A stretch of 64,000 bases of DNA, taken from Cinnamomum chago (lineage: Eukaryota > Streptophyta > Magnoliopsida > Laurales > Lauraceae). The DNA is taken from contig CP142459.1 of NCBI GenBank assembly GCA_038049695.1, positions 71,790,501-71,854,500 on the forward strand, read 5' to 3'. Shown here piece by piece: positions 1-64,000 of this stretch. Within the stretch, counting starts at the first letter, position 1, and each line of letters opens with the position of its first letter. The translations under genes and the position numbers were made by a program. The notes beneath the pieces were generated by a model. That model had not been told where the DNA came from. It did not search any database and worked only from the letters and a program-made list of their open reading frames with translations.

Positions 1-2659
1 TAACATAATGTTAGTGTACGATTCATTATTAAGATTGGATAAAACGGAATGCCTCCTACATTCGGAGGATAATTATTTTAAGTAATTCAAATTTTTAATA
101 GGTGGACTTCACTATAAACACCGCTCATTGTAAGTCAATGCCTAATAAGATTGGAAAGCATGCATGTCCCATGAATTGAATTTAATGTGAGACTACTTGT
201 GAGATTCACCTAAGTAGATGCTAATGAAGTATAAAAGGTTTAGAAATCCACAAATTATAGATAGTAGATATTACAAAAGCATCCAACATCGATATCCATT
301 ATTTTCATGGGCATATTTTTCCATTTTTTTTGAAGAGCTCACACGACTCATAAAGTTTGAGTGCGTTTGAGTGCCTTGCCATCCGCTATAGCCGATGATT
401 GATCCTGACTTGTTTTTATGGAAGAAAGGCTCCTTATCAAAGAGGGAATTGCTAAACATTAACTTCGTGAGCTTTGATAGCATTTCTATTAGGATTTTAT
501 TTTTACCAATTCACATCAATGGTTTTACAAATTTGATCTAATCCCCAATCCAAGAGATAGCCAGTTAGAATGAATTGAAATAATAAGCGGCCCCCACATG
601 TAGATGCACACTCAAGCACAAAATCTAGGACAGAGTGATTAACATGGTATGCTACCATCCAACCATTTACCATGTATATGGATGACTTCAGCGGGCCAAC
701 ACTTTAGACTGCTACAATAGTCCTCACACATGGGATTCATGTCCTACATCTTTAGGTTTAACCTTCAAGCTCTAAGAACTTGAAATAAGGCTTTGATGAT
801 AACGATGACAATGACGATGACGATAATGATAATGATATTAATATATTAATATAAGCCTTTCATGTTGAGGGATTGTTTCGTGCCATCCATGGTGGGGCCG
901 TCTGTCGTTGATAATCAGACCATTGACATGGAGTAGGTTATTGTGGGGGCCCTGCGCTTCCGTGCTTGTGCGGTTTGATATGGAACATTTGATCACGACG
1001 TGTACTCTTGTAAAGTGGTGGCAGCAAGTCAACAAGTCATCCTCGCCTATGTGTGGCAAGCACTAATACGTCAGTCTACACTTACACCACCCAAATGGTG
1101 GGGCCCTTGTTGATGGAATAGTCACAGACAATTCAGACCATCCAATTCCACTCTCTAAAAAGTAGGGACTGGATATTATTTCAGACATTTTTGTATCCAT
1201 GGTGGGCCCCACTAGATCAATGGTCTGACCATCAACTCGTAAGACCCAACCTGCATGGACGTGGACGAGGGGCTTGGAAAATTATGAGCCACTATCTTCC
1301 CAAGAACAAAATTCCTCTCATTTGTCCCGACATTGGTCACTGAGGTCTAGTGGATTTTAGGTCGTGGACTTTATTAATATGGGCCTGATTGGGGATATGA
1401 ATGGATTCCTTGGGCTGATATTATTGCATCATAAATGAGCATTTACCATAAGTTCTTGTTTGTTTGCATTTAAGTACGTAGAGATTGAATACGTAGGGTG
1501 ATTAAAAATGAAGATCCAATGTGGGTTATAAAAAAAAAGAGCAACCAATAGCACCTTGTTTAGCATCAAATACGTGGTTAAAAGAAAATTTTAGTTGAAC
1601 CTTATAGCCTCATGAATGGGTGATGGTTTGTAAAATCGGCTACATCGCTGCAACATCCTATGAACCCTAATCTAGCTCATACCATATTAGACTAGAGATC
1701 GATTTCCTATGGCTCACAACTCACAACTCACAATATGAAATGATGTGAACTAGCTATTTTGGCTCATAGCTAACTTGGAAAAAGGGTTGAAAAACATTTT
1801 TATTTTATTTTTCTATTGATTCACTGGTAAGTTACTGGACCTCCCAACCTGAATAATGGGATCGACCCCTAGTCTCTCTATGGAATGTATATTCCTTGCC
1901 TCATTGCAAAGCTTAATATCATCATGAATGCCCTTTTCAACTATGTTAATCCAGTTACATGAATTATGTTTTGACATTTCGATTTATCCTAAGTCAAATC
2001 CTTCAATAGATTGCACCTCTTCTTATTTATCCTTATTACTATTATCCATATCTTATTTGGTCTATCCCTTGATCAACTTGATCATCCATTACAAAGGTTG
2101 ATGTGATCCTATTAAATCGTAACTAAATTATCATAACTTAATTTACATGTTGCAAACAGATTATGTAGGGAACATGGGTTAATTACATAAATGGTGTGAA
2201 AATTAGATCTAAAACTTGGCTCCACTTGTAAATTTATTTGGTTGTATTCATGTAATTAAGCAATTCATAAATATCATATATCTCATGTACCCATAGTAAC
2301 ATCTTGACTTTTTTTTATTTTTTTTGTCTTCGGCTCAGAAGATTTTGTAATCAAAAGGAGGAACTATTCCAAGATGACATGTAAAATAGAATGAGGTTGG
2401 AAAAGTCTCATCCCTAATAAGAATATGCTTTAAAGAATATTATATAAACTTAACATATAAGTAAAATACAAACATGTCTAATAAGAGTCTAAGAGGCTGG
2501 TGACCCTAGGTATGAATCTAGCCAGTCAAGGGCTTCAAACCCAAATCATGGGTTCAGGTCTGGCCCTTCAGGCCTAGATGTATGTCCAAGCCCACCTAGG
2601 CGTTCTTAGATCCTTTTGACCATTTCAAGCCCATTAGTTTCATCCACCTAGACAATGTG
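1..2659. other. Intergenic, no gene seen
   Basis: AT-rich non-coding DNA with only short chance reading frames on both strands. GTGGGGCCC-type motifs occur near 1098 and 1201 and recur through the window in transposon-like sequence. I see no convincing gene, RNA or complete element. Confidence 0.6.
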
Positions 2660-4179
2660 TTTGTGTGGGACGTTTCCCTAATAGCAGGATTGAGCTAATC
2701 TCGGTAATAGTACCGACTTGGCTTATCTCAATCTCGGCAATTATAAGTGCCTAAAAATTACGGACTTGGTTTTGGAGAGGATTAACCTCTTAATTTGATG
2801 ATTCTGAGAAATGATCAACCTCCGGTGGCCTGAAAAGAAGAACAAATGTCAGAGCCCCTGGCTGTGAGTAGCCGAGGGCACTCCGATGGCTAAGTTAGCT
2901 TGGCAACTGAAAGGAGAATTAGGAAGAAGAAGTATGAGTCAGGCGTATTGCTTACCTCCTGTCGTCTTTCTCCATGCATTATATAGACGCGGGAGCCTTG
3001 TTGGAGTGGACCATTTCAGGGGAGATGAAAGTTCCATCAGCATGTACCTTTCTCTCCTGAGTAGGGGTAGGTAAAAAGGGAACGTCTCATCGGACCATCT
3101 CCCTATACCTATGTACATGACCCTGAGATAAGGCGTGTCACTTATCTAGGTCCGGCGCCCACTCTATTTGTCAGTTCGTCGTCCCCGTCACGGCGGCACA
3201 TTTATAGCTGAGTGACAGGAGACCGAGATCAGGTCAAAGACCGAGACCGAGGTGGAACTTGAGAACGTACCCACCAAGATGGGATTCACGCTCGCCCCGA
3301 GATGGTGTTACTGCCGAGCTTGGACAACGCCGAGACTAAGGATAGTCCGAAATCGGGGAGTGCCCCCACATAAATCCGTGATTACAAAACGGCCCCACAC
3401 AGCAATAATGCCAGATTGCATTCAGCTAGGCAACAGTGCCAGTTAGTACCGAGCTCGAGCTAACCTCAGTAAGAGTACTGGCTAGGCTCACCTCGGTCTC
3501 GGTATAAAGTACATCGGCAATAGCGCCAGGATGCTTCCATATCTGGTCTCGGTATCATTTTCAGCTCAGCACGACCAACAGAGATGAATACTAGGCTATG
3601 ATTTTATTCCCATAAAGTTATGGCTACGCTGCAGTAAGATGGGTGCTGGCTAATGATAAGGGGTTGTCCTTATCAAACGACCAAATCCGCATTAATACAA
3701 GTAAGTTAGCGCATGATCCGATAAGACAGTGCCTCCACCTACATCCACTGAAGGAACATGATGTGGGCTGATTGGACAGAACTTCCACCTACCCTACTAA
3801 GGAAGCGCCAGATGAACTTTCACCTATATATACAAGGATAAAGATCCCAAAAAGGTACGCCACATAACGCAATACAACACAGGTATACTTGCCTTTCTTC
3901 TCCATTCATCATTTGTTCAGTGATAGCATTAACTCAGGCATCGAAGAGTCTTCGGGTGACTGCAGTCAGGGTCTCTGACCTCTCTATCTTTCCTTCCCTT
4001 TCAGGTCTTAAGGCAATCAATCATTCACAAAGAAGCTTAATAGCAGTTTACGAGTTTCATACTCGCCTAATCAAGTCCGTAAGATTTAGACACTTACAGT
4101 GTTTTTGGGCATATAAGAGGATCCAAGGTCCATTCCCATTAGCAAAGAAGATCCAATCTAAGTTCTGATACTACAACAA
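2660..4179 (+). mobile_element. Ty3/gypsy-type LTR debris (probable solo LTR)
   Basis: GC-richer block with the look of a plant Ty3/gypsy LTR. A TATA-like stretch lies near 3826 (CTATATATAC). It is followed by a leader carrying TAACTCAGGCATCGAAG at about 3929, a phrase resembling the R-region of Tat-type gypsy LTRs as I remember them. It seems to end in CAACAACA near 4179. No primer-binding site follows, so a solo or broken LTR fits better than a complete element. A second LTR in the opposite direction seems to sit inside it (2796-3369). The left boundary and the family are inferred. Confidence 0.45.
2796..3369 (-). mobile_element. Nested solo LTR, reverse orientation (tentative)
   Basis: Starts TGATGATTCT and ends CCCCCACA, with imperfect 5-bp flanks (TAATT at 2791-2795, TAAAT at 3370-3374). 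It carries CTCCGATGGCTAAGTTAG near 2882, similar to CTCCGATGCTTAAGTTAG in the solo LTR at 57767-58432. Both look like the R-region phrase of a gypsy LTR read on the minus strand. The boundaries are my best guess from TG...CA ends and near-matching flanks. Confidence 0.35.
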
Positions 4180-5554
4180 CATTTGCTTGAAAACTAAAAG
4201 ACAAATATGACATTAGGGAGATACTTTAAAACGCCAACACATTCATTGTTGAGTGCTATTGGATATCGCGCGCACGTCCAAAGATCGATCCACTAACTCT
4301 TTAGGTTGATGGTATCACTCTTGATAAGAGAAAAAAAAAATTTAATTAAAAAAGAAGAAGGAAGAAATAAATGCGTCCTCTGGCACAGGCAAATACTAAC
4401 CTGTGAGGAACATTAAACTTTCTGAATTAGAACTTAGAAGATAGCAAAAGATATACATTTAGACTGAGAATTCAAGGAAACCTTCACATTTGACTGAACA
4501 TTGACAAAATAAGCACAAAAGGAAGAAAGAAAGGAACACGAGGATGACTTTTCAAATTTAGCTAGCTGTGAGAAGTTTGAACCATTCATACCTTGATTGT
4601 GATGTTTGCAAGCTCCTTCTAGATTCCTAGACTCTTGATATTCTTAACTCGAGTTGTGATTGTTTGTCAGCTCTTTCTATATTCTTAGACTTTGAGCAAA
4701 ACGACTTTTAGGCCTGTTTACTTGCATAAAATACATAGAATTTAAAGTCGAATGAGCTATGCTCTATTGAAGGATTATTAAAGAGGTGATGGTGGAAGAA
4801 AATATGATAGAAATATAGATGAGACCTTGACTTTCCAAAATATTGAATTACTAGGGCAATTGACAATGGTTGATTATTCATTTACAATCTTCCCTTAATT
4901 CAGTTTTTATTGAAAGGGGAGGATATTTGATGGTCGCTTTTGAATATTCACCTTTGATTTTTCATTTTTAACGACTTAGAAAAATAGAATTTTAGGTATT
5001 CAGTTACATAAAATAGAAGGCCCTTATCGACTGAAAGGTCATAGGACTCATGGGCTCCACTATCTTGGCAGAAGATGATCATTTTTTAACAATACAAATT
5101 ATATCATCTTTCGAAAGTTCAAAGGACTCACGGACATAGCCTTTTCATATCACAGTTCAACACACACGGAAAGCAGCTTGGCTCGGAAAGTTATTGGGCT
5201 GAGTTGATTGGGTGAATCAGTAGTCCTCACATTTCTTTGGAAAATATTGGGATACTTTCCAAGTTCTACAATAAAAAAGATTACTATTATGATAATATCA
5301 TGAACACGGGTTGGATACATATTTGAACTGTTGCAAAATTAACCACACATGTATGGATTTTATTTAATCTTACCTAACTAAATTTAAGTAATCGTTTGCC
5401 ATATATGTTAGTATAGTAACAACATATATTTCTTTTCATTGGTTTAAATTGATTAGTAGCATCACTCAAACCCAAAACCTATTTTCTTTTTTTTGGGTAA
5501 AAAGAAAACCCACAACTTTAAGATTGCGATTGCAAGGACCTTTCACTGTGCCAT
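4180..5554. other. Intergenic, no gene seen
   Basis: AT-rich sequence with no supportable reading frame. A weak inverted pair around 4710 and 5020 (AGGCCTGTTTACTTGCATAAAATA and its partial complement) hints at an old hAT-like MITE, but no target duplication is clear. Confidence 0.4.
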
Positions 5555-5940
5555 ATATAAGATAGCTTAGCGGACAACGATCCCTTCAATGGGGCTGAAG
5601 CTTTTTATGCGGATGCCCACTTCTATATAGAAGTTGTTTTGCCGAAAGACACCGCAAAGGAGAAAGAGGCGGTCTAAGGTGAAAGTTCGGAGTCATCAAA
5701 AGGAAGCGATACTCAAAAGAAGACCTTCCGATACATCCCTCGGTCCCAAAGAAAAGAAGGGGCTAGAGCGCTCACACCTGTAGACCCATCCGAGGCTCTC
5801 AAGCCAGGATACACTCTCCCACTAAGGAATTCCTTAGTAGTGTGGTGGAGACCTACAAGAAATGGACTGTTTCGCCTAAAGGGAAAGGTAGCAAAAGCAT
5901 CCAATTTCACGCAATGGGGAAGAGCCTTGCTCATGTATAT
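5555..5940 (+). pseudogene. Retroelement polyprotein remnant
   Basis: The plus strand reads through two blocks separated by a stop. The first contains AHFYIEVVLPKDT. The second contains FRYIPRSQRKEGARALTP and then LKPGYTLPLRNS. The arginine/lysine-rich RYxPxSxRKEG phrase followed by a TLPL segment resembles linker regions of Ty3/gypsy polyproteins in plant genomes, as I remember them. There is no start codon context, no intact domain and at least one in-frame stop, so this is a decayed fragment. It may belong with the LTR debris at 2660-4179. A metal-transporter or organellar origin was considered and fits less well. Confidence 0.35.
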
Positions 5941-8900
5941 ATTATAGGTAATAATTATGTTAATCTAATACATACCATTGATAACCATTGATGTATATAT
6001 ATATATATGCAATATACTCCTGCTTTTAGCCAGGTCTGAAGTCAAGTCTACAAAGCAGCAATCATGTCTTTGTCACTTGGACTTCTGTGGAGCTCACCTT
6101 GACTATTAAGCATCTACATTTTCCTAAGATGCTCAACGATTGATCTTTGGTCGTTGCTTTGTTAATTAGGGACTTTTGTGTAATGCATGTGTGGGTGCTT
6201 GAGTTGAGTATTAATTAACTCATCTGGGATAGTGGATGGGCATTTTCCAATATTTGTTAGAGCTTGCCTAAAGGAGTATAGAGGTATTTAATATTTATAA
6301 TTCTCGGAAACTTTCGATGTATAGAGACAGTTCTTGAGGAATCTTCATGTAAAAAACATTCTCTCTCTCTTTTTTTTTTTTAAAGAGTTAGTTCGAGCCC
6401 AAGTCAATCGTGTAAAACCTTGGTATAAACTATACCCTGTATGTTTTTTTTTCCTTAGAAGTTGCACTCCTTAATAAATGTCCATCCTTAGAAATGGGCC
6501 ATGAATCTAGATAAAAAGACTTTTTCTCTCAATTTGCTAGCATGCATTAGATATGTCCAAACTATCTCAAACGAGTTTAGTTTCCTTAATTTATTATTCA
6601 TTGATATTACCCCTAAATGCTCTAAAAATCACTCATTTCTTATTACATCTTTTTTAATTTTACCAAACATCTTGTATCTGTTACAGTCATCTAGTGCATG
6701 TGCAATACTTCCTAATTGGCCAACATTTTGCTTCATAGGTCACAAACAGCCAAATCACTATCCTATAAAATCTGATTTATAAAGGGCATGCTTTTGATTC
6801 ATCCAAGTTATTCATATCACGCAACTTCAAGTGAAAAGGCTGTCTAATTTCACTTCAATCAAAATAATATTACCTTAAAATTCATCAATTCCCAAAACAA
6901 CAAAATTAAATAAAACATTAAATTTTGCTTATATACATCTTTTACCAATCTAACTGTGTACATTGATTTAACTATCATGAGATCTGGGCCACTCACTACC
7001 TGTTCAACAGTGCATATGACATGATCAATCAAAAGTGGGCTTCATATTAGTCAAATGGAAGTTGCCTGCATGGAAACTCCCATGCAAATGTTACTATATG
7101 ATCATTTCTTTTCTGTAAAAGACCTAATAGATATAAGTCAATGAGTTAGCTTGGTCTGTGACCCCATCTATCTTACCCACTTTTAAATTGAGAGTTCAAG
7201 ACAAAACATCCTAAAACACAAGGGAATTCAAAAATTAGCTCATGGGAATCCAGCTTTAATCATTTTTTAGTTTGACTTACAACAATTGCTTGTTTCAATT
7301 GCATAGTTTGTATTTAATTAGTTTAAAATAATATTTTCATCTGTCTCTAACTTCCTCCTTTTTTCCTAATACCCTTCCAATGTCATGTTAGCACACCTTA
7401 AAAATGATCAAGGACTCTAGTGTTCAATTGAACATGCAAATTCCCCTTGCAGCTTTCTTAACTCCCCATTTTTGTTGATTTATACTTCAGTAATTAAGTC
7501 AGAGTGTCATTTTAGGCTCATGGGCTGGGCCTCATTCTGATTTTCGGTCCAATAATTCAAGAGCGTAGAATGAGCTAATGTATACTAAATGACCCGCCCA
7601 ACTATAAGCCCAGCCCAAGCGAAAATTCATATTTTTCTTTAATATAAAAAAGGGCATATATACCTTGCCAACAGCTAGCTACAATATTCATGTTCTGGAA
7701 TGGGCCCAATATTTCAGTAAACGACTGAACGAGCTGTACTTGGACAAGTTTCAACCCAGCCCAATACCAGTAAGTTCAAATTTTCCATTGGGATAGTATT
7801 GATTGAGTAGGGTAGCAGTGGATGAGGCTGAGAATGGCCCGTGTCCAACAACCAATATTCATGCTGGATGTTAGGCCCAAGACTATCTCCCGGGGCTCAA
7901 TTCAGAGCCCAGCTCGGTAAAGAAGGTTTAGCCCATGTGTGATGGTTTTAACCAAAATTTACTCTTTTAGATTGGGATCATCATCTACTTTGAATTGCAA
8001 CAATCTCTTTCTAAGGCCAATAACTAGAGGAGAGATCCATGGGCTTAGAGAGGCTGGGCTGGTTCAGGATTAGGACTCCAAACTAAATATTGGCTTGGAT
8101 GTCCTACCGAATGGGCTCGTTTTCACTTGCTAACAGACCTCACAATCTACCCAGACCGAGCCCGCTGTAGGTTTAGCTAAATGGCCCAATATGACACACA
8201 GTCCATTAACAGCCCTAGCAGATGGAATTCACCTAACCCATTTAATTTGGTCCTAAGTGGATCCGAAATATATTGTTCTACCACAGTCTTCCATACATCT
8301 ATTGGGTGCAAAACTGAGGACCCTAGTGTATTGGTGGCCACTCACACAGACAAAAGAATGGTCAATGCAAAGAACTCGGCGATTCATATGACAAGTTTAC
8401 ATATAACCAAAGGTCCAGCTGATTTCTTTTACATATAAAAGGATATGAAGGGTTTGGATTTTATGTGGGTCACGGTTGATGGAATCAGTGTCCCACAACA
8501 GTGGACCACAATCCAAAAAAAGAACACAAGTCATCGTATGATGCAAACCAGTACTCCTCTCCAAGATTCTCCTCCAGACAGATCAATGGCCCACCAGTAG
8601 CTTCTGCTTAATTTTGAACACTGCAGATTGAACGATTGTGATGATCTGTTCAGTTTGGCTTTTCGAAAACTTGGCCATTTAGGGTAGGACCCATTGTCGG
8701 GACCTTTTTAAGTACGGATCCCCCCGCCGCCAAATACTTTCTTGCAATTGAAATGAGAAAATAAAGGAAGAGATTTTACACAGATGGTGATTTAGGATTG
8801 GATGAAAAGATTCTACGAAATAGGAGATCTAGACTCTGGGTGTTATTAAGCTGTGTTGGTTCAAGCCTAACCCATTTAATTTTGGTCCTTTATTTCAGGC

Positions 8901-10343
8901 CCAAATGTAATCCATTGACCTGGACTCAGTTTTAGTCCAGCCTATGCCAGCCAGACCAAGTCTTCAAGTATAGTAGGCCCAGTACAGGCCCAACTAACTA
9001 TGGGCTATAAATTTTGGTCCAGACCCGACCCAAGGGCCTTCCCTTAAAAACAGTAGCGAAATGAGAAATCAGGCTCAGGCTTACCCGGCACATTATTCCC
9101 CGTTAACTAGGCCTGTCTTTAAGCAGTTGGTCTTTCTGCTTGGATCAATGCAGTTATCCATATTCGGAATCTTTCATCACTTATAAACAGGAACAGGACT
9201 ATTCAACTTCCAGCAATCTTACATTAGAAATATTGGTCTAACCCTAGGGTTTTGACTTACAAGCCTCCATTTGCGTCAAACCGTAACCTCCAACAAATTT
9301 CTTTATGAAAAGCCTCTTATTCATTTGATGGGGGACAGACCCAAAAACAATAACATCATAACAAATTGATCTTAAGACCTTAGCAATTATTTTAATAAAA
9401 GAAGATGTCAAGCTGATGCAATTCAATCATTTAATACAAGCACTTGAGCTGTGTGAGATCATTGCATAAGGAAGCCATTTGTCTTGATCTTGTTTGGAGG
9501 TTTTAGTGGGGGCAATAGCATATGTATGGAGATATTAGTTGCAGAAAAATAAAGCAACAAAGTTATTCTTCAGAGTGAAGCATGTAGTAGTTGTTTTATT
9601 TTTAACCATGAAGAATGTCTTTGAAGCTGACAATTCAAGTGATGGGGTTAAAGTGAGTTCAACCTGGTGGCTGGTCTTTTTAGACTCACCCAGTGAGCAG
9701 CCACCTTTTGGAAATCTAATTGGGAGAGGACCTTATATTGAAAGTTTGCCACTATGGTGACCCACATACATTCTTTTACTCTGCGACTCAATCTGAACTG
9801 TTCAAATGAGGCAGATTACAGATATAACATGAACTGTTCCAATTAACCAAATGAATTATGCAGCCTCCATTATTCTGCTAATCTGAGTCAAGCTTATCAA
9901 AATTGGGCTCATAACCATACTTTAGTTTGTGTAAATTCACGCTCATCTTCCATTAAATAACTCGTCACTCAGTCTTTAGGTGAGTTGACACGAGGGAAGC
10001 TGAGTCACTGTCCTCCACAACGGGTTGAACTTTTGACCAAATAGGCATTGTAATTGAAGACTCCTTCCACCGACCTTTCTTTCTTTGTTTTTTTTTTTGC
10101 AACTTCTCCATGGCATATTCTCTAGTCCTACTTGCACTCTGATTAGCAACTGTGGCTATTCTATGCAACTACTTTTCTTTTCTTTCCTGTCTTCATCAAA
10201 CCGTCTAACCACTTCTCTCTATCCCCTTCTTCTCCCTCTTCTCATGCATAAAAACCCAACATTTGTTCTAATTCCATTACCTCTTCAAACCAACCTTCCT
10301 GTTGCACTCTTCTTGACTCCTTCCTACCAACACTCCCTCCTGT
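5941..10343. other. Intergenic plus NF-YB upstream region
   Basis: No gene is supported. A TA microsatellite lies at 5994-6008. The stretch 7500-9120 is rich in GGCCCA/TGGGCC words typical of degenerate plant MITEs, but I could not pair ends. The last 165 bases before 10344 are pyrimidine-rich (TTCTCCCTCTTCTC), consistent with a 5' leader of the downstream gene. An AT-rich patch, GCATAAAAAC near 10247, is only a weak TATA candidate. Confidence 0.45.
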
Positions 10344-11003
10344 ATGGCAGGAAGAACTCACCATATTAGCCCAGTCTCGAGCCCACCTTCCGACAATGAG
10401 TCCGGTGCACTCGCCGGGGCCGCCTTGGATGTTCCCACCAAAGATCAAGATCGGCTCCTCCCCATCGCCAATGTTAGCCGCATCATGAAGAAGTCACTCC
10501 CCGCGAATGCCAAGATCTCAAAGGAGGCCAAAGAAACAGTACAGGAGTGTGTTTCAGAGTTCATCAGCTTCATCACCGGCGAGGCTTCTGATAAATGCCA
10601 GAGAGAGAAGAGAAAGACAATCAATGGCGACGATCTGTTATGGGCCATGACGACGCTTGGGTTCGAGAACTATGTGGGGCCGCTGAAGCATTATCTTGAT
10701 AAGTATAGAGAGACAGAAGGAGAGAAGACTTCTGTGGCTAGACAAGGAGATCAGTCACTGATAGAGGAAAGCAACAGTAAAGTTAATTATGATGCTAATA
10801 GGGTTAACATGGTCGCTGATCCTACTGCTTATAGCCAAGGAATAATGGATTATAGCGGCGGGTTTTATTCAGCAGCTCCAACCAGTTTTGCGGTGGCAGA
10901 GAGGATATTGGGCTGTGGGGAGAACTCGAAAATGAATGGATTCAATGGAGGTGGGAATGGTGTAAGGAGTGCAACTAGTCATCACCATGGAGTTCAATGG
11001 TAG
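10344..11003 (+). CDS. NF-YB: NF-YB (HAP3) CCAAT-binding subunit, non-LEC1 type
   Basis: Intronless 219-aa protein. NF-YB pairs with NF-YC through a histone-fold, and the dimer recruits NF-YA (or CO-like proteins) to CCAAT boxes in the nucleus. The conserved core runs from about residue 36 to 128. It starts [19 protein letters not shown], contains [20 protein letters not shown] and [18 protein letters not shown], and ends [16 protein letters not shown]. The residues around [13 protein letters not shown] and DDLLWAM are of the ordinary NF-YB type, not the LEC1/L1L seed type. The N-terminus (1-35) and C-terminus (129-219, Gly/Asn/Ser-rich, ending HHHGVQW) are variable, as usual in the family. 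The first Met was chosen because the leader upstream is pyrimidine-rich and the N-terminal length is normal. The gene stands alone, and its 3' flank carries a 37-bp tandem duplication. Confidence 0.97.
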
Positions 11004-11086
11004 AAGTGGAACTAAAAGCCTACTCAAAATTATCTTAAAATCTTTGAGTTTATGTTGTTCAGGCATTAAGAACAGCAGTTGTAGAT

Positions 11087-11160
11087 TCCCTTGGTTTGGG
11101 ATGTTATTCTAACCAGTGTGCTTTCCCTTGGTTTGGGATGTTATTCTAACCAGTGTGCTT
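11087..11160 (+). repeat. 37-bp perfect tandem duplication in NF-YB 3' flank
   Basis: Two identical 37-bp copies (11087-11123 and 11124-11160) begin TCCCTTGGTTTGGGATG and end AGTGTGCTT. They lie 84 bases after the NF-YB stop codon, so probably inside the 3' UTR. The identity of the copies points to a recent slip event. Confidence 0.9.
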
Positions 11161-13145
11161 CATGAAGATGAAAATCTCTCTCATTATTTGTTGGTCATTT
11201 TTGGATTCACTTTGTTTCTTCAAATTTAACCACTTCTAGAAACACAAGTCTTAGAATTATTTAAAAACTAATTAAATGAAACAAATGGGCGAACAAGTCC
11301 ATTACCAAGAAAGCAGATAGACCCTAAATCTTTGAGGCATGTTTTTTGCTTTTCTAAGATCTAAGGTTAGGTTTGCAACAAAATTCTCAAGGAAAAGGTC
11401 ACTGCTTACAACAAAACCATTGAAAACCAATTTGGCTAAATTCAAGAGGATTTTGACCATTGAAATTTTCATTTTTGAGAATTTTCGGATCCTGACCCCC
11501 CCTAAAGAATTTAGAAATCCTCACTTGTGTGGATTTGTGCAGAAAATAGATATCCACCTTCCACCTCTATAAATTAAAATCATGGAGTGCCACACCATTG
11601 ACTGTTGTCCCCCTCCCCTTTTGCTGACCTCTCCTCTCGTGCAGTTGCGAAGCTACAAACACGCGCCTGTGAAGTCACCATTTCAAGACTATTGACTATT
11701 CAATTATGATAGAAGAGGCCCAATGGACATTTGGAAGATTTTCACCAACAGGTTGACCGCATACTATGTACAAGTGGTCAAGCTCATGCAGTCCACTTGG
11801 ATGCATTCCTATAATTGTGGATAAGATGGGAAGAAAAGCATATGAATGAGGGTATTCAGCCTCATTAGATTAACCTTATTATTATTTTTATTATTTGGTT
11901 GAATCCTAGGTCTTGATTTGACAGCGTAAGAGTTTAACAATCCTTTAACCATGGATTTCTTAGATTCCATCAAACCATGAATAGAGGTTTGATGAATTTT
12001 ACATTGGTTATAAATTTAGATCAAGGGAGATAAGAATGAAACGAGTTACACTAATCAAAGGCGGGTCCATGTGGGCTCCATAGAGCTGGACTGACTGCTC
12101 TTAGAAGAAAATTTTCCTGAGACATTAGCTTGCAGTAAGAATGTACGACATTATCTCTCCTTGCAAGCTGAGACCAAGATATGAAGAGGCAAGGTATCTA
12201 CGACATTGTCTCTCCTTGCAAGCTGAGACCAAGATATGAGGAGGCAAGGGACAGAAAATCACAAGCAGGACAGGAGCATGGGACAACAAAAACAGGTCAT
12301 TGATGGCATGTTAAAACAGCACAACATGCCACAAATATATATATATATATATTTTATCAGATAAATACTCACAACCACACACATTCATCCAAGCCCCTCA
12401 CCATCAGCACTACAAGATGATGTATATGTACAAAATTATTATTTCAATGAGGAAATACCAGAACGTATGCCTTACGTCTATGGCAGATCATGGCAATCTA
12501 GATAGCGGACGTTAGCTATCACAAAGGATGTGGCACAAATAATGGTAATAATAATAATAAGCCAAGGAATGACCTGAGAATTTATTAGAATTCTCTGCTT
12601 CCTATCTGCTAATGACCATTGATATAGGGCTTACAGAAATATCCCCCATAGGACTTCAAACTCCTAGCCAGCCATAGAAATGTGCATGAGAATACCAAGT
12701 AACATTCAAATACCTACACTCCAAGTACTATCGGCACAATTCCATATTAACCCAAACAGCACATCTGTTAAAAAATAAAAACTGATTTTATATGCACAAA
12801 CAAGTGCTGAATTTTATTTTATTTTTTTTAAGATTAGAGAAAAATCTGCAATTTTGGAGATTTTGAAGTCCATAAAATCTTAGGAGTCAAAGACTTTTAC
12901 CATGAAAATGTGCCTCTTCTCATCTCCAGAACAGTGAAGACTAATATTACTGCAGAAAATATTTAAAGCTAAGCTGATTTCAGACCATCCTTCGTGATAA
13001 ATCACAAAAATTTCAGCTCCAAAGTTGAATACCTCAGAAATTCTACCATGATTAAGTAAATCGGGAGATTTCAGCTCACTTTTCAAAAGCTCTGGCATCA
13101 AAATTTTCTCCTCTGGCCAGCAACCAGAGTCTCCATCAATATTGC
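11161..13145. other. Intergenic between convergent NF-YB and HIT4-like genes
   Basis: The two genes converge here, so both 3' UTRs lie in this stretch. Apart from the tandem pair at 12144-12249 and a TA run near 12334-12352, I see no feature. Short reading frames here have no recognisable protein. Confidence 0.5.
12144..12249. repeat. 55-bp tandem duplication
   Basis: Copies at 12144-12194 and 12199-12249 share TACGACATTRTCTCTCCTTG and the rest of the unit, with two visible substitutions. A third, partial relative (CATTAGCTTGCAGTAAG) precedes them. Confidence 0.85.
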
Positions 13146-14833
13146 TCACAAGACCTTGTGAGCCTTGCCGTAATACCTATTTATAAATGCAACCTGCTTG
13201 CCAAAATCACCAGGTACAAAATGTATTAAAATTTACTTTAAAACTACAAGGTAGTTGAGAGAATTTCTAATGATACACAAAAGTCCTACTAACAAAAAGA
13301 ATCGAGGTTGCATCATTCAAAATTATATATTTCAGTTGCATCCTGAAGTACATGGTATGGAACAATGATTGTGGTAAGTGGCAGGCACAGAGAGGGCAAA
13401 AATCCAGCTTTCTTGCCAACAACAAAAAATAGACTGTCTACTATTAAGTTGCCTTTTAGTTTCCAAGCAGTGTAAGTGATGGCATGATCACTTGATTGAT
13501 TAAAACAAACCCTTAGTGTGCATTTACATGGAATCCACAAGAAGTCTGGGTGTTCTCAGAAATCAACTGAAGCACATAATATGACCTTTTTCCGTAAGCC
13601 AAAACCCAAATCAATTCTGTTCAATCACTGATTATGGTATCCAATAAAAACTCATACCTAATTTGACCTAGTGTGCTCTTGCTTTTCTCTTCTGTATATA
13701 CATGGGCTAATGTGATTCCCATTAACATGCAGACTCCAAATGAACAGAGGAATCGATAACCATGTTATCTGCTGAGACTCACCTTCATCTGGGATATGTC
13801 AGGTATGTCCGGTGTCTGCACAGGATAGAACTTGTAGAACTTGATATTCTCATATCCAGCTTTTTCTGCCTCACTCATCTCTTCAAGCTTCTTCTTCCGA
13901 TATTCCTTTCTCTACAAATGTAAGGCATTACCAATTAAAAAACTCCATTAATTTTTCAATCCAAACTAGGTACTAAAGCAATATCCCTTGGAACTACCTC
14001 CCGCTGTGCTCTCTTTGCTTCCCTGACCTTTTCTTTTACATAGTCCTAAGGAAACAAATGTCAAATTGTTAGGAATCACTAAATGAAGATAACAAGAATG
14101 CCAGGTTCCAATTAATATAGAAATACCTTGAAGGCATCTTTCTCTTGTACCGGCAACACTTCATCTTGAACTCTATCACTTGCAAAATCCTACAGATGAA
14201 GCATAATAAATGCAATTTTTTTATTTTCTTGGTTCCTATCATAGGAACTTGTGATTCTTTTAATCGACCAACGAATATGGTCTGTTTTGTTGTAGTTAAA
14301 TATTCACCATACTGAATCTGGGCAGGAGCCAACTAGCAACAAGAAAAACAGAACCAAACAAAAGGATGAAGTTTGGGAAAGAGCCATTGCATTTGCTAGT
14401 TATATCAAATATGAGTTGCAAAAAGATCAAACAGTACCTCAAGGTCATCAAGTTCCCAATCAAAATCGCATGGAATCTGCGTGAAAGAGGGACAGGTCCA
14501 AAAAACAAAACAGTTAAAACATGATCCACCTTAAACACAAAGTCACAAAGCACTTTCCAAGAGAATTTACAGATAATAACAAACACATATAGGAAGCATC
14601 TTCAAGTGGAAGTCACCACAGCCAACTCTATTTTATTGAATGTAAGCAACTGGTGTGCAATTCAACTGAAAGTGTGGCTGATGAACAATAAATAAATAAA
14701 TTACTACAGAGTTTTTGTAAGCATTCCACCTCATAATTTTAACCCTTGAAACATCTCTACAAAGTGGAAGCACAATAGCATGTAGAAGCACAATAGAAAA
14801 ATACTTCTTGATGTAATGACTCCTGAGGCAATT

Positions 14834-14867
<34 letters not shown>

Positions 14868-15740
14868 GAAGTCCTCTGGGCCAAATTATACTAATGACTC
14901 TTTGCATGGCTTTAGTTTGCAGATAAATAGTCAATTCTGTTACAGTTTTGACCAAGAAGGCCAAACCGTATCACATAATACCGGCAAAGGTACTAGAATA
15001 TACAAATTTTGTTCCAATGTGCTTCTGATAATTCAACCTGTTTTGGCTCTTTCCATCCATCATGATGCTTGCAGCAAAGATCTTTAAATCTTTTCAACTA
15101 AATCTAAGAAGCTATTGTTCAGATTAGTAGTCTACGGTGAAATCATATTTATTAGTAACAACGAATGTGGAAGCAAATCAAATAGCTCTCTCTCCTTTCT
15201 GTCGTTTGGAATTAAGTGGTCTCTCTCTCCTTTCTGTTGTTTGGAATTAAGTGGTAACAATTTAATTAAGACTAACTGGCAATATACATGCCATGAAGGC
15301 TATAAAAAAGGGGAATGGAAAGGAAAACAACAAAACTAAGATTAAATGCAGCATTCCACCCAACAAATCAACGAGTCCAGAGTAGAGCTGCAGAAAACAC
15401 CACCAACAAGTATTTCCACTTCACCAGGAAAATGAATGCCCAGTAGAGTGAATATTCAAAATATGGTTTTCCTGTTACTGAGAAGTGCTGTATTGAAGAA
15501 AAATTTGTATTAGAATTTAGAGAACACTATCTATAGAGAAATATTGAATACAAACTTCTATAGAGAAATATTGAATACAAACTGGAGGTTCTGAAGGGTA
15601 TATGATGTGGACAACTGTATCCTGCTCTAGTTCATCCTCCTTCAAAGGGTTTTCAAAATCTGCCACAACAATATATGTATTAGAAAATTTTCATTGCATG
15701 GATGATAACACACGTACATAGAGATAGAGATAGCGATAGG

Positions 15741-15773
<33 letters not shown>

Positions 15774-18700
15774 AAGAGAATGTTACTTTTGCCCTAAAGA
15801 GATGATAATAAGGAAATAATGATAAGAGTCCTAATCACATAACTGATAACCCCTCTGTATGTTACTGAGCTTGATGAAACAAATCTGAAATAGATCTAAC
15901 AGGAAAGATTTCTTGATGCCACATGACCCCTATAACTAGAGATCAACCCATCAATATAAACACCCCTTCATACCCTTGCATGATTAGGAGGATAAAAATA
16001 ACTGGAATCACCTTGCCAATGAGCAGCATTTTCAAAGACGGAACGTAGAAATTTATAGGCCACTAAATTGACAAGAGGAGAACAAAATATAGCGAGCTTC
16101 CCATATCAAATTTGTTTGCCTATAAACTGAGATAGAAGAGTGACTTAAAAAAACAAAGGGGAGACCAACAGGTTGAATTCTGCAATGTATCAGAATGAAC
16201 AGGATCATACCTCAAGGCACTTGATCCAACTATGTGATTCTAGTATGATTTCAAAGGACAAACAACACTGTAACTGACCAATTACAGAAATATGAAAAAG
16301 ACAGAAAGTCAAAAGAATTTTTACTGCAATCAAGAAGGCAGCTGTTAACATCTGAGAAAACCGACCAATATTAGATGAAAAGTTAAAAAGAACTCACAAG
16401 GTAGGGAATATTCATATTTTTTGCTTTGCTCTAGCTTCAAATGCCTCAGAGCAGCCCTGCAAAAAGCATATTCAAGAAATATCGGCTTTTGCAAGATTAT
16501 AAAAGTCACTTAAGCATACAAACAGAGAAACAAAGATGGGGAAAAAAATAAAATTTTAAAAATGTTGAAGCCTTATAAAATCCGCAGCACCACCGTGGGA
16601 GTTTCAACCTAACCAAATTAGACAGCACAGAGGTTGTCTAGATACAGGAAAATATACTTAGAAAACAAATCCTGTAGTACTTCCATGACACAAATTATAG
16701 TGCAACAATAAAGAAGACAGTGTAATCCAATGGAGTTCTAAGATATAGCTCAATATGATTGAAAAAATAATCATGCAATACTGCCAGGCATACCAAACTG
16801 CAACAGTAAAGAAGACTCAACTCTAGGGTTTAAATATTTGATTATGCACTCTTTTTTATGACAAGCTAACTGCATCAAAGATTGCTAAAAATCCAATAAT
16901 TCATGCACACACCAATGACCAAACACATTCACTTAATTTGAAGGAGACTAAAGACAAAAAAAATTCAAATGAGTTGCATTCTGTCTATCAATTGGCTGAT
17001 GTGTTCGCGAAAGATTTTCCTGTTAAAGCTTTCAAGCATCTTGAGAGAGAATAGAGAGTTTACAACTTCCCTTAAAGATGCTATTCATTCACATGCTTAG
17101 GGAGGAGTTTGATAGAGTTGTATGTAGGTCATATGATGTAATTGGACTATTGTTTTCCTCTGGATCTTCTTTTCCTATTTTTAATAAAATTACAATTACT
17201 TCTCAAAAAAAAAAAAATTCCTTTAAGAGTCACCCAAATGTAAAGCATAGGAAGAAAATGGAAACCACTAACAAATCACCACCATACAAAAGTTAAGAAC
17301 TAAAAACCCAACCCCACCAGGCATAATCCAAATCATATTAATCTAACCATTATCAAATTCATTAAGTTGCGAGCAGAATCAACTCCAATAGGAAACAAAA
17401 TCCTCAATAAAAGATCTACTATTTAAAAAGAAAAACTTAAATATTGACTCATGCATGAAAGACTCAAGGTAGCCGCCAACTGGTAGCTTAGTTGGTGAGG
17501 GACCTCCCATCCACAGAAAAAACCATGGATCAATTCCCGGCTGTATTGCCGATGGTGAGGGACTTGTGTGGGTGTGTGACTACTTACCCTACTCCCCCAC
17601 CCAAAAAAAAAAAAAAAACTCAAGAAAGTAGTTCTCCAATACCTTCTTAGCTTGCACCTCATTACAAAAATCTGAGTCTTCAATCTGTCTACTGTACTTA
17701 GTCTGAGAAGAAATTCAACTGATTAAATAATGGCATCCACTGAAAAAATCTTAAAATAAGCGCCCCCAGAATATATAAACCATTGCAACAACAGGAATAA
17801 AATAGAAGATACCTATTTTCTAATGCAATGTAGGGGTCCCAATCCATTTTCATTTCCTTCATTGGAATTATTTCTTCATTCTCCCTTTGAACTGATGTTA
17901 TACCAATCTTATCAGAAGGTGGGTGATTAGAAACAACCTGGTAAATACAATGGGTTAATAAAATATTGAACTTGTCAAATCAAAAATCTTGCACTCAGAT
18001 ATTCATTTAGGAACAACAACACATTCCATTCCAAGACAAAAGATTTTATTAGTGAAATAAGAAATTAAAACTATCCTAGTTGTTTGCAAGACAATATGAA
18101 CATTCATTCACAACTAACTATTAAAATCACACGAAGAGAAGGATGCATGCTTGGATAAACATTTTCACAAGAAAAAAAAATACATCTGCAACATATATCT
18201 CCAGTCCAGTCTACACCAATAAACAGCAAGAATGTTAGCTAAGTGAACTTACTGCAACAACAACAGGAATACAAGTTACTTTCCCTTGACCCTCAAAGAA
18301 AAGCAATTGAGCTGCAAAAACAGAATGTACATCATGGACAAACACAAGAAGAAATTATCAGTAAAAAATAATTCAAAATTTCCAATGCTAAATATGCATC
18401 ATGATGGGCATATATTATGTTGAAGTTGGCTAATTCCAGTCAACTCAAAATTAAATTATTAGAGGAAGTTAGAATATCACAATAATCAGAGTGATATATG
18501 GCCAGGCTATCCAGCAATTAGATTGCATGATCAACAAACCAAAGACGAAATGGAGTTAATAATGCCATAATTAAAAATCAACTTTTATAATTGATAATAG
18601 TGAGAAACAATAAAATCAATACTTAAGTTAATAACACAAGTCGTGAGGGAGGGTCGAACAAACAGATTGCCTTCGTGGGAAGTATGCCCAACCAATTCTG

Positions 18701-21505
18701 CTCATAAAGGTACAAACTATCACTCTAATCCGAATGATAATTCTAGCTCATCACTGATCATTAAGGGATGCAAACACATGCGTACAGCAATTGATTGCCT
18801 TTATAAGAAGAATGCCCCACCAGATGCGCTCATAAAGGCACAAACTGTCACTCTAATCCGAACAATAATTATAGCTCGTCATTGGCCATTAAGGAGAGCT
18901 TGCATGTAAACTATGGACTTGTTTGTGCAGTTTCTGCAGAAAAAAGTGGAAAGGAAAGTCCGACCTCCCAGATTGGACTCTCAAATCATTGCGCGAGAGG
19001 AAAATAAGTGGAAAAGGACAAAGTCTTCTGCAACAAAACGCGGCGCACCAAAAAAGCTTCCTACGAACATGCGGGGAACTGCAGCCCTTTTTCCACAACA
19101 CCTCAGTTGCACAAATGTGTCCTACATGCGCACAGGCAATGTGTATGCAGGCACAGGGCACAGAGGCACACCAACTATCCCCTTTTTCGTTTTTCTTTTT
19201 CAGAACCTGCACTAAGGAGCCCCACCATTTATGAAGCAAATCACTTGTACTCACGCTTCCCCTGGAGACTGGTCTAAACATCACTCTAGTCAGGAAGATA
19301 ATTACCATCGAGTTGAATACTTGAATCACTCAATGATGTGTGAAAAACCCCAATGAGAAATAATCACACCTCATGTAGTGATATAATCCAATCGAGGATA
19401 TCATATTCAAGCTGCCCACCAAACATGGAGGGAGGGGATGGTGAGACAGTGGAGTGATCCCCAATGAGAAATAATCACACCTCATGTAGTGATATAATCC
19501 AATCGAGGATATCATATTCAAGCTGCCCACCAAACATGGAGGGAGGGGATGGTGAGACAGTGGAGTTCCATTTCATGAAAAATGGGCCCAATTATGCAGA
19601 TTTTTGGAATGGAAAAATGGGAAACAGGGTGTAGAGAAAAAAATTGTTCTTGTCATTGTTGTTTGTTTATTTACCATGTAATAAACTGTCACAAAGCATT
19701 AAGTACTAATTAGGGATCATCGTCACTTTGTCCTTCCACTAATTCTCAACTATGATGTGTAGGTAGAGTACTACATCTAAGAAAGTAGTAAGCTGGTTTG
19801 GTGCGACAAGTTTTCACAATCAACTATCAACCCAATGCCATCTACCTATAATGAGGCAAAAGGATCTAAAGCTAGCAAGAAAATGGGTCAACAGAACAAG
19901 GCCTAGAACTAGAAGGCACCAATGCAGAAGTACACAATATATTTGCTTGAAGAAGGAGATTATTAAAGAAGATCCACCGAATAAGAGGCTATCACTGAGG
20001 TTGTCGGGAAAAACAAAAGCTGCCAAATGGACACCGTCAAATAGGGGACATCACGAAAAGGATATAGAATAAGGGACATCAAACAAGGGTTCATGCATAT
20101 GCCCACTAATTAGGGACCATCACATTGCTTTTTTTTTATTAGGGATATTGTCAATCCATTCACACGTGTCATTAATTAGATGACAAGCCATTCGACTACT
20201 TATAAGAGAGCCAAGCACTCCCACAGTTAACCCATGCTTGGGTGCATTTCTTCACTTCTTTCAAAGTACTCAGCAAAAATCATATTGCTAAAACATTGAT
20301 AGGGAACATTGTGATGCTTTCTTTTAATTAAGGAATTAAAAAAAAAAGCCCAGTAAATTAGTAAAAACAACTTAAGTAGCATGGTATACTTAAAGAATGT
20401 CAATCATATTGCTAGAATTTTGTTGTTGTTGTTGGTATTTCGTGTTATCAATTACAGCCACAAATTATGGAATGCAGATATATAAGCTAGTTCAAGATAC
20501 ACAGTATAAGATTCTGTGATATACTTACCTTCTGTGCAACAAAAAAGGTAGACTTTCTTCTGGAAAAGCTCTCCCCCTTCCTCAAGGGCACTCTAGCAAC
20601 CATTTAAGAAATAAAGAAATTACATACACAATAAAAAAAAAAGAACTTTACGTAGTTTTAAATGCCCAGTGCATCCTATAATTATACTTGGTATATGAGT
20701 AATTCCTTTAAAATTAAACTTCCAAGAAAAAATAGCTTTCCAATAATACATGGAACCATGAGGACAAGTAACATACCTCTAAATTTGAAAAATCCCATTT
20801 GATTTTGTAAATTGAATCCAATTGATGCAGCTGTCAACCAGAAAAAAAAAATTACTTCAAATGGTATAATTGATAAAAATACTGCTCCACCTCTTTTTAC
20901 CCTAATCTTTCAGAAATAATATATTTACAAAGACGAGGAAACAAATCTAAAATAGATTGGATGAAGCTTCAATGATGATGATGATGGTGACTGAGAAGAG
21001 GGTAGAATATTGCAGAAAAGGATAGAGGACCATAAGAAATGAGTTGATAATTATGTCAGCTAATAATAACATTTACATTTGAACAGAAAATAACAATCTG
21101 TGCATATGTATTCAAAATCTTTGTCTTGGCCATGCAGATGCATACCACCACCCAGTGGACACTCGTCTACTTTATCCCACACATTGAATTGAAACTACAT
21201 TTGACTTGTGTCTGCCGAGCATATGAACTGAATGAAGAATGGCATACTATTAAAACGAACCTCAGTGCCAACTGGGAATACAGCTTTCCATAAATCTCCC
21301 TACAAAACAAAACCACCATTTTAGTACCAGTAAAGAGTCACCAGTTGAAGGTGCATTTGAATGTATATCAATTCTCGACTCACGGTCACACAGCATTTTC
21401 ACATGATAAAATGGCTACCCAGGGATGTTGTGTTTCAAATTCTCTGCCCAAATGAACGTAGTTGATCATAAGAGACAATGATTTGAGCTTGAACATAACA
21501 AAAAA

Positions 21506-21537
<32 letters not shown>

Positions 21538-22036
21538 AGAAGAAGTCTACCATCAGTATTGTTTTCCAATTCCAATGCTTCCCCAAATACAGACAGATAA
21601 GAACCCATTCTGCCCAGTTATTCAATGCAAATGTCATGTTGCACATACAAATGTGCACTTCTTACACTACATATCAGTACGATCAAAATGAAATTTTGGA
21701 CAGATCAGCGATTTGAATGGTGAAAATCACACTGGGTTGAACCAGACTGGAATAAGAGAATCCAAATCCGCAAATCAAAACCCTAAAGCCCAAACATATG
21801 TAGATTTTCAACAGATCTGCGTTTGGAATGAAGAAAACTGAGAATCTCACCAGGTTCCTCTGATCGGGGAAGAACTCGGGTTCCTGATGAGGATTGGCTT
21901 TGATTCGCTTTCTTCTGGCGGAAGCTTTAGTCGATGCCTCAGGGAGTTGCTGATCGGGAGATGTGGAATTGACCTCTTCCTTCTTCTCAGACGAAGACGA
22001 TGCCTTTCTCTTCGATGATGCCCTAGATCTCTTCAT
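13146..22036 (-). CDS. HIT4: HEAT INTOLERANT 4 (HIT4)-like nuclear protein, 14 exons
   Basis: Exons in transcript order: 21851-22036, 21261-21299, 20777-20830, 20529-20592, 18253-18311, 17813-17937, 17643-17702, 16398-16456, 15583-15659, 14438-14476, 14127-14189, 13998-14045, 13783-13911, 13146-13193. They total 1050 nt, coding 349 aa plus stop. All introns are GT-AG and all phases close. The N-terminus is Ser/Lys/Arg-rich with nuclear-localisation-like clusters (KRSRASSKRK, ARRKRIK). The core then reads GDLWKAVFPVGTE, WDFSNLE, KVYLFCCTE, PPSDKIGITSVQRE, IPMKEMKMDWDPYI, ALRHLK, SLPYFENPLKEDELEQ, IKFYKFYPVQTPDIPD and finally INRYYGKAHKVL. This order matches plant HIT4 as I recall it. In Arabidopsis, HIT4 is a nuclear protein needed for heat-induced chromatocenter decondensation and release of silencing. 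The function here is by homology. Confidence 0.93.
15188..15253. repeat. 33-bp tandem duplication in HIT4-like intron 9
   Basis: Two copies of CTCTCTCCTTTCTGTYGTTT plus GGAATTAAGTGG lie head to tail, differing by about one base. Intronic and probably neutral. Confidence 0.8.
15531..15583 (-). repeat. 26-bp duplication spanning exon 9 splice donor
   Basis: CTATAGAGAAATATTGAATA plus CAAACT occurs at 15531-15556 and again at 15558-15583. On the gene strand, the copy at 15558-15583 contains the GTTTGT donor of exon 9. The other copy supplies a second GTTTGT 27 nt further into the intron, so a decoy donor was created. Confidence 0.8.
16978..17216 (+). pseudogene. 5'-truncated copia retrocopy with poly(A)
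   Basis: The plus strand reads QLADVFAKDFPVKAFKHLERE and, in the adjoining frame, KDAIHSHA-stop-GGV. These correspond to the RNase H tail of Ty1/copia Pol (LAD-F-K, then the IH-ACGGV end). It is followed by an LTR-like stretch with TTTTTAATAAAATTACAATT and then a run of A (about 17204-17216). A 3' end that stops in poly(A) instead of a full LTR suggests an mRNA copied and inserted by a LINE, in HIT4-like intron 7, antisense to the gene. Target duplications are not clear. Confidence 0.5.
17469..17617 (+). mobile_element. tRNA-derived SINE in HIT4-like intron 7
   Basis: Body of about 150 bp with a pol III A-box (TAGCTTAGTTGG, about 17485) and a B-box-like GGATCAATTCCC (about 17527), ending in a poly(A) run. 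It is flanked by ACTCAAG at 17462-17468 and 17618-17624, a 7-bp target duplication. It is not a tRNA gene because no cloverleaf or acceptor stem can be drawn. Confidence 0.75.
18665..18898. repeat. Diverged tandem repeat, about 128-bp offset, intron 4
   Basis: GATTGCCTT at 18665 and 18793 start two similar blocks that share CTCATAAAGG, CACTCTAATCCGAA and CATTAAGG at matching offsets. The copies have diverged clearly. Confidence 0.65.
19348..19566. repeat. 111-bp near-identical tandem duplication, intron 4
   Basis: Copies at 19348-19455 and 19459-19566 both run from CCCCAATGAGAAATAATCAC to GTGAGACAGTGGAGT with no difference that I can see. It lies in the largest intron (18312-20528) of the HIT4-like gene. 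Confidence 0.9.
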
Positions 22037-22066
22037 TGCAGAAGAAGAATCGCAGAGATGAAGATC

Positions 22067-22097
<31 letters not shown>

Positions 22098-22584
22098 TGG
22101 GGAAGATTGAATTGAAAACAGAGAGAGGGTACTTGGACTACTTAAACAGAGAGAGATTTGAAATTTATTGTACGGACATTGCTTGAATTATAAGCGGGAA
22201 GATGGAGGGGCTGGTCAGCGGCCTGATGAGATTTGAAATTTTAGATCTCCACCGTTGAACATGCTGGACTGGGGAATTAAGTGCCGGTTTGGCAATTAAG
22301 CAGGTAAGTAAAAGTAACCCAAAGCCTCCCTATTTTAGAAAGGGGTTACATTCAAAATACACATCTTCAACATCCCCACATTCCATGTAAAGAAAAAAAC
22401 AACCATTTTTCTCCAGTAAATTCTAAAAAGGCACTCACTTTCGGTAAGAAAAAAAAAAAAAAGAGGAGGATAAAAGAGATTCCTGCCAATCCACTAAAGA
22501 TATGATACAATCATAACACTTCTATATTTTATTCTCTATGCTTAACAACACTTTTACTTTAATGGTAGATTGTCAAATTGGCTC
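22037..22584 (-). promoter_or_regulatory. HIT4-like 5' leader and promoter region
   Basis: Upstream of the HIT4-like start codon lies a GA microsatellite (22068-22093), typical of plant 5' leaders. It is followed by AT-rich DNA without a recognisable TATA box at a convincing distance. No transcription start can be fixed. Confidence 0.4.
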
Positions 22585-22874
22585 TAAGGGCCCATTTTTT
22601 AATTTTACTAATATAGTCAAGTGAAATTAAACATCCCATCAAAAGCACTTTTTACCAAAACTCCCTCCATCTTTTCCAAAAAAAGTCAAAAAGCAACTAC
22701 ATTTACTCACTAAAAAACAAAACAACTCCATTTCCCCATACAAAAAGTCAAAAATATTTCATCCCAAACAACTAAAAATAAAATATCATCATAACTCACT
22801 TATATTTTATTCATTCTTTTCATTTCACTTCACTCCACTTTATTTTAAAAGTAAATTACCAAACAGGCCCTAAA
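22585..22874. mobile_element. Possible hAT-like MITE, about 290 bp
   Basis: The left end TAAGGGCCCATTTTTTAATT and the complement of the right end TTAGGGCCTGTTTGGTAATT are similar over about 20 bases. This is the AGGGCCTGTTTGG style of end seen in plant hAT MITEs. There is no coding sequence, and the target duplication is not clear. Confidence 0.4.
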
Positions 22875-24411
22875 GGAGTATGGATAATTTATCACGGGTT
22901 TTTATACGCTTACGTATAATAAGTCTACAAAACTTCATCATGGGGCCCACATAATGATAATTTGGATCCTTTCATACTAACATTATCCCCCTTATGTGTT
23001 GTATTCTCGAATTTCAATTAAAACAAGGATTCTCCCATCTGAATGAGCACATGATTGAAATGTGATTAATGCCATATCATTGTTGTAAGTTTTCAATCAT
23101 GTGTCTAACCTTATGGGATTCACTCCTATTTAACTGAATTTCAAAGATATATTACAGGAGAAGATGTATTTATCTTCCCATGGTTTAGAATCCATATGAT
23201 CATTTTGTTAGCTTTGTGGTGGAGTTTTGGATGAGAATTGTGTAATAGCAACTATAGAGGATCTGGACTCCTCTTTCTAGCATCACTACAACAAACTGTA
23301 CTTTTTCCGACAATATTTGCCGACGCAGTGAAAATTTGCGTTGATAAAAGTCTTATTTCCAACGCATATTTGGATTGCGTTGGCAAAAGTCACAGAAATT
23401 GCTACTTTTGCCAAAACAAACAAGACCACGTCGGCAAAAACTGTCGTAATCATATTGGCGCCAACAAAAAATCCAAAAAAAAAGGGAAAATTTTGCCAAC
23501 GCGTATTTTTCTAATGGCAACGCATAGATGTGCATTGGGAAGGCTCTGAGTTTTTATTCACACCGTTGCCAACGCATTATTGCGTCCACAAAGGCCCATC
23601 CCATCTATAAAAAACTTACCTTTCTCGACACTATTTTCCGATGTAGTGAAAATTTGCATTGGCAAAAGTTACAGAGAATTGCTACTTTTACCGACGCAAG
23701 TAAGACTGCGTTGGCGAAAGCTGTGGAAAAACTTTCCCGACACTATTTGGCGACGTAATGAAAATTGGCGTTGCTAGAAGTCTTTTTTCCGATGCATATT
23801 TGGACTGCATTGGCAAAACTCACAGATAATTATTATTTTTACCGACACAAGTAAGACCGTGTTGGCAAAACACGTTGGCAATTATTTTGCCTATTGGTGA
23901 TGTACATGTTTGAGTTGGGAAAGCTCTTACTTCTTATCTGCACCATTGGCAACACATGATTTGCATCTGCAAAGCCCCATTTAGTAAAAAAAAAAAAAAA
24001 AAAATTTTCAAAATAACCTGAGCACACCGTTTTCAACTATTTGATTTGTTCCCAACCCTTTGTCGTTTTCAATTCTTTGATTTATTTCTAACCCTCTGCC
24101 AAAAGCTGGACCCGCTAAAATTAAATTTTTTATTAACTTATAGTGACGGCCATAATAAAGGTCGTCGGTAAAAAAAAATTTCAACGACAGCCCTAGTGTT
24201 TGGCAGGAAAGTTTTGGCTTTTTATCTTCTAACATTTAATAGCATCCAATATTTTTTAGGGTAAAAATTACTTTTAGCGGCAGGCAAAATGTAGCCCCTG
24301 TTAGAAGTTCTTAATAGCAGTGAACATAAGTGGCCCCGCTAACAATTAAAAATTATATATTTAGAAAACCCTAAATTTATAAATGAATCTTTTGGTCCCC
24401 TCGTTTCTCTT

Positions 24412-24570
24412 CTATATATAGCTTTCGTTTCCCACGTTTTTTGTCATCTCTACGATTTCTCTGTCTCTTTGCAAAAGTGCTACCATTGCAAACGCCCGAG
24501 ACCTTGCCGATCAGAACAACACCAGAAAAGAGTTCCGCTGCAATCAATCCGAGATTCACTTCTCGTCAAG
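24412..24570 (+). promoter_or_regulatory. Possible promoter and leader exon inside CACTA
   Basis: TATATATA at about 24412-24420 is followed about 30 bases later by a pyrimidine-rich leader. The candidate exon ends TCGTCAAG at 24570, immediately before a GTATAATC splice donor. This resembles the promoter and non-coding first exon of CACTA transposase genes. No matching downstream coding exon was found. Confidence 0.35.
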
Positions 24571-26940
24571 GTATAATCTCTGTTTGGGCCTTTGAGGGGG
24601 TTTTGCAGTTTTGGATTATGAAGATTTAGGTTTTTCTATCTTTCATTCATCTTTGACATTATGAGGATTTAGGTTTTGCAGTTTTGTAGTTGGGTAGTGT
24701 AACTTATGGCCTTGTATTATTTGTTTTCCACCAATAATAGTCTTTGTGCGTAAGCTGAGAAACGGATACCATTTTGATGGTTGTGTCATGAATTTCCCCC
24801 TATGTTCTTACTTCCCTAATTGGCTAATCCCCATCAGGGCCCTATTTGGGTCATTGAAAACCAGTTGCCTTGCAATTAGTAGAAATCAGATTGTGCATAA
24901 TTTATGTGATTGCATATATTAAAAAGATCATGTGATTGCATCATGTACATAATTTATCAAACATCGCATATATATCCTCTTTCCTTCTTACTCCTACCTA
25001 ATATCAACTCTCTTTCACTTCTTCCCCATTTACTTTTTGAAATCATTTTTTTAAAACTAAAATAGAGATATGTCCTATAATGATACACCAATAGTTTTCC
25101 CTTAGTATGCAGGTTATAATGTATGGTTTGAAATACTACATAATTAAAATATTTGAGGCAAGGAAAGAATGACAAATTTGGGACAAGGATAGAATGTAAC
25201 GTAGTGTGTATTGTTACTTTACTTATCTTTGATAATAGTAATCTTTGTAAGTACGCACTAAAAAAAGATCATGCAGATTTACCAAAATAAATTGTACATT
25301 TCAAATTTTCATACACACACTCCCTTTACAAATTTTGTATTACAAATGTAGTTGGTTGCATGCTCGTGCTTAGCACGGGTTTTCTCTTCGCTGGTAAGTA
25401 GTTGATAGTAGTGTTGTGATTATCATTCAGCAATTAGTATTTGTTCATTTGAAATTGCATCAATGCCAAACCCCATTGTGATCATCATCATTTTTTTTTT
25501 TTTTTTATTACATGACTTGCTTGCAACCTCGTGGTTGAGGGACATGTGTATTTTTTAGATGTTGAGAAAAATGAACATAGTTGAACTATGGACAGTTTTC
25601 TACACCTCTAGTAAATTATGATCATCTATTGATTATAACACTTAATTTAATGGCATCATAGAATGTGGTAGTTAATTATACAATTTTATTTTGCTTTAAC
25701 ATTAGATACATCATACATTCTACATGAGTTTGAATTAGGCTGGTCCGAATTTATGGGAGACATCAGTCGATGAACAGATGTTACATACCATGTAGATGAA
25801 GGAAAATATAAGTGGCAGTGGGATCTACATGAGTTATAACTCAACATTATGGATGTTTCACCCCGACCCGATTTAACCCTAATTAGTACTAAATAAGTGT
25901 GTTTTAACTCAATTGATTGTGTTTAATAGTTAACTATGGTAATTAGTGTCTGTTAGTCTTTATAGTCAAGGTTAGTTGAGTATTGAATCTTGGATAGATG
26001 AGTGGGGATCGAGTTGACTCAATTGAGTTGAGTCATGGACCTTTTCGTAAATATGAGTTTTCGCATTTTGCATAGTTTGTATATCATTTTGGCACCATCA
26101 TGTGTAGTTTGATGAATACATCAATTTTCGTATTAGACCTTAATCCATTTGAGATGTTGTTGAATAATTGGACCCTCATTCGACTCAAATTAGAAATAAA
26201 CTATTCCTGGTGGACTTTCTTGCAAAAGTGCATTATTACCCTTTATACACATTCATCTCTATCTTTTCATTTCCTTTTCACTCTCCTTTCCTTTCTACTC
26301 TCTTTCTCTTCTTCTCTTTTCCTCCAATCACCAATCACTACTAAGAAGGTGAGTGCTTGTGCCTTGAGGACTAGAGAGCTCTTCATCTTCATCTTCTTCA
26401 TCTTCCTTCTTCCTTGTGAGCTAGAAGTTCTCTCCACCATTTCCCATTTCTTACAAATTCGGAGTACTTGGTAAGAGGTAGGCATCAAGCCCTTTTATTT
26501 AGGTTCTTGAGTTGGAAAAGAGTCAAAAGATTCATATTTGGACCAAGCATGCATATTCATTTCCTTTTTTCCATGTATTTTGTGATTAGGGTTTAGTAAT
26601 TGGGGGTTTTTGGTCCCTTTTGAACCAAGAGTGTGAGGAAGATTAATAAAGCTCTATTTGAGGCAAGTATAAGCACTAATTTGGAATTTCATATTATTAT
26701 TTTCATTGATTCAAAGAAATCTTTCCTTTATGATTTTATTTCTTATTACAAGTGGGTTTGAGTCTTTTATTTAATTTGGGTCATAATGGAATGATGAATG
26801 GAAGGAAGGATTATATGGTGCGTATGTGATGAATGGGAGCATGAAGGCTCCATCCTCTTTTGTAGGTTTAGTGGTGAAAGGAGAAGTGGAGATGGTGGGA
26901 AACGAAATAGAGGAGAATTCCGAAGTCAGGAATTCTAGAC

Positions 26941-27165
26941 AGTTCGCTCGAGCGATCTGGACACTTCGCTCGAGCGAACCTTCTTCTGAAGCTTGGGGTC
27001 GAGCGATCAAAATAAATCGCTCTAACGTTTACCTCTCTGGAATGAGTCCGCTCGAGCGAACCTGGGTTCGCTCAAGTGACCTCACCTCCTGAAGACAACG
27101 TTCAAGCAAACAAATAAGACGCGTGAGCGAGTAAACCTCTGGAAGGGGTCCGCTCGAGCGAACCC
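26941..27165. repeat. Cluster of CGCTCGAGCG palindromes
   Basis: TTCGCTCGAGCGA, CTTCGCTCGAGCGAA, CCGCTCGAGCGAA (about 27048 and 27149), GGTCGAGCGA and partial copies GTTCGCTCAAGTGA and GTGAGCGAG fall within about 220 bases. The best copies are 12-14-base perfect palindromes around an XhoI site. Confidence 0.85.
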
Positions 27166-28554
27166 GATGCTGTAACTGAACCCTTTTTGACCCAATTCTA
27201 AGGTGAATTGTCACCCTTAACCTATCATAACCCATCTTAAATGTCCAAAAAGGATAATTAAGGTGCTTTCCCTATTCCATAGGAATTTAGGAATCTATTT
27301 AATTTTATGATCATGAAATGGAACCATTAACCTTTAGAATTGGACCAATGGATATTTATTAGTCCAACATTATGCCATGAAATTTAACATGATTCTTAAT
27401 TAGTGACACCGAATAAAGTAGTAAAGGTTGACTTTCCTAATTTACCTTGTATTGGATAGTGAAGGACTAAAATCAATAGTATAATATAGTATTGGTTAGT
27501 AAAATACCTTGATTCCTTAAACCTATTGCATTTCTTATTGGAGTACACTTCATTATTAATATCAAATCATATTTATTTAAATTGTTGCATTATAAATACT
27601 CCTTGAGGTCCAATTGTTTATACTCAATTCGTAACTCCAGTGTGTATACCAATTCATTATTCATTGAAATACAGAGTGAGTGAGTAGGATGATATGTGAA
27701 TGTGATTCAATTTGATTATGGATAAGAAAATAGAAACTCACTCAAACCCGACTATAATTCGATTTGCATTTGATTCGATTGAGTCGGCACTACTTAGTTT
27801 CGACCTTGTGATACTCGACGGGGTTACACTTGATTTAGTTATGTAAGACTACTACAGTAAGTCATATGGAGTACCGGAACTCCAGACCCGGGTAGCCAGC
27901 GAGCCTTTGGCCGGGCCGCTGGTGACATCCCAACTAGATTTGCTCTCTAATTGAGAGCATGAGCTTAATGTAGTAGCCAATTAGTGTGTTTTCATTTTAA
28001 TTGATTCAAATTGCATAAATTATTCATTTTACACAACTTGCCTAGTTAATACTTATTATTGGTTTCTAGCAATTGATTCATCTCAAATTCAAATTGATAC
28101 ATTATGTAATTTCCTACTAATACCTGTACTTGCTTAATTGTCATATTAATGGTACTACTCTTGGTGTCACAGTCACAGATTCAGCATCCGATCCCGAGGA
28201 GATTAAAGAGGGAGCGAAGGTTACCGACGAGGTACCTTCAGGATTAGAAGAATGGCCCGAGCTAGGGCCAACATAGAATTCTCCTTCCTCGGAGTGCGCG
28301 GATGAATATTTTGAAGTTTATTAGTTCGTGTGGCCAGCCCCTTTTTGTGTGGGCCACACTCACTACAAGAAATATAGGCTGTTGCGACGAAATTTGATGA
28401 CGAATTTTTTTTGTCTTAAAAGAACACCCAAAGAGGACGAAATATAAATTTTGTCATTTGTTTTCATTTTTTTCAAAAGTATAGGAGACGAAAACAAAAT
28501 TTCGTATGCAAAAATAAGGCGCCAACTTCATTTGTGTTGGCGCCAGTTATTTTA

Positions 28555-29165
28555 GCTCATTGGATACGAACATTTTTGTCACAAAAGATATATTTTTTTT
28601 TGTGACGAACGTAATTCGTCACCAATAAGGATAAGTTATGGAAGACGAACATATTTCGTCACCAAAATAAGGCGTCAATTTCATTTGCGTTGGCACAAAT
28701 TATTTCAGCTCATTGGAGACGAACATTTTTGTCACAAAATATAATTTATTTTTGCGACGAACGTAATTCGTCACTAATAAGGATAAGTTATGGAAGACGA
28801 ACATATTTCGTTACTAAAATAAGGCGCCAATTTCATTTGCTTTGGCGCAAATTATTTTAGCTCATTGGAGACGAACATTTTTGTCACAAAATATAATTTG
28901 TTTTAGTGACGAACATAATTCGTCACTATTAAGGATAAGTTATGGAAGATGAAAATATTTGGTCACCAAAATAAGGCGCTAATTTCATTTGCATTGGCGC
29001 GAATTATTTTAGCTCATTGGAGACGAACATTTTTGTCACAAAATATAGTTTATTTTTGCAACGAACGTAATTCGTCACTACTAAGGATAAGTTATGGAAG
29101 ACGAAAATATTTCGGCCAACAAAATAAAGCGCCAATTTCATTTGCGGTGGCACCAATTTCATTCG
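28555..29165. repeat. 152-bp subterminal tandem array of the inner CACTA
   Basis: GGATAAGTTATGGAAGA recurs at 28629, 28781, 28933 and 29085, a constant 152-bp step. Each unit carries the words GACGAACATTTTTGTCAC, AACGTAATTCGTCAC and GGCGC-AATTTCATTTGC. Such subterminal arrays are the usual binding region for CACTA transposase. Confidence 0.92.
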
Positions 29166-29672
29166 CACTTGAGCCTATTCCTCTCTTATAAGTATTGCTT
29201 TGGAAAAGCCTTTAAAATGATTAAAATGGGCCCCCCCAGGCCCTAACGTCCATCCCCCCTCCCCAATCCAACGCCCATTTTTCAAAACCCATTTCCCCCT
29301 TTGTCCCTCCATCTATCCCGGTCTCTCATTTCCAAAACCCTTTTCCCCCTTTTCCAAAATCCTTTTCCAGAAGAGGAGAGAAGAAAATTTTTCCCCATTT
29401 TCCAAAACCCTTTTCCAACATCTCCCACCCATCTCTCAGGCAGCAGCCCCATGGCCCATTGGCCCCCATCAATCATCATCATCCTCCATCAACACACGCA
29501 GTGCAGACCCATCCCTGATCGGTGATCCCTCTCATCTCTACTTCTCTCAGTCTCTCTCGCCTAGAACTCCCAGGCGCAGCCACCATTACCAATCACCATC
29601 ATCTGCGCCCATCATCCTCCATCCAGGAGTCCGCCACCGCCAGGTACACCTACCTCTCTCAGTCTCTGCTAC

Positions 29673-30589
29673 TGTGAGAACTTGGTCCGGGCGGTACTCT
29701 TAACCACGGGGCGTAGCGTGTCAACCACGGGCTTCAAACGGTGAATCTCCGTTAGCCCGCATCAGGAATATCTAAGTCCTGACCTTGGGCTTATAAGTCA
29801 AACCCCGTGTTAACTTAGCATGAGGCTTTTTAAAACCGTGGGGCCCCGAAAATCGAAAGAACTCCGAAGTTAAACGTGCTCAGGCGAGAGCAGTACTAGG
29901 ATGGGTGACCTCTTGGGAATTCCTCGCGCGTGCACGTGGGCCAAAGTGGATAATTTCATGCTGAGTTAGGCGGGGCTGTGACAGTTGGTATCAGAGCCGT
30001 GTGGGGGAGAATGTGGGATCTTGGTTTGGGCGGTACCTTTAACCACGGGGCGTAGCATGTCAACCACGAGCTTCAAACGGTGAGTCTCCGTTAGCCCGCA
30101 TCGAAAAAATCTAAGTCCTGACCTTGGGCTTATAAGTCAAACCCCGTATTAACTTAGCCAGAGGCTTTTTAAAACCGTGCGGTCCCGGAAATTGTAAGAA
30201 CTCCGAAGTTAAGCGTGCTCGGGCGGGAGTAGTACTAAGATGGGTGACCTCTTGGGAAGTCCTCGCGCGTGCACGTGCCCCAAATCGGACAATTTCATGC
30301 TGAGTTGGGCGGGGCTGTGACAGTTGGTATCAGAGCCGAGGACGACTCTATTTCTAATGTGGGAGAATGTGAGATCTTGGTCCGGGCGGTACCCTTAACC
30401 ACGGGAGTAGCGTGTCAACCACGGGCTTCAAACAGTGAGTCTCCGTTAGCCCGCATCGAAAATATCCAAGTCCTGACCTTGGGCTTATAAGTCAAACCTC
30501 GTATTAACTTAGCATGAAGCCTTCTATAACCGTGCGGTCCCGAAAATCGTAAGAACTCCGAAGTTAAGTGTGCTCGAGCGGGGGCAGTA
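29673..30589 (+). mobile_element. Cassandra TRIM retrotransposon, three-LTR form
   Basis: Order: LTR1 29673-29983, 28-bp spacer, LTR2 30012-30322, 45-bp spacer, LTR3 30368-30589 (truncated). Complete LTRs are 311 bp, start TGTGAGA or TGTGGGA and end GGGGCTGTGACA. Each spacer begins GTTGGTATCAGAGCC, the initiator-Met tRNA primer-binding site. The LTRs contain a 5S rRNA-like block, which is diagnostic of Cassandra. No coding capacity exists, as expected for a TRIM. Two complete LTRs plus a third, broken one indicate an unequal-recombination tandem form. The right end is lost where CACTA sequence resumes. Confidence 0.9.
29858..29935 (+). other. 5S rRNA-like block in Cassandra LTR1
   Basis: AGAACTCCGAAGTTAA, GCGAGAGCAGTACTAGGATG and GGGTGACCTCTTGGGAA correspond to the internal control region (A box to C box) of 5S rRNA. 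Parallel blocks lie in LTR2 (about 30197-30274) and, cut short, in LTR3. This is not a 5S gene: the 5' third of the rRNA is degenerate and the block is embedded in an LTR. Confidence 0.88.
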
Positions 30590-32978
30590 ATTATTTCGTC
30601 TCTATTTCTTATGTTTATGACAAAATATTTTTGTCTCTAATTTCTTCCCTTAATGAAAAAATATTTTGTCACTAATTACTTACAAGTATGTTTCCAACAG
30701 TGTATTGGAGACAAAAAAAAATCGTCACAAATTTATCTTTTTCAATGACGAATTTTTTTTCCGTCTCCAATACCTTTTAGTGACAAGGCTTTGGCAAGAA
30801 AACGGGTGACGAAAAATTTTCGTCATAATTAGTTTTGATGACGAAATATGTACATTTTGGGACAAACTTGTGTCATCCTTAAACCCCAAATTTCTTGTAG
30901 TGACTTAGTTTTAGTTACACTTTTTTTTTATACTTTTGGCAACATTGTATAAAGCTCATTTTATACCCTCTTTTGTTAAACACTGTTTATATTTGTATAA
31001 TCTTTTTATGTTTAAACTTTAATGTTAAATGGACTGAATGAGAATTGATACCCTCATGGGAATGAAATATAGATTTATGTGTCCTAGTGAGTTCTTACTC
31101 ACATGTATGGAAAGTTGTTCCTCTCATTCGTGTGTTGTTTCTGGCTCGAAACAGGTACAACATGCGGGAGTACGTGTGACACACCTCGGAGATTACCCTA
31201 GGCCAGGGTGATTTGGGACCGGGATGCGACGATAGACATTTATGCAGCTATTCATTTTGCTATATGTGAAGAATATCAACTAAAGAGGTACTATTTCATT
31301 TTGCAGGCTCTCATTTGGATTCATATGACAAAGAAATTGTTTGGAGCATACGGAAAGAACAAAGAGGTACTAATTTTTCATGATAATGTCTATTAATTTT
31401 TTCTTCTTCCAACTTGAAATCTAGTTTTATTAACATAACATTGAAAATACCATTGAATTTTCATCTCTCTACCATCTGTAATATGTGCATGTGTCAGATT
31501 TCATTTTCATATGGAGTGTGTGGATAACTACTTTATGGCACATTGGCACTAATGGTTGATATCTCCCCATTCTGCCAAAGGCTTGAGGCACCCTGCCTCC
31601 TATAAGAACTTTTGATGTCCCTACGGCACAGGAAAAGATACTTCAGATATTTTGATGCAAGTCAATAACACAGCATTTTGCCAATTATATCAAACTACCA
31701 TGTCGGCTATAGCTCAATTTTGACTTATTCCTTTTCATAAATCAATTGAGGCTTACTTTCATGTGAATGTCATCTATATTAACACAATATTACATATGTT
31801 CTATGAAATAGATACAGGCTTAATGTAGCCACTATAACGAACGGTTACTGGTAGGAGTTGAAATGAGATGGGTTAGTGTCATATGGGGAGTTTGCACAGT
31901 ATCTCAAAGGTGATATGCCTGGTGCAGTTCTAAGATGCCAAAAATGTTTTTCTGTTGTAGCCCCAACACATTGAGTTACATGACCCATACCTACATATTC
32001 AATGCCAGGCAGAAATTGGAGAAGAATGATATTGCTTCACAACAAGTGCAAGAGCTCTGCAGAAGTAACAAAATCTTCCATCTTACTGTGGGTGTGAGGG
32101 ATGTTGTAGTTTAAAAGTTTTTTGAGGATTTTCAGGCCTTTATAACATGTGTTGAATGAAGCATGTCGTAGTTTAAAAGTTTTATTGTTTAGTGTTGAAT
32201 GAGGATTTGAAAACACAGAAGTTCATTAATATAGTGCTTTACTTTCAGACAATAATAGAGAATGATGGTTGAACTTTGAAATTTTTGTGGAGAAACTAAA
32301 ATCATAGAAATAAATAAATAAATAAAACCACTATGGTGGTGCTTTTGCTTTTCAAATATTGAAGATGTGTTGACTGTTTTTATATGAATATGCATGCATA
32401 TATGCTTATATGTTTATAATTAATTTTGGTATCTCATAAATTCAAAATGTAATATCTTACTTTTTGCCCTGGGCTAAGTACGGGGCGTTGTTGCTAGTTT
32501 ATTGTTACTTGTATTCTGATGGTGTTCTTTTTTGGTTTTGCAGATTGATTTTGGATTTTATTGTGCTGGCTGCGGGCTCTTAGGGATTACTTTTTTTATT
32601 TTGATCATAGACATTTGTATATGTTAAAGATTTTTGGAAATTATCAAGTAGTAATATTTGTGTATTTTAGATATTTGTGGGTTTATTTTGGTCTATGGAT
32701 GTAGGATATTTGGTTGTGGATAATATTTTCGCTTTGTTAATGAATCTATTTTAAATTGGGTTGTGCATCAAGTTTGGTGGTTTGAACAGGTATTCAATTT
32801 TTTTTTGTGGTATATAGGGATAAATGAAAATTTAATTTAAATAATAATAATAATAATAATCTTTCCCTACGCACCAGCCTGCGTTGCAAAAAAGAAAATT
32901 TATTACAACATTTCCCGACATGATTTGCGCGTCGGCAAAGTTACATTTCCCAACATGTTAGCCCAAAGATATAGTGCA

Positions 32979-33262
32979 TCCCCAACGCATTGATAGCGTC
33001 GGCTATTTCATATATTCCCAACGCATTGGTAGCGTTGGTTATTTCATGCATTCCCAACGCATTGGTAGCGTTGGCTATTTCTTGAATTTCAAACGCTTAA
33101 TCATCTTCGGCCATTACTACGAATTCCCAACGCACTACGAGTATCGTCCATTACTAGGAATTTTCAACCCACTACAAGCGTCGGCTATTACAATGAATTC
33201 TCAACGCGCTGTCAGCGTCGGCCATTACTAGGAACTCCCAACGCGCTGCCAGCGTTGACAAA
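32979..33262. repeat. 36-bp subterminal tandem array of the outer CACTA
   Basis: CCCAACGCATTGGTAGCGTT recurs with a 36-bp step (33017, 33053, 33089 and on), about eight copies that diverge toward the right. Because 36 is a multiple of three, it yields a repetitive open frame that is not a gene. Confidence 0.88.
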
Positions 33263-33494
33263 TATAGTTTTCAAATCAAGAAAGTTGGACTTTTTGCTGA
33301 CGTATTGGCCGACGCTGCAGTACATTGGCAAATTGTACAGGGATATTCCGACACAGTTAAAATAGCGTCGGTTATGGATTTGGCAACACGTGAATGCCGA
33401 CGTACTGAAATGCGTTGTGAAATATTTTGCCGACACAAAACCCACCTTTCCGGACGCAATGACTGTGTTAGCAAAACTGTGTTTTGTTGTAGTG

Positions 33495-35054
33495 ATATGT
33501 GGGTCATTTTGGTGTCGAAATGCATCAATCTTTTTTTCTTGGATGGTTTTTTTTTTTTTTTTTCTAAATCATCTTGATGATTGCTCTATAAGAGAGATGG
33601 GAAATCTAAATTATCTAGATATTTCAGCATTTGCAGTCGCACTTTATTAGATAATTTCGGCTAGGACGCACAAAGACGTTTGGATGAGAATCAGTGTCAA
33701 CTATATTCTCTACAAGCAATAAGAATTCCTGTGTAACTCATAATGGAGCACACTTAATGAAAATTTAAGCTATTTAAAATAAATATTCTTGTTGTGAATG
33801 TGGTATCCATAAATTTTAATCTAAGTAGAAGTTGGCCCATCTTCTTCATCTCTCTGTTTCTGTTTTTCTTCTCCTCTACTAACTCTCTCCACCTCCTTTT
33901 CTTCTCTCTCAGGGTTTTTTTTTTTTTTTTTTTTTCTATCTACTCTTCTCAGTCCCACTTTCTCTACACATCTTATCCTCCGAACCAAACACGACCTCAC
34001 CCACTGTCTCCTCATCCATTCCATCGTCTCTTTCCCATATCTCTCACTCACCATCCTCTCACACCCCTGATACCACCACTCGTATTAAGAAAAACGACCG
34101 ATTCAATTCTATCCGGTTTACGCTAGAAGGCAAAGGAGAGAAGGTTATGTTTGGGTGTGGATTTTTTGCCCTTTGGTGAGGGAAATATGATAGCCCATTG
34201 GTGAGGGAAAGTGACTGCTCGCCCTGGGCCTCTTACCCTTGGCGTGAGGGTAGGTTTACAATCAATGGGGGTTAGAGTTAATCAACAATTTAAATGAGTC
34301 AAAGTGGGTCTCACTGTGAAGATTCCGGTGACCTGGGGCACTGCTAAAGACACGCACCGTACCTTTGACACAAATGGATTTTGATAAGGGCCAGGTGGAT
34401 TTGTACCAAAGACTTGGATTAAAGCTTCAAGGGATTTCTCTTTGCTTTCTTTGGACTTAATAATCCTTGTATGGATAAGTCCTTCTCATAGCAAATGCGG
34501 TAACGACATACTAGTCCACTCGGAAGAGGTATGTGAAGTCGCAGTTATGTTAAGCCCTGAGTGGACCACCGAGATACTCACCATATCCCAAAAAAATAAG
34601 TGACCTATGTATGATCCAAGTAATTGCCAACATTCAACACTCTCTCTCTGACTCTCTCTCTGCCATATAAAAAATAAATAAAAAATAAGTGACCTATGTA
34701 TGTTCGAAGTAATTGCCAACATTCAACACACTCTCTCTCTGTGTGTGTGTGTGTGAGACATATATATATATATAAAAAAACAATCGAAATGACAAATGCA
34801 ACTAAGGTGTGAAAGCAAAATCTTATTTATTATACGCTAACATAAGTTTTGCAGAAAGATGAGTGCTCCTACTCATACCAGCACAACCATTCATAAACAT
34901 GCATGTTACATCCACCTGCTTATGCACTAACACCACCTTATAAACACGATTCACCAAGATATCCTAGTAAGCTTCTTATCTTCTTCCTCATAATATATAG
35001 AGTCACCGACATCTCCATATACTGTTCCTGGTGTACATTACTGGTTTGTGGTGT
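33495..35054. other. Intergenic, no gene seen
   Basis: Contains pyrimidine-rich stretches (33840-34060) that read as low-complexity frames, a tandem pair at 34591-34741 followed by a short TG/TA microsatellite, and otherwise unremarkable DNA. The end of this stretch is the probable 3' UTR of the PROPEP-like gene. Confidence 0.5.
34591..34741. repeat. 89-bp tandem duplication
   Basis: AAGTGACCTATGTATG and GTAATTGCCAACATTCAACA occur in both copies (34591-34650 and 34680-34741), each followed by a CTCTCT run. Confidence 0.85.
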
Positions 35055-35210
35055 TTAGTTGGTCTGCCCTCCTCTCCCAGGGTCTATGGATGGACTAGTA
35101 GGCCTTCTAGATACCGCCAAAGTTGTCGTCAAAGACGTGGATATGCTTCTTATCATGGCTACGTCTTCCTGTTGAATGCATGAAATTTAGAGAGAGAGTG
35201 ATAGGGGGGA

Positions 35211-35286
<76 letters not shown>

Positions 35287-35517
35287 TACATTGTTTTTCT
35301 TATCTTCCTCTTCTTTCTTAGGATCATTATTGAAGAAAGAATCCAAACAAAAGCACCCAATTAATGCTTTTATAGCAAGCTCAAGGCAGTAGCATGGTGA
35401 TGTTGTTGTCTTGGATGTGAGATCCTTTGCAGAAGTCTCTTCCATAAAATGAATCTCTTCCTCTCCCTCTTCTTTCTCCTTGTGCAACATAAGAACTTCT
35501 CCTGAAAGTGTCCTCAT
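35055..35517 (-). CDS. PROPEP: PROPEP-like plant elicitor peptide precursor, two exons
   Basis: Exon 1 is 35290-35517 and exon 2 is 35055-35168. The 121-nt intron has AAT|GTAAGA and CAACAG|GAA borders, and the join is in phase. The product is 113 aa. There is no signal peptide, as in known PROPEPs. An amphipathic, Cys-containing segment CYCLELAIKALIGCFCLDSF (about 43-62) and an acidic/basic stretch KKEEEDKKNNEDV follow, in the positions known from PROPEP1. The C-terminus RRPTSPSIDPGRGGQTN matches the Pep signature. Its last eight residues PGRGGQTN agree with SGRPGQHN of AtPep1 at six positions, including the critical Gly and the terminal Asn. Known Peps are released on damage and sensed by PEPR receptor kinases. 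The start Met is the first after an in-frame TGA. Expression is unproven. Confidence 0.85.
35221..35283. repeat. (AG)31 microsatellite inside the PROPEP-like intron
   Basis: An uninterrupted 63-base AG run fills just over half of the 121-nt intron. On the gene strand it is CT-rich and begins six bases after the donor, so the intron is almost entirely pyrimidine repeat. Confidence 0.97.
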
Positions 35518-37216
35518 ATATGCAGTTGATGTTCATCAATTTCAATTTACTTTGATGCGCTGGAGAGCATGGGAGCATCTCATGTTCGTCCGTAACTTTT
35601 GTGGCCTTTGAAAATGACACAACTAACCTTTGTGGGAAACTGGAATTTCTCTTGACAAAAAAATTAAGAAATGATTTTGTCATTTGATTCCTCTTTACCG
35701 TCGATGTGAAAGTGTTATGATGAATAAAAGATTTCAAGAAATAATCCAAATTTCCATGATAGGTATCCACCAAAATTTCAAAGTTCCATGATAGATTTTG
35801 TCAGATCGCAAGGGAAGATTGCCCCGGAACATTTTAGATCATCATCAAGCCGATGGCTCACATGATTTGAAGCCAATGTAAGTTAAAATCTTTCACTTAT
35901 ATTTATTTTTCTTTAATTGAAGGTTTTTTCTTATTAGTTGACGGCATACAGCTCTCATGTGGTCCAGCTCATGGGGCCCATTTTGATGACTGCTTATCAG
36001 TGGGGTTGGTTTGATGGAAATGTGTTCTTATGGCGAAGGGTCAATAAAAAAAAAAAGCCTCGTCAAATGATTATAGCCATAGATTTATTGGCCTTAAAAT
36101 TTAGTATTTTCTTTTAACTACACGTTTCCTTAAAATCCAATCCGTGGTGAATTAAGTTTTGATGCCGGATCATGGGGACTGGGAGAGTGAAAGGGTCTAC
36201 ACTAATTAAAGGTGGGCCCAAACGGGCCCTCAGGGAGTTGGACTCAGTTTGTACAAGTTTTTATTTTTGGGTTACTAACATGCTTGGCATTGAAAAAAAT
36301 CGAAGAGGGGGACAGAGTCAAGGGCTAGCTAGGGGACCAGTAAGACCAACAGGTTATAGGGGCATTCTCGTAATTGCGAGAATAATAGTAAATGAAGCAT
36401 TACCTTACACTGCCACGTGATAATATTACACCATGCCACCACCGAATCTCTTTATGAGGTCAAAGGAGACATTGACAATGAGACGACACCTACTACATTT
36501 AATACTCACCCAACTCAGATGTTCTTTTATTAAATAGAAAGATCCTCTCCCTTTAAAATTAGAATATTTGGCCAAGAACAGTGAACAAAAGAACACTACA
36601 CAATCTTTGATGCAGTCCCACTTAGATTCATGAGATCAAAGGGTTAGGTGTAATAAGTTTGGAAGGTCCCAACATGGACTATAATGGGGCTAACTATCAC
36701 TATGGTGATGATCACAGCTATTTATTTAAGGGGCCTTGTATTCTCACTTGATCTTGATTTGCTGGCATAAGGTGCATGTACGTGGGTTTTCTCTCCTCTT
36801 CATAAAAGAAAACTAACACATAGAGTTATATGACAAAAAGAGAAGTGGAAGAACGAGAAAGGGTGAGGAACTGCTTGCACATTGAGGCATTGAGCAAAGT
36901 GGAAGGGTGCCAAGTGGCCAGTGTGGGCGTCTCAGATTCGATAGCAATGGTATGGTTCTATGAAAAGTACTTTGCATCGTGTCTAACGCACCGAGCCACC
37001 GACTCATCGACCGACCACAGAATCGACTAAAGAGCACGGGATGAAGGAATTGTTACTCTAATATTGCCATCTGATTAATAATAAAAGACATTTTTTTTTT
37101 AATGCTGGGACTAATTTTCACCTTGTAATGGCAATGGCCCGATTTTCCCCAGCGGCTCTCTAAATAATTTGTAAAACCTATTATAGTAGTTTTACTCACT
37201 TTTTTTTTTTTTTACT
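35518..37216. other. PROPEP-like upstream region and intergenic DNA
   Basis: Two TTGAC W-box cores lie at 35652-35656 and 35938-35942, upstream of the minus-strand PROPEP-like gene. W-boxes bind WRKY factors and are common in PROPEP promoters, but two cores are near chance level. The remaining sequence shows no gene or element that I can define. Confidence 0.35.
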
Positions 37217-37225
37217 TATATTGTT

Positions 37226-38590
37226 GCGGATTTTACTGAATTTTTTTTCGAAATATAGACATTTATCCCAAAAGGTTTTCGCAAATTTTATAGTACTAAT
37301 GAGGTTCTCTTGTCAAATTTTTATAATTTTTTATACTTTTTCTGAGCGACGCTAGTATCACCATGAGCATCAAAACATCTCCTAATATTTTCTTCTTCTT
37401 CTCCTCCTCCTATTTCTACGGCCATATGGGATTTAAAAAGAGGAAACATTGGTTTTTTTTGGGGGGGGGGGCTTCCCCATCATGTTTATTTTTTTGAACT
37501 ATAAAAAATATCCACATGCTAACTCTAAAGCTCGTGTGAAGATGGTACTCCTGCTTAAGGCCTAGTGTGGGTTTTGAGTTCAACTCTGAGATGAGTTTGT
37601 GACTAGCTCATCAATTTTAAAAAGAATTATTATTTGCAAGTATTAACTTCCCAATTTCTATGAAAAATCGGATTTGCTTGTCTTGGAGAAGTAAGTAGTT
37701 GATCTGAGTTTTGGTTTTTGGAGCTCAGTTAAAACCAAATTGATATATTGGATTTGGTAAATCAGGGAGCTTCAATTCATCCATTTTCAGGGAATTCTTG
37801 GTTGGGTTGAAAATATGGTGCATGCACACATCTCTGCTAATTGGTTTATCTGGCAGAGCAGGCAGGATGGTGGAAGTCTACTTAATGTAGTCTATCTTTC
37901 GGTGCCATCCCAAACTCATGGCTGAATTTAGTTAGTGCTTGCATCTTACCTACATCCGATCAATTCACAACTTGGGTGTATGTTCATATGCATTCATAGC
38001 TGACCCCAGCTATATTGGGTAGAGAAGTTGAGAGAAGAGATGGGGGAAGGTAGAAAAGTAAGGAAAGGGAGAGGTACGTGCACAGGCGTGGGTGCAGGGG
38101 AGGAGAAGAAGGAGGGAAGGAAAGAAGAGAAGGGGGAAACAAATAAAAAAAGATGAGGAGGCAGTGGGTGTGCAGGGGAGGCAACGAGGGTGGTGCATCT
38201 GGTGGGTGTGTGCAGGTGGTGGCGGGGGTAAGTGCAGGGTGAGTGCAGGTGGGGAGGAAGAGAAAGAGGAGGAGGAAGAAGAGAAAGAAAGGAAAAGAAA
38301 AGAGGGGAAGAAGAAGGTGGGGAAGGGCAGAGTGGTGCAGTGAGGGAGAGAGAGAGAGGGAGAGAAAGAAAGAGAGAAAGAAGGAGGTGCTAGTGGATGG
38401 GTGTGCTAGGAGATGCAGGGAAAGGTGGGTGTGACGAGCGACGCTAGCGTCGCCCATTCGTCGCCCGTGGTGACACTATCGTCACTTAGAAAAAATATCA
38501 AAAAATTGACGAGAGGACCTCATTAGTACTACAAAATTTGTGATTTCGGGATAAATAGCTATATTTTAGGATTTTTCCAGTAAAATCCTC
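37226..38590. mobile_element. Mutator-like element (MULE) with long TIRs and 9-bp TSD
   Basis: Perfect 9-bp target duplication TATATTGTT at 37217-37225 and 38591-38599. Ends are GCGGATTTTACTG and the complement GAGGATTTTACTG. The similarity continues inward for about 145 bp on each side (37226-37370 against 38440-38590), including AGTACTAATGAGGT and ACGCTAG. These are Mutator-superfamily hallmarks. The 1365-bp element has no transposase. Its interior contains a G-run near 37465 and a purine-only-like stretch (38030-38430). Confidence 0.85.
38030..38430. repeat. Purine-rich (GGAGGAAG) tract inside the MULE
   Basis: About 400 bases are almost entirely G and A on the plus strand with interspersed GTGCAGG words. 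It makes long low-complexity frames on both strands (Lys/Glu/Arg and Pro/Ser/Leu) that I do not regard as genes. Confidence 0.75.
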
Positions 38591-38911
38591 TATATTGTTC
38601 CACTCTCATCTTTTTTCTTAAAATTGTGTCACCCCCACTCACTCCTATTGAAGTCATCACTGCCTCAAGCACACGTGATGTTAATTAGATTAGGATTACA
38701 TTTACTTTTCTAATTTATTAAGGTCTTTATTTCGGTAATAGTCTATTTTATTAGGTTGCCCAATTTAGTTGGGAACTTGCTTCTCAATAGTATCTTAGGA
38801 TCGATCCCTAAGTATCCTATGAGAGCAAATCTTATATGCAGGGATGGAGTTTCTTACTATGGGAGTGGAATTTCCACTGTTGGGGTAGGTCTTGTCTTCA
38901 GGGACCGAGTC

Positions 38912-39349
38912 ACCCTCCGTTTGGGAAGGGGAGAGGGGAGGGGAGGGAAAATTTGAGGGGGAAGGAAAATGAAGGGGAGGGGAGGGAAAATTAATTTTAT
39001 CTCCTCTTGTTTGGAAAGTCAAAAAGTAGGGGGAAGAAAAGTGAAAAAGTAGGATTTTGTTTGTTTGTGAGATAGAGAGAAAATTATCGTTTTGTCCTTA
39101 CTTTTGTAAAAGCTTTGAAATTATCTTTTACATATAAAGGGCAATTTAGTCATTTTGTCCATTTCCCCCTCCTTTCCCCTATTTCCCCCCCCCCCCCCCC
39201 CCCTCCTTTTTTTTTTTTTTGGGGGGGGGGTGGGTGGGGGAGGATTTTTTCACCCTTTTCCCCCCCAACCCCATCCCCCCCCCCCCCATTTTCCCTCCCC
39301 CCTTCCCCAAACACCATCAAAAAAATTTTCTCCCCCACTTTCCCCCCCT

Positions 39350-39383
<34 letters not shown>

Positions 39384-39406
39384 TTCCCCCCTTCCCAAAC
39401 GGAGGG
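38912..39406. mobile_element. MITE with perfect 20-bp TIR and homopolymer runs
   Basis: The left end ACCCTCCGTTTGGGAAGGGG is the exact reverse complement of the right end at 39387-39406. The element is 495 bp with no coding capacity. The interior has long C runs (about 39186-39202 and 39352-39380) and a G run near 39221. Target duplication is unclear (TC/TA flanks), so the superfamily is not assigned. Confidence 0.75.
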
Positions 39407-40367
39407 TAATGGTTCCCCCATCCTCTCAACCCCTAACCCCTTCCCTATCTGGGCTCTTAATGTTTTATTTAGAGAATTGAAGGGAGCGAAAACAACTTCA
39501 CTATTTAAATAACTAGGACTCCAAGAGACTTGCTCATGCAAGGAGTGGGGAAGGCCAGAACTGGGCTAGAGGTGGGGTTGCAAACGAGCAACCCCTCGTT
39601 CTCACCTTTGTTAATTTAGTAGTCATTCACTGCTCTTCTATTTGATTTACTATTTTCCTCCTCATTAAGAAAATGATCTTGGTAAAGGACAACTACATAA
39701 TATGTGAAGATAGGATGACCTAACGTTTGGCCAACCCTTAATTCACCTGACAGTTTCGTCGCTTCTAGTCTTGTGTGTGCATTTAGGTGGACATGGAGCA
39801 AACTCACACATTGATTAAAGAAGAGTAAAACTTGGTTCTTTCATAATTTCGAAGGCCCTTAATATTTTATTTCAGGAAATATGTAACATATCTATTGTTC
39901 TTGAACTCCACCGCATCTTTTGTGCATTCTTAGGCTTTGATTTGCCCAACTTAATTGGAGTCTCTACGTTTATATCTTTAATTCCTAGATTCAGTTTCCA
40001 ATACACGGAAAGTTACTTGACCGTCGTCTCTGAAAATTAGCCTCCGATATATTCTTCACTTGTATATAACTACTTAGAGAAATACAATCCTAGAAATCAA
40101 AACATGAAACATAACCAAATTTATGTAGGTAAAAGTACTTGGTCGGGCATTATTACATGCAACTTGCAAGCATCCTATTAGAAGTTGCTCATTAGATCAA
40201 TGGTAAGTGTAGGTATTTGGGTGTACAATGAATTACATTTGATCCATCGTCATTTCCATAAACCAATAATTCACAAAAATGCAGGATAGTTCCATTGCAT
40301 TCCACCCATTTTACCGTTTTGTAGGGGCGAAAAAGCTTAACAAATAATTAACCTTTGTGGTAGTCCG
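39407..40367. other. Intergenic, no gene seen
   Basis: AT-rich sequence without recognisable frames, repeats or RNA genes. Confidence 0.5.
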
Positions 40368-40730
40368 GTAGAGGAGTAAACGCGCTGAGTTGAGCTGAGA
40401 CGAGCCTAGCCAAGGCTGACCTCAATCTCTGCTATCTGAGTCAAAGCTCAAAGGCTTTAGGATTCAAGCTTGGGCTTGATTATAAATGAGACAAGAACTT
40501 GGGCTGGATCATACCATGTTTATGTACATTAACGGGCAAAGCGTAGCCAAGGCTTGAACTTTGGCCCGGGGTCATATTAAATTGTTGATCGTGCCGAATT
40601 CGAGCCTGAGCTCCAGATAAGACTTCAATCAAGTGAGTTTGACTTGTAAGCAAATCAAATTGAGTCGGGTCAAGCTTGAACTGACCCCAACCGAGGGAGT
40701 TGAGCTGGCTCAACGGATTGATAGCCCTAC
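40368..40730. mobile_element. Possible hAT-like MITE
   Basis: The left end GTAGAGGAGTAAACGCG and the complement of the right end GTAGGGCTATCAATCCG are similar. The interior is full of GAGCTGAG/TTGAGC words, a layout common in plant hAT-type MITEs. The copia element inserted 45 bp to its right. The target duplication is weak. Confidence 0.35.
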
Positions 40731-40775
40731 CAAGTCAACAAAGAGACCCCTTAACAGTGGTCCTGTGGTTGATGT

Positions 40776-41044
40776 TGTTGTGATTGTGTGTACGGAAGCG
40801 TGCGATCAACAAGCAAACCAAAACAATCAAGCCACACAAAATACAGATTTACGTGGTTCGGTGATTTCACACCTACGTCCACGGACAAAGCTCGTCTTCT
40901 TCTTCTTTACTATTCAGAGTTTTTTCTCCTCTTAGGGCTACAACCAAAAGAGATTATAAATAGTATTAACAAAGACTAAATTATCCATCAACCCTAATAC
41001 AAAAGAATTGGGCCTAAAAAGGAGCCAAAACCCAAAACCCAACA
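40776..41044 (-). repeat. Copia 3' LTR
   Basis: 269 bp, starting TGTTGTGATTG and ending AACCCAACA on the plus strand. It differs from the other LTR at five positions. It lies next to the polypurine tract. Confidence 0.96.
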
Positions 41045-41056
41045 AATCTCCACCTT
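41045..41056 (-). other. Copia polypurine tract
   Basis: On the element strand AAGGTGGAGATT directly precedes the 3' LTR. It primes plus-strand DNA synthesis in LTR elements. Confidence 0.85.
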
Positions 41057-41147
41057 GGCGAGATTTGCAGGTCACAAACATTTTCCACCTTGGCATGCAA
41101 TCACACGCCTCCAAATGCGCCCGTAGGCGCCATACACCCGAAGGTGC

Positions 41148-44100
41148 TCAAAATCGCAGGATATTGATCAAGTCCAAGTAATGCTTAAACTTGACCCCAG
41201 TCACAACCTTAGTCAGCATATCTGCGGGGTTATCAGCAGTTGCGATCTTCTTAAGAAGTATATTCCTTCATCAACAATCTCCCGCACAAAATGATACCGT
41301 ACGTCGATGTGTTTCGTACGTGAATGATGAACCTGATCCTTTGTCAAACAAATTGCACTCTAACTATCACAATGGACATCCATGTGCTCCTGAAAGATCC
41401 CCATGTCATCAAGCAAACCTTGAAGTCAAATGGCCTCCTTAATAGCCTCTGTCACCGCCATGTACTCTGCCTCAGTAGTCGACAAAGCAACTGTAGACTG
41501 TAACGTTGACCTCCAACTCACCGGTCCCCTTGCAAGTGTGAACACATAACCTGTTGTAGACCGGCGCTTATCCAAATCACCAGCGTAATCAGAATCCACA
41601 TATCCAACCACATGCTGACCAATGCTGTCATCCCGCTGAAACACCAAACCAACATCCACGGTACCCAGAATGTACCGTAGGATCCATTTCACAGCTTGCC
41701 AGTGCCCTCTCCCTGGATCATGCATATATCTGCTCACTATACTAACAGCTTGTGAAATGTCGGGCCTAGTACACACCATCGCATACATCAAACTACCAAC
41801 AACACTCTGATAAGGAACATGAGCCATGTACTGACGCTCATCATCCGTGCTAGGAGACATAGTAGCACTAAGCTTGAAGTGAGAGGCAAGAGGTGTACTT
41901 ACAGGTTTTGTTTTTGCATCCATACCAAAACGCTGTAGTATCTTCTTCAAATACTGTTTCTGCGACAGACAAACCTTGCCTTCCACCCTGTCTCTCTGAA
42001 TTTCCATACCAAGTATCTTCTTGGCTTCCCCCAGATCCTTCATCTCAAATTCAATACTCATTTGAGTCTTCAATTTTTCAATCTCCACCTTGCTCTTAGA
42101 AGCTATAAGCATATCATCGACATATAAGAGCAAATAAATGAAGGTTCCATTCTGTAGTTCGCGATAGTAGACACAATGATCAAAAGAACTCCGTGTGTAC
42201 TTCTGCCCAATCATAAACTTGTCAAATCGTTTGTACCACTGTCTCGGAGATTGTTTCAAACCATACAACGATTTTTTCAGTTTACAAGCCAAATGTTCTT
42301 TACCAGCAACCTTATACCCATCTGGTTGGGTCATGTAGATCTCCTCATTCAAATCACCATGCAAAAATGCAGTTTTAACATCGAGTTGCACTAACTCAAG
42401 ATCAAACTGTGCAACCAAGGCTAACAAAATGCGAATAGAAGAATGCTTCACAACGGGAGAAAATACCTCATTGTAGTCAATGCCTTCCTTCTGTGCGTAG
42501 CCTTTAGCCACCAATCTAGCCTTGTACCTGACACTGTCCTTTCCTGGAGATCCTTCCTTCATGGTGTAGACCCATTTGCACCCAATTGCTTTCTTCCCCG
42601 TAGGTAACTGTACGAGCTCCCAAGTGTCATTCTTATGAAGAGATTTCATTTCCTCATCCATTGCATTCTGCCACTCTACACTTTCTAAATGTCTCTTTGC
42701 TTCTTTGTAGGTAGTAGGAACACATTCTTCAACCATTGGAAGTGCATATGCCACCATGTCAGTGAACCGTTGAGGTTTTCGAATATTCCTTTTTGGTTTA
42801 CTAGTTGCAATAGAATCTGCTTGCTCTTGTGGAGGCTCTTGGGCTGGAGTCTCCTCCTCATCTGTATCATCATCCTCTGACTTAACTTGGATGACATCAA
42901 ACTCCACCTGTTTCGATTTACCATTGGCCTTGCTCTCCTCCTGAGAGTCATTTTGCTTGTTCTGTTTACACATAGCAGCTTCATCAAAAGTCACATCCAT
43001 GCTCAAAACAAGTTTCTTTGAATCGGAACATCATAGCCGGTATCCTTTCACACCACTGCTGAAACCCAAGAATATAGCTTTCTTGGCCCTTGGATCCAAC
43101 TTACTCTCTGTTACATGGTAATAAGCAGGACAACCAAATATATGCAATTTATCATAATCAGTAGCGGGTTTTCCAGACCATACCTCAATGGGTGTTTTTC
43201 CATCAATCGCAGCAGAAGGTAACATGTTGATGAGATGACATGCATAAGCAACTGCCTCACCCCAAAATGCTTTGCCTAGTCCGGAATTAGACAACATACA
43301 CCGAACTTTCTCCAATATAGTGCGGTTCATGCGTTCTGCCACCCCATTCTGTCGCGGAGTCCCACTAACTGTGAAGTGCCTCACGATCCCCTCATCCTGA
43401 CATACTTGTAAGAACGGATCGGACTTGTACTCTCCACCATTATCTGACCTGAGCCTTTTGATCTTCCTGCCAGTCTGTGTTTCAATCATTTTCTTCCACT
43501 TCAAGAACACATTCAAAACTTCATCCTTGTGCTTCATGACGTACACCCATACTCTTCTGGAGAAGTCATCAACGAATGTAACAAAGTAGTGCATACCTCC
43601 CAAAGATGCCACCTTGGTAGGACCCCATACATCCGAATGAACATAGTCTAGTGTGCCTTGAGTGCGATGGATCGCGGTGCCAAACTTCACTTTTGTCTGC
43701 TTGCCAAAAACACAATGTTCACAAAATCCTAACTTGCAGGTCTTTGCACCTTTCAACAAACCTTGCTTAACCAAACCCTGCAATGCTCTCTCCCCAGCAT
43801 GCCCTAGACGCATGTACCATAATCTGGTAGTGTCTGTAACAGTCTCATTCGAGCTATCAGATACTGTTGTTGCTCCACCTACAACTGTACTCCCTTGTAA
43901 GAAATATAAATTGCCTCTTCGGACACCCTTCATCAACACAAGTGCACCATAAACAACTTTTAGAACTCCACCTTCTACGGTAATCTTGAAGTCTTTGGAG
44001 TCTAAAGCACCTAATGAGATGAGATTCTTTTTCAAGTCCGGTACATACCGAACATCTGTCAAAACTCTAACTGCTCCATCATGTATTTTCAAACGGATTT

Positions 44101-45097
44101 TTCCTATCCGTTTTATTTTGCAGGCACTATCATTTCCCATCAAAACTGTTCCACCATCCAACTCTTGAAAGCTAGAAAACCATTCCCTGTTGGGACACAT
44201 ATGATAGGTACAACCCGAGTCTAAAATCCACTCGTCAGAATGGCATACCAATGAAGAAATAGTCAAACTAAATTCAGAATCATCATCCCCATTGTGTCCA
44301 ATGTTTGCAACAGGTTTATCTTTGTCCTTAATTTTCAATTTTGGACAATCCTTCTTCCAATGCCCTTTTTTGTGACAAAATGCACATTCATCTTTTGCAG
44401 GTGGTTTTGATTTTCCTCTTGACTTAGAACGAGATTTTCTACCAGATTTCCTATCATCTGATCTTCCTCTTACTGTCAATGCATCAGACGATGAATCCCT
44501 ATGGGCCTGTTTGTCCTTCTTCCGATATTCATTATTCATCAAAGCAGCAGACACAACATCATATTTAACATCAGTCTTCCCGTTGATCAAAGTGTGGGTA
44601 AAATGATCATAACTATCGGGAAGCGAATTCAGAAGAAGTAATGCCTTATCCTCATCATCAACTTTCACATCAATGTTTATCAAATCAGCAATAATCTTAT
44701 TAAAATCATCGAGATGTTCGGTCATAGAAATACCTTGGCGATACTCGAAGCGGAAAAGTTTCTTCTTCAAATAGATCCGATTCTCCAAGCTCTTGGTCAT
44801 ATACTTTTCCTCTAATTTCTGCCACAACTCTTTTGCAGAGGTTTCTCTCATCACCGAGTATTTCTGATCCTTCGCGAGACATAATCTGATGGTGCTACAT
44901 GCCTGACGATTGATCTTCTGCCATTCCTTATCTTCCATCTCTGAGGGTTTATCCTCCAGAGTAATTTCCAACTGTTGTTGGCTTAGAACATCTCTAACCT
45001 CACATTGCCACATACCAAAGTTATTGGTACCATCAAATTTCTCGACTTCAAATTTTGCATTCGAGATAGTTGTCTTTGTCAATGATGAGCTTGCCAT
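41148..45097 (-). pseudogene. Copia gag-pol polyprotein, interrupted
   Basis: Starts at MASSSLTK (45097). The first open part (to 43031, 688 aa) has a UBN2-type gag, a CCHC zinc knuckle (C238-C251), the protease motif DSG (293-295), GAG-pre-integrase and an integrase core with D489, D552 and E588. A TGA at 43031-43033 falls in the linker after integrase where Trp is usual. The same frame reopens to 41426 with reverse transcriptase (YVDD at residues 295-298 of the second part) and most of RNase H. Further breaks are TGA at 41426-41428, TAG at 41360-41362 and a one-base frameshift near 41250-41262. The integrase zinc finger has Tyr where its first His is expected (LWYMRLGH). The frame would have ended at 41148. 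Confidence 0.95.
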
Positions 45098-45938
45098 TTT
45101 TTTTTCTGTTTTCCAAATTATCAATCCACTCCGTTCGGATCGTAGACCTCGTCGATACGAATCCAACAAAAAAAACGGAGCTCAATTTTGAGTCCGGATG
45201 GCTCCAGAAGCTGCAAAACAATTCTGACCATCAATCTGGTCAAACCTGCTGTTTGGCTGTACTGCTGGGTGTCTGACGTCAGTGATGTTGGCTGAATACT
45301 GAACTGGGCTTCTACGAGGTGGGCCAGGTCGAACCGACCCGTAAACTGAACCTGAAACCGACCTGAACAGGTCTTCTTCTTCAACTAGGTCCTGTAACAG
45401 AACCTAATGGAGACTCTTTCGTCTCTCTTCCTCTATGACAATGAAGCACCACCAACGATGGCAGCGATGGGCAGTGGCCGGTAGTCCTCCTTCTCCGGTC
45501 AAGTTCCGCCGAAGATGGCGACGGGCGGCAAACGACGACCCCGACGATGATGGTGACAAGCGACGGTGGCGGTCCTCTTCTCCGGCGAAGGTCTGTGCAG
45601 CAGCCGAAAAAAAAACAATTGGTTTTATGCAACTGACTAATTTATCTCCTCTGTGCACTGCTGCAACAATCTGAACCAGGATTTCTTCTCCCTTGGAGAC
45701 TAACAAAACCAATGGCCTGTTCGATCTACTCTGATCAATAAAGGGCGTGGCCCACTGCTGTGATTAAAAGAACCTTGTCTTCTCTTAATATGCAAGATCC
45801 GACCTCCTGCACCTCCCAAAATGCGTGGCTGCTGTTCCCTGTTCCAATAGAGAGATCAACTTCGTCGTCCTCGGTGTGAGATCGGGCCTTCTCCGATATC
45901 CTATCCGATCTGCGCCGTTGATCGCGTACCACAACAAT
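45098..45938 (-). other. Copia untranslated leader
   Basis: Stretch between the primer-binding site and gag start. It carries no conserved frame. Short frames on both strands here are of low complexity. Confidence 0.7.
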
Positions 45939-45950
45939 GCTCTGATACCA
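45939..45950 (-). other. Copia primer-binding site
   Basis: On the element strand TGGTATCAGAGC, three bases after the 5' LTR. It is complementary to the 3' end of initiator-Met tRNA, as usual for plant copia elements. Confidence 0.92.
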
Positions 45951-45953
45951 ATT

Positions 45954-46222
45954 TGTTGTGATTGTGTGTGCGGAAGCGTGCGATCAACAAGCAAACCAAA
46001 ACAATCAAGCCACACAAAACACAGATTTACGTGGTTCGGTGATTTCACACCTACATCCACGGACAAAGCTCGTCTTCTTCTTCTTTACTATTCAGAGTTT
46101 TTTCTCCTCTTAGGGCTACAACCAAAAGAGATTATAAATAGTATTAACAAAGACTAAATTATCCCTCAACCCTAATACAAAAGAATTGGGCCTAAAAACG
46201 AGCCAAAACCCAAAACCCAACA
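45954..46222 (-). repeat. Copia 5' LTR
   Basis: 269 bp, same ends and length as the partner at 40776. It is followed by the GATGT target duplication. Confidence 0.96.
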
Positions 46223-46290
46223 GATGTGTCCTAATTCAGCATAAAGAATGCAAAGGATATCGGGACACCATGTTGAAAAACCACTATCAG

Positions 46291-46474
46291 TAACCGCAAA
46301 GGATAACTCGGTTGGCCCAAGACCACGATTTACACACCAAGATTGTAGGTTCAAAACTGCATTATCAAACTGGGGTTATAGGAGAGTTTATTTGACTTCC
46401 CTCTTGCTCCCAATTGGATTAATCTAGCTCAAAGGATCGGGAACCTTCCCATAATATAAAAAAAAAAAAAAAAA
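46291..46474 (+). mobile_element. tRNA-derived SINE next to the copia element
   Basis: A-box TAACTCGGTTGG (about 46304) followed by CCAAGACCACGATTT, B-box-like GTAGGTTCAAAAC (about 46346), and a 3' poly(A) run. Flanks CCACTATCAG (46281-46290) and CCACTAGCAG (46475-46484) form a 10-bp target duplication with one mismatch, extended by A residues. Confidence 0.78.
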
Positions 46475-46759
46475 CCACTAGCAGAATGCTCAATTAGAAT
46501 ATCTGGACACCTTTAATCATCTATTATGATCAGCTCAGATTTTAGTGTAAAGTTGGACTCATCAGCTCAATATTTCTTTTTTAAGCCAAAAGGCTCACAC
46601 GACCCGGACAGTAGAATATGATATTGCCAGAGGCCAAAGCATGTGACAATGCTCTTTAATACTGAATTGTAAATAAGCACCGCCAGCCCTCTCTTCCATC
46701 TTCCATGTCGTAGAAACAAGAGAGCTGTTCTACTTCTCCAGGGTTCAGCTGCCGCTTCT

Positions 46760-47187
46760 ATGCTCATGGAGAAACTCACCCAAGCCTTCAAGAGAATGTA
46801 TTGCAACCTCCGAAATCGCTGGTCTCAAAACAAAGGTTAGAGAGAGACCTTTCATGACTTCTCTTTACCAACTTTATCATATGAAATAAACCCCATTTTT
46901 CATTTGTTCTTCTCTTGAATGTTATGGTTTCTGTTCAGGAAATAAAGATGGGGAGGACCCCAAGTTGAAATCAGTACAGGTTTGTCTTGTTTTTTTGGGT
47001 TTCCATGTTTTATTTTCTTTCTTTCCTAATTGGGTTTGCTATTCTCCATTCAAATAAGATGGGCTAATTAGTTTTTTTTGTTATCTTTCAATTCTCTCAG
47101 GCAATAGAAAGAGAGATCCGCGTATCAGCAGTAAGAGGTCCAAAGCGCCCAGTTGTATCCAAGGGTCCTCCTCCTCAAACCAATTGA
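46760..47187 (+). CDS. Unrecognised small three-exon gene, 67 aa
   Basis: Exons are 46760-46835, 46939-46979 and 47101-47187. They join in phase through GT-AG introns (AAAG|GTTAGA, TTCAG|GAAAT, ACAG|GTTTGT, CTCAG|GCAAT) to give 67 aa plus a TGA. The protein is basic. Exon 1 contains MEKLTQAFKRMYCNLRNRW, exon 2 an acidic/lysine stretch KDGEDPKLKSVQ, and exon 3 a positively charged tail VRGPKRPVVSKGPPPQTN. There is no signal peptide, membrane segment or domain that I can name. The second Met (MEKL) could also be the start. A run of A follows the stop at 47212-47233. The splice logic supports a gene, but the function is unknown. It could also be a fragment of a longer gene. Confidence 0.6.
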
Positions 47188-47233
47188 AGCAAATAAACCC
47201 TGTAATAAAATTAAAAAAAAAAAAAAAAAAAAA

Positions 47234-48583
47234 ACCCTGTAGTTTTCTTTAGAAAATTTCCACTTCTCTTTTTGCATCTTCTTTCCTTATGCTTTTGATG
47301 ATTACAGGTGATATGTACAAACTGCTACCTTTCAATTTACTATGGTTTCTGTTCTAATATTATATGGTTTACAATCCCATATTTGCCGATCATCCTTGTA
47401 AAGATCCGGGCCTACCGTCCTCGTGATATTATCCGTTTTAGGTCATGAGATTTCATCTCAATCTTACCGTAAGATTTAAATAAAAAGCTCATAAAAACTG
47501 TACGACAGAATTGGATTGAAAGCCAAAGTAGACTCTACCGGATCCAAGAAAATTATATGTTCTAATAATATAATTAGAAAATGCCAAAATGGTATAAACC
47601 TTGTCATGTAAACTCTTCATCAGTGCATACTGGAGATGGATCTGGACCGTTCAACTGTTGGGGCACCCTCATGTATGAACCATAGCCAAAGAGCATTGAG
47701 AGAAATTTAGAATTAAAGAAAAATCTACAAATGGATTGGTTGGTACGAGGGGGTTCGATGCATAATATTCTGAGCTAATGGTCCACACCATTTGTTAAAT
47801 TAATGATTAGCATTGGATGAGATGCATGATGGTGTATGCCCAACAGAAACAGAGGCACATGGTCGTCAGGTTGATCGGTAGACAAGTGGTTGCCATGATA
47901 GCTCGATTTCATAAAAATGGTGAAAGGGACCTTCTGTTTGAAACTTTGACGGACTGGATCGATTGTCTTGATTATATTTTTGGTAATGACTTGAATGGGA
48001 ACGTAGAATGAGGTAGTTTGGGCCCCTCACCGATTATTAGTTTCAGGCCGTCCATTTGAGTGTAGGTCTCACTCCTGCCTCCGGCAGCGAACATACTTTA
48101 CATTGTAGAATTCATACAGAAAGTAAGGAGAAAATTTTCTCTTACAAGCCGATTAATTGTGACCCACCTTTTATTTAGTGTAACTCTTTTTACCTTCGTA
48201 TCCACAATGTTCTAAGACCATATTTAGTTTCACGCGCATCAAACCTTTACCATGGTTGGATTTTAATACTTTTGGTGCGTTACTGCTGTTGGATTAAATC
48301 TCGAAAAAGATCTTAAAACTGAAGATTATTATAATTTGAAGCCTTTAAATCAAGAACTAAGATAATTTAAAGAGGCTCACTTTGAAACTGTTAAATCAAA
48401 CACTAGAATAATTTAATGAGACTTATTTTTACATTACCCTTACCTGTTAAAAAGCTTTTTCTCCTAGCACCCAAGTGGGCTCCAAAGTTGGATCGTAGGT
48501 GAAAACCCGCGCATATAATACATTGCAAGGGAATGAGGAAGCCAAGAAGGTAAATAAAAAGCCATCCGTTAATGCTCAACACA
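47234..48583. other. Intergenic, no gene seen
   Basis: AT-rich DNA. A reading frame at 47817-48011 has no recognisable relative and no gene context. Confidence 0.5.
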
Positions 48584-48595
48584 ACACACTCCAAA

Positions 48596-48788
48596 TTATT
48601 TATTTATTTATTATTATTATTATTAATTTTTTGCTATCGAAGGATTTTCAATCCTTTTATGCTGGAATAGTCCCTCCAAGCCCAGAGGAAAGCCGGGAAA
48701 CTCTTTGTAGTCCAGTTTGGTAGTACAATTTCGAATGTACAACCTCCGTATGCAAACCGTGGTCTTAAGCCAACTGAGTTATACCCCT
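48596..48788 (-). mobile_element. tRNA-derived SINE with TAA-rich tail
   Basis: On the minus strand it starts GGGGTATAACTCAGTTGG (A-box TAACTCAGTTGG), continues TTAAGACCACGGTTTG, has a decayed B-box near ACATTCGAAATTG and ends in (TAA)n/(TAAA)n. Flanks ACACACTCCAAA (48584-48595) and ACACACCCCAAA (48789-48800) agree at 11 of 12 positions. It shares the AAGACCACG phrase after the A-box with the SINE at 46291. Confidence 0.8.
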
Positions 48789-48800
48789 ACACACCCCAAA

Positions 48801-50159
48801 ATGTGATAAGTCCAATCCATCTCCTTGAGGCAACTTTGGTAACTTGTTTGCACGGATGGTTAGGTAAGAAGGACATGATCTAAAATTGTGTACATTTGAT
48901 GATCAAGACTATCGTGTATTAATAATAGGACTCCAAAATAAATGGCTAAAAAAGAATTAAATAATCTAGTCATTCCTCATTATCTCTAATTACAGATTTG
49001 GGTCATTTGCAATCACCATTGCATCATTTCTAATATAATTGAATGAGAATATCTGGCTAACTTGATTTAAAAGTGGGGGCCAAAATATGCAATTGTAAAA
49101 CTGCTAAATTTTAGAACCTTTGAATAGATGCATAAGATCATTATATACAGCCAATTTTAAACAACTCCTTATTAACATTCCCCTGAAATTTATCAATTGA
49201 CATGCATGAAGGTAGGGCGCTGAGCAGAAATAGTGGTAAATTTGCAGATTTTTTGTTTTCATGGGAGACACACACACACACACACACAAAAAAAAAAGAG
49301 GAAATAGAGTTGGCATTTATCCTAGACCTCTTATATAAAATCAAAATTCTCTATATAAAAAATCGGTTCATGTTTTAGTTAGAAAAATGTGTTATACTAA
49401 ACAATGAAACAAAATAATGAGTTTCCTAAAAAATCAAAATAATTAATCTCTTCTTTTTCTTTTTTATATAAATATAACTTGCATGATACTTCCTTGCAAT
49501 CAAAGCCGGTGGAGATAATGAAATAGACCAAAGTCAACAAAAACCTAACTGTACTTTATTCTGATCTCTATGGTGAGAAACGTGTGATTTATTTTATTAT
49601 ACTTATGTGCTTTAAAAATTATCAATCCAGGAGTGGACTTTCTTAAAAAAAATCAGGAGGACGAGTACTTCACTTAGTTGACATAAAAAAAATTGGGGCC
49701 ATGTATTATTTGGATGGAATGGGAAATGTGTATGGGGGCAATCGACACAAGAAGAATCTTTTTCCCTTTATATTTATTCCTGAATAGTGTTTTTTGAGTT
49801 AATATTGATATCTCTGTGTTTTCACCAAAAGTGATGGATGCAAATAATTCGGATTCAATTGGGGCGAAACCATAGTGTTGGACCCAGATATATCTTTAAA
49901 TATCCAAGTTCCAAATTCTTCTACCTAGAGGCTTTGAGAATCAAAAAGAGGTGTAATGGTGTCAACAAGCCGGACTTGCTAAGTTTGAGTCTGGGACCTC
50001 TGGGATCCATTGGCAGTTCATGAGCCTATTAGTCTTCACTCTGGGCATGCATACTCTTGAGCTCAATGCTCCACCTGATTGGACTGAGAACGGTCCAAGT
50101 CTGTCCATTAGTAGTCTGTTTTTGCTTACAGCCAGGAACTTTAGAAACGACAGGCTTGA
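48801..50159. other. Intergenic, no gene seen
   Basis: AT-rich; a CA microsatellite near 49269-49288. No coding evidence. Confidence 0.5.
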
Positions 50160-50554
50160 CTAGAGATATAAATGGGTACCCGATTCAACGATTACCTGGA
50201 GGTTTCGACCCGTTAAAAACTGAGTATGGGTCCTTATTTAGGCCCAGATAAGTAAATGGTTCCGGATCCGGTTCCACCTTGGTTCGTACCCGAGGAGCCG
50301 AGACCCGACATATTACCTCACTTTTAAAAAATCTCTCATAAAAATCATATTTTTTTAATAGCATTCTCTACCTAAACCCGGACCCGGTTCCGAATCTAGA
50401 CCCGTCCCATATATGGTTCTGGTTCCGGTTCCAAAGCCAATAAATCAGTTTCGTAATAGTTTCGGGTCCGGATCCGATTCCACCTTCTCCTTAACGTTTC
50501 CGGTTTCGGGTCCACGATGGATCTGGAACGGAACCGACCCGTTTACAACTCTAG
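50160..50554. mobile_element. Probable hAT-like MITE
   Basis: The left end CTAGAGATATAAATGGGTAC and the complement of the right end CTAGAGTTGTAAACGGGTCG match at most positions. The interior is packed with GACCCG/CGGGTC and GGTTCCGG words, typical of this plant MITE type. Confidence 0.5.
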
Positions 50555-50995
50555 CCCTGACACTGTGAACATTCCTTAAACCATAGTATGGGGGTGTGTG
50601 TGTGGGTGGGGGGGGGGGGGGGGGGGGCGGGGGTGGGAGCTCTCCTAAACTCAAGTGTGTGATGGGGCCCACTTAGGGACCCGCATGAGGATGGGGGGGC
50701 GGGGGGGATTAGGGATGTCAATGACTCCTTGTGATCTTCTTCTCTACAAAAAAATTAGCCCCAACCATGATTTCTATCATCTCCACATGGGTCCAAAAGT
50801 TTATTGTTCAATAGTCCATTCGGATCAATACATAGTCGATCCAACGGTCCAGTAAATTCTGATTTGACAAAAAGTTGGTGGACATGTGCAATTTATGGGG
50901 GTCATGTGTTTAGTTCATTTGGATGGAGTAAAGGTGGGCTCCACAAACATGAGCTTACAAAACTTTCTCCTAACTTTGAGCTTATGAGAGCATTG

Positions 50996-51038
<43 letters not shown>
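50555..51038. other. Intergenic with G run
   Basis: Contains a GT/G-rich tract at about 50588-50635, including a run of about 19 G, and a CT plus TA microsatellite at 50996-51038. No gene seen. Confidence 0.5.
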
Positions 51039-51193
51039 GGAGATGCTCTTGTAACAAGAGCATCTCCTATCCTACCATGAAAGATAAGGTGGAGGCCCTC
51101 ACATCCATGTCCAATGCTAACAACTTAAATATGGGAGCCCCCCACCTTATCTCTCATAATCAGGTGAGAGATGCTCTCACATGAGCATCTCCC
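51039..51193. mobile_element. Fold-back MITE in a TA microsatellite
   Basis: The left end GGAGATGCTCTTGTAACAAG is itself the first arm of a palindrome (GAGATGCTCTTGT...ACAAGAGCATCTC). The right end (GAGAGATGCTC...GAGCATCTCCC) is a second such palindrome and inverted to the first. It lies between TATATA runs, consistent with TA insertion. Confidence 0.7.
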
Positions 51194-53532
51194 ATATATA
51201 TATATATATATATATGGAAATAATCAGGGCCCACCTATCACCCAATTCAAACCTTGCAATGGACTAGGACCCCTTGATAGTCATATGCCAGGGTTTGACA
51301 CCAATGCGAAGAAAATGGACCATTAGATTGATTATATACCCATACAAATGGATTGGGCTTGTCAGCCATTGATGAATGGGTTGGGAGCATGGGATTGGGG
51401 CCAAACTTGATGTTCGCGGTTGTCCCATTTAGATCTTTCAATCCCCACTGGTCCCATCCCAAAATGGGAACCCGAGTGGGCACCACAACCCACTTTTATA
51501 TAATACAAACCCTAGGAAAAATATGTACTTTATATAATTATTTAAAAATATGATACAATAGATGAAACATACATGCAGACTATTTCTTCGTTCAATACAT
51601 TTGTTTGGTAATTTACCAAAATATATATATATATATATATATACTAGTGGAGCCCTAAACGTGCAATGCACGTGCACCGGACACACAATTTTACTAAGAA
51701 AATTTAAAAAAAAAATTAAATTTCTTAAAAAAATTTAGTAGAAGCTTCAATACATTTAAAAATAAAATTTCAACAGAAAATGAGTGATTGTAAATTGCAA
51801 GGCCCGTGCAATGCCCAAATGCAGCTGACACTACTTTTTTCTCATACATTTGAAAACAATTATATAGTGAGAAAAATGAGATCTCAAAGGACAATCGATA
51901 TGAAATTTATATAACTTTTTGAGGATATAAATCACATATTTCTATATATTTAATCATGAATGCATACAAAGAAATTTAAATTTATTTTATTTAACCTGTT
52001 AGGTCGACTTATCAATTTCCTAGTAGACTTGACCTGCTAAAGTTGGAGTCTGGTCGAAAGCATAGTCAAATTGATAATCTGCAGTTTTATAAAAAATAAA
52101 AATAAAAATTAAAAACCAAATGAGCTTACTGTTCTAACCAATTACCATGAACATTATATATTCACTACCAAATCGGATTATATTAAGAAAAACAATTAAT
52201 TATATTTTACCTAAGGACATCAGAATAACAAAACCGAGATAGTCGTTTTAGTCTTAACTTTACAAAGAAGAATAACATCTCACATCGACCGTCATGAATA
52301 ATGAAGTAATACGGCTTCTCCTCAAGCGACATAGATCAACAATGGTGAAACTATGATATAAACTCTGACGGGTAAGAATTCCAAAGCACCTGTTCATCAA
52401 TATTAGTATTTAACATGTGCTTTGTTTTATTTCATAAGACGGACCACTATCAGGTAAAATTAAGTAATACATCTCTAAGAGTCAGCATCTTCTTTTGCTT
52501 GATAAAAAAATGCTATATTTTATACCCTTTAAGAAAATGATAATACAAAGTAATCATAGAAGTTCAGTTAAATGGAAGCTCACAAATAGAGATATCCATA
52601 GGGGGAAAAATACCAAAAAATAAAAAACTACAAATACAAATCTGCCAAAAGAATTGGACATTCCTTTTAAGAAATATATGAGAATATATGTAACTCAGGT
52701 ATTCTAGATCAACTCTTCTGCTCTGTTTTGTATAGAGGATGAGAGTGTTGATCAAAGTAAGAAAAATCCGAAACGAACAAAGACAAACTAAATTTGTTGC
52801 AGCTCTGCATCAAATACTTATTTTAGCTATTTACACTTAAAACGATTACTTCATTCACTGACTCTGAAGTTAGTAGTAACGTTAGAATAACAAGCAGTTT
52901 TTATGATATACTCGTTTTCCCTTTAAGTAAAGGCATGACGCTTCATTGAAATATATGAAAGGAAGAAGAAGAAGCTTGCATTGATTAAAGAAATAGATGT
53001 GTTAGAAAATGATCAGAGTTTTTCAATTTAAATCTCACGAGTAAGAGCAAGAATAAATAGATATATTCATGCCCTTGAAATGTCCTTTTATAATAAGAAA
53101 ATTCACAAAAGTTGTATATTAAGAAACTAAAAATTGACCAGAACAATAACAATTTTACGATAGCAATCTATATAACCTACCACTAAATTGCATTTATAGA
53201 ATTATCTTTAACAATTACTAATATTGGAAGAGAACTAATATTCAGTAGTAGTTATCACATTATCCAACTTGTGATTATTCTTCCAACAAAGGTATAAATC
53301 AAGATCAATACAACTATTATGTCAGATTGAAAACTCAATTATCCTAACTAAATAAAATACAAACATATGAAGCAAAAGGGAAAAGAATATTTAATTTTTT
53401 TAATGGTAACTTTCATTAAAAGAGAGAAAAAAATAGGACGGACATAAAATGAGTTTAAGTTTGTACCTTTCACTTTCTTATTTATGATATTTTCTCAGTT
53501 GCTACTTTTTTCTAAAAAAGAAAAAGAAAAAG

Positions 53533-53775
53533 AACTAAACGTAAAGCAATAATGCAAACGAAGTACCTGTATATATGGGATGTGCTTATAAGTTTTGGAA
53601 GTTCATATACCTTTTTTAAAGGTCATAATAAATAATATACAACTGAAAAAGAAAAAAGAAAAACTAAACGTAAAGCAATAATGCAAACGACGTACCTGTA
53701 TATATGGGATGTGCTTATAAGTTTTGGAAGTTCCTATACCTTTTTTGAAGGCCATAATAAATAATATACAACTGA
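53533..53775. repeat. 129-bp-offset tandem duplication in the Helitron
   Basis: AACTAAACGTAAAGCAATAA starts copies at 53533 and 53662. They run to ATAATATACAACTGAA with only a few substitutions. Confidence 0.9.
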
Positions 53776-54439
53776 AGAAATATCAAATTACAAATATTTA
53801 TGGTTAGTGTACAAAAGGTTAAAGGGTTAATACTTAAAAAATAATAACAAAGGGTTACATCCATACAAAGAAAATAATTTCATATATTCTGGAAACCTCC
53901 TCGAGCCCTCTGATGTTCTTAACTCTCAAATTTTAAATTTCAATAATACAAATACCACTCAAGTATCTTTCAGTTCTACCAAAAAATAAAAATCAATAAA
54001 TAAATAAATAGAAATTATTTGCAGAATTAGCATTGTTTCAGGTAAAAAAAAAACTGAGAGAGAATGTGAGAATGTTAATTCTCTGGTGTATAGCCAATTT
54101 GGTATTTAAATTATAACACAACCACCAATTGGCCACCAGCAACAATAATAAAAGTAGCAAGCTAACTGATACCTTTTGACACGACTTTTAAACTGATTTT
54201 TAAGCTAATGGCGAAGTATTTAAAGTGCCCACAAAATTATAAGTATTGAACAACAAAAAGTAGTAAGTGAAACACACTTGATTCCTTTTCTTTTGATCCA
54301 TTATAAAATACACTATTCATTTTCTTTTTTATTTTCATCCTGTCTTAGTTTAAGGTTTATTAATGAAAAAGCACATGGCATTTAAGTTTTCAGAGTTAAA
54401 AGGCAGTATGTACACCATGAACCACATAATGGAGTAAAT

Positions 54440-54590
54440 AGTGCATAGTTAAAATCTTTTATTTTTCCCACCTTGACTTAGTTTATTAACCGGGGTGGAC
54501 AAAATAGGACAAAATAGTAGTGCATAGTTAAAATCTTTTATTTTTCCCACCTTGACTTAGTTTATTAACCGAGGGGACAAAATAGTGCCA
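54440..54590. repeat. 79-bp-offset tandem duplication in the Helitron
   Basis: AGTGCATAGTTAAAATCTTT starts copies at 54440 and 54519; both continue through CCTTGACTTAGTTTATTAAC. Confidence 0.9.
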
Positions 54591-55626
54591 AAAAAGACTA
54601 AAAAAACTTATGGAATGATAAAATCTGAAACATTTTTTCTTTGACATGATTCTTTAATAGTACCACATCTCACAATTAATTTTACAAAAAAAAAACTGAA
54701 TAAAAATTTGAAAATTAGTGAACAAAATGGTTCAATGAGAACCACGAATGAATGCTTATTGGTCTTATCCCACTCTTGAAGGTTTTGGAGGGTAGTGACG
54801 ATTGAAGAGGCCTTGGTCTTAAGCGTAAGACTTTAACTAACATAAACTAAAATAGGAAAAATAAAAAAAATAAAATGTCAGATTCTTATACAAATATGGA
54901 TTATGTTTTTGGCCTTTTGAATATTTGCACATGTACTGCTTTTTAAAAAAAAAAGCCCTTCCCCTTCGACTCTATGGAGAAATAAAATAGATTCAGATAG
55001 ATAATGGAAAGCTTTTTAATGCCTCATAGCATTATCCTTTTCGTTATTGTCTACTTTGCTTTTCTCAACAAGAACACTTTCTTTTTGAGTTTTCCATTTT
55101 CCTATCTCACATAACAAAGCGTTATCAATTTTACATTTTTAAATGCTATGCACAAATTCATATTCCAAACATAGAGCGAGAACTAAATACAAAGTTCTAC
55201 CATAAGGAAATATGAAACACGCACAATTTGGAAGTCTGCAGTTAAGATTCAAGAATTAAAACAAACATATAATTAAAATTATCAGAACACGAAAGCAATC
55301 AATGGGCCTAACTTTGGCCCAAACAGATTTGAGAAAGAAAAAACCACATCTTCATTATCATTTTCTTAACTCTGGCTGCACTCATTTTTCTTAGAATGAA
55401 GATTTTATTGCAACATTAAAAAAAATTGAAGAAGAAGACACAATCAAAAGACAATAATTTCAGTAGACAGTGCTCACTTATATGTATGAAAACTCCCTCC
55501 GTTTCAAAAGAAGCTAAGAGTCAATGAAGAGTCTGTTAAACTGTCATGTTCTTCCTTACACAATTACTCACAAAGGAAAAACCTCATATCCACAAAATTC
55601 CCTGCATTGAAAATCTTGAATTATTT

Positions 55627-55769
55627 GAATAAGAAGAATGTTAAACGAAAATTGAAAAAGAAGAGGGAAAAAAACAACATTTGAGATATTGTCTTGTAGC
55701 ATCTGAATGAGAAGAATGTTAAAAGAAAATTGAAAACGGAAGAGCGAAAAAAACAACATTTGAGATATT
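55627..55769. repeat. 78-bp-offset tandem duplication in the Helitron
   Basis: GAATRAGAAGAATGTTAAA starts copies at 55627 and 55705; both end AACAACATTTGAGATATT. Confidence 0.88.
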
Positions 55770-57766
55770 GATTTGAGATAGACTCCAATCTTATTCATAT
55801 TTTCCTTTTCTTTTCTCTACCACCTTAAAAAAAAAAATCGAAAAAAATTACTCGATTTATTGAAATGTATTAAAATGAAATTTTATTACGTTGAAAATAT
55901 CAGCATCCACTCAATGGAAGAGATTAAAAAAATATTAGGATTGTGTGTGCCAAGTTTGGTCTACATCCGGACTCATTTGGGTATAGTTGGGGGGTAGTTA
56001 GCAATTTTCCAGAGAATTTAGGGAGCTTTTCGTAATTTTAGATTTTTGAGATTATGGTACCGTTGGGTAGATATTTTTAATTCCTAAACTTTAGTCTTCT
56101 ATATCATCTTGATCCGGATCCTAAAACCCCTCAAAATTCAAGCTTGACCCAAAGTCTATTTTAGATAAATTAAGGAATTCTCATTATGCCCCCATCTTTA
56201 TCCATCCGATTCACTCTCTCTTATCTCTTTTCTTTCTCTTTCTTTTATCTCATTCTATTTCCTCATTTGCTACATCTTACTCTCTTTTTATTTGGCAGGT
56301 GTGTAGTGAAACCATACTACATCTTACTCTCTTTTATAATAGGGTATAGATATACAATATAATAATATAATACTAAGTGGGGCCCATGTCTTGCATTTTA
56401 TTGGGCAGGTGTGTAGTGAAAAGGTGCTATACTTTACTCTCTTTTATATAATAGTATATATATATAATATAATAAGGGTGGGCCCCACAACTTGCATTTC
56501 ATTGGGCATGTGTGGAGTAAAAAAACTATAATATAAAATATATATAATAAGGGTGGGCCCCGCAACTTGCATTTCATTGGGCATGTGTGGAGTAAAAAAA
56601 GTATATTTTAAAATATATATAAAAAGGGTGGGCCCCACAACTTGACCACATCTTTCTCTCTTTTATAAAGGTATATAGATTTATTATATAATAAGGGTGG
56701 GCCCCACAACTTGCATTTCATTGGGCATGTGTGGAGTGAATGAAGTATAACATCTTTCTCTCTTTTATAAGGGTAGATAGATAAAAAAAAAAGTATAATA
56801 TAAAATATATAGAATGAGGGTGGGCCCCACAACTTGCATTTCATTGGGCATGTGTGGAGTTAAAAAAGTATATTTTAAAATATATATAATAAGGGTGGGC
56901 CCAACAACTTGACTACATCTTTCTCTCTTTTATAAAGGTATATAGATTTATTATATAATAAGGGTGGGCCCCACAACTTGCATTTCATTGGGCATGTGTG
57001 GAGTGAAAGAAGTACAACATATTTCTCTCTTTTATAAGGGTAGATAGATTTTATAAGAGTAGAAATTGGGAAATTCCCAATATGTCCCCATCTTTATCCA
57101 TATATAAAATACATATATATAATACACATATATATAAGGGTGGGCCCCACAACTTGCATTTTATTGACCATGTGTGCAGTGAAAAAAGTACGTCATCTTT
57201 CTTATAATTAAAATATAAACAATAAGGGTGGGCCCCACAACTTGACTACATTTTTCTCTCTTTTATAAAGGTATATAGATTTATTATATAAGAAGGGTGG
57301 GCCCCATAACTTGCATTTCATTGGGCATGTGTGGAGTGAAAGAAGTACAACATATTTCTCTCTTTTATAAGGGTAGATGGATTTTATAAGAGTAGAAATT
57401 GGGAAATTCCCAATATGTCCCCATCTTTATCCATATATAAAATACATATATATAAGGGTGGGCCCCACAACTTGCATTTTATTGGCCATGTGTGCAGTGA
57501 AAAAAGTACGTCATCTTTCTTATAATTAAAATATAAACAATAAGAGTGGGCCCCACAACTTGACTACATATTTCTCTCTTTTATAAGGGTATATAGATTT
57601 ATTATATAATAAGGGTGGGCCCACAACTTGCATTTCATTGGGCATGTGTGGAGTGAAAGAAGTACAACATATTTCTCTCTTTTGTAAGGGTAGACAGATG
57701 TTATAAGAGTAGAAATTGGAAAATTCTCATTATGTCCCCATCTTTATCCATATATAAAATACATAT

Positions 57767-58432
57767 TGTAAGTGCAAAAATATACTCACAAGATTAGGAT
57801 GCCTTCAAGGACTTACTCAAAGTACCGGAGAAGTAGCTGCGATCTAGTGAACCTGAAAGGGGAGAAGAGAGCGGTCAGAAGACCCTGGCTGAGGGCAGCA
57901 CAGGGCTCTCCGATGCTTAAGTTAGTAGTTGATCGGAGAAGAAAGGGAGGTCTCTGCTTGCATGTATTAGGAATGCCTACCTTATTTTTGGGTCGTCCCA
58001 TACTTTATATGAGAAATTGTTTTGGTGCCTGTGCTAGTGGGCCTCATGATGTGACTAGGGTCTCATCAGCCCACATAGTCATTAATGAGGGTCCATCATA
58101 GCCCTCATTACATTTAATGAGGGTCCGATCAGCCCATACTACATTTAATGCCAGTCACATTGGGCCTGATCTGTTGGCTGCTGAGGTCTCATCGAATCCC
58201 TTTCTTGGGCCCTGTCCCTGATAGGGCTGTGGCCAATGGATGTGATTACATCTCTATGTAGCCGAGACCGAATGAGGCGGTGCGGCCGAACTGGTTGCCC
58301 ACTTCCGATATCAGCAGGATGTGCCGAAACCGAGGCAGCGCCAGGTCTGCGTCCGAGGCTGACGCGCTTTGCAGAAACCAAAATGGGCCCGAAACCAAAA
58401 TAGGATTTGGTTCATGGGACGGTCCCCACACA
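57767..58432 (-). mobile_element. Solo LTR inserted in the satellite
   Basis: A 666-bp non-satellite block starts TGTAAGTGC and ends CCCCACACA. It is flanked by CATAT on both sides (57762-57766 and 58433-58437), a perfect 5-bp target duplication. CTCCGATGCTTAAGTTAG near 57910 relates it to the LTR at 2796-3369 and suggests minus orientation. No internal domains are present. Confidence 0.8.
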
Positions 58433-58786
58433 CATATATATATAATAAATATATAAGGGTGGGCCCCACAACTTGCATTTCATTGGGCATGTGTGGAGTG
58501 AAAGAAGTACAATATCTTTCTCTCTTTTATAAGGGTAGATAGATATAGATATAGATAGATTTTATAAGAGTAGAAATTTGGAAATTCCCATTATGTCCCC
58601 ATCTTTATCCATATATAAAATACATATATATAATAAATATATATAAAGGTGGGCCCCACAACTTGACTACATCTTTCTCTCTTTTATAATGATATAGATA
58701 TAGATTTATTATATAATAAGGGTGGGCCCCACATCTTACATTTCATTGGGCATGTGTGGAGTGAAAGAATTTTAACATCTTTCTCT

Positions 58787-60472
58787 CCTTATATATAATA
58801 GGGGTGGGCCCCACAACTTGCATTTCATTGGGCATGTGTGGAGTAAAAAAAGTATATTTTAAAATATATATAATAAGGGTGGGCCCCACAATTTGACTAC
58901 ATCTTTCTCTCTTTTATAAAGATATAGATATAGATTTATTATATAATAAGGGTGGGCCCCACAACTTGACTACATCTTTCTCTCTTTTATAAGGATATAG
59001 ATATAGATTTATTATATAATAAGGGTGGGCCCCACATCTTACATTTCATTGGGCATGTGTGGAGTGAAAGAATTTTAACATCTTTCTCTCCTTATATATA
59101 ATAGGGGTGGGCCCCACAACTTGCATTTCATTGGGCATGTGTGGAGTTAAAAAAGTATATTTTAAAATATATATAATAAGGGTGGGCCCCACAACTTGAC
59201 TACATCTTTCTCTTTTTTATAAGGATATAGATATAGATTTATTATATAATAAGGGTGGGCCCCACAACTTGACTACATCTTTCTCTCTTTTATAAGGATA
59301 TAGATTTAGATTTATTATATAATAAGGGTGGGCCCCACATCTTACATTTCATTGGGCATGTGTGGAGTGAAAGAATTTTAACATCTTTCTCTCCTTATAT
59401 ATAATAGGGGTGGGCCCCACAACTTGCATTTCATTGGGCATGTGTGGAGTAAAAAAAGTATATTTTAAAATATATATAATAACGGTGGGCCCCACAACTT
59501 GACTACATCTTTCTCTCTTTTATAAGGATATAGATATAGATTTATTATATAATAAGGGTGGGCCCCACAACTTGACTACATCTTTCTCTCTTTTATAAGG
59601 ATATAGATATAGATTTATTGTATAATAAGGGTGGGCCCCACATCTTACTTTTCATTGGGCATGTGTGGAGTGAAAGAATTTTAACATCTTTCTCTCCTTA
59701 TATATAATAGGGGTGGGCCCCACAACTTGCATTTCATTGGGCATGTGTGGAGTTAAAAAAGTATATTTTAAAATATATATAATAAGGGTGGGCCCCACAA
59801 CTTGACTACATCTTTCTCTTTTTTATAAGGATATAGATATAGATTTATTATATAATAAGGGTGGGCCCCACAACTTGACTACATCTTTCTCTCTTTTATA
59901 AGGATATAGATATAGATTTATTATATAATAAGGGTGGGCCCCACATCTTACATTTCATTGGGCATGTGTGGAGTGAAAGAATTTTAACATCTTTCTCTCC
60001 TTATATATAATAGGGGTGTGCCCCACAACTTGCATTTCATTGGGCATGTGTGGAGTAAAAAAAGTATATTTTAAAATATATATAATAAGGGTGGGCCCCA
60101 CAACTTGACTACATCTTTCTCTCTTTTATAAGGATATAGATATAGATTTATTATATAATAAGGGTGGGCCCCACAACTTGACTACATCTTTCTCTCTTTT
60201 ATAAGGATATAGATATAGATTTATTATATAATAAGGGTGGGCCCCACATCTTACATTTCATTGGGCATGTGTGGAGTGAAAGAATTTTAACATCTTTCTC
60301 TCCTTATATATAATAGGGGTGGGTCACACAACTTGCATTTCATTGGACATGTGTGGAGTTAAAAAAGTATATTTTAAAATATATATAATAAGGGTGGGCC
60401 CCACAACTTGACTACATTTTTCTCTTTTTTATAAGGATATAGATATAGATTTATTATATAATAAGGGTGGGC
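58787..60472. repeat. 303-bp higher-order repeat with 606-bp dimer
   Basis: CCTTATATATAATAGGGG recurs at 58787, 59090, 59393, 59696, 59999 and 60302, exactly 303 bp apart each time. In the copy I measured, four GTGGGCCCCAC-bearing monomers are spaced 75, 73, 73 and 82 bp. Copies 1, 3 and 5 have GGAGTAAAAAAAG and CTCTCTTTTAT. Copies 2, 4 and 6 have GGAGTTAAAAAAG and CTCTTTTTTAT. The real unit of the latest amplification is therefore a 606-bp dimer. Confidence 0.93.
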
Positions 60473-60548
60473 CCCACATCTTACATTTCATTGGGCATGT
60501 GTGGAGTGAAAGAATTTTAACATCTTTCTCTCTTTTATAAGGATAGAT

Positions 60549-61621
60549 AGATATACACATTTGTTTGATATAAATAGTCACAGTGGAATTAAAGTTGGGA
60601 TGTGAAGTGATGTTTACTTCACCACCGTGTTTAGACCACAGACCTTTTACACCCCCGACCCCCACACATGCCTCCTTTTACTATAAACAAATTAAATATA
60701 GTAAAGTGTGGTATAGTTAAGTTTAATTATTAAAAAAAGTGATTTTTAATCTAAACTTCCTCAGTTCTCACCTATACTTTACCTCGTATCGTCAAGCAAG
60801 AACTTCGCCATAACTCTACCTTTTACTCTAACATGCCTCACTTTTACCTTTTTTTCATCATTTGACATCTCTCTCATCCTTATTCCTCCACACATAATTC
60901 CTCCACACGTATAAACAGCCAGGCCCGGGTTTAGACTTTTGAGCCTTATCACGAGTGCAGGCATGACTCAAATGAAGGTCTAAGTCCACATATACAAACT
61001 TCTTTAAACGGGGTTCTGTTCACAGGGAGACAAATAGGGTGGTTTGGGTTGTTTTGGGTTGGGTTCTTATGGGCTTTTTGGGTTAGAACTTTGACTGCTT
61101 ATAGTTCGCGGCCTAGACCATTGTTCTCATTAGACTTTTTTTTTTTTTTTGGGTAATATCTGGTCCATCTAGAATTGTGAGAGTTAGATCGAAAGTTCTT
61201 GGATCAAAAGAGAGAGTAAAAGCATAAGCTTGCCAAATCGTGAGTTGGACTCAACTCAGCATGCCGAGGAGTACTAAGTTCAACTCAAAGACATGGGGAG
61301 TCAAGTTAATTTCTTAAAATAAAAATATTTAAAAAAGTCTATAAAATGTTAAAAGAAGGAAAAAGAAAAAACATATAAGTTTAGAACACCAATTATGAAA
61401 GAGTAAAATTAAAATATTAAAAAAAAGTCTATAAAATTTTAAAAGAAGGAAAAAAAAAACATATAAGTTTAGAACACCAATTATGAAAGAGTAAAATGTT
61501 TTAATTTTGAATCACAGGTCTCCACATGTAAGATCAAATGTTACTCTACTTGAAGATTGAAATATACTAGTACAATGTTAGTGTTTCTTCTAATAAATTG
61601 ACTCTAATTTCTAACTCCAAG
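60549..61621. other. Intergenic, with one tandem duplication
   Basis: No gene seen. Copies at 61321-61409 and 61411-61498 share AGTCTATAAAATKTTAAAAG and AGTTTAGAACACCAATTATG at a 90-bp offset. Confidence 0.6.
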
Positions 61622-62236
61622 TAGGGACTGCAATGTCACTCCTTCACCCGGTGCGGATCCAGACCCGACCCGACCCGTAAAATAATATGTTATGTGTACA
61701 TAGTTTGGACCATTTAATTTCGGGTTTAGATTTGGTTTTGGGTCAACTGAATTGGACTCAAGAAATTTGGATTTGGGTCCATCTAGTTCTAGATCCGGCT
61801 TGACACATACGCACAATACATGCCATGTACATACATGGAAAATATGTACCTGCGCGCGTAGTACATATGCATGCACACCACGCATCCAGATACATAGCAG
61901 GTAAATTTCATAGTTGGGTCCCACCTTTGTGATAGTGTGGAAGTGCACTGCAGGTGAAAGTTTTCCGTATATACCTGCATACACATATATATATATATAT
62001 ATATAAAATTTATTATTACACCAATATATATACTGCATATAATAATCTCTTTGTCCTCTTTGTAAGACCCAAATTGGACACAGATCTAGACCCAAACCCA
62101 ATGCCTTTGTTGGGTACGGCTCCTACAATTGAGACCCAATATTTTCCTGGACCCAGACTCGGAACTGATACAATTCTTTTTATTTGTGTCTGAATGTGAA
62201 TGGACCTGACCCACACCAAACCAGTTGCCATCCCTA
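61622..62236. mobile_element. Possible hAT-like MITE
   Basis: The left end TAGGGACTGCAAT and the complement of the right end TAGGGATGGCAAC match at most positions. The interior carries GACCCGACCCG and GGGTCCA words, like other plant MITEs with TAGGGATGGCAAC ends. It contains a TA microsatellite near 61985-62005. Confidence 0.45.
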
Positions 62237-62476
62237 ATTAAAAGTTATATACATTTTTTTTTTTTTTTGGATAAATGAATTTCTTTCTTTCTAAATATAT
62301 AAAGGAGGTATGATCTGATGCCTCAGCAACTAGTGAGTGGGTTGGGCCAGTCACAGGACTACTTTCTCACAGACTCGTCATTGATAGTTTGTTATGGTAC
62401 TTACTGCAAACACGCCCAAACAAGCTGCAATTTGCATCCTCTGCATCCTGTGCAGTTGGAAGTTGAAGTTCTATGT

Positions 62477-62702
62477 ATTTTTTTTTTTTTTGTTATAAAG
62501 AGCATTTCATTATATAACAAAAAGAAGAAATACAAACAACGCAGCCAGACTCAAAAGCAAACCCACCATAAAATAGACCCAAGAACGGCAGACCCCACAA
62601 AATTAGCTGCCTATCCTTAACAAAGACAACGCTCTTCCTCAATCCATATACTGATTACTAGAATAACAAAGACTAGCCAACGAATGGGCTGCTGAATAGT
62701 TG
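62477..62702 (-). mobile_element. 5'-truncated LINE-like fragment
   Basis: On the minus strand the fragment ends in poly(A) (poly-T at about 62478-62491). It is flanked by GAAGTTCTATGT at 62465-62476 and 62703-62714, a 12-bp target duplication. The minus strand reads NYSAAHSLASLCYSSNQYMD before a stop, resembling the AHSLA end of RNase H domains in plant LINEs. Length (226 bp), tail and duplication fit a heavily 5'-truncated LINE. A SINE is the alternative. Confidence 0.55.
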
Positions 62703-62714
62703 GAAGTTCTATGT

Positions 62715-64000
62715 TATTTTTTTAAAATAAATTAGGATACATGGTAAATCCATGTAGTCCATGGATCTCTCGGATAAAAGCAGGACTTGGTTCTTAATAT
62801 TTGTAAAAAATCATGTCAATGGAATAATATCAATTGACAAAACACATGATTTTTTTTTTGTCAATATCTTATTTAAGTGTACTATCATAAATATTGTCGG
62901 TTGGAGAATGTTGTGGAAGCTTTGGATCAAGTGTCATGAGTCCGCTAGCTACAATGGAAGAGACGGATCGACGTTTAGAGATTGAGAAAGTGTATTTGTC
63001 AAGAGGCCATAAGAGATTTACTAGAGATCTCTCTCACTCAAATCATTCTCTACTGTCCACATGCTTAGAGATTGATGCCTGATGAATGAGCTAATGGGTG
63101 GATAGATTGGATCTCAATAATAGCCGAACATGTAGAAGAAAATGGGGATTCTAGATCTGTCTTTCTTCTTCTCCACTATATCCTCTTTATATAACCAACC
63201 ATGGAGCAAATAACCGTTGAAGAGAAGAATAATATGATTTTTGATAGTATTATCCGTTCCCTCATTGAAGAAGAGGAAACGAAAGAAATAATTAAAGTGA
63301 GGGGCATTTTTCCTATATGTGGTTGGGGCCAAAACCAACTTGACATGGCATTGGGCCCTAGTCCACTAAGGCTAACAAATATTATAGTAGATCAAAAGAC
63401 ATATAGGATTGAAAAATTACCATTTCTTACATAAGATAGAGGTATTTTTATGAATGGCTTATATTTTAAAGAGGCAAGCCTCACAATGGATAAAACAGAT
63501 GATTTCTTTATAATATTTTATTCAAGTGTATTGCACTTGTTAAATCGTGTTGTGAGCTTAAAACTTATTATTAGAGTGAAATTATGCCACATCCTTGCAA
63601 GAGACTCTCTTTTTTTCTTAATGGTTCAGATTTTAAGCAGATGGGATGCACATGAATTTGCTATAATATTTTATTCATATGCATTATATTTCTTTTCTAT
63701 TACAATAAACAGAAAATATCTTAACTACTTTGGCCAAAAAAGAGGCTACCATTTGATTGAATTTGTGTAAAATATGTGATTTTTTTAATATCTTATTCAA
63801 TTGTATTATATGTGATAAATATATCACAGCGGCCCAATATATATATATATATATATATAAGATTAAAATATTTTCCTATCCTATATAAAATAGAGTTATT
63901 TTTTTGACCGGTTCCTATTTTAATTAGGTAAGCCTACCGTGGATAAAATACATGAGTGATTTTTATAGTATTTTATTAAAATGTATTATAAAATTCAAAT
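62715..64000. other. Intergenic, no gene seen
   Basis: AT-rich sequence with short frames that I do not recognise and a TA microsatellite near 63838-63860. Confidence 0.5.

Follow-up and report, generated by a model that had tools for sequence, protein, structure and literature searches.

The window analyzed here is the 64,000-nucleotide stretch G000:C9:71790501–71854500 of the Cinnamomum chago genome (1.06 Gb in 14 contigs), which formed our search space; it lies near the end of its contig, at 71.8 of 73.3 Mb. Positions within the window are given as w-numbers, and L-numbers denote individual loci fetched from the same genome. On the minus strand, w51644–60551 is occupied by what we read as a whole copy of a non-autonomous Helitron, 8,908 bp long including a 666-bp LTR-like insert. 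The copy comprises a body (w51644–56203) common to other copies and a 5′-terminal array (w56204–60551) that the core divides into 41 units and that contains 23 B modules and ~25 LTS-like starts. The body contains no reading frame of at least 150 aa, and its identity to the closest copies is ~95–98% over the stretches fetched. Elsewhere in the window are a 219-aa frame (w10344–11003) resembling what we take to be an NF-YB histone-fold factor, two further tandem arrays with 152-bp and 339-bp periods (w28511–30589), and reading frames of a Copia-like retrotransposon (w41426–45169), judged by look from their translations.

The ends of the element are those of a Helitron. The 3′ end is CTAG at w51644, followed by T at w51643, and the 5′ end is TC at w60551, preceded by A at w60552; this pairing of a 5′ TC with a 3′ CTRR end is kept in copies, and both window ends recur in dispersed copies with unrelated flanks. 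The 5′ terminus proper (w60541–60551, minus strand) presents the LTS lead-in TCTATCTATCC preceding TTATAAAAGAGAG, while the 3′ terminus (w51644–51680, minus strand) carries a hairpin stem at w51659–51673 shortly before CTAG|T; on folding, the 3′-end hairpin of one family copy gives a 9-bp stem (z −3.35). When the 201-bp 3′ end was searched against the genome, all 40 candidates scored, out of 531 first-look candidates, matched at 90–100% identity, and the exact 3′-end 14-mer AGGGCTCCACTAGT occurs 348 times in the genome versus 5 for its reversed control. Among 30 loci read, 28 3′ ends were located, 27 of them with T as the next base, and the sequence beyond them varies by locus except where a 3′ end abuts a 5′ end. 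The sequence ending at w51644 is the Helitron 3′ terminus of a dispersed family.

The outer border is defined by comparison among copies. All 20 outer array edges inspected lack any array module within 700 bp upstream—for the window's own edge, 160 bp were checked with this set and the remainder by a window-wide module scan—and the set omits loci whose first module is not B or whose edge is ambiguous, among them L050, L064, L042, L054, and L055. Lead-ins at these edges are mostly TATC-like, with L057 and L058 deviating, and comparison of the flanks of all pairs yielded a single weak similarity (40 bp). Given a 3′ terminus shared by a family and an outer array edge that is specific to its flank, the window Helitron therefore spans w60551 to w51644. 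The first-pass annotation had placed the Helitron start at w56350, with the array outside it. That placement was rejected: the module at w56331–56350 (minus strand), which adjoins the body, is the innermost of ~25 end-like modules, and homologous arrays reach outward to a flank-specific edge, so that the array belongs to the element. The same annotation had mentioned neither the 3′ end at w51644 nor the solo-LTR-like insert described below. One observation is counted against the reading as a Helitron: a search with the 5′ flank (39 matches, including the window itself) returned no empty site for the window copy, the 38 other matches all ending at least 109 bp before the insertion point.

Between w56290 and w60548 the array is a tandem of three recurring phrases, referred to as A (CACTCCACACATGCCCAATGAAATG), B (TTATAAAAGAGAGAAAGATG on the minus strand), and core (GTGGGGCCCACC). 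The A module CATTTCATTGGGCATGTGTGGAGT, with up to 5 mismatches, has 25 matches, all on the plus strand at w56284–60507, with none on the minus strand and none elsewhere in the window. For the B module CATCTTTCTCTCTTTTATAA, allowing up to 4 mismatches, there are 23 matches in the array and one outside it, at w49450. The core GGTGGGCCCCAC (up to 2 mismatches) has 38 plus-strand matches in the array and 7 elsewhere in the window, so the core alone is not specific. These counts confirm the recurrence of array phrases reported earlier. The proposal that the units derive from Helitron 5′-terminal sequence, tandemly amplified, likewise holds, as the putative start segment w55901–56360 is similar to array units with E-values down to 2e-15. 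An inner phrase, GGATAAAGATGGGG, is found in the body and, as had been noticed, at four copies in the longer array units. The far end is indeed the more regular: five 303-bp blocks there are 98.3–99.3% identical, versus 89% for the 333-bp period at w56798–57766. A solo-LTR-like insert (TGT..ACA; strand not assigned) at w57767–58432, with CATAT on both sides and borders read by eye, splits the array and is thus younger than the units it splits. When arrays were cut at the core and their units compared, the unit order of the window proved collinear with that of other copies, which miss or repeat blocks. The element accordingly combines several 5′ ends with one 3′ end, the arrangement of tandem Helitrons.

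The most regular part of the array is also the most local. The five 303-bp higher-order units (w58721–60235, minus strand; 98.3–99.3% mutual identity) are accompanied by a sixth block at 84–86% identity. Among the matches listed, of 271, full-length 303/303 matches at 98–100% identity occur in the window copy only; in other copies, matches at that identity cover ~244 of 303 bp at best among those listed, because one 73-bp unit stands there instead of two. In this search and among the matches listed, the fivefold 303-bp block is therefore private to the window copy, and its amplification looks like the outcome of local exchange or slippage.

It had been suggested that the array was a new satellite arising beside the Helitron. 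Satellites are long, transposon-independent arrays; the window array lies inside a Helitron, and as the element's own 5′ region it is found at many loci. Ten 4.2-kb stretches lying upstream of the closest 3′ ends were fetched, and in seven of them (L039 and L041–L046) the array abuts the same body directly, its modules in collinear order. In L040, L047, and L048 the array is not joined to the body in the stretch fetched; array matches lie farther out in the first two, and L048 has one B and one core match. The first 100 of 511 exact B matches fell into 59 clusters on C1 and C2:1–75.4 Mb, 12 of which have an exact same-strand 3′ end less than 12 kb downstream and none one on the opposite strand, against a random expectation of 0.14 (highest of 2,000 trials: 3). 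Eight of the remaining 47 clusters were fetched with ~3 kb downstream and seven contain the body, as do eight of ten further array loci (L077 over 154 bp only). The check for array units without a Helitron, run in part, was thus answered in favor of the association at these loci; L061, L073, and L081 showed no body in the sequence fetched. Another group comprised eleven loci, ten with a 3′ end less than 12 kb away and L059 at 14.7 kb from one; in the ~0.6 kb retrieved past the last match, the body is present in six and missing from L049, L051, L053, L057, and L059. L053 shows no similarity to the window array either.

Further variants accompany these loci. At L001–L004 a short array is backed by a different sequence, and the four are 84–91% alike mutually; lying within 140 kb at C1:4.69–4.83 Mb, they may perhaps belong to a larger tandem duplication. 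At L058 and L052 the array joins the body at base 4846–4848 (element numbering), skipping ~450 bp of body. L056, by contrast with the multiplied arrays, is a single-unit element, and its LTS is the actual terminus. The array loci without a body as fetched (L001–L004, L061, L073, L081, L049, L051, L057, and L059) count against the main reading. The array matches listed elsewhere are nonetheless short clusters, 15 of 18 sampled being joined to the body, and no large free array is among the matches listed genome-wide. A free satellite is therefore unsupported in these samples; as far as sampled, the array appears to be a mobile multi-5′-end region that travels with the element.

The element itself would depend on a partner for its movement. 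The PF14214 profile (RepHel domain) gave 153 genome matches, in open frames of up to 1118 aa, against matches in 0 of 14 control genomes; RepHel genes thus exist in this genome. Four 3-kb RepHel loci (L069–L072) contain neither an A module nor the family 3′ end, with just one weak B-like match at the edge of each of L069 and L072. No array-bearing element with its own RepHel is present among these four loci, which is likewise counted against the main reading.

Taken as a whole, we consider it likely that the window holds a non-autonomous plant Helitron in which tandem duplication has multiplied the element's own LTS. The junctions inside the arrays point to how this may have begun. In about 29 array fragments that include a body start, the break follows one common AATTT. 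Alignment puts it at body base 28, 37, or 38; in L054, L066, and L067 the alignment extended into a later repeat, and the break was read by eye. Because the great majority of body-start fragments break at this one site, one founding duplication is likely. In L050, a body piece inside the array ends near base 167, and L065 and L066 contain a longer repeated body piece; given these other breaks, the array did not come from one event alone. The first ~160–190 bp of an ancestor, from the LTS to body base ~37, may therefore have been rejoined to an LTS, with a few later duplications that would have broken elsewhere. Units of ~70–90 bp would then have been duplicated, diverged, and lost via unequal exchange or slippage—a stage partly visible in the varied array lengths—with the fivefold 303-bp block of the window copy as its putative latest product. 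By its distribution, the array moves together with the element. Finally, transposition from an internal LTS, conceivable because many units are near-complete LTSs, may have given rise to copies with shorter arrays.

Evidence bearing on this last step is mixed. Two terminal modules have perfect (100%) matches among the internal modules of another copy: that of L041 in L042 and that of L063 in L059. Across 18 terminal modules, the best match is another terminal module for 7, an internal one for 3, and a tie for 8; the terminal-best group includes W, C1, L039, L044, and L059, which are long-array copies, so these appear to share one 5′ end, which speaks against internal initiation. A tree was built from the last ~1.5 kb of 30 copies, with five copies classed as long by the span of their array-search matches and L059 paired by assumption with a 3′ end 14.7 kb away, that of L019; in it, the short-array L041 is nested among long-array copies (support of 95/88 and 95/97 at the enclosing nodes and 86/77 for its own group). 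Short arrays were therefore probably derived there, in L041 by a transposition start at an internal LTS or by deletion of the outer part; deletion after insertion would also explain this copy, again to the detriment of the last step. A broader proposal is that the array serves as a bank of alternative origins, RepHel nicking any intact internal LTS: transposition would shift the 5′ end inward, and tandem growth or self-insertion would extend it outward again. We offer this proposal tentatively, as more doubtful than not; if it were true, array length would be inherited and selected for its effect on initiation.

How the first units were multiplied can be approached through complete elements that lie head to tail. 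Exact 3′|5′ head-to-tail junctions number 14 genome-wide, with 0 for the reversed control; after CTAG, 10 continue with TA and 4 with TC. At the ten TA junctions the terminal TC of the second element is thus missing, the outcome expected of insertion at an inner A|T. Two of these ten (C2:5196136 and C2:5214264) are downstream of loci 99.9% alike and may represent one event. A tandem pair at C2:78.99–79.01 Mb has an 8,061-bp period and is 99.3% identical over 3,767 bp. The encompassing region, G000:C2:78989044–79011781 (L045, L046, L060, L017, and L018), holds head-to-tail Helitrons with 3′ ends at 78998219, 79006280, and 79011781, whose 5′ arrays start with a different module type.

Two routes to such an array seem to us about equally plausible for the first steps, each being a possibility short of an even chance. 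The rolling-circle model of Xiong and co-workers, in which a circle minus its 3′ terminator is replicated repeatedly, predicts a single 3′ end alongside many 5′ ends (PMC12628747). The full head-to-tail Helitrons, including the four junctions with TC after CTAG and the 99.3% tandem pair, are consistent with it, as is the common junction, which ties the TC of an LTS to body base ~37, immediately beyond a weak hairpin. That hairpin is equaled or bettered in 24 of 200 shuffles, however, and it was discarded, as too weak, as the cause of the common junction. The array units are also much smaller than truncated elements and of differing types, and the newest expansion, private to one copy, is as well explained by local exchange. 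Under self-insertion, which has been put forward for Fusarium Helitrons (PMC5148889), Helitrons would enter AT sites in the TATC/TATA-rich lead-in of a second copy, and read-through would mobilize a composite with multiple 5′ ends. The 14 exact abutments of 3′ ends on LTS starts, 10 with TA rather than TC, argue for this route, as does the presence in L045 and L046 of another 5′ array ahead of an L041-type start; in addition, TTATAAAAGAG (up to 1 mismatch) lies within 80 bp of 5 of 28 3′ ends, against a background of 40 of 2,342 windows. Yet no 3′-end motif separates units within the arrays read, and most breaks after a body start are one shared junction. For the newest step, the 303-bp amplification, unequal exchange or slippage is favored. 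It is, lastly, very improbable that an independent satellite, not derived from a Helitron, was captured by these elements. L001–L004, L061, L073, and L081, without the family body in the sequence fetched, would fit such an origin, but the units start with an LTS that is the real terminus of L056 and of the inspected edges, and the matches listed include no large free array. A Helitron with an internally multiplied LTS remains our preferred reading.

Annotating the 5′ ends of Helitrons is difficult, and little is known of how they change. A family with a multiplied end, represented in a single genome by single-unit, short-array, long-array, and privately expanded copies, allows a direct test of how rolling-circle transposons choose their start and of how their ends seed tandem repeats. 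The available text of Helitron papers on wheat (PMC13286980), maize (PMC10095026), and poplar (PMC13253262) shows no such array. Within the open-access literature, as far as its available text extends and with subscription papers mostly outside it, we found no family with ~25 LTS-like units, higher-order repeats, and a copy-private expansion.

Elements with several 5′ ends and a single 3′ end have already been described, and the kind itself is therefore known. According to a review, Xiong et al. report tandem truncated Helitrons in 27 plant genomes, many with multiple 5′ ends and a single 3′ end, and propose rolling-circle replication of a terminator-less template (PMC12628747). The tandem plant Helitrons of Xiong, Dooner, and Du (2016), as cited in PMC12628747, PMC6591975, and PMC10095026, resemble the present family in their many 5′ ends, one 3′ end, and occurrence in plants, with several to several hundred repeats; those arrays, as described there, consist of truncated elements and are mostly centromeric, whereas here terminal modules of ~70–90 bp front a dispersed element. 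Helitrons and Helentrons with central satellite-like arrays, as summarized in PMC12628747, are likewise mobile elements with a variable tandem array, but one that is central, while the window array lies at the end and is built from the element's own terminal sequence. For Fusarium, self-insertion has been proposed to explain 5′ duplications of less than 200 bp with one 3′ end, and FoHeli similarly combines short 5′-terminal repeats with one 3′ end at various loci (PMC5148889). According to the portions of that paper available, its repeats comprise the first 31, 65, 73, or 85 nt, present once or combined, in contrast to the ~25 LTS-like starts and higher-order repeats of the Cinnamomum chago element.
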